This document shows positions 1-64,000 of a stretch of 64,000 bases of DNA, in pieces; within the stretch, counting starts at the first letter, position 1; every line of letters begins with the position of its first letter. The notes under the pieces are model-generated. The model ran no database searches. It saw nothing but the letters and a program-made list of their open reading frames with translations, and was not told the DNA's origin. The position numbers and the translations under genes were made by a program. Source of the DNA: Chrysemys picta bellii (taxonomy: Eukaryota > Chordata > Testudines > Emydidae); assembly GCF_011386835.1 (NCBI RefSeq), contig NC_088800.1, positions 54,713,439-54,777,438 of the forward strand, read 5' to 3'.

Positions 1-74
1 TGCCTGGCCTGAGACTTCGGGCTCCAATTCCTGACTACTGACTCATGCTCTAACCACTAGGCACGGCTGCCCAC

Positions 75-1680
75 ATCCTAGTCACTGACAAGATGCAGTG
101 CAAGTCTTGTGGCAGATGGTGTCCAAACACATACTGGACATCCATCTAATGCTTCTGCCAGATCAGTGCAATGGCAGGGTTCTGATGCTCTTCTTAGTTA
201 AAGAGCCACTGGTCAGACCCAAATGGAAGACTTTCCATTTGAGAATCCTGATGTCTTTTAGTATAGAGACAGAAGATGAAGGATTCCCAGGCAAAGCTCA
301 GATCTCTTGGTCTCTACACTCTGTCAATAAGACAGAAATCCACTCATCTCTTCCCAACCTTTGGGCCAGATGTTGACTCAGAGGCACTTTTTTTCAGGTG
401 GTGGTCCAAGCATTCTTACAAGAGGTCCCATTGGGGAATTCATCTGCTGAATTTAATTCCAGTATGAAAAAAAAAAAATTAAAAGGGAGTCTGTATAGTC
501 CTTCTTGTGGATTTTTACCTTTCTCCTCTGAGGGCCATCAATTCCACTCTGACAACAGAAGTAGAATAATGTGATGGGTCCTAAGAACAGATCATGCCAT
601 CCTATTCCACTCTGGCATTACACCCCCATCTTCTCTGCCATACATTCTTTTTCAGGAATTATCGTGAAAGTGCTATGGGAACCATAGAGTTGGTCCCTCA
701 CCCATATGGGGGAAACAGGCTCTATACCAGTTATTTTCTGATACCCAAAAGAGCAAAATGATTCTACCTTCCATAATGGATCTGAGGTAAAATATTACAA
801 AAGCTGAAGTTCCATGTGTTGACATTAGTCTCTATTGTACCTTTAAGTCCATAGGATTGGTTTGCGGTTCTCTACTTGAAGGATGCCCACTTCCCCTTCT
901 CTGTCCATCCAGCTCCTGGGAAGAATCTACAGATTTAGAGGGAAGGAGGATTTGGGGAACCACTACCACTACCCACAGCAGTATTGTTTGGGTTACTTTG
1001 ATTTCTGTAGAAAGCCACAAATCTCTGCCTATGATGGCTGTTTTCTTCAGACATTTAAGACTACCCTTATTTAGATGCTTGGCTTATGAAAAAAGTTTTT
1101 GCCTATTCAGAAAGTCCTCCAGTCCCTGTGACTTCTCAGACTATAAGATTTATTTTCAACCCACAAGAGACAGAGTTAATTGGAACCCCGAGAGAATCCT
1201 TGAAGATTTTCTCTCCAGAGGACAGATTCCATACCATGAGTATTATCTGAGATCACAGTGTTGGCGAAGCATATAATTCTTCCTTGTGGCAGTTGGGCAC
1301 ATGGCTTTTTGCATTTAGGTGATATTTTATGTCAGTCTGTGTCTGAGATCTGTGCAGGGGCTATCTGCAAAAAATATCATCCCTATGCAGACATATGGAT
1401 AGCTCAAGAGGAGTCAAGACTTGCTGCTGTGGTGGACTACGGAGGAATAGCTGTGTCAGGGAGTTTCCTTGTCACCTCCTTTGCAAACTGATGCAACCCT
1501 CTTCTCCCCCTCCCACCCCCCCAAAGTACACTCTGTACCCAAACTGTGTCTTGAAGACCCCTAACCCCCTTTGGGGGGTGTTATACCTCATGCAGCCACA
1601 CATCTCCTCAGCCATATAGAATTGGGAAAGGAGAAGCAGCCAGAGCAGAGCCACGCTGAGACTCAAGATGGCAGGCATAA
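75..1680 (+). mobile_element. DIRS-like element, part 1: gag and reverse transcriptase remnants
   Basis: Broken frames read in order as gag (EDFPFEN at about 222, KDSQAKLRSLGLYTL at 279-324), reverse transcriptase (about 690-1040; YPxxGGNRLYTSYFLIPKR-like, then DWFAVLYLKDAHF at about 856-895) and a later part near 1215 (PEDRFHTMSII). Several frameshifts and stops interrupt them. The RNase H and recombinase parts continue at 3890-5170 after other insertions. The first about 70 bases are the tail of an older repeat. Confidence 0.6.
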
Positions 1681-1926
1681 GTTCAGAAGCAGTTTAAACA
1701 TACTTTTTGATATTGATGTGATCACACTATGTATTTTACAATGACTGAGCATTCTTTCCACTCTGCTGGCTGACTTGACGGCTCAAGTTCCTTCCTTCAG
1801 TCATTTCCTTTCATCCTCCCTTCACGTACCTTTCGTACTCTTTCCCCTCCTCCTTTTCTTGTTTCTCTTTCTAGCTAATCCCCTTCTGCCTTCCTTTCTC
1901 ACATGCTCTTTCATATTTCATATTTC

Positions 1927-1933
<7 letters not shown>

Positions 1934-1981
<48 letters not shown>
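1934..1981. repeat. (AT)n microsatellite
   Basis: About 24 uninterrupted AT units, preceded by ttcatatttcatatttcata and a C/T-rich stretch from 1790. Likely polymorphic in length. Confidence 0.98.
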
Positions 1982-1985
<4 letters not shown>

Positions 1986-2033
1986 ACAAATAAAATAAGC
2001 AAAAACGCACCCAAAATTTTAAAATATACAAAA

Positions 2034-3682
2034 TAGCGGTCAAGTGATTAAAAAAATTAATTCGATTAATCATTTGATGATAAAATTTATCATGCTATTA
2101 ATCAATAGAATACCATTTATTTAAATATTTTTGATGTTTTCTACATTTTCAAATATATTGATTTCAATTACAATACAGAATACAAAGTGTACAGTGCTCA
2201 CTTTATTTGTATTACAAATGTTTGCACTGTAAAAAACAAAATAAATAGTATTTTTCAATTCACCTAGTACAAGTACTGTAGTGCAATATCTTTATCGTGA
2301 AAGTTGAACTTACAAATGTAGAATTATGTATGAAAAAAACCTGCATTCAAAAATAAAACCGTATAAAACTTTAGAGCCTACAAGTCCACTCAGTCCTACT
2401 TCTTGTTCAGCCAATTGCTAAGACAAACAAGTTTGTTTATATTTATGGGAGATAATGCTGCCCACTTGTTAATTACAATGTCACCTGAAAGTGAGAACAG
2501 ACATTTGCCTGGCACTGTTGTAGCCGGCATCGCAAGGTATTTACATGTCAGATGCGTTAGATTCATATGTCCCCTGATGCTTCAACCACCATTCCAGAGG
2601 ATATGCATCCATGCTGATGACGGGTTCTGCTCAATATAGATCCAAAGCAGTGCGGACCGACGCATGTTCATTTTCATCATCTGAGTCAGATGCCACCAGC
2701 AGAAGGTTGATTTTCTTTTTTGGTGGTTTGGGTTCTGTAGTTTCTGTATCAGAGTGTTGCTCTTTTAAGACTTAAGAAAACATGCTCCACACCTCATCCC
2801 TCTCAGATTTTGGGAGGCACTTCAGATTCTTAAATCTTAAGTTGAATGCTATAGCTATCTTTAGAAATTTCACATTGGTATTTTCTTTGCATTTTGTCAA
2901 ATTTGCAGTGAAAGTGTTCTTAAAACAAACATGTGCTGGGTCATCATCCGAGACTGCTATAATATGAAATATATGGCAGAATGTGGGTAAAACAGAGCAG
3001 GAGACATACAATTCTCCACCAAGGAGTTCAGTCACAAATTTAATTAACGCGTTATTTTTTTTTAACAATCATCATCAGCATGGAAGCATGTCCTCTGGAA
3101 CGATGGCCGAAGCACGAAGAGGCATATAAATCTTTAGCGTATCTGGCACGTAAATATCTTGCTACGCCAGCTACAACAGTGCCCTGCAAACGCCTGTTCT
3201 CACTTTCAGGCGACGTAATTAAGAAGTAGGCAGCATTATCTACCGTAAATGTAAACAAACTTGTTTCTCTTAGCGATTGGCTGAACAAGAAGTAGGACTG
3301 AGTGGACTTGTAGGCTCTAAAGTTTTACATTGTTTTGTTTTTGAGTGCAGTCATGTAACAAAAAAATACATTTGTAAGTTGCACTTTCGTGATAAAGAGA
3401 TTGCACTACAGTACTTGTATGAGGTGAATTAAAAATACTGTTTCTTTTATCATTTTTATAGTGCAAATATTTGTAATCAAAAATATAAAGTGAGCACTGT
3501 ACTTTGTATTCTGTGTTGTAATTGAAATATATTTTAAAATATAGAAAAACATCAAAAATATTTAAATAATTTCAATTTGTATTCTGTTTAACAGTGCGAT
3601 TAATCACGATTAATTTTTTTAACCGCAATTAATTTTTTTGAGTTCTTCACACAAGTTAATTGCAATTTAATCCACAGCCCTA
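2034..3682. mobile_element. Palindromic hAT transposon: two copies of the 3' end head to head
   Basis: The left arm (2034-2640) and the right arm (about 3070-3682) are inverted copies of one terminal region. Each includes the C-terminal dimerisation domain of a hAT transposase (ATPATTVPC, LFSLSGD, LSNWLNKK): minus strand at 2400-2640, plus strand at 3080-3293. Only the left half continues into more transposase (2772-3060 minus; FHIIAVSDDDPAHV, LKCLPKSERDEVW). Ends tagcggtcaagtgattaa and cacagcccta fit the hAT terminal motif. An 8-bp target duplication was not found exactly. Confidence 0.8.
2400..3068 (-). pseudogene. hAT transposase C-terminal part (broken)
   Basis: Minus-strand frame from 3068 reads CHIFHIIAVSDDDPAHV, KFLKIAIAFNLRFKNLKCLP and SERDEVWSMFS, then, after a shift, NLLLVASDSDDENEHASV and the dimerisation region. 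This is a ZBED-like hAT transposase without its N-terminal zinc finger. Stops and frame breaks exclude function. Confidence 0.75.
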
Positions 3683-3759
3683 AAAATAAATCATGAAACT
3701 AATGTGGATATCTGTAAACCAATACTCGGTTCACTCTGCTTGTGTGTTATATCCCTTTC

Positions 3760-3895
3760 TCCCACCCTTTTTGTCTTCTCTATTTAGAACATAAGCTTTT
3801 TCATGTAAGAGTGATCTTACTCTGTACTGTGACTAGAACAGGGGGGCCCCAGTCACTGCTTCTTGAATACTAATAATATCGGTAGTAATATTCAG
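3760..3895 (+). repeat. Old amniote repeat 3' end with AATAATA tail
   Basis: agaacataagctttttcatg, tgactagaac and ggggccccagtcactgcttc followed by aatactaataatatc match a common turtle repeat end. The family was not determined. Confidence 0.45.
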
Positions 3896-5175
3896 ACATC
3901 TTTTGAATGGGCTGGCATGTCCATCTTGATAATGACACTCGTCAAGGTTTGTGGGCTCTATAGGGCACGATGATACACATCAGATAAGTCTAAGAATTAT
4001 TTATCTAGCTTATGAGGCTTTCTCCCTGTCACCAGTTCCAAATTATTTATTCATTAATTGTGTTAATGTAAAAAAAATACATCAGAAAGATGGTCTTTTC
4101 CCCGAAAAGCTTACTCTTTAATTAAACCTGCCCATGCCACAATGCTGTATTACACTAACCAGCATGGAGGATGTATGGCTCATCAGCCTTGACAAGAAGC
4201 TGTCTTGATTTTGAAGTGGAGTATTCACCACCAAATTCTACTGTGGCACTCTGCCAGGAGAGGACAATGAATTAGCAGACTTTGAGCTGAATGTACACTT
4301 GGCAGCCCTAATAGGCTCTCAAGGATTCATTCCTGCATTCTCTTTTGTGTAAAAGGGCATACCCCAGTTAGATAGTTTTATCATCAATGAAAGTGCCACA
4401 TGTCTGGTTCTGTTCCAGGGTGGGCAAGATCCATCATCTCTGAATGACACTTTTCTCCTGGATTGGAGTCTAGAATATTTTTGTGACTTCTCTCCATTCT
4501 CAGTAATTTTGAAGGCTATCTGGAAAGTCAGGACAGGGCCGACATGCTGTTAAATGGCCCCAGCTTGGGCACTGACAATTTCATTTCCCCAGTGTCCTGG
4601 AACTGATGTCAGAACCGGAAAACTTGCTTCACAGTTTACCAGACTTCTTGTCTGTGAATCAGGGCAGAATTTTGCACCTGGATTAGAAATCTTTCAGTCT
4701 CATCACTTAGCTTCTGGGTTGCTGGGGCACAGAAGTATAGAAGATTCTGTTGGAAGTGAGGTATCAGGGGGTAGCCGTGTTAGTCTGTATCTACAAAAAC
4801 AACAAGGAGTCTGGTGGCACCTTAAAGACTAACAGATTTATTTGGGCATAAGCTTTCGTGAGTAAAAACCTCACTTCAATGAAAGTTTTTACTCACGAAA
4901 GCTTATGCCCAAATAAATCTGTTAGTCTTTAAGGTGCCACCAGACTCCTTGTTGTTTTTGTTGGAAGTGAGGAATCTTTGATCAGGGAAACCTACTTGAT
5001 GAAGTGGAAGAGATTCTCCAAGGCATCACAGAGGGGCATAGACTCAAGACAGTCATCCACGCCTTTAATTTTGGATAATCTTCATCAAACAGTCGTATTG
5101 CCATTTCAGTTGGTACAAGATGGGCCTTTGAATATCACCGCAATTTATGGCAAAAATGAAATCTGTTTTAGTTGA
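3895..5175 (+). mobile_element. DIRS-like element, part 2: RNase H and tyrosine recombinase remnants
   Basis: RNase-H-like sequence at about 3930-4300 (LIWLMRLSPCHQF-type broken frames; CAxxLNSTVALCQERTMN), followed by a linker at 4400-4560 and recombinase at 4975-5175 (RETYLMKWKRFSKASQRGI, STPLILDNL). This continues the element of 75-1680. It is interrupted at 4762-4958 by a Penelope-derived hairpin. Confidence 0.55.
4762..4958. repeat. Penelope-derived hairpin: perfect 77-bp inverted repeat
   Basis: 4793-4869 and 4885-4961 are exact reverse complements with a 15-base loop. They carry the Penelope terminal sequence (gtggcaccttaaagactaac, gcataagctttcgtgag). The 14-base TGTTGGAAGTGAGG occurs at 4748-4761 and 4959-4972 as a target duplication. 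No coding content. Confidence 0.95.
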
Positions 5176-6237
5176 ATCATGAGAGCCCTTCTGTCTTTTT
5201 GCCTCTGTTCCCTAAAAAGGTGCAGGGCATTAGTTTTGTTTTCACAGAACACAGGCAGTTCTGCAAGTTAAATTCAATCATTCTTAATACTAAGCAAAAA
5301 AAAGGAAATGGAATCTCTGAAGATCAGTATTTCATACTAGGTGAGAGCAATCATATCCTAAGCATACAAAAAATCCAAAAAGCTCTCCAGGAACCATGAG
5401 CACTATGTTCACAGATGCATGACAGCTGCATAGACTGCAAGGAACACAGAATCATCTACTGTTACAAGCAGGGTAGCAACATGTTCATTTGTTGACTCTT
5501 TCGACATCCTTAACAAAGTGGATGTTTCCTCATCTGCAGATGCAGTGTTTGGTTGCCTGATCCTCTAGGCTGCTGTTTCTCACTAATTCTTTAAATTTTC
5601 TCCCTTCCCATGTCTCTCTTATGCTTCCCAGTAGTGACTCTGGATTGGTAGATTAGTTGTGTATATGAAAAAGGCAGTTTTATTCTTTTCTTGTAACTTG
5701 ATCTTTTCCTAACAGACTAAGCTACCAGTTTAGAACATCTGCCTTTCTCCTGCAGATCTGTGCAGGTAAGCAGCTCCTATCATTAGTGACTCTGGATTGG
5801 TGGATAGGTGTGTTATGAAAATACCAACTTTTAAATAAGAATAAAAAATGTCCCACCGAAGAGTAAATTGTATCTTCATATTGCTTTCTCTGCCAGAAAG
5901 TGGCAGGCATCCTACCACAGTCCTTTTCATAAAAACCTATACATGATTTACAAGGGCCTATTCTTTGGAAGACAGACAAGATGGACAGTCCAGTCTGTAA
6001 AGTAAACTTCCCTTGTGTTTTTTTCCAAAAGATTCACTGTTCGTCTCCACTTAAGAATTACAAGGAGTCTCATCTCCATATAATAGTTGTGACAAGAAAT
6101 GTAATTCTTGTTCAAATAGGCAGCTCTTTATCTGCAAGAGAATGTAAATGACACACTATTCAGGTGAATTAATTTTACCTCGTATTTTTGTAATTTTTTT
6201 TTGTAATAATACTGAATATTATCTTTCTCCTTTATAG
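5176..6237. other. Intron 9, right end
   Basis: Probably the tail of the DIRS copy, then plain intron. The segment tagtgactctggattggt occurs twice (5632-5649 and 5784-5801) about 150 bases apart, with similar following bases. The exon 10 acceptor (ctcctttatag) closes it. Confidence 0.5.
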
Positions 6238-6430
6238 GATGAATACTATCATTTATTAGCAGAGAAAATCTATAAGATACAAAAGGAACTAGAAGAGAAA
6301 CGGAGGTCTCGTTTACATAAACAAGGGATCTTGGGTAACCAGCCAGCCTTACAGACCCCAGGGGCTCAGCCACCTGGTATCCCACAGGTGGCTGCTGCCA
6401 TGGGCCAGGCACAGCCCGTGAGACCTCCCA
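6238..6430 (+). CDS. CREBBP: CREBBP exon 10: KIX C-terminus
   Basis: The acceptor is a pyrimidine-rich tract ending in tatag before GAT, and the donor is gtaagt. The exon encodes the last KIX helix ([15 protein letters not shown]), the CREB/MYB-binding module, followed by [12 protein letters not shown] and a Pro/Gln-rich stretch. It is 193 nt and ends in phase 1. A segment VAAAMGQ lies between IPQ and AQPVRPP that I do not recall in human CBP. Removing those 21 nt gives 172 nt, the human length as I remember it. Confidence 0.96.
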
Positions 6431-9400
6431 GTAAGTACTTGCATATGGATTAGATGAGATGGGGCAGGGGAGATGGAAGAAGAGAGTGGGAGAGTTTTTT
6501 ACATTTCGTTTATTGAATTCAAATATTTCTGCTGTGCAGTGTCAAGGTTGGCTGAAGTGTCATTGTGCCTTTATACTATTTCTGAATTAAAAAGAAAACA
6601 GAGAATTTTTTTCTTTGACCATTCTTTTGATTCTGTTACAGATGGGCCTATGTCCATGCCAAATGTGCCTATGAGTCGTATGCAGGTCTCTCAAGGTATT
6701 TAACTTTTTTCCTCCAGTACATTGCTTTGTTGATTCAAAACATAGCTTTTCTAGGTTGCTTTTCTTCTGTGTTTTCCTTCCCTATTGTTTATAATTTTAG
6801 GGGGAAGGATATGTGTGTGTGAGAGACTCTCTCCCCCTTCCTTCTTTTATTATTCGTATTCACCATAACAAAGTGTAATGCTTTCTGGAGTGACTCAGGA
6901 CCATGAGTGTCAACCTCAGGGCACACTGTCAAGAAGCAGAATGAAAACCCCAAACTGGTTGTATATTCAATATTTAGATTTCACCAGACCAGTAACAATT
7001 GTGAACTCCTAACACACTGTAACAGTCTTACCGTGGAGTCATTGATAGTCTCTTTAGGCATTCCATTTTATCTTGTCAACCAGGCAAGCTTGACTTTTTG
7101 ATAGATGGTCACTTTACACCAAAAATCACAACAATATTCAGATTATTCGCAGTCCCAAAGGACCGGTCACTTATCTCAAGTCAGTTGTATTCAAATCTCA
7201 AACCAAAGACAGAGCTTGTAGCCAGCCAGTCCTGTAACAAACAAAAAGATTTATTAACTAAGAAGACAAATGAATTATTTATAAGCCTAAGCAGATAAAC
7301 ATACACACAAATGAGGTATAATCTTAAATTCAAAAAGTAACAGAAGCTTCGTTAATAAGCAAGCTATTATGTCCTTTAGGGCTAACCCAAGCCTAGCAGC
7401 ATGGGGATCTCTTGCTTATATTTAGGAATCTTTGCCCCTCAGAGTCCAGACAGCAAAAAGATACTAGGGTCTCCTTAACAGGTATCTTTATTCCCTTCCA
7501 CTGGCATTCAAGCTGTGATGGGACACAGACTTGTGGGGGAAGCAATCAACAGTTTTTTGTCCACAATGGCTCATCTAATGTGTGTAGACCTTCCTTTGTT
7601 GGGGAGAAGATAACACCTCTTGTGGTAAACTAGGATTTCACACGTGGTAATGCTTCTCCCCTGACTGTGGGGAATTTACAGTCTTAGCAAACACTTTTAC
7701 AGTAACAAAGCAAATATATAAACATTAACTTGTAACATGGGATACAGATATAAGTAGGATTAATACATGCAGCATCCTATAATCATTCCACAGTCTAAAT
7801 ACAAACACATTTATTAAATTCTAATACCTATTTTAATAATACTAACACACAGGTAAGCCAGACTGGTTTCCAACTGTGCATTTGTCAGTGTTCAGTGAGT
7901 CTTAGGAGCCTTGGCATGAGCTGGCATCTGGTCTGCCAGCATCACACACTTTACCAGGCTTTATCAGAGTGGTATCTCAAGGGCTAACAAGACCTGTCCA
8001 ATAGTTTTTCCACAACAGGGATAATGTCTGCAAAGGGTTAGAGAGTAATTTAGCACCTGTGAGAAAGGAAGGGAATCAACAGTACCCTCACTTAACTTAT
8101 CTATCAGTGCTTCTTTGTCAGATAATCCTGTTAGCCCAGAAAATACTTGTAAACTGGGAATTTTCACATTAATTGGTTGATCCCATGCACATTCTAGAGG
8201 AATGCAGTAGCCTTGCTTCAGCTGCTTTTTCCTGAAAAGTACTGAAAGTTGAGATGTTTCATCTTCCTAAGTAGTAGTCCAGGTTTTATCTGCTTCATGA
8301 ATTAATGTTTATTACGGAATCTAGTAAACTGAAACCTGTATCGCAACCTTTGGAGCTATGATGTGGTGCTCTCTGTTTAATGACATGTCTAGCATTTTAT
8401 TTTGGGTAGGAAAAGAAAAGTTCTTTGAACAGGCACATGTATATCTGTAAATATTATTGAGCCTATGATAAATTTATGCCTGTTACCAATGCATGGTTTG
8501 TGGGGTGTGTTTTTGAGGAGGAGGATGGTGGGGAGAGGGAACTGCTACCTTTTGTTTTAGTAGTTGCTGGTTGTGGTATTGTTTTGGTTTATACTTTGAC
8601 TTAGGGAATGTGCTTGCCTTCATTGTGTCCTTTATATGGCTTACTTTGAGAATTACTTACAGTGAAACCTAAATAAGGGAACCTTTTTATGCAACTCCTG
8701 TCTTACGTACCCCTCCCCTGCAAATTTTCCTAAAAGTATTGAGTATAGTACTACTTCGTTTTTAAAGAGCATCACCTCCATTTGTTTGCCCCTTGAGTGG
8801 TTGTTTAAGACAAGTTTCAATGTTGGTTTTCCCTAAACATTTCTCCCTGTCCAGCATGTCTGTTAGTGACCATTTTGCAGTAAGGAACAATATTGACTTT
8901 TTAATGTGAAGAATGGTTATTGCTTTTCTGACAGCCTGAGGCAGAATTGTAATCAATTGCATATAATTACACACCTCACTTGCTCTCTGACAGTGTGTGT
9001 GGGCAATGCTTTTTACGATAACTGATTTGAATTATGATACTGTAGGCTGGTGACTGTACTAAATGTAAGTGCTTGATGACTTCTTCCTAATGAGCTGTTT
9101 TGGGGGTGCATTTTGCAGGAATGAATCAGTTTAACCCCATGTCCCTAGGGAATGTACAGATGCCACAGGCACCCATGGGACCCCGTGCAGCTTCTCCAAT
9201 GAACCATCCTGTACAAATGAACAACATGAGCTCTGTTCCAGCGGTTTGTATTTGCTTTCCTCAAGTTCTTCTTATAGTTTAATTCCACTTAAGAATTTCC
9301 TTAGTTTTTATAACACAGATGCTCTGAGAAAAGCCATATTCATACTAGTGTAGAAAACTCGTGTTTCTGATAGTCATAGAATCATAGAATGTCAGAATTG

Positions 9401-12400
9401 GAAGGGACCTTAGGAGGTCATCTAATCCAACCCCCTGCTCAAAGCAGGACCAATCCCCAGACAGATTTTTGCCCCAGATCCCTAAATGGCCCCCTCCAGA
9501 ATTGAACTCTCAACCCTGGGTTTAGCAGACCAATGCTCAAACCACTGAGCTATCCCTCCCCCCTCCCAGTCCATTTGAATTTCATGCTAATTAGCTTCAG
9601 GGAAATTTATCTTTCATCTTTGCTATCATACAGTTTTTGTTTGTTTATTTTCGACATTTAAATTTGACATACTGAACATAAATACTTAAGGTGGGAGGAG
9701 GACATCAGCGATATAACAGTAACTAGTGTTTTCTGGGAGAAAGAAGCTTGGTGCTTCCAAGTACTATAGCCATCCAGTGTAAAAATCACTGGTACCATTT
9801 AAAACCTTGATTTCATTTTTTTCAGCAAATTAAAATATATTTTAAGAGTTCCAGCATATTACTTTTCTGTGTTAGCCCAAAGAACAGAATTATAGAATTT
9901 AGCGTTCTGAATATAGCTTTAGTATTTTCTCCACTTTGAGTAGCTCGTTAAATGTTGTGAGGCAATGCTGCCATCATACATGTGTACAAAACTCCCTTTG
10001 ATTTACGAGGTCAGTATTTTTTCTCAGATCTTATTGCCAGTTATCTAGTTTGTTTTTCCTTTATCGCTACCCAATTCATTTCTTTCTACACAATTAATTT
10101 ATTTAATAACTGATATTTTTGTTTTTAAATATTAGATGGCAATGTCTCCTTCCCGAATGCCTCAGCCACAAAACATGATGGGAGCACATTCCAGTACTAT
10201 GATGGGTCAGGCTCCTACCCAAAACCAGTTCCTCCCTCAGAATCAGTTCCCATCATCAAGTGGGGCTCTGAATGTGAACAATGTAAGCATGGGTCAGTCG
10301 ACAACCCAGACAGGAGTTTCACAGGTAGAATTCATTTTCTGAAATATGGATTATCATAGTCTAATTTAATGGGTGGCCACGCTCAGCCCCCAACAACAGA
10401 AGTTAATTTACGGTGTATGATTGTGCTATTTTCAGTGTTCACCCCATTGTATCTGAGTCATCCATATGCTCCTATTTTTTTTCTTTGTATGCAGACTTTA
10501 GTAGCTATTATTTTAAATTATGGACTGCAAAAAAGTGTGTAATCAAAGCAGCCCTCTTAGAATTATTTTTTAAACTAGTTACATCTGAATGGGAAACTGT
10601 TGTCTATCACCAGTTGTCTTCCATGTTACTACAGAAGTTCAGTCAAATTATTTGTAGCTGAACACTTCTGCATGTGGCTTTTTAAAAAATAAAAACATCC
10701 GCCCTCCTGGAGAAAGTCTTGAATCCATGATGGATAGAAAAACAGTATCCCTCAAAAAAATATTTATAAGGCAATATAAAAGCATTTTAACAATTTGACA
10801 TTTTACTACCTATAATTCATTCATATTTCTTTATATTGTTTTATTTAGATTTATACAAATACTTAAAAATACTTGTATGAAGATTTTAAATAGAAATCAG
10901 ATGAAGGCATATTAGCACGGTCTACTCTCCCTGATTCTCCCTCCACCCATTCTAGTTTGTCTGATGCAGCATTTAGTAAAATATATAGTATTAAAACATA
11001 TGCACATGCACCATGTTATTTATCTTGTACTATTTCAATTTTATAATGTTGCTTGACTTTGAAATGTGGATCCACAATCTTTTTGAATATCCAAAATAGT
11101 CAAGTCAGGGTAAAAACAATTACATTTTCAGGTGTATTGTGTATAGTAAACACAAGGGACACAATTCTGAGATGCCCTCCTGATCAATGTAGCTCAGTAG
11201 GTGCAGCCTAGGTTGTGGGGAGCTTTAAGCCACTTTGTGTCCTCTGAATCCTTGCCTCTACCCAGCCCGTGGCACAACGTAGCTCTTGAATGGCTGCCTA
11301 TGGGGAGTGCTATCTGGGTTCCATCTCCTTTATGCTAGTAGAACAATATAAAAGGAGCAAAAGCTATTGAAAATTATTGGTGATTTTATGTGGTCAGAAC
11401 CTGTGCATTTGAGATAGCAACCCTGTGTTTATTGTAAATAAATAAAATATTAAAAATATATGGTGATCTAAACTGCTACTCTTGTAAGACATTTAATGCT
11501 CTTAGAATGTCCAAGTAAATATGACTAAATTTTGGAGCAGCATTTTTGGAGTACATTAAGAACTCTCTTTTTATAGCAGGGGCAGGTTCCCAGTGCTGCT
11601 ATTCCGAACTCCATGAATATGCTAGGACCACAGAATGGTCAGCTATCATGTCCACCAGCGACCCAGCCACCTCTACATCAGACTGCACCTCCTGTATCCA
11701 ATGCAGCTGGCAAGCCACCTATCCAACACCAAACCCCACCTGGAATGACTCCTCCTCAGCCAGCAGCACCTACTCAGCCATCCACACCAGTCTCCTCTTC
11801 AGGACAGACTCCTACACCAACACCTGGCTCTGTTCCAAATGCAACACAGACACAGAGTACACCTACAGGACAAACTGCAGCACAGGCTCAAGTTACACCA
11901 CAACCTCAGACTCCAGTACAACCCCAGTCTGTGCCAACCCCACAACCATCTCAGCAACAGCCAACATCTGTGCAGGCACAACCTCCTGGCACTCCAGTAA
12001 GTATCAGCTAGTTTATTTGGTCCAAATGCAACTGAAACCTAAACATTCAACAATGAACTTTCCCCTGTATAGTACAGTGCCATAGAATTACAGATTGCAG
12101 AATCCTTATGCCATAGCAACAGTAGCTTCTGTTTTATCGTGGAAGATATATGTTAGAATAGGTATTTATTTATGTATTTTGATCCATATGCAAACAAAAT
12201 GCATTCATCCAAATGTTCTCAGCAGCCATGTTAGTTGTGATTTCAAATACTAGGATTAAAAATACTACAGAATGTTTCTACAGCTGTGCGTGGGAAGCTT
12301 GTACATAATCTGCCTGTGCTATGTTTGGCTCTAGTCGGGATCATTAGTCTTTCACCTTCATGATCATTAAATTCACACACCGTTTTTAAAGATGGGTAGA

Positions 12401-15400
12401 AAGAGACTGCATGGTAATCAGTGTGTACTATCCACCGTACAGTTGCTTTATCAACAGAAGATGCTAATGCATCAGATGATAAACTCATTCCTGACTTTAC
12501 TCTGTATAACTCGAGATCTGTGTTCTGGTATCCAGAGTTTAGTTTTAGTGAGTATCAGACCCAGGAGTGGTGGTATTTCAGATGATCCTTTTGTGTATAA
12601 TTTTGTACTATTCCTCTTAGCAAGACAAATTAATATTTCTATATATTTCCTCAATGTTCTGATTTTTGTACCTTTTTACATCAGCTATCCCAGGCAGCAG
12701 CTAGTATTGATAACAGAGTGCCCACCCCCGGCTCAGTTGCCAGTGCCGATATCAACTCCCAGCAACTGGGACCTGATGCACCAATGCTAGAAAGCAAACC
12801 AGAGATTAAAAATGAAGAAATTGAGCCAGAGCCTTGTGAAACACAAGTGGAACCTAAGACTGAGGTAAGTGAAATTCCTTCACAGTTAATTAGCGCAATA
12901 ATATATAGGATGAGTGTGAATCAGTGAGCCAAGCTGACAAGAGAAAATATTAGTTAATGGAAAACTCTGATTTTCACTCTGGTGGAAGCCCTATGTATCG
13001 TGCTTTATTGTGTATCAGGCTACTGACACTCCAAACTTATATAGTGTCTCAAACTACAAATTCTACGTGTAGTTTCATCTCATCTCTTCCTTTCTTAAGC
13101 TGGAGGAGGATTTACAAGGATCTTGCCAAGTGAAAGAAGAAATAGATGTGGCAGAGTCGAAACAGGAGCCAATGGAGGTAGAAGAAAAGAAACTTGATAT
13201 CAAGGTAGAACCTAAAGAGGAAGAGGACAGTGGCACTAATGGCACCACTTCACAATCTACATCACCATCTCAGCCCCGTAAAAAGAGTACGTATATAAAA
13301 ATGGGAGTCCTTGCTATAATTTTTTTTGGTTTTGTCTCCTGCAGTCTTTAAGCCAACCAGGAGGTCCCTCTGTTTGCGCGTATGCACTAACACCACAAAT
13401 GGGAGGCTGAAACAATGAGTTAATGTGCTAGCCTTTTTCCTCTTGGAAAGCAGTACTCTTCTATCTTTTCTTGGATCACAAATGAAAAGTAAGGTTTTGA
13501 TGTCATCCTGATTTCCACTTAACATTACTGTCAATGATAACATCAGTTTGGCTTTTTCACAATAACCAGTCTCTGTGCAGAAGGGCCAAAGCCAGGATAG
13601 TAAGGGATTGGTTTCAGTTCAGGACCGAGGTGAATTGTAGGGTAATTACGTAGGTAGGTGTTGTATGCACGTATCTGACTTTAGCCAGTGCTATTTCATG
13701 AGGACTGAATTCACTTAGAACGTTTTCCTACAGAGGTCCTCTAAGTCCTGTGAATTCTTTCCAGGTTCTGTTTTCACTTCATCCCTGCTGTCCAAGAACT
13801 CTTGTTGTGGTGACATCCTCCAGCCAGAAGATCATGTGGAAGTAGCTCCCTCCATAACCTCTCCTTGATTTAGTCAGAAGGATTATTGATGAATCACGGG
13901 ATACACTCCTTTCCCTCAAGAGGCTGTGTGCGCAGCGTCCATATTGTCATTAGCCCTTGTTGGCCTGAGAATTAGGGACTGAACTCAGTTCCTGAATTTA
14001 ATTTTTTTACAGTTAGACTGGTATACTGGCCCTAAAACTTTTAAAAGGAAAAATACCCAGTGCAGCTGCCTTGAGAGTGCCATCACTTTAAAAGTGTGCT
14101 GGCCCAAAGCCTGTTCCACAGAAGTTTGCATGATGGTGACCACCACTCTGATCAAGTCAGTCTACAGAATTAGTGTTTTGGATATGGTTAGTTTGAACAT
14201 AGATTGTTGGTACCTATCTGCTATATTTTCCTCTCTAGTTCAAAAGGAAAAAGTAGTACTATCGTGGCTAGCATCGACTTATTGAGCGGTGCTGTGCTAT
14301 CCCACGGTTCCCGCAGTCTCCAGTGCCCATTGGAATTCTGGGTTAAGCTCCCCAATGCCTGATGGGGCAAAAACATTGTCGTGGGTGGTTTGGGGTACAC
14401 GCCATCAGTCGCCCCTCCCTCCGTGAAAGCAACGGCAGACAATCATTTCGCGCCTTTTTTCCCTGGGTTACCTGTGCAGACACCATACCACGGCAAGCAT
14501 GGAGCCCACTCAGCTCACCGTCCCTGCTGCTGTTGTGGGCAAGTCTACTGTGGGGGCTGCTGTGATCCAAGTAGCCAATGCGCAATCATTGACGTTCTGT
14601 TATCAAGGGTAGTGACTCTGGGAAATGTGCGGGCCTTTTTAGATTGTAGGTGCATCATATTCCTGTCCTTTGTCGCTGGTGAAGAAATTTTGCAGCCATA
14701 CATTCCAGTCTGGTCGGCGCTGTAACATCCCATAGCACTTCTGTGGTTGACACATGTAACAGCTCCAGGGCTCTTGCTCTTTTGCTTTGGCTGAGGTACC
14801 TTGCCCTACCAGGACCTCCAAGCATTCGACACAGAAGCACCTGCGGCAGCTGGCATTGCTACACAGCAGCAGCTCCTTGCCTTTGCAGCAGATGGTGCAG
14901 TAGGACTGGTACCCGTCCTCGTCGTACATGTAGAAGAGCTCCAGGAATCGATCCCTGCAAGTCTGTCAAAGGCCCCCCTCAAACAGCGGGTGGAATGTGG
15001 CTGGGTTTTTTCTCCCGCATGATAAACAACTGTCTTCAAGGCTCCTGTTGTTGTTTGTGACTTCGGAAACCATTTGCTCTCTGCTCTGGTCCTCCTCCAC
15101 CCGCTCCTTGCTGTTGTTGCAGAAGTTAGTCTTTAGCCACTTGGCCGGGAGTTCTGAGAACATCTTCTCTGCCCGGCTCCTAGGAATCTCCAGGGCATGG
15201 TGTACAGCTCGTCGATAGGAGACCAGCTTATTAAACGTGGAGTGGTTGAAATGCTGCCTAAAAGCCATCAAACCCACCAGCTTGTCTGCTGAAACCTCGG
15301 AGAACTTCCCATCCCCAAACCATTTCACCCAGTGCATTCTGGAGATTGCCTGATGTTTGGACGTGACTCTGTAGGAGACGATGATTGCAGGCCACCAGGA

Positions 15401-18400
15401 GAAGCCCTTGATCTTCCCCAATTCCAAAATCTTTCCCATCCTGGTATTCCACCACTTTCCCTGCAACTCTGCTCTCCTGCTCCCCAGCGATGAGCTCGGG
15501 GGATACATTCTGGTCCTCCTGGGTGCTGCTGGCAGATGTGGTACTGCTGCTCTGGGGGGACTCCTTGGAATCCTCCTCAGTGAGGTCGATCAGGGGCACC
15601 TGGACAGACATGGCCATACTCCTCTTAGAGCACCGACTGGGAGCCAGAGACTCCAGGTCATTCTCTTCAAGTTTCATCTCATGGAGATTCAGTCCTGCCT
15701 GGAATATCATGTGAGCTGGAGACGTCTGCCTCAAGCTACTCTCCCAGCCGGCAGCACCACGCGGTCGCACCCTTACCCCTTGCTCACATGGCTCATGAAG
15801 CCTGGACAATAGTAAGGAGCAGTTCAGCTATAGGCTGAACAAGTTCAGAATGGTGGTTGAATGTGCCTTTGGACATTTAAAAGCTCGCTGGCGCTGTTTG
15901 CTGACTAGATCAGACCTCAGCGCAACCAAAATTCCCATTGTTATTGCTGCTTGCTGTGTGCTCCATAATATCTGTGAGAGTAAGGGGGAGACGTTTATGG
16001 CAGAGTGGGAGGTTGAGGCAAATCGCTTCGCATCCGATTTTGAGCAGCTAGACACCAGGGCAATTAGAAGAGCACAGCAAGGCGCGCTGCGCATCAGAGA
16101 GGCTTTGAAAACCAGTTTCATGGCTGGCCAGGCTTTGGTGTGACAGTTGTGTGTGTTTCTCCTTGAAGCAAACCCGCCCCGTTTGTTGATTTTAATCCCC
16201 TGTAAGCAAACCATCCTCCCCCCCCTTCGAAATAAAGTAACTATTGTTTTGAAACCATGCATTCTTTCTTTATTAATTTAGAAAAAAAAAAAAAGATAAC
16301 CGACAAGCTAGCCTGGGTGGGGTGGGGGAGGAGGGAAGGGCAAGGCCACATTGCTTATTGTAGCCACACACATAATCAAACTGTTTGAATGACAGCCTTC
16401 TGTTGCTTGGGTCATCCTCTGCAGTGGAGTGGCTGGGTGCACGGAGCCGCCTTTTCTCCCCCGCCTTCCTGGGCATCTGGGTGAGGAGGCTATGGAACCT
16501 GGGGAGGAGGGTAGGCGGTTATACAGTGGATGCAGCGGGGGGGTGTGCTCTTGTTGGCTTTCCTGCAGCTCCAACAGACGCTTCATCTTGTACGTTTGCT
16601 CCCCATTAGCCTCAGCATCGCGTCCTGCCTCCGCTCTTCGCGCTCACTTAATTCTTTCCTGGCCTCTGCTACTGAATGCCTCCATGCATTAAGCTGTGCC
16701 ATACCAGTGCGGTAGGACTGCATGAGCTCGGAAAACATGTCATCGCAAGTGCATTTTTTTCGCCTTCTAATCTGCGATAACCTCAGGGATGGAGATGTTT
16801 CTATGCTCTACAATTCTGGGGGGACTGCATGGTCACCTGTGCTGCTGAGTTCGCCACTCTGACCAAACAGGAAATTAAATTCAAAAGTTTCCGGGGCTTT
16901 TCCTGTGTACTTGGATAGTGCATGGGAGTTCAAAGTGCTGTCCAGAGCGGTCACAGTGGAGCACTCTGGCATAGCTCCCAGAGGCCAATACTATCGATTT
17001 GCATCTGCACTACCCCAAAGTCTATTTTAAGAGCCCTTTATGTCGACAGAATGGGGTTGGTTGTGTGGACGCAGATATTTTTACATTGACCTAACGTGGC
17101 TAAATTCAACCTAACCCCGTAGTGTAGACCAGGGCTAAGAAATAAAATAAGGATTTTTTTTTTTTTTTGAGTGATGGTCCCTATTGTATTCCTCTGAGGG
17201 TTATACACATGTGTCTCTGCTTCCACACCACATCCGCCACGGCCTGGAGCATTGTCCTTGCGACCAGTTTGCCTTTCTCCAAGATAGTCAGGAAGGAGGC
17301 ACGATTCTGTTGGGGGAGGCTTGTCTGCAAAGTCCGCCAACAAGCCATAAGTAAGCAAGTCATATTTAGCTAATATGAGGGAGCTGATGACACCACAGCA
17401 TCTGAGAATGATGAAGGGAATCACTCAGTTTCCGGCGGTGCCGGTGGAGCCAGGCTAAGCAGTTCAGCCTCCAACACTGGTTCTGAACACCTACTCGATG
17501 ACTGTCAAAGAAGGGTGATGGGCACTCCTCTCATGCTGAATGGGAAGGCTCTGAAGGTGTATACTGAGGCCAGGACACCCAATAGGGCCCAAAGGAGGAT
17601 CCTTCATTTGCTGTGGTGGGTCCCGAGGAGTGGGGTACCAGTGGCTCCTTTGCTAGGGAAAGGGAAGGTACTCTCACTGAGTCAGCAGAGCCTTTGGATA
17701 GTTGTATCAACAGTATGGGAGGGGTGGACCTGTGCTACATCCAAGTCTCTGATGCCAAGAAGTCAGAGCCTGGTTCTAATGGTGGCACCACGGGAACCAC
17801 ATGAGCTGGAAGAGAGCAGGCAGGAATACTGGGTGCATTTGTTGTTGATATGGGAGGCAAAGAGGCCTGTGGTTGGAGTCCTTTATCGGGTGAAGGACTA
17901 TGACTATGGCGTCGTGGAGTTCCCATTCAGGGTCAGCCATGAACTGCCTGCTCAGAGTCTACAATCACGTTCTGAGTCCCCAGAAGATAGGCCGCTGGCG
18001 ACAGGATTTTGTGGGCGATGCACCAATCCCACAGACTAATCGTTTCTGCACAAAGCACTAGCGATCGCATGCCCCTTTGTTTGTTGATGTAATAAACAGT
18101 TGCGGTGTTCTATAGAACAAGGTTTCTTTGCGTATGCGCCCCAAGTTTCTGCCAAAGGTCATATTTCACTTTTACCTTAATCAGACGATACATTTACCTG
18201 CTTTTCTTCCCGAAGCCTTGCGCCTTAGCGGAGGAGAGCGCCTTCACTCCCTCAACGTCTGCAGGGCCTTGGCTTTCTACCTGCAGAGAATGAGATCATT
18301 CAGGAAGTCTCCCTGACTATTTATCATTATAACAGAAAGGATTAAGGGATAGGCGATATCCACTCAGAGCATTAAGTAAGTTTTGGGGTGCGTTATGCTC

Positions 18401-21400
18401 TGCTATTGGTTATTGGGACTGTCTCCACCCCTTGGTATGAGCCCACTCCACAAGAGCGTAAGCATCAATTATATCCGTGCTTCAAGATACACTGCTTATG
18501 GACATACGTAGGGCGGCCACCTGGAGTTCGGTACATACTTTTGCTTCACATTACACCTTGGAACAAGATTCTGTGATGAATGCCTCATTCCACAGAGCTG
18601 TTGTCCAGTCATCAGTTCTGTTATCTCCTCACGCACCCCTCCTCATGACTAGGTACTGCTTGTTAATCACCCTCAATGGAATACAGTATGGACCATCACT
18701 CAGAAAAGAAGAGGTGATTACTTACCTGTAACTGCAGGTACTTAGAGTTGTATGGTTCCTATTTGTATTCCAGTCCCACCCTCCTTCCCTTATGCTGTGG
18801 ATCTCTCGTGAATTGTGGTGGTGAAGGAACTGAGGGCATGGTTGGTCCGCCCTGCCCTTTATCGCCGCCTCAGACAAAACCATGAGGTGGAGCAAGGGTG
18901 CATTCACGGACCAACGGACACTACTGCTTTCAAAATCTCCAGCTCCGGACATGTGGAGCATGTGTGTTACCCTCAGTGGAATATAGATAGGGACCACTCA
19001 TCTTGAAGAACCTCCAGTTACAGGTAAGTAACAGGTACTTACTGCCATGATTCTTCTTCAGTGGATTGTTGTCCACTTCTTCACGTGAACGCTGTTGCAG
19101 GCTCTGGTGTAGAAAAACCCATCCCTCAAGCCAAAAAAACACCACCTAATTATGCTCAAAAAAGCAGCAATAAAAGTTAAATGTGAAAGTTTTAAGCCTG
19201 TTTTGTAGAGAGAACCTCATGGCTTTGTGGAAGTAGGGAAGCTAATTCAGAGTATGTGTGATCCTCCATGGAGGCCAAACGGAACTGGCAGGGTTTCAAG
19301 AGTGGCCAAGTTAAGCCCTATCTCAGTGATTGATATATCTTCTATGGACTGAAGGCAGGATGACAAGAAGGAAAAGCCCACTGTAGTAAAAAGAACAGGA
19401 GTACTTGTGGCACCTTAGAGACTAACAGATTTATTAGAGCATAAGCTTTCGTGGACTACAGCCCACTTCTTCGGATGCATACAGAGTGGAATAAATATTG
19501 AGGAGATATATATACACACATACAGAGAGCATAAACAGGTGGGAGTTGTCTTACCAACTCTGAGAGGCCAATTAAGTAAGAGAAAAAAAACTTTTGAAGT
19601 GATAATCAAGATAGCCCAGTACAGACAGTTTGATAAGAAGTGTGAGAATACTTACAAGGGGAGATAGATTCAATGTTTGTAATGGCTCAGCCATTCCCAG
19701 TCCTTATTCAATCCTTTGTTGATTGTGTCTAGTTTGCATATCAATTCCAGCTCAGCAGTCTCTCGTTGGAGTCTGTTTTTGAAGTTTTTCTGTTGTAATA
19801 TAGCCACCCGCAGGTCTGTCATTGAATGGCCAGACAGGTTAAAGTGTTCTCCCACTGGTTTTTGAGTATTATGATTCCTGATGTCCGATTTGTGTCCATT
19901 AATTCTTTTGCGTAGAGACTGTCCGGTTTGGCCAATGTACATGGCAGAGGGGCATTGCTGGCACATGATGGCATATATCACATTGGTAGATGTGCAGGTG
20001 AACGAGCCCCTGATGGTATGGCTGATGTGATTAGGTCCTATGATGATGTCACTTGAATAGATATGTGGACAGAGTTGGCATCGGGCTTTGTTACAAGGAT
20101 AGGTTCCTGGGTCAGTGGTTTTGTTCAGTGATGTGTGGTTGCTGGTGAGTATTTGCTTTAGGTTGGGGGGTTGTCTGTAAGCGAGGACAGGTCTGTCTCC
20201 CAAGATCTGTGAGAGTAAAGGATCATCTTTCAGGATAGGTTGTAGATCTCTGATGATGCGCTGGAGAGGTTTTAGTTGGGGGCTGAAGGTGACAGCTAGT
20301 GGTGTTCTGTTATTTTCTTTGTTGGGCCTGTCTTGTAGGAGGTGACTTCTGGGTACTCGTCTGGCTCTGTCAATCTGTTTTTTCACTTCAGCAGGTGGGT
20401 ATTGTAGTTTTAAGAATGCTTGACAGAGATCTTGTAGGTGCTTGTCTCTATCTGAGGGACTGGAGCAAATGCGGTTATATCTTAGAGCTTGGCTGTAGAC
20501 AATGGATCGTTTGGTGTGTCCTGGGTGGAAGCTGGAGGCATGTAGGTAAGTGTAGCGGTCAGTAGGTTTCCGGTATAGGGTGGTATTTATGTGACCATCA
20601 CTTATTAGCACAGTAGTGTCCAGGAAATGGACCGCTTGTGTGGATTGATCTAGGCTGAGGTTGATGGTGGGATGGAAATTATTGAAATCATGGTGAAATT
20701 CCTCAAGGGCTTCTTTTCCATGGGTCCAGATGATGAAGATGTCATCAATGTAGCGCAAGTAGAGTAGGGGCGTTAGGGGACGAGAGCTAAGGAAGCGTTG
20801 TTCTAAGTCAGCCATAAAAATGTTGGCATATTGCGGGGCCATGCGGGTACCCATAGCAGTGCCGCTGACTTGAAGGTATATCTTGTCCCCAAATGTGAAA
20901 TAGTTGTGGATGAGGACAAAATCACAAAGTTCAGCCACCAGGTTAGCTGTGACATTATCGGGGATACTGTTCCTGATAGCTTGTAGTCCATCTTTGTGTG
21001 GAATATTGGTGTAGAGGGCTTCTACGTCCATAGTGGCCAGGATGGTGTTTTCTGGAAGATCACTGATGGATTGTAGTTTCCTCAGGAAGTCAGTGGTGTC
21101 TCGAAGATAGCTGGGAGTGCTGGTAGCGTAGGGTCTGAGGAGAGTGTCCACATAACCAGACAAGCCTGATGTTAGGGTGCCAATGCCTGAGATGATGCGG
21201 CATCCAGGATTTCCAGGTTTATGGATCTTGGGTAGCAAATAGAATACCCCTGGTCGGGGTTCTAGGCATGTGTCTGTACAGATTTGTTCCTGTGCTTTGT
21301 CAGGGAGTTTCTTGAGCAGATGGTGTAGTTTCTTTAGGTAATCCTCAGTGGGATCAGAGGATAATGGCCTGTAGAATGTGGCGTTAGAGAGCTGTCTAGC

Positions 21401-24400
21401 AGCCTCTTGGTCATATTCCAATTTATTCATGATGATGACAGCACCTCCTTTGTCAGCCTTTTTGATTGATGTCAGGGTTGTTTCTGAGGCTGTAGATGGC
21501 GTTGTGTTCAGCATTGCTGAGGTTATGTGGCAAGTGATGTTGCTTTTCCACAATTTCAGCCTTTGCACGTTGACTGAAGCAATCTATGTAGAAATCCAGT
21601 CTGTTGTTTCGACCGTCCGGAGGAGTCCACGCAGAATCCTTTCTTTTGTAGTGCTGGTAGGGGGGATTCTGTGGGTTAGTATGCTGTTCAGAGGTATGTT
21701 GGAAATATTCTTTGAGTCGGAGACGTCGGAAGTAGGATTCTAGGTCACCGCAGAACTGTATCACATTCATGGGTCTGGAGGGACAAAAGGAGAGACCCCG
21801 AGATAGGACAGACTCTTCTGCTGGGCTAAGAGTATAGCTGGAAAGATTAACAATATTGCTGGGTGGGTTAAGGGAACTACTGTTGTGGCTGCTTGTGGTA
21901 TGTAGCAGTTTAGATAGTTTAGTGTCCTTTTTCCTTTGTAGAGAGGCAAAGTTTGTCTTGTAAATGGCTTGTCTAGTTTTTGTAAAGTCTATCCATGAGG
22001 AAGTTTGTGTGGAAGGTTGGTTTCTTATGAGAGTATCCAGTTCTGAGAGCTCATTCTTAATCTTTCCCTGTTTGCTGTATAGGATGCTGATCAGGTGGTT
22101 TCGCAGTTTCTTTGAGAGTGTGTGACACAGTCTCTCAGCATAGTCTGTGTGATATGTAGATTGTAATGGATTTTTTACCTTTAGTCCTTTTGGTATGATG
22201 TCCATCTGCTTGCATTTGGAAAGGAAGATGTCTGTCTGTATCTGTACGAGTTTTTTCATGAAGTTGATGGATTTCCACTCCATACGGCTAAATGCAGTGC
22301 CTTGCATAATGACAGGTTTCAGAGTAGCAGCCGTGTTAGTCTGTATCCGCAAAAAGAACAGGAGTACTTGTGGCACCTTAGAGACTAACAAATTTATTAG
22401 AGCATAAGCTTTCGTGGACTACAGCCCACTTCTTCGGATGCATACAGAGTGGAATAAATATTGAGGAGATATATATACACGTATACAGAGAGCATAAACA
22501 GGTGGGAGTGGTACTACTACCACTGTAGTAGTAATGAACTTAATTATGAAAGAGAAATTACCTCCCATCACTCAGGCAAATTATTGTGTAATCCACTCAG
22601 ATTAGTCTGTACATGTGTAATTTGATTAGTATACCTGGATGAGCAGCATAAGTGGATTATTCTGCACACTGCAATCATGAACCTTTTCTAATATTTAAGT
22701 TATTAAAGCAACATTATGAACCTTAATCGCTCATTACCAGTAGTTAGACACTCATGCTACAATTAATAGTTATATATTGCCAAGTGCTAGCTACTAATGG
22801 TAATATTTATTACTGGGATTTCTGGTACATAATTGCTGCATTCCAAGTTACTGTAGAGAATGCTTTAGTAATCAGATTATAAGGGAAGGAAGGAAAGAGT
22901 CTCAATAGAAACTTCTGCACGCAATTAAAGAAGCTTCACTGATTGCAGCTACAATGTTGTCACTTGATTTACTGTTTGTATTGTTAATAAAAAAAAATAA
23001 GTAAGAAAACCAGTGACAGAACAGATGGGTTGGTAAGATTCTGTATAACATTTTGTTATATGCACTTAATTGTATTTTACTCTTCCATGCTTCTTGAATG
23101 CTTAATGTAATTCCATATAAATACAAAATGAAGGTTAAGCAAAGCACTCTGAAAAAATACCGAAGTTGAGATTGTATGCAAAACCTTCCCACTGTCCATC
23201 ATGTTATATGCATTATAATATCGTCTATAATTTCAGTGTAACATTATTTCCCAATCATAACATATAAACTTTTTCCCTAAAATCTTGCAAAAACTATTAC
23301 ATGATGTAGTAACACAAATTTCATTGTCAGAATGGTCTAGAATATCTTTATTGACAAATTCTGTAATGTTTTCTCTCTAACCAAGTATTTTAATAACTTA
23401 GTCCTAGCCACGTATTATACAATTTCTTTTCAAACAGCAGCAAAGCTTCCCTTAACTGGAAATGTGAATGATTTATATATGCCAAAACATTTTAACTATT
23501 ACTCTGTTAATGGTTAGTCTGCATTAAGCTGTGGCTTATTGTGTACTTTTCATTTAAATGACTTTCATGGATTGGTTAGAATGCATGCTGGTACACAGTA
23601 CTACAAGACCTATAATTGTAGAAAAATATGGCATTTCCTGATTAAATTCTGAAGCATGCAACTGTAATGCTCTCTTAATGTAACTGCCTTTATGAAATTT
23701 CTATTTAAAATATAGATAAAAAAGAAGCTTCATTCTCCTTGTCTTTTGAAGCTCTGCTCAGATACCAAAAGTCTACCTTTGGTCAGAGACCAAGCATGGA
23801 AAATTTCAGCCCAAGTAACGGGACTTAAGGGAAGGTTAGGAGTGACTGAAAACAGCTCTCATTATAAAATGACCAAAAGTTATTTTGCAGGCTCTTCACA
23901 AAGCGTGCATTACAAATGCGGGCAACCTCTCCCATATCCATTTTCTCTGAAAATGAGGTTCTGCCCCACTTCAAATACACCATGGAAGGGAACCTTTTTT
24001 TTTTTTCTTTTGCAGGCTGAGCTTTTTCCTGTCCCTCTCTCTCCACCCCCTTCCTTCACAAAGCAAGGACAGTTTGGAATGTTTATTAATTCAAGACTGC
24101 TTGATATCTCTCCCTGGAATCTTCCTAGGTAGACTTGAAGGAGCACTTCATTTCAGCTGTTCAGAAGCCTCCCAACTAAGTTGATATCTTTCCCCACCCA
24201 ACAGGATCCTCTACTGAAAAGATTACAAGTAAATAGAGAACCAAAAATACTGTCTTCAGTAATTTCAAGGATGCTGCTCTAATCTTCTCTAAGAGTTTTC
24301 CCCTGAATGACTTCAACCAGGACTCCCTCTAAAGCAATTTACGGTTTAATGTTGGTACTTAACAGATAATTGATGATGATGATGATATAGGCAAAGGTCA

Positions 24401-27400
24401 TGTTTCTTTCAGCCATCACACACCAAGACAAAATGGGATATGTGGTGGTTTAACGCTAGCTTCTGTTCATCTTTCCCATATTCACAGGACTTCTTTCCTG
24501 AAAAGGAAAACCCAGAGAATTGTTTCTCAAAAAGAAAAGCCCTATAAAAGGAATTTTTTTCCCCTCTGGAGGAATCTGAACAGCATAGGAAGAAAAGAAG
24601 AAATCCCCTGCCCACAAGCATTCTTCGCCTTATTTTTCATACCTTAAGAAGCCGACAATTCTGAAGATGAAACTAAAGAGGTTTTTTCCTCCTAAAACTT
24701 TGAAGGCTAAATTGTGAAATGATCAGTTACCTATATATTTCGGGGGGAAAGGCATAACAAGATCCAGTGTCTGTAAGCTGAGGTGTGTTTAAAAAAACAA
24801 AAAACAAAAAAAAACATTCAGACTGAAAATAAGATGCAGATTTTAACAGAGAGGGTAATTAAACATTAAAACAGCATATCAAGGGATATGGTAAATTCTC
24901 CATCTCTTTTAGTCTTTTAAAGACTGGATATTTTTCTAAATGATGTACTCTAGCTTAGCTACAGGTTAGTGGGCTCAATGTCCAGGAAATTCTATGTCCT
25001 GTTATGCAGAAGGTCTGGCTAGATTATTATAGTGATCTCTTTTGGCCTTAAAATCTATTAAATGAAATAATCCAGAACCATTAAATTCCAAAGTATCCAA
25101 GCCACACCACCAAGACTGCACAGCCAGTAGGAGGAACTTTCTCTTTTCCTCTAAAAAGAAATTCCACATCCCATTTCGTTCCTTCTTGGAGAATGCCACA
25201 AAATGTAAGTGGGAGTTTCTTAATAAAAGACTTTCTAAGCAATCTCAAAAGTTCTCAGGAGAACGTGGATCCCTTCGGAAGGAGAATTCCTGCATATGAT
25301 ACTCATGACTAGGAGACTGGAATGAGCACTCCATGAGGTCTGCAAGGTGCTGGCCGCATCCCAACTGTCTTGTAGCTTCCACCTGCTTTGCATGAATTAT
25401 TTTTGCCTTGGCTGACAGTTTCCAGGAGGAAGTGCCAAAAACAATCCAGGGAACTTAAATCAGTGTTTCAGAGATTTCTTCAGCAGCAGCAGTTATTTAA
25501 GACTTCTTTCTGGATTCATTTCACTTCTGAAGACAGTTGCAATGGGCAGAAGGCACCATTAGTTAAGATAACGAAAAACAGATTTATAAGTTAAACATCT
25601 CGTGTCAGGTTCCAAATATTCTTGGGGAAAGCTTTTCTGGAAGTTTCTTGTCAAAGTTATCAGTAAAGAAATCGTTTCCCTCTCCAAAGCATTAAGGTAG
25701 GGATTACAAATCCTTTCGCAAGAATAAAGGAATTCTTAATACCTAGAGGGAGTTCATCCTGTGTTCAGCTGGCTGAGCAGGAAGTGGGTGAATCCATGGA
25801 ATGGAGTCTCTACTAGTCAAGAATGGCAATAGTTGGAACTTTTTACATCCAAACAAAATACTAAAAGCATGCTGTTCTTTACCAGACATGCTGCCTTAGA
25901 CACTGTCTCCAAAGCCTATCTAAAACAGCTCCTATCTGTCCTTCAGCATCTCTGATCTTCAGAACAGATGAGATCTGACTGAGAAAATCCTCCATTTTAT
26001 TAGTGGCACCTCTCTGACCTTGGTGGCCATGTTATGCAGATTTCACCTCAAATAATCCTCTCTTCTACCTCTGCTTCTTTTCTTCACAGTCCTCCCGAAG
26101 AGAGATATTTACTTAATGTTCCTTTTACCACCCAGAATCTGAGCCCCATTAATCCACTTGGATATTAAGAAGCAGCAATTAAAAAAATAGTTACTTGAGT
26201 CTGTGGTTATAAACTCATTCCAACTTGCGTCTGATGAAGTGGGCATTCACCCACGAAAGCTTATGCTCCAATACTTCTGTTAGTCTGAAAGGTGCCACAG
26301 GACCCTCTGTTGCTTTTTACAGTGTCAAGATGGGGTCAAGTTCTATCCAATCATAATGACAGCACTTGATACCACTTTGCAGTATAAATTACAGTAATAT
26401 CAAGCTCCTTGTCTCTAGGTCTGAAGGCCAACACTCTGTGCTAGCATACTTTGACAATATCAAATATTTTGGGTGTGGACAAACCGACTAATCTCCTCTC
26501 CACGTCCGGCAATTTCTGAGGACAAAAACCATTAATAAGCTGTAGAAGGCTATACAGAGTAATCCCCGAAACTCTCCACCTGGATTTGAATGCCTTAACA
26601 AAACTTCATCTTGGACCTCTTCACCAAAAGTCTTCATCCTCTCAGCAACGCAAATTTTTAAACTGTGTGGTGGTTTTCCTACACCCAACATTCATTCCTA
26701 AGGTTAATGCGCATTTTTCACTGCTGTCAGGAGGAAGTCTTCCCTCCCTCCTCCTTTTTGTCAAGGCTATGTTCATCCAAAATAATCAGTCTGATATATT
26801 TTGGATGTGCAAAGAGCACTCCATAATTATTTCAAGATTTTTCAGAAAATCTCCTTTCTTGTCCAGTCAATCCACTCCTGAGAGCAAAACAAGGCATCAG
26901 AATCATCTGTTACTGGGTGGCTGAAACTGTGTTTCAGGAAAGTGTAACTGATTTTGGAATACTGATACTGTTACTAAATCCTGATCAGAAATTTCTTATG
27001 CCACTTATCAAGCTATCTGGTAATTTGTCCATATTATAGACAATAGAACTTGGACATACAGTTTTCTGCAGATTTTAGTCCCTCCCTGCAGTTTTCTTTG
27101 TTTTAAAAATCTCAGTAGGGGTAACAGACATGGCTGTATTTGGGGGGCGGAGGGGAATTGTTCTTAACTGATTATCTTTTCTTTGACTGGCCAGGTGCTC
27201 TATTCCATCCCTCATTAAAAATTTCCCTCTCTGCCCAGTAGAAAGATCTCTTTAACAGGGTAGGATTGTTAATCTGCAGTCATGAAGTTAATAAATATGT
27301 TGAAATTCTGGAAATACTCTCTGGCAAGGTTTCAAGAAAGGCAAAGCCAAAGTGTCCTAGTGATTCAGGTCTAGTTCTGCCTCCGATCTGCACAGCAGAA

Positions 27401-30400
27401 TGAAAAAAACACATTAGGAATAATGAACCTAGTTGTTTGGAGATGAGAAATTATTTGATAATGACAAAATTCTGTCTTAAAGTATATAGAACAGAGCAGT
27501 TTTAATATCTGAGGGAAGTTCTTTTCTTTATATTTTAACTGTGTTTGGGGTTTTTGTTTCTTTTAAAACAGTCTTTAAACCTGAAGAGCTGCGCCAGGCT
27601 CTCATGCCTACCCTTGAAGCATTGTACCGGCAGGACCCAGAGTCCCTTCCTTTCAGACAGCCTGTGGATCCTCAGCTCCTAGGGATTCCAGTGAGTTAAC
27701 ATTAAAAGCCTTCGTGGTATATGTATATATGCATGTATGATATCTCATAATTCTTATTTTTGTAAACTCATTTGCCTAATATCTTTGTGCTTGTTCAAGT
27801 TGTATATGGCCATGGGAACATCAGCTGTGTGCCCTTAAAGTTTTCTCTCCTTGAGTTCCAGTTAAGAGGTAAGAATGAATGTCTGAATTTCCATGGGAAC
27901 CAGAATGTACAAGTTGCTCTTCTTCGAGTAGTGACCATATGGGTGCTCCACTTTAGGTGCAAATGGGCTTCTCAAGCCCCTTCATTGGAGACGTTCCGTT
28001 AGCAGTGTCTGTTTGGCCCCCACCTGCACTCTATACAACCTTGGGCCACCTATCAAGGATATATAGGGCTGCACAGGTGAACCATCCTCAGTTCCTTCTT
28101 CGCTGCCTTGACCTGAGATGGAGCTCTAGCATGTCTGCCTCGTCCATTCTTCAGCGTGTTCTACAGTTGTTCTTTTTGTAAGTTTAGTGTTTCTGATTAG
28201 TGTTACTTGCTATAGTATAGAATTGGTTAGATGATAGTGAGAGGATTGACTTTTTCCTCTCCCTTTTTCAAACACTACCTCTCTTGTCAGGAGGCTATCC
28301 CAGTCAGCAACGGTCACTCTTAGTGCATCTGCTGCTTGGGAGAGTTCCGTATCTAGCAAAAGTGTAACTTTAGCTTAGCTCTCAAATCTAGAGTATGGAA
28401 GAATTGAGAGATCAAACGGAGACTTCTGATGATGGAGCATTCCCTCCCTTCCACCTGCTATAAAGTCATGTCAGGGGACACATTCCCCCCTCCCCTAGTA
28501 CATATGTTTCCAGACAGATCCAGTGCCCTTCCGACCTCAGCCCAGGTCTCCCCTAAGAAGGGGAAGACTTTGGAGGACTCAGGGAAAGCTCCAAAGAAGA
28601 GAAGCTCAGTCTCCCACCACAAGAAGCCAGCTCCCAAAGGCCCCAATTGCATGCTAAGTCTGTGGTGCTGGAGGTCTTGACCTCTTGGCTTGGTACTGCG
28701 GAGGCAAAAGGTTCTTCCTCGAGTACTGGTGGAGCCGGGAGATTCTAGAGCACTTTGGAGAAGCATGGCTCTGGCAGGCCCCCAGTACCATCTGTGAAGG
28801 ACAGGGAGGTGAAGTCTAGGATGCACACTCCTTTAGAATGGCAGTGTCTGTCAGACTTACCATTTCATCAGTACTGGACTAATGAAAGCACCAGACACTT
28901 TCAGCCTCGGCACCAACGTGTTCCAAATCGACAGTACCATCCACCTCAGCTATTGCACAGTATCGATCCACTCAGTACCACAGGCATTTACTCCAGGGAC
29001 TTGTCTCTTTTAGATAAGCCAGAGTCTCCACTACTTCTGGGTGCCAAACAACTTGGTACCAAGATCCTGGGTACCAGATTAAAATTGTTTCCCAGTACCA
29101 CAAGGCTCTCCACCTTTTTCTGCTGATGCCCCACCATTGAAGGAGATAGGGGAGATGGACAATTCTCCTCAATCAGTGTAGTGTTCCACTCAGCATCCAT
29201 ACAGGAACCTGTATCCTCATCCATGACAGGGAAGGTGGGATTAGTCCTGGGCACCATCCACTCTCTGGTATGGGGCCCCCCAGTTACTGTACTGGGATCC
29301 TTGGGTTGTGTCAGCAGCAAGTTGCCAGACCTCTGGCTCTGTTGCACTAGGGGCGGGGAGTAGGGTTGCACAGTTCCTTCTTCTCATGTTGGGGGTTCAG
29401 TAGACATTTAAAGAACAGGAGACTAGGGCTGATAAAGGAGGCTGCCCATAAACTCCTGTTTTATCCTCCTATCTGGCCAAAGCAGTCATGTCTCCACCAC
29501 CACTAATAGCCAACAATTTTGAACAATTCAGGGACCTTGTGAAAGAGGGTGGCTGTCACCCTTCAGATACCTCTTGAGGTCAAAGACTCGCAACACAAGC
29601 TGCTGGACTATCCATTAATTAAGCGCTCCTGGATCCAACAAAGACTGTGACACACACTCTTGCCACTATCCCAACAACTTGTAATTTGGTGGGTGAGAAA
29701 TACTATGTTGCTCCTAGAGACCCAGAATATTTGTTTTTGGACCCTACACCTAATTCCCTGGTGGTGGATACTGTAAATAAGTGGGCAAACAGCATTACTC
29801 GAGATCTACCCCCTATGAAAAAAGCCAGAAGAAGTTAGACTTTTTTGGTTGACATCTTTTTTGAGATGGGGCGACCAGAACTCCATACGCTATTCAAAGT
29901 GTGGGCATACCATGAATTTCTGTTGTGGCATTATATTTTCTGTCTTCGTATTCTTTTCCTAATGGTTCCTAACATTGTTAGCTATTTTGACTGCCACTGC
30001 ACATTGAGTGGATGTTTTCAGAGAACTATCCAAAGACTCCAAGATCTCTTTCTTGAGGGGTAACAGCTAATTTAGATCCCATCATTTTGTATGTATAGTA
30101 GAGATTAAGTGGAGAATCCATAGGAAGAATGCTCGAAGAAGAACATGTTGGTTACCCTGTGGAGTAACTGTGGTTCTTTGAGGTGTGTCCCCCTATCGGT
30201 GCTCCACTACCCACCCTTCATCCCCTCTGCTTCGGACTGTTCTTTGTTGAACATTTGGATAGAGAAGGAACAGAGGGCCGTTTGCCTATGCAGCCCTATG
30301 TACTCTGTGTGTGGCACACGGTTGTGTAGTGTGCATGTGCAGGCTGGACAGACACTGCAAAATCTCTGATCAATGGATCAGGAGGTGCATGCGCACCTGA

Positions 30401-33400
30401 AGCAGAGCACCCATCACACATCTCAAAGAACTATAGTTCTGCACAGGGTGAGTAACCTAACTTTTCCCTTCCTTAAACGAAATTATCCCATGTATGTTTT
30501 AAACACTGATTATTTTTTCTTCTGAAGATCTTCAGTCATCATTTGGATCTAGGAAAATGAAAGTTATAGCGGAGTTATTCTAAGAATGTATTCAGATTTT
30601 ATAGCACAATAAGATTTTTGGTGTTTTATAGTCACCAAATAAGACTGTAGCATAAAATCGTGTCTCAAAAGCTGCATTTTTGCATCCCTCCAATACTATA
30701 GAGTGAGGCCAGATCTACACTAAAAAGTTAGGTTGACCCAGCTATGCCACTTGGTGGTGTGAAAAATCCAGACCCTGAGTGACGTAGTTAAGCTGACCTA
30801 ACCCCTGTTGTAGACCATGCTAGGTCGACAGAATAATTCTTCTGTTGACCTAGCTACTGTCTCTCAGGTAAGTGGATTAACTGCAGCGATGGGAGAGCCA
30901 TCTCGTTGCTCTAGTGAGTGTCTACAATGAAGTGTTACACCAGTGCAGTTGTGCTCCTGTAGCAGTTAAAGTGTAAACATAGCCTAAGTAGGTGATGGCC
31001 TCATCGGATGGCCATCTGGAATGTAGCCAAGTTGTGACAAGGCTAATGATGATTTTTAATAACATATTTTCTCTGCACTCTCTGATAACTCTACACACTT
31101 TGCAGAGTGCCTTACAACAAAATAAGAACTAATGCAATATAATAAAAGATTAGATTCTTAAAGTACAACCACACAGAAACAAGTGAAGGGGCCATGCTTG
31201 AAAGAGGAGGTAATAAGTATAGGGGTCAATAGTGATCATTCAACAAACACCTTTGAATGTGGGTGGATGAAGCTTCAAAATGTTCTGTTTTTTGTTTAAG
31301 TGGAGCTGGGATGAGGGAATTTCATGGGGGAGCAAGTTCTGCACAGTAGACCAACACAGGAAAAATGTGATCATCTGCTACCTTAGGTTCTGTGGTGGAA
31401 ACTAAACAGCGCGTTGAGTGCGTGCAGGTTCCCATCAGTTCAAGACTAGAAGAATAACTTTCAAATATAGCTAGGTCAAGCACCCATCACAGAACTTGAC
31501 TTGTGAATTTGTCCATAGTGTAGTTTGAGCTTTTTATGTCCGTGAAACTTGGTGACTTAGTGATCTTTGGATCTTGGTTTTTATATTTTTGTTTTTAAAT
31601 CTCTGTTTCCCAAAATTCGAAGTTCCTTTGAGATCTATTAAAAGTTTGAACAACTTTAACAAAACAAGCACAGCAGTTTTCTCAAACTCTATCTGTTTTG
31701 AACTCCTTAAAGCATCCTTTAACTTGGCCTATGGATTCCAATTTTAAAGACTCAAGTGAAGACATTTGAAAGGAGCAATAGAAGTGTTATAGACCATGGA
31801 TAAAATTTTCAAAAGCACCTAAGTAACTTAAGAGCCAAATCCTATTGTCTTACAGTGAAACTTTGGATGCTAAGTCATTTGGGCAATTTTAAAAATTTTA
31901 ACCACTGTCCATTATGGTGGGTCCAGTTCATCTCTGTGTAGGGGGTCATTCTGCTCAAGGCCCAAACCCCATTTAAACTCCAGGTAAGCCTGAAAATAAA
32001 CTACTTTGCACATATTTGTGGAAACATTTAATCCTTTTGGATGTGTTCAAAATAGTAGGAACTAGAAGTGCATCTTAAAATAATGGATGATATTTCTTGT
32101 ATTTTGAAGGACTACTTTGACATTGTGAAGAATCCTATGGACCTTTCCACCATTAAACGTAAATTGGATACTGGGCAATACCAAGAGCCGTGGCAGTATG
32201 TGGATGACGTTTGGCTAATGTTTAACAATGCCTGGCTTTACAATCGCAAGACTTCCAGGGTCTATAAGTTTTGCACTAAACTCGCAGAGGTCTTTGAACA
32301 AGAGATTGACCCTGTCATGCAGTCACTTGGATACTGTTGTGGACGCAAGGTATATTTTTCAAGTTTATTATTGCTGAAAAACTAAATAGTTTGACAAAGA
32401 AGGTAAAAAAAGAAAAATCTCCTTTAGATATTTATTTTGAATAAAATTAAACTACTAGTTGGAATGGCTAGTAAAAATTAGACTTATGTCAACATAGTAA
32501 GGAAGTGGAAAATATCTAAAGGATTCTAGCCAAATTTCTATCACTGGTGGTGATATCATTTTCAGTATGAAGTGTTGAAATATTTTGCTATTATACACAA
32601 TCCCACATATCTTGCACCTTCTTATGCAGATACAGGATCAGATCCTGAGCTGGAGTAAGCCATTTTGGCTCCATTGAAGTCAAGGAAGCTGAGCTTTTTT
32701 ATTCCAGCCAAGGATCTATCCACATCAATCCATATCCATTTGAATCTAATAAACACATCTCAGTATATTACAATATACTTTTATAGCATGTTCACTACGT
32801 TGCATATTCACAATGTAAAATCACATTTTAAAGTTTTTTCGCCTTTGTTTTGCAGTATGAGTTTTCTCCGCAGACCTTGTGCTGCTACGGGAAGCAGCTG
32901 TGTACTATTCCCCGTGATGCTGCCTATTACAGTTACCAGAATAGGTAAGTCCAAAATTCCTTCATTAGCTGAGGAAACGAGATCCAGTGAGTGACAAGAC
33001 AAGTTTGTCTTTTTGTAGCCTAGCACATATTAAGCAGAATGATGATTAACGTCTCATTTCCTTTTTCTCTACTAAATCAGCAGAAAATAAGCCTATTGAT
33101 TGTCCTTCTGTGTGCAGCCCTCTTGCAGATAAACCCTTTGTTTTTTTACATTGCAGCTTATAGTACATGGTATTTATATGCTTGTCAGTATATAGACTTT
33201 ACATGGCACCACTTAACTAAAGTTGTTTGTATTTTTCCATGAAATTTTCAGCATGACTTAGGGAGGGGGAGAGAAAAAGGCAATTTAGGAGAACATATCT
33301 TTTGCCTTGAGAGAGTTCTGAATAAAAATGTGCAGACATATCTTCAGATCACTGTCAGAGAGATATCAACTTAAAGGTTTATGTTGGAAAGAAAATGACT

Positions 33401-36400
33401 TTGTGGATCACTCCAATTAATTTGTATCTGGGTATTTTTAATATGTTGGTGCACAAAATTAGAACCTGGAGAACTTGTTAGTAAAACAAAACTTCTTAAT
33501 TCAACTCAGTTTCATGGAGAAGTCTTCGTAATCTTAACAAAATTGAGTCTGTTGTATTGCATATTCATAGTAACTGTGCAAATGTAATGTAAAAGGTTTT
33601 CTTTGAGAGTTCATGATAAGTTTGACTTCCATAATAACACCCAGGATGTCACCAGGAGCTGGGAGGAAAAATAAAGTTACTATTTAAAATATAGTCCTCT
33701 GGTTAATATAGGGAAGAGTATATGATTCCATCCATGTTGGTGGTCTATTTTATTAAACAGTGTTTGGAATTAATTTAAACATCAAAATGACACAGCTCTA
33801 TCATTTTTGATATTTTTATCTCTCCCCCCCCCCCCACTCTTAGAAAATGCATCTATAGCAATTGAGTGCAGCTTCTATTTAGTGTACTTTAATTCATCAG
33901 TGCTGCAGTGAGTAACATCTGTTAAAAGAAGAAAGGAAAAGTTAGCTTTTAGCTTCTTTTAAAAAAGGCTACTAAATGTAAATTAGCTGTGGCTCTAAAA
34001 AACTATAGGAGATGACATTTTTCAGGTTATAGTGTGAAACTTTTTCTTGTCAGAGATTTGACAAAGCCTGAACCATGCCAACTTGGAGGTGTACTGCAGA
34101 TTGCCTTTTAATTTAAGTTATGAAGTAAACATTGACAGTCACCACTTTTAAATTTGATCTCTCAGTTAGACCACTCTCTGCACTAAGAAAATCATGTTGG
34201 CACTTTACAAAACTGTAGCGTCCAACACAGGTGAAGCAGTTCAGTCTTAGACTAAATGGGGCAAAACCACATTTTATCTTTATTCCTAAATTGCGCTACT
34301 GTCTCGTATTTTGCAGGGCTGTAGCACAATTAGGAATATACTCAAAACACCAAACCATATTTAACTGTCTGCCATTTTCATGTAGTAACGTGGTTCTGCA
34401 ATACAGTTGATTTTTCATTGTGTAGACATGTGACTCTTAGGGAGGAGTGGATAATGTGGCACCTTTTTATGGGGCATTTTATGTATTAGTAATTTATATG
34501 TCCTCAGGTGTATCTGATGGTGATATTATTATACAAGATCCTTCCATGATGGACACATTATAAATGTGTGCGGTAGTAATGTTTCACTAGTTTATTACTA
34601 AATACTTTGACTTTTTTTTAACAAAAATGGATTGTGTCTGAAACACTTAAAAAAGATAAGGGATAAAAGAGTTCTTTGGTTCAGATGTCATGGATTTACG
34701 ATGGTGATGGAGCTATTCACAGATGCTTTAATTTAGTAAAACAGGGAAGTAGCTTCTTAGATTATGGATTGGGCCTTACTGATCCTATGATGTTCAGTCA
34801 TCATTAATGTGTAGCACCTTTACCTGAAGACTTGCCTTGTAGATGGGTCATGTGGATTTGTTTCTTCTGACTTTATTTCAAAATTTTAAAAACATAAAAG
34901 GTACTGTAAGGCATGCAGCTCAACAGGTGGTGTTTTGCACTGACACACACACATGTAAAAAGTGTGTTTTTTTCCCCACAATTGCTAAGAGAGGAGAGAA
35001 CTCATTTGTAAATACAAGATCTTGGGATAAGAATTTCAAACTGATCAGACATTTCCTTCTGATTAAACATCCAGCTATTTGAATGTCCTTTTTAAATAAT
35101 GCTTCTTTTTTTCAAGAGGTGATAGATCACTAGGATTATTCTTTTAAATGCAAATTCAGTTGTTAGCATGCCAGATGTATGGGATTGATAGAGCATGGAT
35201 ATGTAATACTTTAAAGGGGGGGGAGGGGAAGGGGCAACATTTTATTTGTTGACTAAGAAGTATAGTGCAGTCTCATTTCACTAGTAATTAAACAGATGGA
35301 TAGTGAGAGACAGTCTTTCCTCCAAAGAAGTTCCAATCTAAATAGACAAAAAAGACAAGGTGGAGGGGAAACAGACACAGGGAGGGAATGTGACTTGTCT
35401 AGAGTCACACAGTAGGTCAGGGTATGACTACACTGCAAATAAAAACTTGAGGCTGGTGTGTGCCCGCTGACTTGGGCTCCCGGAGTTTGGGCTGCAGCCC
35501 GAGCTCTGGGACCCTCCCACCTTACAGAGACCTGGAGTCTGAAAGTCTACACTGCAGTTAAATTGCCCCTTAACCTGAGCCCCACAAGCCCTAGTCAGTT
35601 GGCACAGGCCAGCCTCAGGTGTCTAATTGTCGTGTAAACATACCCTCAGTGACAGAGCAGGATGTTGAACCCAGATCTGCAGAGTCCCAGTCCACTGGGC
35701 ACTGTGTTCTGGTTGAATGAACAGCAGTTCAGTTAGTTTCTTTTCCTAACAGAATACAAGTATGTGCCAAGTCATGGAAAGCCTATACTCTACTGCGCTT
35801 ATTCACAGTAACAATTTCCTTGTATAATTCCCTTACCAAAATCCTAGCTTTTCCCCCAGCCAAATAGTAAATTAGCATGAAACAAATTGTATGTTTCTAG
35901 CAAATCAGCAATAGGCTAAATATCCTTGTTTTTCAAATTGTGTAGTAAATATCATTACTGGGGATTGTATAACAGTGTTATCTGTTTAACTAAATCCTGA
36001 CAAAGAATGCTCAGGCATTGTGGAACTCAGGCATTTCAGTTAAATAATGGCTAAAAAATAATAAATTAATAGGAGAATTTGGTCTTCACCTAGTTAGTTC
36101 AAACTTGAGTTTTAAACTAAAGGAAATATATTAATTGTTCTGGAAAATATGCTTAATATTTGAGTACAGATTTGAAACTGTTGATATTATATACATGATC
36201 AATTCCAATGTGCAGTTATTTACTTAAGGTATATATGAAGGAAAATTATCTAATTTCAGTCTGGAACTTTGAACCATTAGAGATGTGTATGCAAAGATGT
36301 TTGAACCTTTCCTTGATTTGAGCCACTGAAATATAGTGCTATCTTTAATAAGAGGGATTCACAGTTATCTAAACAGTCTGCATTTGAAAAGCTTTTCATT

Positions 36401-39400
36401 TTCAGTGTGTTACAAGAACCACATTGCTTGTTTTTGTATGACTGGAGTAACCACAGTATTGTGTTCTTGCTGTAGATTTTAATCTTATAATATTGACTGC
36501 ATGCATGCAAAATTGTTATAGAAAACTCTGAAAGCTACAGGCAAGTCTCATTTCTTCTATGCAATTCTGTATTCATAATAATGTATCTATAAATAGAGTA
36601 TCATCTGGGCGATCTGATTGTATAGCCCTTCAGAGCCTTTAGGTATCATTGTATTTCAGTTTTTTGTTTTCTCATTTTAATTATTTCATGGGACTCAATC
36701 CCTGTGAGTAGTTAACTCTGCAGGAGGCTGTGAGCTCTGGTCCTGATCCAGCAAAACACTGCAGAATGTGCTTATCTTCATGCAAATGCATAAGTGCTTT
36801 GCTAGATTGGGGTAGGAGTGCTCAGCATCTTGCAAAATAGAATCTGTAATGGTCACAGTATGAATAATGGATTGACTAGCCCGAGAGACTAATTGGATCA
36901 GTAAAATATGTAAATTTTATTGCCTTCACTATTTGATTTAAGTGACATGCAGTCTAGGGTTCCATCGTGGTTATTTATTGCTCAGTCTCATAAGTGTTTT
37001 CAAAGACTATAAACTTAATCTGAAAGTATATCGGAATTAACAATTTCCAAAACTATTTGAATGCAAAAAAATTCAGTGGAGCCATGACCATTGATTTCTC
37101 TAGTTATAGCAGTACCTATTTGGCCTGGGTGTTCAATTTGACTTGAAAATGAGCAGTCTTACTATAAAGAAAAGAAGGGAGTTTGCTGTATCTGAGAAAA
37201 TATTAATATGTACACTCTCACACACCAGTATTTATTCTGGCCCAAGTGTCAGAAATAGGCAGAATTCAGAAACAAAGTTCGTAGAAGTAGGGTATGTGCA
37301 ATTAGTACTCTCTGCCAAAATGCTCTTCTGCTTAATTTAAAAATGTCTATTGTCTATCTTAATCTCCTACAATCAAAAGGTAACAAGTTAGATCTGCCCC
37401 CTCTGCATCATTCTGGCAGCTCCAAAGTCCCTCCTTCATTTAGAAAAGAGGCATATTTTTAGCTTGTATTAAAGTAATTCATGTTAACTGATGCACACAA
37501 AATCCTAGTGAAGACGAGGCAGTTACTGTTTTAACCCATGTTAGCTGGTTGAGATAAACTCAGGGAGAAAGTGTAGGCTCCAAGATTTGGGACCTTCAAA
37601 TGGCTCCTTTGCAGCTCCATTCCTCAGCTGCATCCAGTGCTTATTGGGCACCACTGAGGAATTAAGTTCAATTTGTTTGAATTTGGGTTGTTTTACAAAT
37701 GCTTTAAAATTTACATCTTACTAGTAGCATAATGGTTAGTGCCAGTCATAAGAAGAAAGTTCCACTCAATATACTTCAGTAAGAGCCTGCAAATGACTTT
37801 GTTGTCTCCATGAAAATACAGCATCAGAAAGCTGTCACCTGGATTACAGTAGTGGGGGAAGGGAGGTATTTGAATGAATGAAGGGGCAAGCAACCCTATT
37901 TATTTCCATCCCATACATTGTTGGTTCAGTGTGGCCTTTTGAGTCCTATTCTGATGCCTTTTATGCTCATCACTCTTACCTATAGATCTGGTGTTGAGTA
38001 TTAAAACTGCATTTTACTGTGCTGCCATTGCTGCTTATACTGTCTTCTCACTCTTAAACCTTCATACAGCTTTTTTTATTATCCTGTGTGGCTAGTTTTA
38101 TTTTTTACGGTCATGGCCTATATTTGTTAACTTTGTTCATGTTTTAAGTCATACCCTTTCCAAACATTTAGGTGTTTTTTTTTCTTTTGTATTCTTTACA
38201 ATTCTGACAACTTTGGTTCCAGTTCATCTGATACCAAAAAAATCTGTGTAACTAGATTTTTTTTTTTTCAAATGCAGATTGTATCTTTAAGTAGATCTCT
38301 GATTTACTCAACTTGGTTTACTAAATCACAGCAGTGTTTTTGCCGAGTATCACGGATTGGCTGACAGTTGGTCTAGTGACCCAAAATTGTAACCTGCTTC
38401 ACATTCAATTTGCAAAGCTTCATTGCAGATCTTTAATGTACTACTTAAATATATTGTATGTATGTGCAATATATAAAAAGTTGTTCACATATATACATAT
38501 ATTACTTATATTTATATATAAATGGCTGGAAACTCTGACCCATAAGTGCATTTCTGTTAAATGTTTGTCTAGAGTATGGATTTGGTTTCATTTGTATTAA
38601 AATACAGTTAGCTGAGCAGTTGGTCACATTTCATTTTATAAACCAAATAACTTTTGAATCTGTAATATTTTTATAGATTTTTCAACATTAGGATTATTTC
38701 TGCCTTTGCAGTTTTACTAATACATCACTGAATGCTTTTGGCATATCTTCCCTTTTTTTTGTTACTCTCTGTGAAAATATTTTTCAGGCTTTTTGACAAG
38801 GTGTTCTTTTCCAAGGAAACTCAGTAATTCTTAGGCCTGAAATTATACAGCATTTTCTCTAACTAATGAAAATCAAATCCAAATTCTTAAATTTGAAGGA
38901 TATACAAATGTAGCACTTAACAGCTACTTATAAATCATTCCAAAATTTTGAATTTGATTGACAACCTATTATTTGTTAGTACTGATGGCCTGTAATGTAT
39001 AAAATGAGACCGAATGCTAATCTGTGCTTTGCCTTGGCTTTCTGCTCTGTGTTGTCTTGGTGTTTGCATCTTACCTCTTATGTCTGTGCTGTTTGTTCCC
39101 TTCCCTGTTCTCTAATCCTGCCCTTCCCTTCCCTCTGTTCCTTTTAATTGTCCACACTGACCCATCAATCAACCAACAACGCCCCCCCTTTCGTCGTGGT
39201 GATCTGCCCTTCTCTGATTGATGGCTCCGTTGCTTGGGTGGCTGTGTAATATGATGGACCAGTTCACCCAAATATGGCCTTCTTGCTGACAGGTATCACT
39301 TCTGTGAGAAGTGTTTCACTGAAATCCAGGGGGAGAATGTTACCCTGGGTGATGACCCTTCACAGCCTCAAACGTAAGTAATCATGATTCTTCTTAATGC

Positions 39401-42400
39401 TACATTTAAAATAATGGAAAAGAATTTTCAGTCTTGATTTGGTTGTCTGAAATTGACCATTTACTGCTTTTAGGGTAAACTAAGGGAAGGTGCAGTGTTT
39501 CTTACTAGGAGAAGGTTTATATGTGTACAGATGATTTACTGTTATAGTGTCAGACGATTATCAGTATTCTGTCTTCATTTCTTCTATTTGCCACACTCCC
39601 AGATAGCTGCCCATGTACTAATGATTTCAGAGACTGCAGACCCTAAAAAGTATAAAGAAAAAGCAAGTTTTAATGATTCATTAATCATTTGCATGTGCTA
39701 GTGAAACAAGGCAATACTTCTGGAAAGCCTGATCTGTTACCTTCTTGAAGCACTCATTTCATGAATGAATGGTATAGCTTGTTTTCAGCCTGCCAGACTG
39801 GCTTGAAGTGAGGTGCAACAAGGCTTACAGTCAAGACCAGCTATTTTTGGAGAGAGCTTCTTTACTTACTGCAATTTTTCTAGGTTTTTTTGCATCTTGT
39901 ATTGGATCTTACATTGTATATATTTGCGTAGTAATCATAGTGCTTTTAGCTTAATACACAATTAACTAATTATGCTAAGTGTGAAAAAATACACACTAAA
40001 ATAAAAATGAGTGGAATTGCTTTGTCTAAACAAAATGTGAATTCCCCTGGTGTGCTTTCTTCTTCAGACTTGAGATTTCAATCATTTGCTGCAATTCATG
40101 TAATCATAATAAGGTCTTAGCTTCATCTGATGTAATGCTGGCAATAGGAAAATTTCATGTTAATTCTTTCTCTTTAGAACAATCTCAAAAGATCAGTTTG
40201 AAAAGAAGAAAAATGATACACTAGATCCAGAGCCGTAAGTATTATGTCATTTTTTTATTAAAAAAAAAATTAACCCGACTTTCTGACCATCACTGTGTAG
40301 TTATTACAGCTTCCTTCTGTGGCCAGCATTTCAGAAACGGGAAATTATATAGCCAGAGCAATCCTCTTCCCCATCTCCACCCAAATAGGTAGCAAAATCT
40401 CTGTATAGAGTTCTTAGCTGTTTGTATGGCAACTTTTAAACATATTATATTTGGGGGAAATGTGCCTTTAATATCTTGCACTTTTATAGAACTTTTCATT
40501 AAAATGGGGTTGCAACCCACTTTGGGGTCCTGACCCACAGTTTGAGAGCCACTGAACTAGGTGTTAGGATGATAGTAAGCTTGAGCAACTTTACTCAACC
40601 TGTGTTGCAATGGTTAGTTGAAAACTAAAATAGATGGAGGTCATAGAATACCTGTTGTTTGCAAGCAGAATTACCTACTGCAGTCAATAGGAAATTCAGC
40701 TTAAATATGGATGACTGGTAGGACCCAGGGAAAGCGTCTAGAAAGTAAGAGTTTGGACAAAGGACCATTCTCAGTCTCTTTTGGGCCCACAAAATTTTGA
40801 CAATTCCTTTTTAACTTACGTGTATTATACACATTTTTAGATCTTAAATATAATGGCAGAATATTTAGTTGGGGTTGGTCCTGCTTTGTGGACTAGATGA
40901 CCTCCTGAGGTCCCTTCAAACCCTGATATTCTATGAATATATCCAGTTCATTTTGGTGTAGAAGTATTTTTCATTGGTCTATAAATTTGGCTTAATGAGG
41001 TTACTAGCAAGGTAATTATATTTAATTGATACCCAGCCACACAATCTTGTTTTATTGTTGAAAGGTAGCCCTCTGGAGAATTACCTGCCTAATAAGCATT
41101 GACCTGGTTTTTGTAGTTTCATACTCTTTACCTCTAAGGAAATTAAGGTAGCTTTTTTTTCATTTTCTTCCAAGCTTTGTTGATTGCAAAGAATGTGGTC
41201 GGAAGATGCACCAGATTTGTGTGCTACATTATGATATTATTTGGCCTTCAGGGTAAGTAGCCTAGATGGGTTTTAGCCTTTCTTCTGCAATTATAATGAA
41301 ACTCTTAACTGTGTAGATCCTGTTGAACTGTTGATTTACACACAATAATCCTCTTTCAGGGACCACATATAAAGAGACAAACCACGTGTAAATGAATTTT
41401 TAATTTGGTTGTTAGTAGCTCCTTTGCATATTCAAGCTAAAATATGTGGAGAGAAACTTGTTCACAAACATTGTTTCCTCTTTATGGATTATTTACTGTT
41501 TGTAAAAGTTGGATAATGGTAGGGGATAAATATTAAAAGAAATATAAAATGAATGTGCAATATTAGTTACTCATTTGGTGGAATGAGTAAACCAACTCTA
41601 AAGCATCTAACATTTTCTGAACTTGATATACTTAAATTTGTTCCTAAACCATATTACATGATGAGACGGTAGTTTGGGATGCAAGTCATTTTTTTCTGAG
41701 TACTACAACTAAGAGTAAAAGTGTTTAATGATGGATTAAGCTACCTGGGGCTGTTTATACTAAATTATCAGCAAAAAATTGTTGTTTTACAGCTTTGTCT
41801 GTGACAATTGTCTGAAGAAAACTGGTAGAACACGTAAAGAGAACAAATTCAGTGCTAAGAGTAAGTGTGTGTGGTTTATTATTCATATATTTTAGAATTT
41901 CTTCAACCTTTATCTTGCCTGTGCTCCCACCCTAGTACCTTCCATTACAAATCCTAGTATATCTTAGGCTTGCAGAGGAGATCTCCCCTACCACTGGTGC
42001 AGCTTCACTAATGCTAGCAATATTAGGAGTACTAGTGCAACAGTGGCTGCCATTATTTTACTCAGTGTCATGTAGACCTGCTCTTCACAGGTCTCGATCA
42101 TTAATGCCTGTGCCCTGGAGTTGCACCATGGATAGTGCATTGGTGAGAGATTTCTCAAAGGCTAGTGTATGCAGAACTCAACGAACAGCACAGAATTCAC
42201 TGTTAAGTGGAAGTGATTATATTGGATGGTGCTGAGAGCTGAATTTCTGATTTTGAGCAGGTTTTTTTTGGGGGGGGGGGGATTGTTTGTATTTTAAAAT
42301 ATAAATATAGTATTTTTATTTCTGAGGTATAAAATAAAGCAGAAACTCAAAACTAAACACATAGATAACTGATGAAACTTGACTAGTTTCCATGTAGCCT

Positions 42401-45400
42401 TAAAACAGAAATAAATGTCTGACATTTCTGTGCTCGGCAATCAACAAGAATTAAGATATATAAGTTGTGCAGACTCATACTGTTGTAGTCCATGCACTTC
42501 TGGTATAATTCAGGAATGTTAAATGATCAGTTGTTTTCTTTTACAGCTCTCTCTGCTTTTTGAATTAGTATAACGTAATAGAAATTCTCAGTCTGAATAG
42601 ACGTCATATTTAGTTGTCACGTTTTTATGTCTAGAGCTTTTCTAAAATAAATTATAGTTTCAAATTTTTGTCATGCGGTAGCTGAAATATTAATTAAAAA
42701 ACAAAAGCTTTTAGGCACTTAGGGCAAAATGTTTTTCAGTTTGCTGTGCTAATCTTTATTGCAGCTTGTGTACACATTAACTCCACAGAACACCAAATGA
42801 TGTCAACAAAAGTTCCAAGTACAGTAAAAGTGCTGAATATACAATAAGGATCAGCACTGCAGAATATGGCATTCATAGTGTAGAGTGGAAAAACAAATTA
42901 AACATTAGAAACCTAGGAAATTCAGAGTTAATTTAAACAAATCCAAATGTTGGAAAGTATGGAAAGGCATACAGACAACCTTAACTTATTCCACTATGAT
43001 GATGCAGCCTCCAAACTTTCTTCCTTTTCCTTTTCATATTTGAGGCCTTTATTTTGAACACTGTAGTTTTGTAATTAAGGGTTTGCAGAGTAAGCATACA
43101 CCCCACGTTGTATAAAGTGGTATTTTTTGGATCCAGGACATTTTTTTAAAAGGTTTAAGAAATTCACAGACTGGAGTGAACATCTCTTCAGTTTGTAAAA
43201 GCCAGAGTATTGATCCAGTGATTACAACTCACTGTACTCCCATCTTCTCTTTGTTATCTTTGTTCGTAAAGGCAGTCCATGCACAGACTTTTATATACAA
43301 GTTGTAACTGTTCTTTGTCAACACACTCATTTTCACTTTTTTCATGCATGTGCCATACATTTATGAGCTAGTCTTGGGAGATGTGTGTAAGTAGATGCAA
43401 TAATTCTTCTTTACTGATATTTCATTAATTGGTGGCATATGGAGTTTTAGGGAGGGATTTTCATTGGCCTAACTCGGCTTTTATTGACGTCAATGGCAAG
43501 TTTTACCATTTACTGTAGTGGGAGCTGTTAGGCCAGTGCTGCGTGCTTTTGAAAATCCCATGCATAAAGATCATGGAATGGTGGCCTTCAGTATTCTGTT
43601 TGTCTACTCCGGATTTTATTAAGTACAGTTTTATTCTCTGGACATTTTATGACTGTACAAACCCCAGCCATTGTAAGATTAAGAATAATGTATTCTGGTG
43701 TTTGTGGTTGCTGTTGAGACTAACCTGTTATGGGTGGGTAAGGTTTTTTTTAGAATTTATTCCCCTTTGCCTCCCTCAGGACATCACTACAGGGGCAGAG
43801 TTAAGATTGTCTGAGTGTATTTCTGTACTTGGAAATGTTTGATTTCTTTTAAGTTCATTCACAACTTTGAGTTTCCTGGTGGATGGTGTGTTTTTGTGTG
43901 TGACAGTATTCTTGTAAGATTTTTTTACCCTTAAGCTGGTGGTAATGCATCAGTAACCTAACTTTAAGTGGGTTTTTCCTTGGTTTTTATTGCATTTTTG
44001 AAGTATATATGTTTCCTGGGCACCATGCTGGAGGGGAACTGGGACTCCCTGCATGCCTCCTAGAGGGGGTGTCTTGAAGTGGTGAGAGGACTCCCCCACG
44101 TCTCCTTTTGCCCCAACCCAGCAAGCCTTGTATTAGTCTCTTCTTCCATCTGACAAGTGTAGTTAGGCTCATAATCATCCTTGACAAGCCAAAGTTTCCC
44201 CTCTTTGATTTCTACCACTTGTTCTGCCTAATTTCCCTTTATTGCCCTCTTCAGTCCTCACATCTCACTTCCTCACACTTGGCTCTCTTCTTTCCTTCTC
44301 TGATCCAAGAGGATTTCTTCAGTCCTCCAGTGCCATCAAAAATAGTAATAAACAGGCATGACACCTCCCAGCAAAATGAAACTGGATTGTCTAATTTGAT
44401 CTCTTCATACTCTCCATAAGAGTTAAGGTTTCTAAATAATTTGTCTGTAGAAGGTGTTCTAGGGATTAAAAATACCTAATTCATGAATTCACAAAGAGCT
44501 GCATCTGTGTGCAAAGTTTATAATTCTTAAAACCTACCATAACCTAAAACACGTGGGCCAAAAAAGTACAAGATGCTAGAGGACAATATAAAACGCATGT
44601 ATTTTTATAAAATGGCATATAAAGATGATTAATCCTGCACATTCCTCTTCGTTTAATTTCTTATTCTATTGTAAGCATTCCAATTTGCAAAAAAAAATTT
44701 TTTTTATTATTTCTCCAATAAAAAGTTAGCTGTACACTGAAAATAGGGCTAGTTAACCCCAACACAGAGGCGCTTGCAAGGTTCTTTGCATCACTTAAGT
44801 CCTTAATACGAGGCATTGTCCTAGAAAGGACCTTGCACAGTCTAGCTGCACGTGGGTGGCTTTTCAGAGGTCCTGGCCAGTATAATGGGTAGCAAGAATT
44901 TTCTGTGGAATCCAGTGGGGCTGGAATTAGGGATGCTGCTTCACCCCGTGGCTTGAAATAGTAATAACAAACACCAAATACATGGTTTCCATCATCAGCA
45001 CCCCAACTGTAAAAATTGTTCCAGGACCCTTAAATCCCTACAAAAGCTGCAGTGATGGCATAGGAAGAAACATAATGCTTCCCAGGGTTCCCAATAGCAT
45101 TACTTAAAAGGGAGGAGGGAGAGAGCAGGGAAGTATATCTAATGAAAATATTATCTTAGAAATTAACGATAAAGAATTTTCAGGTTAAAAATGTTAAAAT
45201 ACAAAAAGAAGAATATAATTTTTTAGATTTAAAGTGGGGGGAAAAAATTAAACCATGAAAAATAACTAACTTCCACAGTTACTTAGCACATATGAGGTCC
45301 AGACTTTGTTTCTCCTATCTCTCGGCTGGGGATATTAATAAATTACATAAAAATTGCATGAAAAGAAATACATATTAAAGGAAAAGCAAGCTCTAAGTAA

Positions 45401-48400
45401 CGAGAAATGAACAAGAAAGATTGGAATTGAGAGAGGAATGTATTTTGTTCTTTAGAAGTCATAGGTGCTAACAGTTCAAAAGGTTTTTATTATGGTTTAA
45501 AACTGGAACATACTCCTATGTTTGGGAATTTATAAACAGATATTTGATACTTCTATAGTTCACCATTTAAACTATATTAACTTGTAAAGCAGTGAATTAC
45601 AAGTTACATTTACCACTCAGAGGCTTCATATGCCTAGATGCTGAAAGGATCTCATAAATGTCTGATTTTACGTGCTATACAGTATGCTATGTTACCAAGG
45701 CACAATAATTAATACAGTGTCCTAAACAGCCTGATTTACTTGATTTTTGTGGCATTGTCTGACTGCTGGTATTTTAATAGTAGGTAAAGAAAGACAAATC
45801 CTGTATAAAACCAGACTTCAATTTAAGTTTGTAAGGTGATGGTGGTAGTTTGATATAAAAATAAAAATTTTATTTAATCTTATTTTTGAATCAATAATGT
45901 CTCTTCTCTATGGTTGTTTTTTGCATTGGTTCCATGACACACATTTTCTTAAACCAGAGATTTTCAAACTCTTTCAGAGTATGGATCATATTTTAATTGA
46001 TATTTTGCATTTAATTTAATATAAGCTTTGTCGGGGCTGGGGGGATAATTTTTACAGTTTCATTTTCTTCTTCAGTTCATCTTCCCTATCCCATGTTCCT
46101 CTCTCCTTTCCCTGCTCTCTTGTAAATATTGCCTGGCCATCTGGTTTCCTCCTTCCCGTGATGTTACTCTCCTGCTGGCAGCCCCCTGAGGTGGCTAGCA
46201 ATCCTAGCACGCTGGTGGCTTCAGTTCCTAAGAGCAGCTTCAGCTTCCCTTCTTTCTCCCACTTTCCCCAATTTGTTTTAGTAGTGGCCCGTTCTAGAGA
46301 TGTAGAAACAAGGATGAGAAGATGAAAAGTCAGTTCTATGTAGACCACAAGTTAAGAACCACTAACTTAAACAGCAAAATTTGCAAATAGTGTAAAAGAA
46401 CAGGGCTTTAAAAATGCATTTGCCCATAGAAAGCTTTTCTGGACAATTGCTGTCAACTTCTACAATATCCAAACTTCTTTTTTTCTTTAATTTCAAACAT
46501 TCCTGGTTGCAAAGATAAACTTCCAAATATAAATCTAATTTAACTGTTACAGTGTCATCTTCCTAAATACGTAGAGAGATGGCTCCAGTATCTCTGTTGC
46601 TGCTCAGAGCTCTGGTCAGTTTTCACTCTGCTGCAGTTTGGCAATCTTGTCAGTGTTCACTATGCCTGTTCAGAATCATTTGGTCATCTGAAAAACTGAC
46701 AAGACTCAGGTCAGTTTTACTTTGCTACTTGGGAGAATTATGATCAGCAACAGAGGAAGGATCTGGAACTGTGCAGTGGGGGAGACTTGTAAACTGACTA
46801 CGGAAGAGTGGACACGTCCCCATTCAGCACCCAGAAAACTTAAGGGAAGGACAGAGTAGCAGAGACAAACTTTCCCTCACAGAAGGCATTTGGTTAGAAG
46901 AAGGTAGAGGAATGAAGATCCCATGCCATCATCACAGCAACCAGGAGGCTCTGTTGAGGGAGAGACCAGAGAGAGACAGAGGGTCCTGTGGCACCTTTGA
47001 GACTAACAGAAGTACTGGGAGCATAAGCTTTCGTGTGTAAGAACCTCACTTCTTCAGATGCAAGTAATGGAAATCTCCAGGTATAAATCAGTGTGGAGAT
47101 AACGAGGTTAGTTCAATCTGGGAGGGTGAGGTGCTCTGCTAGCAGTTGAGGTGTGAACACCAAGGGAGGAGAAACTGTTTCTGTAGTTGGATAGCCATTC
47201 ACAGTCTTAGTTTAATCCTGATCTGATGGTGTCAAATTTGCAAATGAACTGGAGCTCAGCAGTTTCTCTTTGGAATCTGGTCCTGAAGTTTTTTTGCTGT
47301 AAGATGGCAACCTTTATATCTGCTATTGTGTGGCCAGGGAGGTTGAACTGTTCTCCTACAGGTTTTTGTATATTGCCATTCCTGATATCTGACTTGTGTC
47401 CATTTATCCTCTTGCGTAGTGACTGTCCAGTTTGGCCAATGTACATAGCAGAGGGGCATTGCTGGCATATGATGGCATATATAACATTGGTGGACGTGTA
47501 GGTGAATGAGCCGGTGATGTTGTAGCTGATCTGGTTAGGTCCTGTGATGGTGTTGCTGGTGTAGATATGTGGGCAGAGTTGGCATCGAGGTTTGTTGCAT
47601 GGGTTGGTTCCTGAGTTAGGGTTGTTATGGTGCGGTGCGTGGTTGCTGGTGAGAATATGCTTAAGGTTGGCAGGTTGTCTGTGAGCGAGGACTGGCCTGC
47701 CTCCCAAGGTCTGTGAAAGTGAGGGATCATTGTCCAGGATGGGTTGTAGATCACTGATGATGCGTTGGAGAGGTTTAAGCTGAGGACTGTAGGTGATGGC
47801 CAGTGGAGTTCTGTTGGTTTCTCTTCTGGCCTGTCTTGTAGCAGGAGGCTTCTGGGTACACAAAACTTCAGGACCACACTGATTTATACCTGCCTCTGGA
47901 GATTTCCATTACTTGCATCTGAAGAAGTGAGGTTCTTACCCACGAAAGCTTATGCTCCCAGAACTTCTGTTAGTCTCAAAGGTGCCACAGGACCCTCTGT
48001 TGCTTTTTACAGATTCAGACTAACACGGCTACCCCTCTGATACTTGACACAGAGAGAGACAGTGTGCCACTTCTGCTTTAGGTTGAGCATTTCAGATTTG
48101 TCAGACACCAACTAGCAGGAAAAGATGGAGATCCTGAACAGCAGTTTGCATTTTCTTTTCCAGTGGCTGGTTGGCTTCTCATCTGAGCATTGCTCTTAAA
48201 GAATGGTATTGGTATTTGGCTATTAGGTATAGTCCTCTTGTCATTTAAGTGTCTGTTAAGATGTACCTATCCCTGTGTGTGAGGGGAGACAGAAATTGGT
48301 GGAATAGATTAGATAGGAATATTGCAGAGAGAGAGCGAGAGATTTGGGGCAAAGAAGTGAGAGAGAGAGCATTCAGAGCTAGACAAATTCAGACTGGAAA

Positions 48401-51400
48401 TAAGGCATACATTTTTAACAGTGAGAGTCATTAACCATTGGAATAGCTTTCCAAAGGTTGTGGTGGATTCTCCATCCCTGACTATTTTTAAAACAAGATT
48501 GGATGTTTTTCTAAAAGATCTGCTTTCAGAATTATTTTGGGGAAGTTCTATGGCTGTTAGACAGGAAGTCAGATTAGAATGATCACAATGGTACCTTGGT
48601 GCTTTGGAATCTATGAATCTAAATGTAAAACTAATCTTTACCCAGTCTTCTCTACAATACTACCCTTACTTTCGTACTTCTGTTTGAAAAGCCCAAACCA
48701 AGCATGTTTCTTGCCAGCAGGGAATAATCATTGTTATACCCAGAAAAAGCACTCTGATACTATGGTGATGGTGTCCACATAAGAACCTAGACAGACAAAA
48801 TATAGGGGAGACAGGTAGAGAACACAGTGTAGGGTTGGTAAGGGAGTCAAGAGGCTGGAGGAAGAGAGAGAAAAGAGGAGGCAGACACCAAAATCATCAT
48901 GGAAAAAAGAAATCATGATCTGTCATAGGAAACAAAATTAAAATTGAACGAAGTATGGAGGGAAAAAAGGTATAACACAAGCAAGAAGCTTCATGGACTG
49001 CTGGCAAAGTGGGCAACTTCGCATGGGAAGGGCTCTGCCTCCCCCGCCCTGCACCCATGGGGGAGGTGCTCGGGGTGGGTTCGAGCTCCCCAGCCCCCAG
49101 AGGAGGGGTAAAACCACCCTCGGCTGCATCAGCCACTGGAATTGTGCCCCGGCCAAGCTCCACACATGGAGACACGTGACCCACAGGCCATGCAGGTATC
49201 AGCCTTCGCCTCCCCAAGCCCGCTGGCTTGCAAGGCTGGATGAGTTTGGGGGTGGGCCCAGTGGGATTGGGGGCAGCAGCTGTGGGAGGTCTGGGGCAGC
49301 GTGACACTCCATCCTGCGGGGCGCAGCAGGGTCACGGGGTGGAGGCTCGGGCACCTCTCCTGCTAACTTACAGTCGCTCATTAAAATCACCAGATGAGTT
49401 GGCTGCAGCACAGTGGGCGGGGGAGCCCCTGCTTGGCTCGGGGTTTTAATTCCTTTCCACTGTATGTAACCCGGCCCTAGCAGCTCCAGTTGGGCTGGGG
49501 AAGGGGCACCTCTCCCCGCCTGAGTGGCCTGTGATAACCTGCTGCGTGACCACACGACTGAGAGGGAACTTAGCCCAAAGGTACCCCAAGCTCAGGGTAG
49601 TAGGTGCCAGATATGTTTTTCAAGCTTTAGTAAGGATTGTCTTGAAAAAGAAGTTTAAAAACTCCTTCCATAGCTTTTTATAGTAACTATGACCTGTAGC
49701 TGACAGCCAAAATATAGTAGCCTGTTAACAGAAAGAACATTAACGTTTTTAGAGCAGTCAAAATGCTTGGCTCTTAAGGATTATATTTTAGGGTAAATGA
49801 AGGATTGATAACATTGTAAAGAAATATAGCAATGCTTGGGTTGGCATGGATGTTGGTAATCTCTTGCAAACATAGTTATATTCTTGCTCTGTACATCTGT
49901 TAATTTGGCCTTCTCCTTAATTTCCGTCCCTTAGTGTGTAATAGCACAGAGTAATGAAATTACCTTGAAAGGAAGTGGGAATCACTTGGTAGAATTACCC
50001 ATTGAAAGATGTTAAAATGAGGGCAAAATAATTAGTAGAATTAATTACAACTGCTAGCTAAAAATATGCTGGATGCAATTAATTAGTTTCATATAATGGA
50101 ACTTTGCACCTTTTTTTCTACGTTCTCAAGATAGAAACATTGCCAAAATGAAATACCACTTTTAAAGATGATCTGCAGATGTAAACGTCAAAGCCCAATC
50201 CACTGTAATATGATGTACGGAATGTCCCACATCATGATTCAGCGTATTAGTATTAAAAGTGGAAATGATACAGTTTTCCTTTTATCGAGTTCCTCTGGAG
50301 TCCGCACGCAGTCTCCCATGTAGTGACACTCCAGCGTGTGCTGTGCTAATATCCTAACCACAGAATCCCACTAGATTGTGGAGTTAGACTATCAAGGTGT
50401 TTAGGAAGTGGTATACTTAGGGTTAATTTTTATAGTCATATTTTTATATATTGTATATTTTTTTATATTTTCATATGAAATAAAATCTTACAATGTAAGC
50501 TCTGTAGGTAGGAATGGTGTCGTCTTTTGCATCATAACTGTCAGTGCACTCTTGGGTTTTAAAGTAATCTTCAGGTGGGTATTCATTTCCACTACAATGT
50601 GAATACCCTAGATGGTCAATTATAAGAGACAGCAGTCTTGCCTCCTGGCTAGATGGCAACTGATTACGGCAGGAGTCAGCAACCTTTCAGAAATGGTGTG
50701 CCGAGTCTTCATTTATTCATTCTAATTTAAGGTTTCGCATGCCAGTGATACATTTTAATGTTTTTAGAAGGTCTCTTTCTATATAAGTCTATAATATATA
50801 ACTAAACTATTGTATGTATGTAAAGTAAATAAGATTTTTAAAATGTTTGAGAAGCTTCATTTAAAATGAAATTAAAATGCAGAGCCCCCCAGACCAGTGG
50901 CTAGGACCTGGGCAATGTGAGTGCCACTGAAAATCAGCTCATGTGCCGCCTTCGGCACACGTGCCATAGGTTTCCTACCCCTGGATTACGGTTACAATTT
51001 TGGCATGGAAGGAATTTTTAGTAAATTTCATTGCAGAGGTGAGGGGGGGAAAGAAGATAAGTCATGAAAAGGTCACCAGTTAATGTAGTTTTTGCTACAT
51101 AAATGAGGATGGGTGCTGAATGGTGAGGCCTCTGCGGGGGGAGATTGAAGAGTAATCCCACCCTGCACTCACCCCACAGACTCCTGTCCCACAGAGTTGG
51201 GCCCAGCTCCAGGCATTCCGAACTGGCATACGGGGTTGCAGCACCACTCGGATTTGGCTTGTCCACCTCTATGGAGATGGAGGGGTGGACAGGCCAAACA
51301 TGAGTAGCACTGTGACCTTGTGTCCAGGTCACAACACCATTTGTTCTGGGGGCCTAAGCAAATGTGCTTTTACAGCCATTTTTCCAAGATTTCACTGACT

Positions 51401-54400
51401 TTATTCAAATTCACATTTTTGTGACCTCTGTGACAAATCACATAGCCCTACAACTGATGAATAGTAGCTGCAGAGGACTGTAAATTAAATGTAGCAGGGT
51501 AAAATGTGTGACCATGAGAATGCATAAGTGAATTATGCCACCACTTTGATTTTAGGTAGGGAGGAAATATGCTGATAAGATTTGAAAAATTAAATACAAA
51601 TTACTACTTGGCAAAATGTATGTAAAATTGTATAAATGATATAAAAAAGCAGTAGCAATAAGCCCTACAACATAAGGAACTCTCATTTTCACAGTTTAAA
51701 TGACAAGGGTTATTTTTCTTTAAAAGTAAAGTTTTGAATTTATTAAAAATTGTATCTTTTTGTCTGTAAAGTGTACTTTTTTTATTAATAGTTTTTAAAT
51801 GTTATGTTAAAAAAACTGAGTTAGTGGAGCAGGGATATACAGTATGTGGACTTCAACCATTAGGGGCTTCTTTGCCAGGGCAAATAACAATTAAAGCTCA
51901 ATATGAACATTTTTATAATTATGTAGATTACTCAGACTAAAACGTCTGTTTTAAAAACAGTAAACGCTCCATTGAAGTCGGGAGGCTTTTCATTTCTGTT
52001 AACTTGCTTTGCTTGAAAAGGTGTGGCTGGGAGCCAGATTTATAAACTGATGTAATCTCTGTCAAACAGCCAGATGAGTGTTTTTCTTACAAGAAAAATT
52101 TTGCAGTATTTAAAAAAATCTCGTACAAATTTTTAATTACCATGAAAGCCTCCTTTTATTAGTGCATTTACAAAGTGTTTTTTCCACTGTGGTGTGGTTA
52201 GCTTGCCTATAAGAGTTGTGTAAATTTAACTTTCGCTAAAAAGGTGACTCTTTATTTTGGCTGTAGAAGGTAACTCTAATTCTCATGCAATAGTAAAGAA
52301 AACTGAAAGCATCATTCTAGGAGCAGTGAGTCAGAAAGATCTCTCTGACGCTGTGTTTCAGTTTCCCCAGACTTTTTATCACTACTTACTTGGTCTTTGA
52401 TATTTTTTCCCCCTTAGGGCTTCAAACTACTCGTTTAGGAAATCATTTGGAAGATCGAGTAAACAAGTTTTTGCGGCGACAGAATCATCCTGAAGCTGGG
52501 GAAGTTTTTGTCAGAGTGGTAGCCAGTTCAGATAAGACAGTAGAAGTAAAACCAGGAATGAAATCCAGGTTAGTCCTCTTTTTATGGTAGTATTTTGAAG
52601 TATATATCTTGTGTAACTTTTTGCCTGCCTAGATATAGTAGAACCTCACTAGTTTGCACTGATTTGGAGACGCTTCATAAATTACCAAAGCTTGGTAATT
52701 GGCAAGCAAGTGAACAAACATAATGAAGATAATACACCATAAAATGTACTTTGTTAATTTATTTTGGTAGTTGTATTTTAACTTTTAACTTACTTATGAC
52801 ACTGATATATTCTGTAGTATATTTTTTAAAAATAATGGGATCTTAGATTATGCAACATTGAGGTCTTGTATTACTATTAAATCTAGAAGAGGTGAGGGAA
52901 AACTACTGGTTTTGTGCAGATTGTAGGATGCATAATTTAGTACAGTGCAGATTAATAAAGTTCTACTTTAGTAACATTTCATTAACTATGTTGCCTTTCT
53001 GTATACATTGGCTTCTGGAAATGCTTTTATAGTAAATGGGCTATTTCATGATAAATGGGATGGTTTTTGAAAGGCTTTATCCATAAAAGTACTTTAGTTT
53101 TACTCCACAGATGGCAAAGTGTTGACTGCATTTCACTTAGTAACTTCAGTGTGTTATAACTAATGTACCATTTATTTAGAGGCTGGCAGTTTCTTTGGAC
53201 AATCTTGTGCTTTGTGTTTGCATGTTCAATCATAAGTTAATTGTATGGGAAAACTTTTGTCTCAAGGCTTTATGGAAACTGACCTTGCACTGTCATGGTA
53301 CCATTTTAATATGATTCTATACTCTGCCACAACTGGTACTTAAATATTTCTGAAGAATTAAATAATGTTGTAAAGATCTGCTTCCTTTTTGATAAAATTT
53401 TAGAGTCCATTGATAGATTTCTTCCTTTCCTTCAGGTTTGTGGATTCTGGTGAAATGTCAGAGTCCTTCCCTTACCGAACCAAAGCTCTGTTTGCTTTCG
53501 AGGAGATAGATGGAGTGGATGTGTGCTTCTTTGGCATGCATGTACAGGAGTATGGCTCTGACTGCCCACCTCCAAATACCAGGTACTTTTTCATTTCTAG
53601 AGTGACTGGTGCACATGGAGCCTTTTAATACTTTAAATACAGGCTAGCTACACATACTTCCACATACTGAAATATTCGTGGCACACACAGTCTTACTATA
53701 AGGTTAAGTGTGTTGAAGACTTTTCCACATCAAAAAAAAAAAAAAATTGACAGTCAAAATGTTAGGAAGTACATAAAATTCAAATCTGTCTACTTCCATG
53801 CTTGCATTTTCCCTGGTCTCTCAATATCTTTGCCTGTTGTCCAAAAGGTGAAACACTAGCAATATTTCACTTTTATTTCAGCAACTTTACATCATGTACT
53901 TTGACATGTCTCTTTGGTCAGTGAAAAGTGCTTCTCCTCTTTGAAATCAGCTGCAGTCTTTATTTTCCAGGTCCCTGCCCAAAGCAACCAAGTCAGTGGC
54001 TATTGTAAAAGCTGAACACCAGCCTATGAAATCTAATGTGGTTTGTATTTGAATAATTTTCTTTTTTTGTTTTCTCCCTGATCCTCACAGGCGTGTGTAC
54101 ATATCGTATCTAGATAGTATTCATTTCTTCCGACCCCGCTGCCTCCGAACTGCCGTTTATCATGAAATCCTTATTGGATATCTGGAGTACGTGAAGAAAC
54201 TTGGGTGAGCAAAAGTTGTCTGAATTCTCTGCAAAGTGATGCTGTAATTCAATGTCATGTGAACAGTATGGTTATTCTATGTAACTTTTTAATTAAAGAG
54301 TAGACTTCTCTCCTATTTTGATTTGTTTAAGACCATCTCTTAGCTTCCTTCCACCGTCTTCTCAACAGTCTTATGAAACAGACACCTCTTCTCCCGCAGT

Positions 54401-56255
54401 GGAGATTAGGGTTTGGATTTCTGCACCAGTGAGCGTATAGTGTTTTTTTCCCCATACTGGGAACATTTTTCCTAAACTTCTCTTTCCCTTTTTAGACTGA
54501 GAGAATCTCACTCCCTCCAGCCACTAAACTGGTGAGAGAGGTGGGTACTAAATAGCCCAGGAAAAGCCTAAGTTCCATGATTAGACCATGGGCCCTTGTA
54601 GATATAAGCTATTACTGCCATAAAACTCCCCAACATCTTTATAAGGTAGTGAGAAGTCTGAATCCATTTCTAAATGTGGTTGGGTTTATGTATAGAAAAG
54701 GCAAAGGAAGTTAATTAAAATGCCAAATGAGTGTTAACTGAGATGTTATTGGTTTTTGCATGTAACCTGCAGGTATGTGACAGGTCACATTTGGGCCTGT
54801 CCCCCAAGTGAAGGAGATGACTATATTTTCCATTGCCATCCCCCTGATCAGAAAATACCAAAACCCAAACGCCTGCAAGAGTGGTATAAGAAGATGTTGG
54901 ACAAGGCATTTGCTGAGAGGATCATTCATGACTACAAGGTTTGTATACCTTTTACTGGCTGGATTGATTTTACAGTGTTCGTTATATCTAGGCTACTTAC
55001 TACACTTCTTCAATATAAGGGAAGAGGCAATGACTGTTCTGGTTAATGTTTTATAAACATTTACATTTTTAGCCATTATCTTCCCTTGCTTACAGTTTTC
55101 TGCAGCTTTCACCTCTGAGGTGACAGCCTTTTAGTCTTGGTCTCTGCCTTTATGGAAATTTTTTGTGAACATTTGAGCAAAACTAATTCAGCCAGGTTTG
55201 GCTAGAGTGTGGGAAATAAATAAATATAAATATCTAGATAGATAGCTATACAGTATATGGATATATATTTTAATCAGGCCTATTTGAACAGCAGTGGTCC
55301 TGAAATGCCTGGAGTTGAAAGATGAATTTTGGCATGGAAATAGCCTTTGTCAAGGAAAAGTGCTATGGAGGATGGTGGCAAAAATTGGTTTTGATTTGAC
55401 CAAGTTATGACCCATTGAAAATCTCAGGCGAAGGTGTACAGTACATTTGAAAGGCATTTTCTCACTAAGTTTATTAAGTCTGATGCTAAGGAAAGTTATG
55501 CTGTTCACTCTTAATTAGCTAACTTAGCTGAGTAGTGAATGAAAGGCTCCATAATGCTTTGTCACATTCATTGCTTATCTTGTAATGGAAAAGCTGTGCC
55601 ACTTGTAAGTTTGTAGGGGAGATGTTCTTTCCTAGGGGTATAGGACACATGGCTAACGTTTAGCCTAATAGCCAGTTGTTGTTTTTTCTTTCAAAAATCT
55701 CTACTTTGAGAAAGAGTTCTCTTCTTTCAGTAATGGTCCCTATTGTATTCCACTGAGAGTTACAAAGGAGAAGGCTGCTAGAGAATCTGTTCTTTTCTGA
55801 TCATGCAAATACTTTGTTTTGAAAAAACTAAACATATGTATATATTGCTAATAACTTTATAATCATTAGGTGTGCAGTTGTATTTGTGACAGTGTTTTAG
55901 AATACACTGTAAACTCCTCCATGTAGAATCAGTTCCTTCCAAGTGTCCTACTGTGTACTTAAAAAAGCTTTAAGCCATGTGAGTGCAGCAGGTGTGCCTC
56001 AGGTTCTGCTATTGATTTCAGGCTCTTTTTTTTTTTTTTTTTTTTGGTACTTCATTCAATCTTACCATTGTGTGACACATTTAACAGGATATCTTCAAAC
56101 AAGCAACTGAGGACAGGCTGACAAGTGCCAAGGAGCTGCCTTACTTTGAAGGTGATTTCTGGCCAAATGTGCTGGAAGAGAGCATTAAGGAGCTGGAACA
56201 GGAAGAGGAGGAGAGGAAAAAGGAGGAAAGTACAGCAGCTTGTGAAACAACAGAG
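6238..56255 (+). CDS. CREBBP: CREBBP, exons 10-28 equivalent (gene continues on both sides)
   Basis: CREB-binding protein is a nuclear transcriptional coactivator and lysine acetyltransferase that acetylates histones H3/H4 and many regulators. Nineteen exons can be joined with intact reading frame: 2,823 nt, 941 codons, starting and ending in phase 0. In order they give the end of KIX ([20 protein letters not shown]), a Met/Pro/Gln-rich linker, an acidic linker, the bromodomain with its acetyl-lysine Asn (NAWLYNR), Cys-rich RING/PHD segments and the KAT core with IWACPP and EWYKKML. Exon lengths from exon 17 on equal those I recall for human CREBBP. CBP-type residues ([22 protein letters not shown]) separate it from EP300. 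Net length is about 12 codons more than human, from insertions in the linker. No frameshift or stop was found. Exons 1-9 and 29-31 are outside the window. Confidence 0.97.
6642..6695 (+). CDS. CREBBP: CREBBP exon 11 (short linker exon)
   Basis: This 54-nt exon encodes [19 protein letters not shown] across its junctions. The acceptor is ttctgttacag and the donor gtattt, and phase 1 is kept on both sides. RMQVSQG is conserved with human CBP, while the NVPMS part is slightly longer. It is too short to be found by open-frame length and was placed by phase and conservation. Confidence 0.93.
6886..7948 (-). mobile_element. Solo ERV LTR, antisense, in intron 11
   Basis: About 1.06 kb with TG...CA ends. 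The flanks ctttc (6881-6885) and cttta (7949-7953) look like a 5-bp target duplication with one mismatch. On the minus strand an AATAAA lies near 7245, the expected place for an LTR polyadenylation signal. No gag, pol or env frame is seen, so it is a solo LTR. The family was recognised only by resemblance to a turtle ERV LTR; ends are probable rather than certain. Confidence 0.6.
7949..9118. other. Rest of intron 11
   Basis: Apart from the LTR debris at its left edge, this stretch is AT-rich intron. I see no coding or repeat feature that I can name. The acceptor of exon 12 (ttttgcag) closes it. Confidence 0.7.
9119..9243 (+). CDS. CREBBP: CREBBP exon 12
   Basis: It encodes [19 protein letters not shown] and onward to MNNMSSVPA, colinear with human CBP. 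It is 125 nt and moves from phase 1 to phase 0. The donor is gtttgt, weaker than the gtaagt used by most exons here. The end was chosen because the next exon resumes exactly with [11 protein letters not shown]. Confidence 0.94.
9374..9565 (-). repeat. tRNA-headed SINE with CR1-like tail (testudine type), minus strand
   Basis: Read on the minus strand it starts with a tRNA-like head (GAGGGATAGCTCAGTGGTTTG, internal A and B promoter boxes) and ends in a CR1-like tail with ATTCTATGATTCTATG. The same family is at 57665-57838 on the + strand and truncated at 40870-40938. This type is common in turtles, which supports the organism call. It is a retroposon and not a functional tRNA gene. Confidence 0.85.
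10136..10324 (+). CDS. CREBBP: CREBBP exon 13
   Basis: This 189-nt exon (63 codons, phase 0 at both ends) encodes [20 protein letters not shown] through [15 protein letters not shown] to TTQTGVSQ. The acceptor is attag and the donor gtagaa. It is part of the flexible Met/Gln/Pro linker between KIX and the bromodomain. Confidence 0.95.
10325..11579. other. Intron 13
   Basis: AT-rich intron with no recognisable gene. It ends in a tandem acceptor ttatagcag directly before exon 14. No named repeat was identified. Confidence 0.7.
11580..11996 (+). CDS. CREBBP: CREBBP exon 14: large Pro/Gln/Thr-rich linker exon
   Basis: The exon is 417 nt, 139 codons, phase 0 at both ends, with donor gtaagt. It encodes GQVP...NMLGPQ and a run of Pro, Gln and Thr ([16 protein letters not shown]) that matches the CBP linker. 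Human has VSQGQVP here, so the second AG of the tandem acceptor (11576 or 11579) gives the canonical protein; the first would add one Gln. Confidence 0.95.
12685..12864 (+). CDS. CREBBP: CREBBP exon 15
   Basis: It encodes [20 protein letters not shown] and onward to an acidic [16 protein letters not shown] end. Length is 180 nt, phase 0 at both ends, with acceptor catcag and donor gtaagt. It continues the disordered linker. The Glu-rich end resembles the region of CBP/p300 that carries a SUMOylated repression motif, but I did not identify the modified lysines with certainty. Confidence 0.94.
13100..13286 (+). CDS. CREBBP: CREBBP exon 16: acidic linker
   Basis: It encodes LEEDLQGS and then VKEE and [13 protein letters not shown] acidic repeats, ending at [11 protein letters not shown] just before the bromodomain. 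Length is 187 nt, phase 0 to 1, with donor gtacgt. The SQPRKK end joins to [11 protein letters not shown] of exon 17 across a 14.3-kb intron. Confidence 0.95.
13287..14260. other. Left part of intron 16
   Basis: No coding sequence is supported here. The stretch may hold decayed repeat sequence, but I could not assign it. The Harbinger-related sequence becomes recognisable from about 14260. Confidence 0.5.
14499..14640 (+). pseudogene. Harbinger transposase, 5' remnant
   Basis: An ATG at 14499 begins MEPTQLT. The sequence then jumps to a downstream part of the transposase ([10 protein letters not shown]..., RVVTLGNV), which implies a deletion of the N-terminal helix-turn-helix part. It breaks off near 14640, where DNMT3B sequence starts. 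The upstream 14400-14498 matches the family's 5' untranslated region (GTCGCCCCTCCCTCCGTGAA). It cannot encode an active transposase. Confidence 0.65.
14645..15765 (-). pseudogene. DNMT3B: Intronless DNMT3B fragment (PWWP + ADD) inside the Harbinger element
   Basis: Read on the minus strand, this resembles the middle of the de novo DNA methyltransferase DNMT3B: an LIDLTEED motif, [11 protein letters not shown], the PWWP core ([11 protein letters not shown]), [26 protein letters not shown], then LSCGRKNP and the ADD zinc region ([28 protein letters not shown]), ending near DAP before the catalytic domain. These parts come from several exons in the host gene, so this is copied from spliced RNA or an intronless copy. 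It lacks the N-terminus, the methyltransferase domain and a segment between PWWP and ADD. A frameshift breaks FGIG/GKIKG, and the codon after EGGL is TGA (14966-14968) where human has Cys. DNMT3B fits better than DNMT3A (FFTSD, LLLCSN). Confidence 0.85.
15770..16143 (+). pseudogene. Harbinger DDE transposase, C-terminal remnant
   Basis: From about 15802 the frame reads [20 protein letters not shown], then [27 protein letters not shown] and ends with TGA at 16141-16143. This is the C-terminal part of a HARBI1-like DDE transposase (cut-and-paste DNA transposition). Just upstream, WLMKP is in another frame, and the lost bases between it and LDNS amount to a small frame-shifting deletion. A polyadenylation signal follows at 16231-16236. 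Confidence 0.8.
16308..16830 (-). pseudogene. Harbinger Myb/SANT-like partner ORF, remnant
   Basis: Minus-strand sequence begins near an ATG at 16828-16830 (MQSPQN), loses the Myb/SANT DNA-binding part by deletion, and resumes with [20 protein letters not shown], an ERREE-type coiled-coil segment, MKRLLELQE, and [12 protein letters not shown]. This is the second protein of Harbinger elements, which helps transposase reach DNA. A frameshift lies around 16590, between the two recognisable halves. It is convergent with the transposase, as expected. Confidence 0.7.
17172..19030 (+). mobile_element. DIRS-like retroelement, internally deleted
   Basis: The ends are inverted: ggtccctattgtattcc (17178) against its imperfect complement near 18980-19000 (ggaatatagatagggacc). 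A third related copy near 18670-18700 is placed like the internal complementary region of DIRS elements. A gag-like frame lies at 17515-18039. The end of the tyrosine recombinase is seen at 18500-18590 ([19 protein letters not shown]). The reverse transcriptase is missing. DIRS elements use a tyrosine recombinase instead of an integrase. Confidence 0.7.
19389..22519 (-). mobile_element. Penelope-like element, nearly complete, with 11-bp target duplication
   Basis: The element is flanked by the direct repeat CCACTGTAGTA (19378-19388 and 22520-22530). Near-identical direct terminal sequences lie at about 19390-19555 and 22350-22510 (gaacaggagtacttgtggcacc...gcataagctttcgtgg). Between them one long minus-strand coding region holds a reverse transcriptase and a GIY-YIG endonuclease. 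Terminal repeats of this kind are typical of Penelope-like elements. The insertion lies antisense in CREBBP intron 16 and appears fairly young because only one frame break is seen. Confidence 0.9.
19670..22307 (-). pseudogene. Penelope-like reverse transcriptase / GIY-YIG endonuclease (one frameshift)
   Basis: A Met at 22307 (22305-22307) is the likely start because frame upstream of it is terminal-repeat sequence. The N-terminal part runs to about 21465, where a small indel moves the frame before [11 protein letters not shown]. The C-terminal part is then open to 19670. Seen in order are [38 protein letters not shown], the catalytic YIDD (20741-20752), a Cys-rich [11 protein letters not shown], and the endonuclease start [14 protein letters not shown] (YIG at 19931-19939). 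The product would be about 870 residues and would prime reverse transcription at a nicked target. The clade (Neptune or other) was not determined. Confidence 0.9.
22531..24820. other. Intron 16, stretch without assigned features
   Basis: AT-rich sequence with a short (GAT)n run near 24372-24387. The short frames on both strands show no family resemblance that I can support. From about 23700 the base composition and run of codons suggest decayed repeat sequence, but I cannot name it. Confidence 0.5.
24826..25080 (+). repeat. CR1 LINE 3' end, diverged
   Basis: The sequence follows the well-known CR1 tail order: AACAGAGAGGGTAATTAAACAT, a segment like CTCCATCTCTTTTAG, GGATATTTTTCTAAATGATG, and GATCTCTTTTGGCCTTAAAATC. 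It is diverged and 5'-truncated. CR1 is the main LINE of turtles and birds. Confidence 0.7.
26227..26330 (+). repeat. Penelope terminal-repeat fragment
   Basis: It contains cacgaaagcttatgctcca, acttctgttagtctgaaaggtgccacagga and ccctctgttgctttttaca, the same terminal sequence as the right end of the Penelope copy at 46980-48049. No coding part is attached. Confidence 0.7.
26480..26940 (+). mobile_element. DIRS tyrosine-recombinase remnant
   Basis: Weak translated similarity to the middle of a DIRS tyrosine recombinase: [11 protein letters not shown] followed by [13 protein letters not shown] and a later R-rich part. An internal deletion between the two motifs is likely. The surrounding 25100-26480 may belong to the same dead element, but I cannot support that. 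Confidence 0.4.
27572..27690 (+). CDS. CREBBP: CREBBP exon 17: start of the bromodomain
   Basis: Acceptor ttttaaaacag, donor gtgagt, 119 nt, phase 1 to 0. It encodes [20 protein letters not shown] and [19 protein letters not shown], helix Z and the start of the ZA loop of the bromodomain, which binds acetyl-lysine. Identity to human CBP is essentially complete over this exon. Confidence 0.97.
27916..30458 (+). mobile_element. DIRS-like element with inverted termini, gag only
   Basis: The left end (ctcttcttcgagtagtgacc, gggtgctccactttaggtgc) is the imperfect inverted complement of the right end (30380-30458; cacctgaagcagagcacccatcacacatctcaaagaac). Between them a gag-like capsid segment is legible around 29640-29840 ([22 protein letters not shown]), along with a broken gag 5' part from about 28395. 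No reverse transcriptase or recombinase is visible, so it is an internally deleted, non-autonomous copy in CREBBP intron 17. Confidence 0.65.
30705..30985. mobile_element. Non-autonomous DNA transposon (MITE)
   Basis: Ends aggccagatctacac and gtgtaaacatagcct form a 15-bp inverted repeat with a few mismatches. The interior has the family's own palindromic parts (gttgaccta, gacctagctac). It is similar to a MITE abundant in turtle genomes and related by its ends to the Harbinger at 14260-17139. No coding sequence. Confidence 0.7.
31000..32109. other. Right part of intron 17
   Basis: Around 31797-31895 there is an old palindrome-like repeat (ttttcaaaagcacctaagt...gggcaattttaaaaatttt), probably a decayed MITE. 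Nothing else is recognised before the exon 18 acceptor. Confidence 0.45.
32110..32349 (+). CDS. CREBBP: CREBBP exon 18: bromodomain core
   Basis: Exactly 240 nt, phase 0 at both ends. It encodes [20 protein letters not shown] and then [20 protein letters not shown], with the acetyl-lysine-contacting Asn in NAWLYNR, and ends at [14 protein letters not shown]. The acceptor ttttgaag and donor gtatat are usable but not strong. The bromodomain holds CBP on acetylated histones. Confidence 0.98.
32856..32944 (+). CDS. CREBBP: CREBBP exon 19: start of CH2 (RING) region
   Basis: 89 nt, phase 0 to 2, acceptor ttttgcag, donor gtaagt. It encodes [20 protein letters not shown] and [10 protein letters not shown], the first Cys of the RING-like part next to the bromodomain. 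Confidence 0.97.
32945..35260. other. Intron 19, left part
   Basis: AT-rich, with a C homopolymer near 33824-33835. No gene or named repeat is supported. An A/T-biased composition of this kind is usual for the introns in this window. Confidence 0.6.
35265..35725 (-). repeat. Old interspersed repeat (LINE/SINE 3' type) split by a palindromic MITE
   Basis: The outer parts (gagacagtctttcctccaaag, gaatgtgacttgtctagagtcacac, and gttgaacccagatctgcagagtcccagtcc) belong to an old, widespread amniote repeat. The inner part, 35417-35642, is a palindromic MITE (tatgactacactgcaaataaaaac ... cctcaggtgtctaattgtcgtgtaaacatac). A tca trinucleotide lies on each side of the insert and fits a 3-bp target duplication. 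The strand of the old repeat is inferred from the order of its parts. Confidence 0.65.
36745..36832. repeat. Ancient palindrome-like repeat
   Basis: tcctgatccagcaaaacactgc and cataagtgctttgctagattgggg are inverted relative to each other and match an old repeat often met in amniotes. No coding content. Confidence 0.4.
36840..39292. other. Intron 19, right part
   Basis: AT-rich with a TA-rich tract near 38455-38525 and a C/T-rich stretch before the exon 20 acceptor. I see no gene here. The last hundred bases carry the polypyrimidine tract and ctgacag acceptor. Confidence 0.6.
39293..39373 (+). CDS. CREBBP: CREBBP exon 20: RING/CH2
   Basis: 81 nt in phase 2 on both sides, donor gtaagt. It encodes [20 protein letters not shown] and DPSQPQT. 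Cys-x2-Cys spacing is part of the RING-like fold that packs against the KAT domain. Confidence 0.97.
40178..40234 (+). CDS. CREBBP: CREBBP exon 21
   Basis: 57 nt, phase 2 at both ends. It encodes [19 protein letters not shown]. The acceptor is tctttag and the donor gtaagt. Found by phase and by its identity to human CBP. Confidence 0.96.
40870..40938 (+). repeat. SINE fragment (CR1-like tail only)
   Basis: ggttggtcctgctttg, gactagatgacctcctgagg and gatattctatgaat match the tail of the SINE at 57665-57838. The tRNA-like head is missing. Confidence 0.75.
41175..41252 (+). CDS. CREBBP: CREBBP exon 22: PHD finger
   Basis: 78 nt, phase 2 at both ends. It encodes [20 protein letters not shown] and IIWPSG, with Cys and His ligands of the PHD. 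Donor gtaagt. Confidence 0.97.
41793..41860 (+). CDS. CREBBP: CREBBP exon 23: PHD end
   Basis: 68 nt, phase 2 to 1. It encodes [20 protein letters not shown] and AK. Human CBP has GRPRKE where this has GRTRKE. The following intron is 10.6 kb and rejoins exon 24 at [12 protein letters not shown]. Confidence 0.97.
41861..45940. other. Intron 23, left part
   Basis: AT-rich with a G run near 42270-42281. At 43450-43565 a palindrome-like old repeat is present (gggattttcattggcctaactc ... gcttttgaaaatccca). The rest shows nothing that I can name. Confidence 0.5.
45955..46364. mobile_element. Non-autonomous hAT-type transposon
   Basis: Left end cagagattttcaaactc and right end gttaagaaccacta are imperfect inverted repeats. 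The flanks tcttaaac (45947-45954) and acttaaac (46365-46372) match in seven of eight positions, the 8-bp duplication expected for hAT. A minus-strand frame inside it (46052-46348) has no family support. Confidence 0.6.
46980..48049 (-). mobile_element. Penelope-like element, 5'-truncated, inverted termini, 13-bp target duplication
   Basis: The direct repeat CAGAGAGAGACAG flanks it (46967-46979 and 48050-48062). Its two ends (about 46981-47100 and 47880-48000) are inverted copies of each other (ggtcctgtggcacctttgagac / gtctcaaaggtgccacagg). Between them a minus-strand frame (47207-47863) encodes the C-terminal part of the Penelope protein: [18 protein letters not shown], a [11 protein letters not shown] motif and [13 protein letters not shown] of the GIY-YIG domain. 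The reverse transcriptase is absent. Confidence 0.85.
48370..48615 (+). repeat. CR1 LINE 3' end
   Basis: Clear CR1 tail: gactggaaataaggcataca, cagtgagagtcattaaccattgg, ggtggattctccatccctga, gattggatgtttttctaaaa, gaatgatcacaatggtacc. 5'-truncated, better preserved than the copy at 24826. Confidence 0.85.
48985..49570. other. GC-rich block of unknown identity
   Basis: Strikingly GC-rich compared with the surrounding intron. Several overlapping open frames on both strands result from composition and show no family resemblance. It could be a GC-rich part of a repeat (for example a LINE or LTR 5' region) or a CpG-type regulatory block. I could not decide. Confidence 0.35.
50670..50983. mobile_element. 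Non-autonomous hAT MITE with perfect 8-bp target duplication
   Basis: GATTACGG is repeated exactly at 50662-50669 and 50984-50991. The ends are caggagtcagcaacctttcag and ccataggtttcctacccctg. The interior matches a hAT MITE well known from turtles (gccgagtcttcatttattc). 314 bp, no coding sequence. Confidence 0.88.
51000..52417. other. Intron 23, right end
   Basis: AT-rich. I see no gene or named repeat. The exon 24 acceptor (tattttttcccccttag) has a strong pyrimidine tract. Confidence 0.6.
52418..52568 (+). CDS. CREBBP: CREBBP exon 24: start of the KAT domain
   Basis: 151 nt, phase 1 to 2. It encodes [20 protein letters not shown] and [20 protein letters not shown], then VKPGMKS. Start of the acetyltransferase fold. 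Confidence 0.98.
52634..52970. mobile_element. Tc1/mariner-type (pogo/Tigger-like) MITE
   Basis: Left end agtagaacctcactagtttg and right end gattaataaagttctacttt are inverted over about 25 bases, with cagtgca/tgcactg inside. TA at the edges fits mariner insertion. About 335 bp, no coding content. Confidence 0.55.
53436..53582 (+). CDS. CREBBP: CREBBP exon 25: KAT domain
   Basis: 147 nt, phase 2 at both ends. It encodes [40 protein letters not shown] and SDCPPPNTR, the central beta-sheet of the KAT. Confidence 0.98.
54091..54204 (+). CDS. CREBBP: CREBBP exon 26: KAT domain, CoA-binding part
   Basis: 114 nt, phase 2 at both ends. It encodes [20 protein letters not shown] and [18 protein letters not shown]. 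The YLDS motif contacts acetyl-CoA in CBP/p300. Donor gtgagc. Confidence 0.98.
54773..54938 (+). CDS. CREBBP: CREBBP exon 27: KAT catalytic part
   Basis: 166 nt, phase 2 to 0. It encodes [40 protein letters not shown] and ML...[11 protein letters not shown]. The Trp of IWACPP and the Tyr of EWYKKML correspond to substrate-tunnel and catalytic residues of p300/CBP. AFAERII is CBP-type. Donor gtttgt is non-consensus at +3. Confidence 0.98.
54939..56087. other. Intron 27
   Basis: AT-rich with a long T run at about 56029-56045. A short piece at 55733-55765 (ggtccctattgtattccactgag) matches the terminal repeat of the DIRS copy at 17172-19030. Nothing else is assigned. Confidence 0.6.
56088..56255 (+). 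CDS. CREBBP: CREBBP exon 28: KAT domain, last exon in window
   Basis: 168 nt, phase 0 at both ends. It encodes [40 protein letters not shown] and an acidic/basic end [13 protein letters not shown]. Donor gtaagt. The next exon should start with the autoinhibitory loop, and it is not seen to the end of the window. Confidence 0.98.
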
Positions 56256-57075
56256 GTAAGTTAACCTTTGCATACAATACTTGTCCCCAAATCAGAAGGT
56301 TGTCCATGTTGCTAATCTCAGCTAGAGCTCATACCCGATACTGATGATGCAATTCAGAACTAGAAGAAAAAAATATTTTTTGTCTTTCAGTTGAGTTTTT
56401 AAACCAAGGTTCCCATCAGCTACAATCCTGGCTTCTTTCCAGATAAAAGTTAAAAATTCTGTGGCTCTTTTTAAATAGAGTAGTAAAAACTTCCATGTCA
56501 CAGACAACGTTCCTACTTTCTTTTAAAATGCTTTCTAAAATCCAAGGATGTCTGTGAGCTATTTTGGATTGCATAATGGCTGTCTGGTTTGCTTTACAGC
56601 CCTTTCGCTGAATTTCTAAATTCAAGCTACCTTAAAATATCTGCATTTTGAAAGACACTATTTAAAGTCTGAATTCTTCTTTCTATAGCAAGCTATTCAT
56701 GTCAATTTGCAGTGATAGAGGATTGAAATTCAAATGTTAGTACTACTAATTACTAACGTTTTTTCATTGACTTAGCCCATGATTCTAGATGGTATAGTTT
56801 CCTCCAGTACCGAGCATGTTCCAGTCCCCAGAATCATCAATGGCACCAGGGTGTTTACCTCTACCTTCCCTATCAGCCCCACCCTATTCCAGCAAGGAGT
56901 CAGTGACCAAGATGACAACCTCTCTCTAGTCTCACACCATGCCCCATCATTACAACAACTGGGACCCTCCTAGCCACTTTCTGATCCTCAGCCCTCCTGG
57001 TATGGCTACCCTTGGGTGCAGCCACTTTCTTCCATTCATCAGGGATGCTCTCAAAAAAATCATGACAGACAACAT

Positions 57076-58329
57076 TGTGAAGGGTTCAGTCAGAGACCCC
57101 CTTTGGACTGTCACCTGATGTGCTGAAATTACCTTTGAGCCCGTTTTCCCTGCCAGCTTGGGACTCCAGAGCCCTGCCTTGTTGAGCTGAACACACTAGC
57201 CTGCTGCAACGCAGACTCGGGGTCTGGGCCACGCCCCCAAAGCTGCAGACTTTAACCAAAAACAGCTCAGCAGGTTACCTCGCCAACATCCATACACCCG
57301 GTTCCCAATGGGATCCAAACACCAAATAAATCCATTTTACTCTATATAAAGCTTATACAGGGTAAACTCATAAGTTGTCCGCCCTCTATAACACTGATAG
57401 AGAGATATGCACAGCTGTTTGCTCCCACAGGTATTAATCACTTACTCTGGGTTCATTAATAAACAAAAGTGATTTTATTAAGTATAAAAAGTAGAATTTA
57501 AGTGATTTCAAGTAATAACAGACAGAACAAAGTAAGTCACCAAGCAAAATAAAACAAAAACACACAAAATCTAAGCCTAATACATTAAGAAACTGATTAC
57601 AGGTAATATCTTGCCCTCAGAGATGTTCCAATAAGATCTTCCAAGCTATCCCTCCAATCCCTGGCGGGGAGGAATAGCTCAGTGGTTTGAGCATTGGCCT
57701 GCTAAACCCAGGGTTGTGAGTTCAATCCTTGAGGGGGCCATTTAGGGGTCTGGGGATTGGTCCTGCTTTGAGCAGGGGGTTGGACTAGATGACCTCCTGA
57801 GGTCCCTTCCAACCCTGATATTCTATGATTCTATGATAGACTCCTTCCTAGTCTGGGCCCAATCCTGGGCTCCACCCCTTTTTATAGCTTTGGCACAAGG
57901 CGGGAATCTTTTGTCTCTCTGGGTCCCCACCCCTCGTTCTAAATGGAAAAGTACCAGATTTAAGATGGATTCTAGCATCATGTTACATGGTCACATGTCC
58001 TGTCAGACCCCAGCCTCCATTTTCCTTGGGCTGGCCCACACATACACAGAAAGGTTTGCAAGTAAACAGAGCCATTTACAATTCATTGATTCTGAAGCAC
58101 CCTTAATGGCTTCCACTTAATATGTTTACATCAGTAATACAAGTTTATATCTTATTCTCCTAAATCCTGACACAGAAATAATACATACAAACAAATAGGA
58201 TGAACACACTCAGTAGATTATAAGATTTGTAATGATAGCAAGAGACCTTTTGCATGAAGCATATTCCAGTTACATCATATTCACATTCATAAGCATATTT
58301 TCATAAAGCATATGGAGTGCAATGTCACA
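57076..58329 (-). mobile_element. Solo ERV LTR with 5-bp target duplication, inside the DIRS copy
   Basis: Ends TGTGA...TCACA and the duplicate AACAT at 57071-57075 and 58330-58334. The minus strand has AATAAA near 57475-57485 where the LTR polyadenylation signal is expected. A SINE (57665-57838) is nested in it. Removing the LTR joins the DIRS RNase-H-like sequence smoothly, which supports the boundaries. No retroviral genes are present. Confidence 0.85.
57665..57838 (+). repeat. tRNA-headed SINE with CR1-like tail, complete
   Basis: Head ggggaggaatagctcagtgg (A box), gttgtgagttcaatcc (B box), then ggtcctgctttgagcagggg and a tail gaggtcccttccaaccctga with attctatgattctatga. This is the turtle-type SINE and the youngest layer here, nested in LTR in DIRS. 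Confidence 0.9.
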
Positions 58330-61300
58330 AACATAAAATGCATGTTTTACATACATTGTCATGGAGGCGCCAGGTCACCCTCTCTTTTGCACGGAAGCAC
58401 TAAAACTCTGGAATTGGTGCACCCCCACAGTGCTATTCAGAGCCCCAGAACCTCAGGAGGACACTTATGAGGAGCAGGAGGCCAGACTGAAAGAGGAGAC
58501 TACATGACAAATATCTCCTCTTCCTCTCTGGATGAGGCAGTGATGCCCCTGGACATATGGCACACCTCCTCCTCTTCAAGAATTGCTCTCTCAGGCAACA
58601 AGGCGCTTTTAGATCCTGCCAAGATTATCTAGCAGACACCAATCTCTGTTTTGCCAACATGTAAAAGGGCCGACAAGAAGTAATACTTGCCCCCAAAAGA
58701 GGCAGACTTTTTTTACACATGCTCAACCTAACTCTATTGTGAATGCCATTAATTCACGAGGACAGCAACACCGTGCTAAATCGACGCCACATGATAGAAA
58801 CTGGAAGAGGAGAGACTTATTTGGAAGGAAGGCATGCTCTTCAGCAACTCTGCAATTCAGGATTTCAAACTGCCAAACCTTAATGGCGAAGTACGACCAC
58901 ATGAATTATTGAAAACTCAGTGCCTTTATTGACCACTTGCCAGAAGCACGAGAACAGTTTCAAGCCATCATATGTGAGGGCCAGCTGGTAGTGAAAACGG
59001 CACTGCAGACCACACTGGATGTCACTGATACAGCGGCTCACTCAGTTTCGATGGTGATGGTAATGAGGTGGGTTTCGTAGTTGCATCTCTCAGGGCTGCC
59101 AAAGGAGTACAGATGATGGTTGAGGACCTCCTTGTCGAGGTCTCCAGACTCTTCGCTGTCAAGACTGATGCCTCACTTCATACTTTGAAGGATTCCAGAG
59201 CTATGCTGCGCTCTCTAGGAACCTACACACTGGGACAGAAAAGGAAATTCAATTCATAACCATCTCATATATCCCGACAACCCCAGTTTCCCCTACCACT
59301 GTGATACTGCGAGCCACAAAGAAAGAGACCTAGAGCAAAAGCAGAAACCATCAGCCCCTCAATCCTCAACATCCCAGCCCTCGATATCAATAAACCAGGT
59401 TTGACACCTTGGTCGAGGCCCTGAGCAACCATTCCTTACAGCAATATCTGCAACCCACGGGCCTTTCCACATCCCTTCAGATGTCACTTATCTCTTTTCC
59501 TCAGGAATTAGGAAAACATCACTTCCAAAAAATGGGTCTTGGAGATCATTTCCAAGGGTTACTCTATCCACTTCAACTCTCTCCCTCTTCATTCCTCTTC
59601 AGGGAACCTTTTCACGAGAGACTGCTACGTTAGGAGATAGATCACCTTCTATGCCTAGGGGCCATAGAACCAGTCCCTGTACACTTCAGAGGCAAAGACT
59701 TTTATTCCAGATATTTCCTGATCCCCAGGAGAAAGGAATATTGGAGACACATAGTAGATCTAAGAGCACTAAACAGATGTGTGATGGTGCAAAAGGTTCA
59801 AGATGATCACACTAGCGGTTGCTATTCCATTTCTGGAGCAGGGAGATTGGTTTTCAGCCCTCAACCTACAGAATTCCTACTTCCACATCTCAATCCTACT
59901 ATCCCATAGAAGATTCTTCCAATTTACCTTTGGGCAGGACCACTACCAGTACAGAGTACTTCCATTTGGCCAGTCCTCTGCACCCAGGTGTATTCTCCAA
60001 GGTCCTCTCCATCGTAGCGGCACATCTATGAACAGTAGGTGGTATTTACCCATATCTGGACAATTGCCTTCTTCAAGGTTCGTTCCTTTGAAGACCCCCT
60101 AGGAGCTACCCAAAGGACTATGCACATATTTGCACAATTGAGTCTACAACTCAATATCCAGAAATTGACCTTGACTTCAATACAGTGTTTGGCATTTATA
60201 GGGGCCAAACTCAACACAGTGCAAGCGAGAGCGTTCTTCCCGCAGCACAGTTTCGACACCCTGACAAGTCTCATAGAGACAGCCAACAAATGTCAGCCAG
60301 AAATTGCCTCAGCTTCTTGGGCACATGGCGGCATACACGTTTGTGACATCTCATGCCCGACTACACATGAGGTGTCTACAGGCAGGGTTCAGATCTGTTT
60401 ACACTCCAAACAAAGACAGGCTAAACAAGCCGTTAGTGATACTCTCCAGAGTCAAACATTCCCTGGAATGGTGGAAAGCCCTATCCAAGGTTTGCGCACG
60501 GATCCCATTCGTGCAACCCCCACCAATACTGATTCTAACAGACACCTCTCTAATAGGCTGGGGAGCCCACCTGAACATCTGCAGAGTTCAGGGCAAATGG
60601 TCCCCCACGGAAGCTGTACTCCACATCAACCTTTTGGAGGTAAGAGCCGTCAGAAATTCCTGCACACACTTTCTCCCATTCATCAGGGATACTCTCACAA
60701 AAATCAAGACAGACAGCATAGCATGCATGTTTTACATAAATTGTCAGGGAGTCGTCAGGTCACCCTCTCTTTTGCATGGAAGCACTAAAACTCTGGAATT
60801 GGTGCATTCTCCACAGTGTACTCATATCAACCATCAATATGAGCTCAAAGGCTTTCCAAATGGGTCTCAAAGTGCATTAACTGTTATCATGCCTGTAACC
60901 TGCTGCCTCCATCAGGAATTAGCACACACTCCACATAATCCATCTCCACCTCTGTTGCATTTGTTAAAGATATTTCCATCTCAGTAATCTGCAGGACAGC
61001 AACGTGGGCCTCTGCTCATACTTTCGCGGAACTCTATGTAATTACTTCAGATTCTGCTTCTGGTGCCAACTTCGGCTCATTGGTGTCATCAATAATAGAC
61101 TCCGTTCCAAAGCCCCAGCCCTCCTTAAGGGACACTACTGTGAAGTCACCTACAGTGGAGCACCCATAGGGACACTACTCAAAGAGGAAGTTATGCACCT
61201 TGTGCAGTAACGATGGTGCTTCGAGATGTGTCCCCCATAGGTACTCCGTGACCCGCCCTTTTGCCCTCTACTTCGGAGTTTACAACAAAGGGGCTCTGTT

Positions 61301-61839
61301 GTAGAAAAGGAACGGAGAGTGGTTCGCCCACACAGTTCTAGGTAGCCTCATGGCAGAGCACAAGGGAAGGAGAGCACATGTGCAGGCTGAACGGACACTG
61401 CCACCTAAAATCTCGAATCAGGGGCGCAGATACACCTACAGTAGAGCACCGATGGGGGTACACACCTTGAAGAACCATAATTATTGCACAAGGTGAGTAA
61501 CTTCCTCTTCTCATTTTAAATGTAGTCCATGTGAATACTGCAGGTAGGTAATTAGTATTCATGTATTAATGTTTGATAATTATTTAATTTATCTGACTCA
61601 ACGTAACTTAGATTGAAGGAAGTAGTAGGAAACAAGTGATTGACTGGACAAAGAGAAAATCATTGTCATCAAAATGTGGTTACAGTAATTTTTAAGTACA
61701 GGTCTTCCAACAGTTTCTCAACATAAATTTCCTTCAGGAGTAGTTTTTTCGTTTTTAACACCTTCAAAATGGCAAAGATCAATCTGCAGTAAAGACAATC
61801 AGCAATACTAACGGAAAGTCAAAGATTTAAATTTGATTA

Positions 61840-63980
61840 AGTTGCAGGCTTCTTTTATGTTTCAACATAGCACAAAATGAACAATTTAAAGAAATGATTG
61901 AAGCACTTCTCTGAATATGTAGATTTGAACTTTTAGGTTCACTACCTGATGTTGCAAGTGAAGAAAAGAGAAAAAAATTACGAGCCAAAAGAACCAACAA
62001 TTGCATTAATGCAAGATAGCTGGCTGAAAATGAGAAATGGTCTGATAAAGGCTATAAGCATCCATACTGGGGGGAAATGTGTTCCTACTTAATGCTAGTG
62101 TTTCTATGTCTAAAAAGAAAACATAACATTGTATCCAAGTTGCTGAAGATGCCAATCCAAGAATGGCAGAGAAGTGTAACTGAAGACTTTTCCCTTTCGA
62201 TTAGAAAATGCAAACAGAATGAAAGAGTGCAGACATCCTAAACTTCTCAAATGCATTCATCCTAAACTTCTGTCACTGTTTCAAATCTCATTGAGAAGGA
62301 AATTGCACCTAATAACGGGAATGTCAAAACTGTGGCCTCTTGATTTGTTTACGTAGCTCACATGACATAGTCAGATTGTCCAAAATCTTTAAATTTCTAC
62401 CTCTCACGTTTTTGAAGAGCAGCTTCCAAATGTGAGCTGAGCATAACTGATGCAGTGGTGATTGTCTCAGTCTACTGGCTGCCTGAAACCATGAATGAGA
62501 AGTGTGGATGCCCCGATGCCCTATTAATCTCTTTGAAGTGTCATCTCTGCAATCCAGTGAAAACATTTCAGTGTCAAAATTGACTAGTTCAGTGCTGAGC
62601 ATTTTAGCAGATAGACTGAGCGGGAGAGTGGGAGTGAAGCCCACAGCAAAGTTGGAATTAGGAGTTGTTGCAGAGAAGGAAATGCAGAGGGAACAACATA
62701 GGTAATACAGACAGGGAGGAGGGAAAGAAACAGAAGAAAGAGGTTGGGGAACCAAGAGAAACAAAGAGCAGAGATAGCAGTGACCCCACTGTAAAGTGTA
62801 TTTTCTCACTGAGTAATGCGAAATGCAAAAATAAGATCCTGAATAAAAAACAAAACAGAACCCCTAAAAGTTTAGTTACTGCATAAAAGCCATATTTGCC
62901 TCTTGATCTCGCTGCAAACTTCCCAGTGACAGTATAAGCAATTGCTATGGATCGAAGGGAGTACAGAGTCCTAAATTTATATCAGGGACCATAATTTACC
63001 AGAGAATTTGGCACCCCTGCATAACACAATCCTCAGGTACATGATGCAACCATGATGGTTGGCAGCCCCTACCTTTCCACAGCCCCCCAGCTCATGCTTT
63101 CCACACGCACTCACATGGGGAAAAGCTGCTCTAAATTCAGACAGCCACTAGAAGATTCACCACTCCCCTTGTGTTAGGAGGGTTTGTGGGTAGCTACTGT
63201 TGCATCTCTTCTCCCACCACCCTCCAAGGCTGGAGCCTACGCTCCGCTGACACTTGGCTACCCTAATGCTCCCTTGGTACAGTTGGCACCCAGCACAAAT
63301 GAGTCTCTCTCTCTCTCTCAGGCAGCTCTCATTTACCACAGGGACCATCCTGGTGCCTGGATGGTGCAGAAAGAGGGGAGTGCAAAAAGGCACCTTTACT
63401 CTCTCCTCTGCTCCAAGCTGCACTGAACTGTTCTTGGTTGCTGTTGAAGACAAGCCCTGTTTTTCTGCCTTTGCACTCAAACATAAATGTTAAGTCGCAC
63501 TGAGTAGGTGGAGGACTTGGATCAAAAAATACCAACATTTTACTTATCAAGGGCCTGTATAGACAGGCACGATATGTACAAAAGCAATTGAAGGAAGTTT
63601 TGAAAAACCTTGTCAGATTACAGGCTGATAACACGATCACCATCTCAGAGGGAAATCTAGTTTGGTCTAATTGACAGCAAAGAACTGGAAAAGCAAAAGG
63701 ACAAAACCAAAAAATTATTTAAGGAAGCTATGGAATTAATGACTGATCCCATACACAGAGGTCATAGGTTGTTCACAGACTAGGAAGAAGATGCTGAAAC
63801 ATGGCTGAATATAACCCGGACTTTCCTCACTCTCCTAGCCTTTAAGAGTGAAAAGTTAGATTTCTGCCCTGAACATATGGTTTGCAAAGGAGACTGTATC
63901 ATTGTTGCATTAAAATTTTGGAAGGAAAATAAAGGAATGCAGGGCAGTTGCATTCGGAATGTGATACATTTTGAAAAGAC
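61840..63980 (+). pseudogene. hAT-type transposase remnant, heavily decayed
   Basis: Two stretches translate to pieces resembling hAT transposases: about 61880-62095 (QFKEMIEAL, then KEPTIALMQDSWLKMRNGLI and HTGGKCV) and about 63710-63970 (MTDPIHRGHR, FLTLLAFKSEKLDF). The middle (62100-63480) does not fit and is likely a later insertion or too decayed. The similarity is by eye to DGW- and SxHTGxK-type motifs of the superfamily. Confidence 0.4.
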
Positions 63981-64000
63981 CTGCACTTCCATCTGACTCC

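Follow-up and report, generated by a model that had tools for sequence, protein, structure and literature searches.

Host gene sequence carried by transposons has been described in several systems, which are compared here with a turtle locus. In Mycosphaerellaceae fungi, a hAT element carries an intronless histone H3 coding sequence that has been read as a captured transcript or retrocopy (PMC6710886), and in C. elegans the Harbinger element Turmoil-1 carries rsp-2 sequence (PMC2572040). Our locus lies in a window of 64 kb, the whole stretch of DNA analysed, and holds a decayed PIF/Harbinger DNA transposon with an intronless, antisense piece of DNMT3B. Like the fungal hAT-H3 element, it is a cut-and-paste transposon with intronless host sequence that was amplified, in the turtle probably, and decayed by transition mutations; in the fungi, however, a nearly complete coding sequence is recovered and the decay is due to RIP (PMC6710886), whereas the turtle Harbinger holds an internal antisense fragment. 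With Turmoil-1 it shares the superfamily, host coding sequence within the element and an animal host, but the Turmoil-1 fragment lies in inverted repeats, resembles two exons with the intervening intron, and is represented by a single complete copy plus eight fragments, all from one species (PMC2572040). Plant Pack-TYPE transposons, Harbinger types included, are likewise non-autonomous and carry gene fragments, but they are proposed to acquire chromosomal DNA through tandem insertion and re-mobilisation (PMC8903248, PMC8616336), whereas the window copy has one recognisable terminus and a likely RNA-derived insert. Vertebrates provide a further case in the Helitron HelibatN3 of bats, a DNA transposon that took up a fragment of the host gene NUBPL and multiplied it, yet this is a rolling-circle element whose fragment comprises the promoter, the first six codons and a splice donor (PMC4778049).

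Methyltransferase genes have been taken up elsewhere. The DNMT-bearing retrotransposons of dinoflagellates and charophytes also acquired a Dnmt3 gene, but they are retrotransposons that kept the methyltransferase domain (PMC5890265), whereas the turtle piece is the antisense reader half. In Zymoseptoria tritici a methyltransferase gene was similarly multiplied, with a captured transcript thought to be the start; there, spread was by telomere exchange and all copies, the original included, are inactivated by RIP (PMC6710886), unlike in turtles, where complete DNMT3B proteins are predicted. The preliminary description of the locus regarded host gene capture by vertebrate Harbinger elements as undescribed. 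In agreement with this, among the open-access papers listed in searches on the subject, no title or opening of an abstract presents a DNMT3B-Harbinger chimera or gene capture by a vertebrate Harbinger, and excerpts of PMC2911107, PMC13317346 and PMC4054807 contain no such case; transduplication itself is nevertheless known, among others from a nematode Harbinger and, in intronless form, from fungal hAT elements. Transduplication, in which a DNA transposon carries a fragment of a host gene, is the kind to which the locus would belong.

The locus comprises the following features:

13100-13285, plus strand: upstream CREBBP exon (tblastn)
14260-14632, plus strand: left Harbinger arm, a remnant; the start is approximate, from the first reading
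14646-15774, minus strand: captured DNMT3B piece, intronless, about 1.13 kb; ends approximate to a few bases
14639-14968, minus strand: ADD part, with the PHD finger; its C-terminal end, ...QEYDAPTI, is followed by a stop (PF21255, E 1.1e-25)
15146-15170, minus strand: linker join, where 55 DNMT3B residues are missing (copies aligned to the 16 parents)
15225-15425, minus strand: PWWP domain (PF00855, E 4.2e-10)
15414-15770, minus strand: N-terminal DNMT3B region, VRPRGAAGWESSLRQ ... GKDFGIGE (PDB matches, mapping to P0118)
15775-17136, plus strand: right Harbinger arm, which holds the DDE transposase's C-terminal part (PF13359) and the right terminal motif
17118-17134, minus strand: right terminal motif CCCTGGTCTACACTACG, found once in the window when up to 3 mismatches are allowed (expected 0.07)
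27565-27690, plus strand: next CREBBP exon, flanking the intron (tblastn)

In phmmer searches of the PDB, DNMT3B was the match for the minus-strand stretches 14966-15589 (best E 4.3e-79) and 14639-14965 (E 1.7e-57), while 15258-15827 on the same strand had DNMT3A first (E 2.1e-6) and DNMT3B more weakly (E 4.8e-4). Pfam recognised a PWWP domain, the DNMT3 ADD GATA-like finger and the DNMT3 PHD finger, and minus-strand 15770-14642 aligns with Chelydra DNMT3B (P0118) over residues 79-511; all three lines agree with the earlier claim of some 1.1 kb of antisense DNMT3B with PWWP and ADD. They place the last part of the N-terminal region first, followed by the PWWP, the gap of 55 residues and the ADD. 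Both domains of the piece as first described thus stand, but its start does not, because it begins N-terminal to the PWWP, and neither does a continuous cDNA, because 55 residues are missing. The catalytic domain is absent from the piece. The skipped linker and the catalytic domain of P0118 had no match in the window up to E 1, and its first 78 residues gave only two, both at E 0.69. As a control, the 16 parental proteins were matched to the window: 31 of the 32 matches fall within the piece, and a single one extends beyond it, to 15821. With a stop codon and a frameshift, the window copy is dead: an inactivating TGA (14966-14968) heads the ADD part, at a position that is Cys in 16/16 parents, and in the alignment a deletion of the LVW codons shifts the frame in the PWWP near 15414-15418.

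Exon edges were taken from the ends of 37 proteins whose sequence sources are unannotated: 18 start at QDG, 13 finish at SEVS, three start just before VSADKL, six finish at HALEV, and three start at DSCLSC, the same three finishing at QTCR. In the window, the sequence continues without a break across five such apparent edges, which upholds the absence of introns reported earlier, and the piece likely lost its introns by passage through RNA. The first residue of the N-terminal region, V, is an apparent exon start, as judged from P0123 and P0071, in which other sequence is joined directly before VRPRG. The 3' end lies inside coding sequence (...EYDAPTI) and is followed by five A only; a 3' UTR and a poly(A) tail, the marks of a retrocopy, were not found at the end of the piece beyond these five A, nor was a flanking target duplication seen among 20 of the 26 direct-repeat families in 11000-20000. 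A circular RNA template, considered in view of the 5' end at an apparent exon start, was dropped since the 3' end presumably does not coincide with an exon end, going by DNMT3A exon borders.

The left arm contains VGKSTVGAAVIQVAN, which we take to be transposase sequence; its three plus frames (14200-14645) gave no Pfam match up to E 1, and 14287-14433 (minus) matches the end of P0051, a model from Terrapene (E 2.9e-6; 47% across 53 columns). In the right arm, DDE_Tnp_4 (PF13359) was found at 15799-16143 (plus, E 1.3e-11, profile positions 102-158 of 158), a match that a longer frame extends to position 100, i.e. over the last third of the profile (100-158); against the PDB the transposase frame had no match up to E 1. 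Moreover, 16372-16503 (minus) matches P0051 (78%, E 6e-17) and 16311-16451 (minus) matches the Gopherus model P0088 (72%, E 2.7e-17). Neither arm yielded a match to profile positions 1-99, and the DNMT3B piece therefore stands where part of the transposase would be. It does lie between two arms, as the preliminary description had it, with Harbinger sequence interrupted near 14640 and resumed near 15770, but this is not a simple stop and resumption, since transposase sequence is missing. The motif CCCTGGTCTACACTACG, presumably a Harbinger terminus, has no partner within 3 mismatches in the 64-kb window, and the window copy is therefore without a recognisable left end. PIF/Harbinger elements have a second, Myb-like protein, and a search for it in 16583-16807 (minus) gave matches only below Pfam cut-offs. 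CREBBP pieces lie in order on the plus strand, with 74-100% identity bar one piece at 50% (tblastn, the queries being human CREBBP and EP300 stretches). The element sits in the intron between 13100-13285 and 27565-27690, so the DNMT3B piece is antisense to CREBBP transcription; it is antisense to the transposase remnant as well.

Protein searches yielded, among the matches listed, 14 DNMT3B-like gene models in 11 named turtle species (P0050 was left out of the count as the same locus as P0165, having the same starting residues). The 55-residue deletion is present in the window and in 9/9 models covering the linker, and in 0/16 parental DNMT3B proteins (14 turtles and 2 birds, found among 120 of 1598 matches); P0053 and P0111 stop short of this diagnostic join, and the joins of P0063 (alignment cut just before) and P0071 (misplaced) were read outside that alignment. 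The join reads FSELPAKW in the window, FPEPPAKR in most other copies and FPGTAG...HCPPAKR in turtle parents. At the 3' end, the 3/3 models extending that far (P0008, P0069, P0105) have a single residue following PK, and the window a single one following PT, P0105 being the least sure since it is labelled partial. P0051 has Harbinger sequence on both sides of its DNMT3B part and P0088 on one side, each in the order and orientation of the window; since P0051 matches both window arms and the right arm holds the transposase domain, host coding sequence lies between parts of one element. Harbinger sequence is absent from the other 12/14 models, and gene models drop non-coding flanks. With the deletion in eight species and the flanks in Terrapene and Gopherus, ten named species show one or the other; the Eretmochelys model has neither, only similar sequence and a smaller shared gap. 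At the level of predicted proteins, which annotators may have patched and whose junctions were compared as protein ends, the chimera appears multicopy with shared junctions, the outcome that the preliminary description had asked for as a check. A single copy, named beforehand as the outcome that would speak against this, is not what was found, and a single-copy pseudogene within a Harbinger is ruled out by the deletion and ends that recur in other models. An 18-base terminus pattern had no match in viral contigs; its occurrence in one bacterial MAG (L001) was set aside as a chance hit because that sequence had no blastn match to the window (E 1e-5), no tblastn match to the copies (1e-3), and many long open frames.

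Taken with the sequence of the locus, these copies make it very probable, in our judgement, that a Harbinger in which antisense intronless DNMT3B replaced part of the transposase captured this piece once, from a spliced copy, and spread by transposition. A likely single capture with likely spread is the reading suggested by the same internal gap or the same flanks in other turtle models. The capture would likely have drawn on a spliced, RNA-derived DNMT3B copy in an ancestor of hard-shelled turtles. The likeliest route might be that a Harbinger copy with a break or gap was wrongly repaired, DNMT3B cDNA or an existing retrocopy serving as template, as suggested by the lack of poly(A) and of a visible target duplication, the two ends in coding sequence and the replaced element sequence. 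Transposase from intact relatives would then probably have copied the chimera to many sites.

It is quite unlikely that LINE enzymes instead spread a short DNMT3B isoform, of which one or a few retrocopies landed in Harbingers that spread none of them. The piece is intronless, its beginning coincides with an apparent exon start, which could also be true of an alternative transcript, and 12/14 models show no Harbinger flank; however, P0051 and P0088, from two genera, bear arm sequence of one and the same Harbinger, arranged alike, both ends of the piece fall within coding sequence, without a 3' UTR or any poly(A) longer than five A, and the piece occupies the place of transposase sequence. Segmental duplication of one chimera, with orthologous copies in each species, seems extremely improbable: although some models look orthologous (P0004 and P0051 group at 99/94, P0071 and P0088 at 94/73), Trachemys and Platysternon each have two differing models on different contigs of unequal size, and unrelated genes are fused to the models from Chelonia (CNGB3-like) and Eretmochelys (an SRCR protein). 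Caretta also has two differing models.

The place of the capture among turtles bears on a further alternative, in which the chimera, otherwise formed as above, arose in the snapping and sea turtle lineage and then moved horizontally into ancestors of pond turtles and tortoises. A four-residue gap is found in all six copies aligned over the site, the window included, and in 2/2 chelydrid parents, against 0/9 testudinoid and 0/3 other turtle parents (P0051, aligned differently and outside the six, also reads NDLESLAP without the four residues). An M at column 21 is likewise common to the copies and, among the turtle parents examined, chelydrid DNMT3B only. Simple descent alone fails to account for the gap, which needs old polymorphism, splicing or transfer. 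Copies occur in both Chelonioidea and Testudinoidea (Caretta and Emys by taxonomic lineage, the other genera by their usual placement). Yet the gap may be an alternative splice site or old polymorphism, the parental set examined has no sea turtle DNMT3B, and none of five clade tests rejected a placement; we regard horizontal movement as unlikely. The copies form one group in one tree (support 35/74) but require three changes in a tree of 28 rows, and neither tree places the capture.

A single capture with spread by transposition would be a clear case of a vertebrate cut-and-paste transposon carrying an RNA-derived host gene piece across a large clade, and its many junctions would allow tests of how DNA transposons capture intronless sequence. 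It also raises the question of whether antisense pieces of a silencing gene, lying in introns, touch the expression of that gene, in animals in which temperature often determines sex; the preliminary description had suggested that antisense DNMT3B RNA or small RNAs could act on de novo methylation. A number of turtle 'DNMT3B-like' gene models, some fused to other genes, are likely transposon pieces.

Changes in the copies were counted after masking misaligned stretches of P0008, P0165, P0051 and P0111 and, in part, P0071 and P0088. Arginine cells were changed in 37/177 cases, compared with 157/2172 for other residues, and 32 of the 37 became C, H, W or Q. A single C>T or G>A step can account for 131/187 changes tested, as a raw count (7 of 194 changes were excluded). 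Such arginine-heavy changes appear as in methylated DNA decaying neutrally. The CpG observed/expected ratio is 0.38 in the piece and 0.25 in the window, i.e. CpG is less depleted in the piece, and therefore gives no support for decay by itself. Most copies would probably be decaying neutrally under methylation, without protein function. One Emys copy has kept an open frame of 379 residues with 15/15 ADD cysteines; AlphaFold2 gave it a mean pLDDT of 37.7 (17-row alignment), too low for a statement on its fold. It is very doubtful that the copies shield the element, intronic ones by giving DNMT3B-antisense RNA and open-frame ones by supplying a catalysis-free PWWP-ADD reader at DNMT3B chromatin sites that would weaken silencing of the element. 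The intronic copy in CREBBP and the open Emys frame are the examples on which this reading draws.

The captured DNMT3B piece (window 14646-15774, minus strand) corresponds to residues 79-511 of the Chelydra DNMT3B P0118. Pfam identified PWWP and both DNMT3 ADD fingers in the piece, and the best PDB match of its three minus-strand frames was DNMT3B for two and DNMT3A for one. The first 78 residues of P0118 gave two chance-level matches only in the window (E 0.69), and neither the 55-residue linker between PWWP and ADD nor the catalytic side of DNMT3B matched the window up to E 1. Exon edges were judged by reading frame rather than by annotated introns, in 37 proteins of unannotated sequence sources. 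DNMT3B similarity begins at QDG in 18 of the 37 and just before VSADKL in three, stops at SEVS in 13 and at HALEV in six, and spans DSCLSC to QTCR in three; the remaining proteins are long or end at other places. These five sites resemble exon edges from which the reading frame runs on into an intron, and the window piece crosses all five without a break. The V of VRPRG, the first captured residue, looks like an exon start too, since different sequence immediately precedes VRPRG in the parental Terrapene model P0123 and in the Chelonoidis copy P0071.

Three protein searches were run: the PWWP/ADD frame as query gave 104 proteins, the Terrapene model P0051 gave 80, and a search for full-length DNMT3B gave 1598, of which 120 were listed. 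Combined, the matches listed contain at least 14 DNMT3B-like models from at least 11 named turtle species, and these 14 are not the parental genes, as complete DNMT3B proteins were found separately.

DNMT3B-like gene models in turtles
Caretta: P0001 and P0069
Mauremys mutica: P0002
Trachemys: P0003 and P0004
Platysternon: P0008 and P0053
Terrapene: P0051
Chelonia: P0063
Chelonoidis: P0071
Gopherus: P0088
Emys: P0105
Eretmochelys: P0111
Chrysemys: P0165 (P0050 is treated as one locus with it)

The database names of the Platysternon megacephalum models P0008 and P0053, "monoglyceride lipase" and "protein Wnt-4-like", are misleading for DNMT3B-like pieces. In Chelonia mydas P0063, whose C-terminal part matches CNGB3 (E 4.3e-48), and in Eretmochelys imbricata P0111, which has an SRCR domain, an unrelated gene is joined to the DNMT3B-like piece; these fusions are artefacts of annotation or else transposon pieces that became exons. 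Chrysemys picta P0050 and P0165 have in common an unusual Arg/Pro/Ala-rich N-terminus and enter the DNMT3B piece at differing points, a pattern that may reflect real transcripts from a GC-rich promoter.

All 16 parental proteins of the alignment have the 55 residues GTAGESLEEQ...PEHC or their counterpart; this stretch is missing from the window and from all nine models covering the join (P0001, P0002, P0003, P0008, P0063, P0069, P0071, P0105 and P0165), the joins of P0063 and P0071 being read from individual sequences rather than from the main alignment. In P0004, P0051 and P0088 the DNMT3B frame is lost at the join, while P0053 and P0111 stop short of the join; P0111 is grouped with the copies only by similarity and the four-residue gap described below. 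All three models reaching the 3' end (P0008, P0069 and P0105, the last labelled partial and the least sure) have their last residue one past PK, where the parents continue, and the window ends at the same point, one residue after PT. P0165 exits the DNMT3B frame a few residues before this common end. Two models carry Harbinger arm sequence in the order and orientation of the window: the first 45 residues of Terrapene P0051 match 16503-16372 (minus strand, 78%, E 6e-17) and its tail residues 14433-14287 (minus strand, 47% over 53 columns, E 2.9e-6), while the first 47 residues of Gopherus P0088 match 16451-16311 (minus strand, 72%, E 2.7e-17). A control with the 16 parental proteins gave 32 matches to the window, 31 of them inside the piece and one overhanging to 15821. 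No Harbinger arm was found in the 12 other models; since a gene model contains only what resembles coding sequence, this absence says little, but neither is it support.

In the right arm, DDE_Tnp_4 runs from profile position 100 through its end, and plus-strand frames of 14200-14645 had no Pfam match up to E 1; thus, nearly two thirds of the domain are missing where the piece stands. The piece appears to replace transposase sequence rather than to interrupt it. The right terminal motif (17118-17134, minus strand) occurs once in the window and its left partner was not found; a run of five A is all that the piece has in place of a poly(A) tail, and no direct repeat borders it among the repeat families listed (20 of 26). 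From the missing domain, the lone terminus and the lack of poly(A) and repeats, we infer that a patch laid down in faulty repair would fit better than a LINE-made insertion. Two long inverted repeats (17160-17209 / 18661-18710 and 18718-18772 / 18977-19031, 82%) adjoin Harbinger on its right side, which suggests additional mobile elements beside it; a 221-codon open frame without Pfam match (17374-18039) lies between the arms of the former.

The window is part of a vertebrate CREBBP gene on the plus strand, along which stretches of human CREBBP match in order from 13100 to 56228. The relatives of the DNMT3B piece among the matches listed indicate that the species is a turtle. The Harbinger remnant sits in the CREBBP intron between exons 13100-13285 and 27565-27690, with the DNMT3B piece in its middle on the minus strand. 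With the piece in antisense orientation to CREBBP, the pre-mRNA of CREBBP would be expected to contain DNMT3B antisense sequence.

Carriage of host gene fragments by transposons is already known: in the available text of the sources, it is described for Pack-TYPE elements of plants (PMC8903248), the C. elegans Harbinger Turmoil-1 (PMC2572040) and bat Helitrons (PMC4778049), and Dnmt3 is known to have entered transposons in dinoflagellates and a charophyte, in both cases retrotransposons (PMC5890265). The closest case to the turtle element is a hAT element of fungi that contains histone H3 without introns (PMC6710886). Among the open-access matches listed, as far as their text was available, none showed host cDNA captured by a Harbinger of vertebrates.

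Copies were found in Testudinoidea and Chelonioidea, both Durocryptodira. The lineages of Caretta, Chelydra and Emys were looked up in taxonomy; the remaining genera with copies belong to one or the other group. Soft-shelled turtles, side-necked turtles and crocodiles had no short copy among the matches listed, a weak absence, and trees did not place the copies. Four residues (ESDK or ERDR, alignment columns 41-44) are absent from the six copies aligning there, window included, and from both chelydrid parents; they are present in all nine testudinoid and all three other turtle parents. The M at column 21 of 5 of 5 copies is shared with chelydrids only. This gap pattern conflicts with simple descent of the copies; a long-standing polymorphism, use of another splice site or horizontal transfer could explain it.

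The window copy carries a stop codon at a cysteine and a frameshift. Across the copies, 194 of 2349 cells are changed at columns where the 14 turtle parents are invariant, including 37 of 177 arginine cells, 32 of which became C, H, W or Q, a mark of lost CpG. A single C>T or G>A step suffices for 131 of 187 of the 194 changes (77 of 130 distinct ones), a raw count without mutational null in which a change that several copies inherited jointly enters repeatedly. The observed/expected ratio of CpG is 0.38 for the piece against 0.25 for the window; the piece is therefore less CpG-depleted than its surroundings, which counts against decay. This ratio notwithstanding, most copies look like methylated, dying DNA. 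Structure prediction for the Emys orbicularis model P0105 gave no usable fold. All 15 ADD cysteines are kept in P0105 and in P0069, and the frame of P0105 (379 residues, labelled partial) stays open over the whole captured piece despite the decay of other copies.
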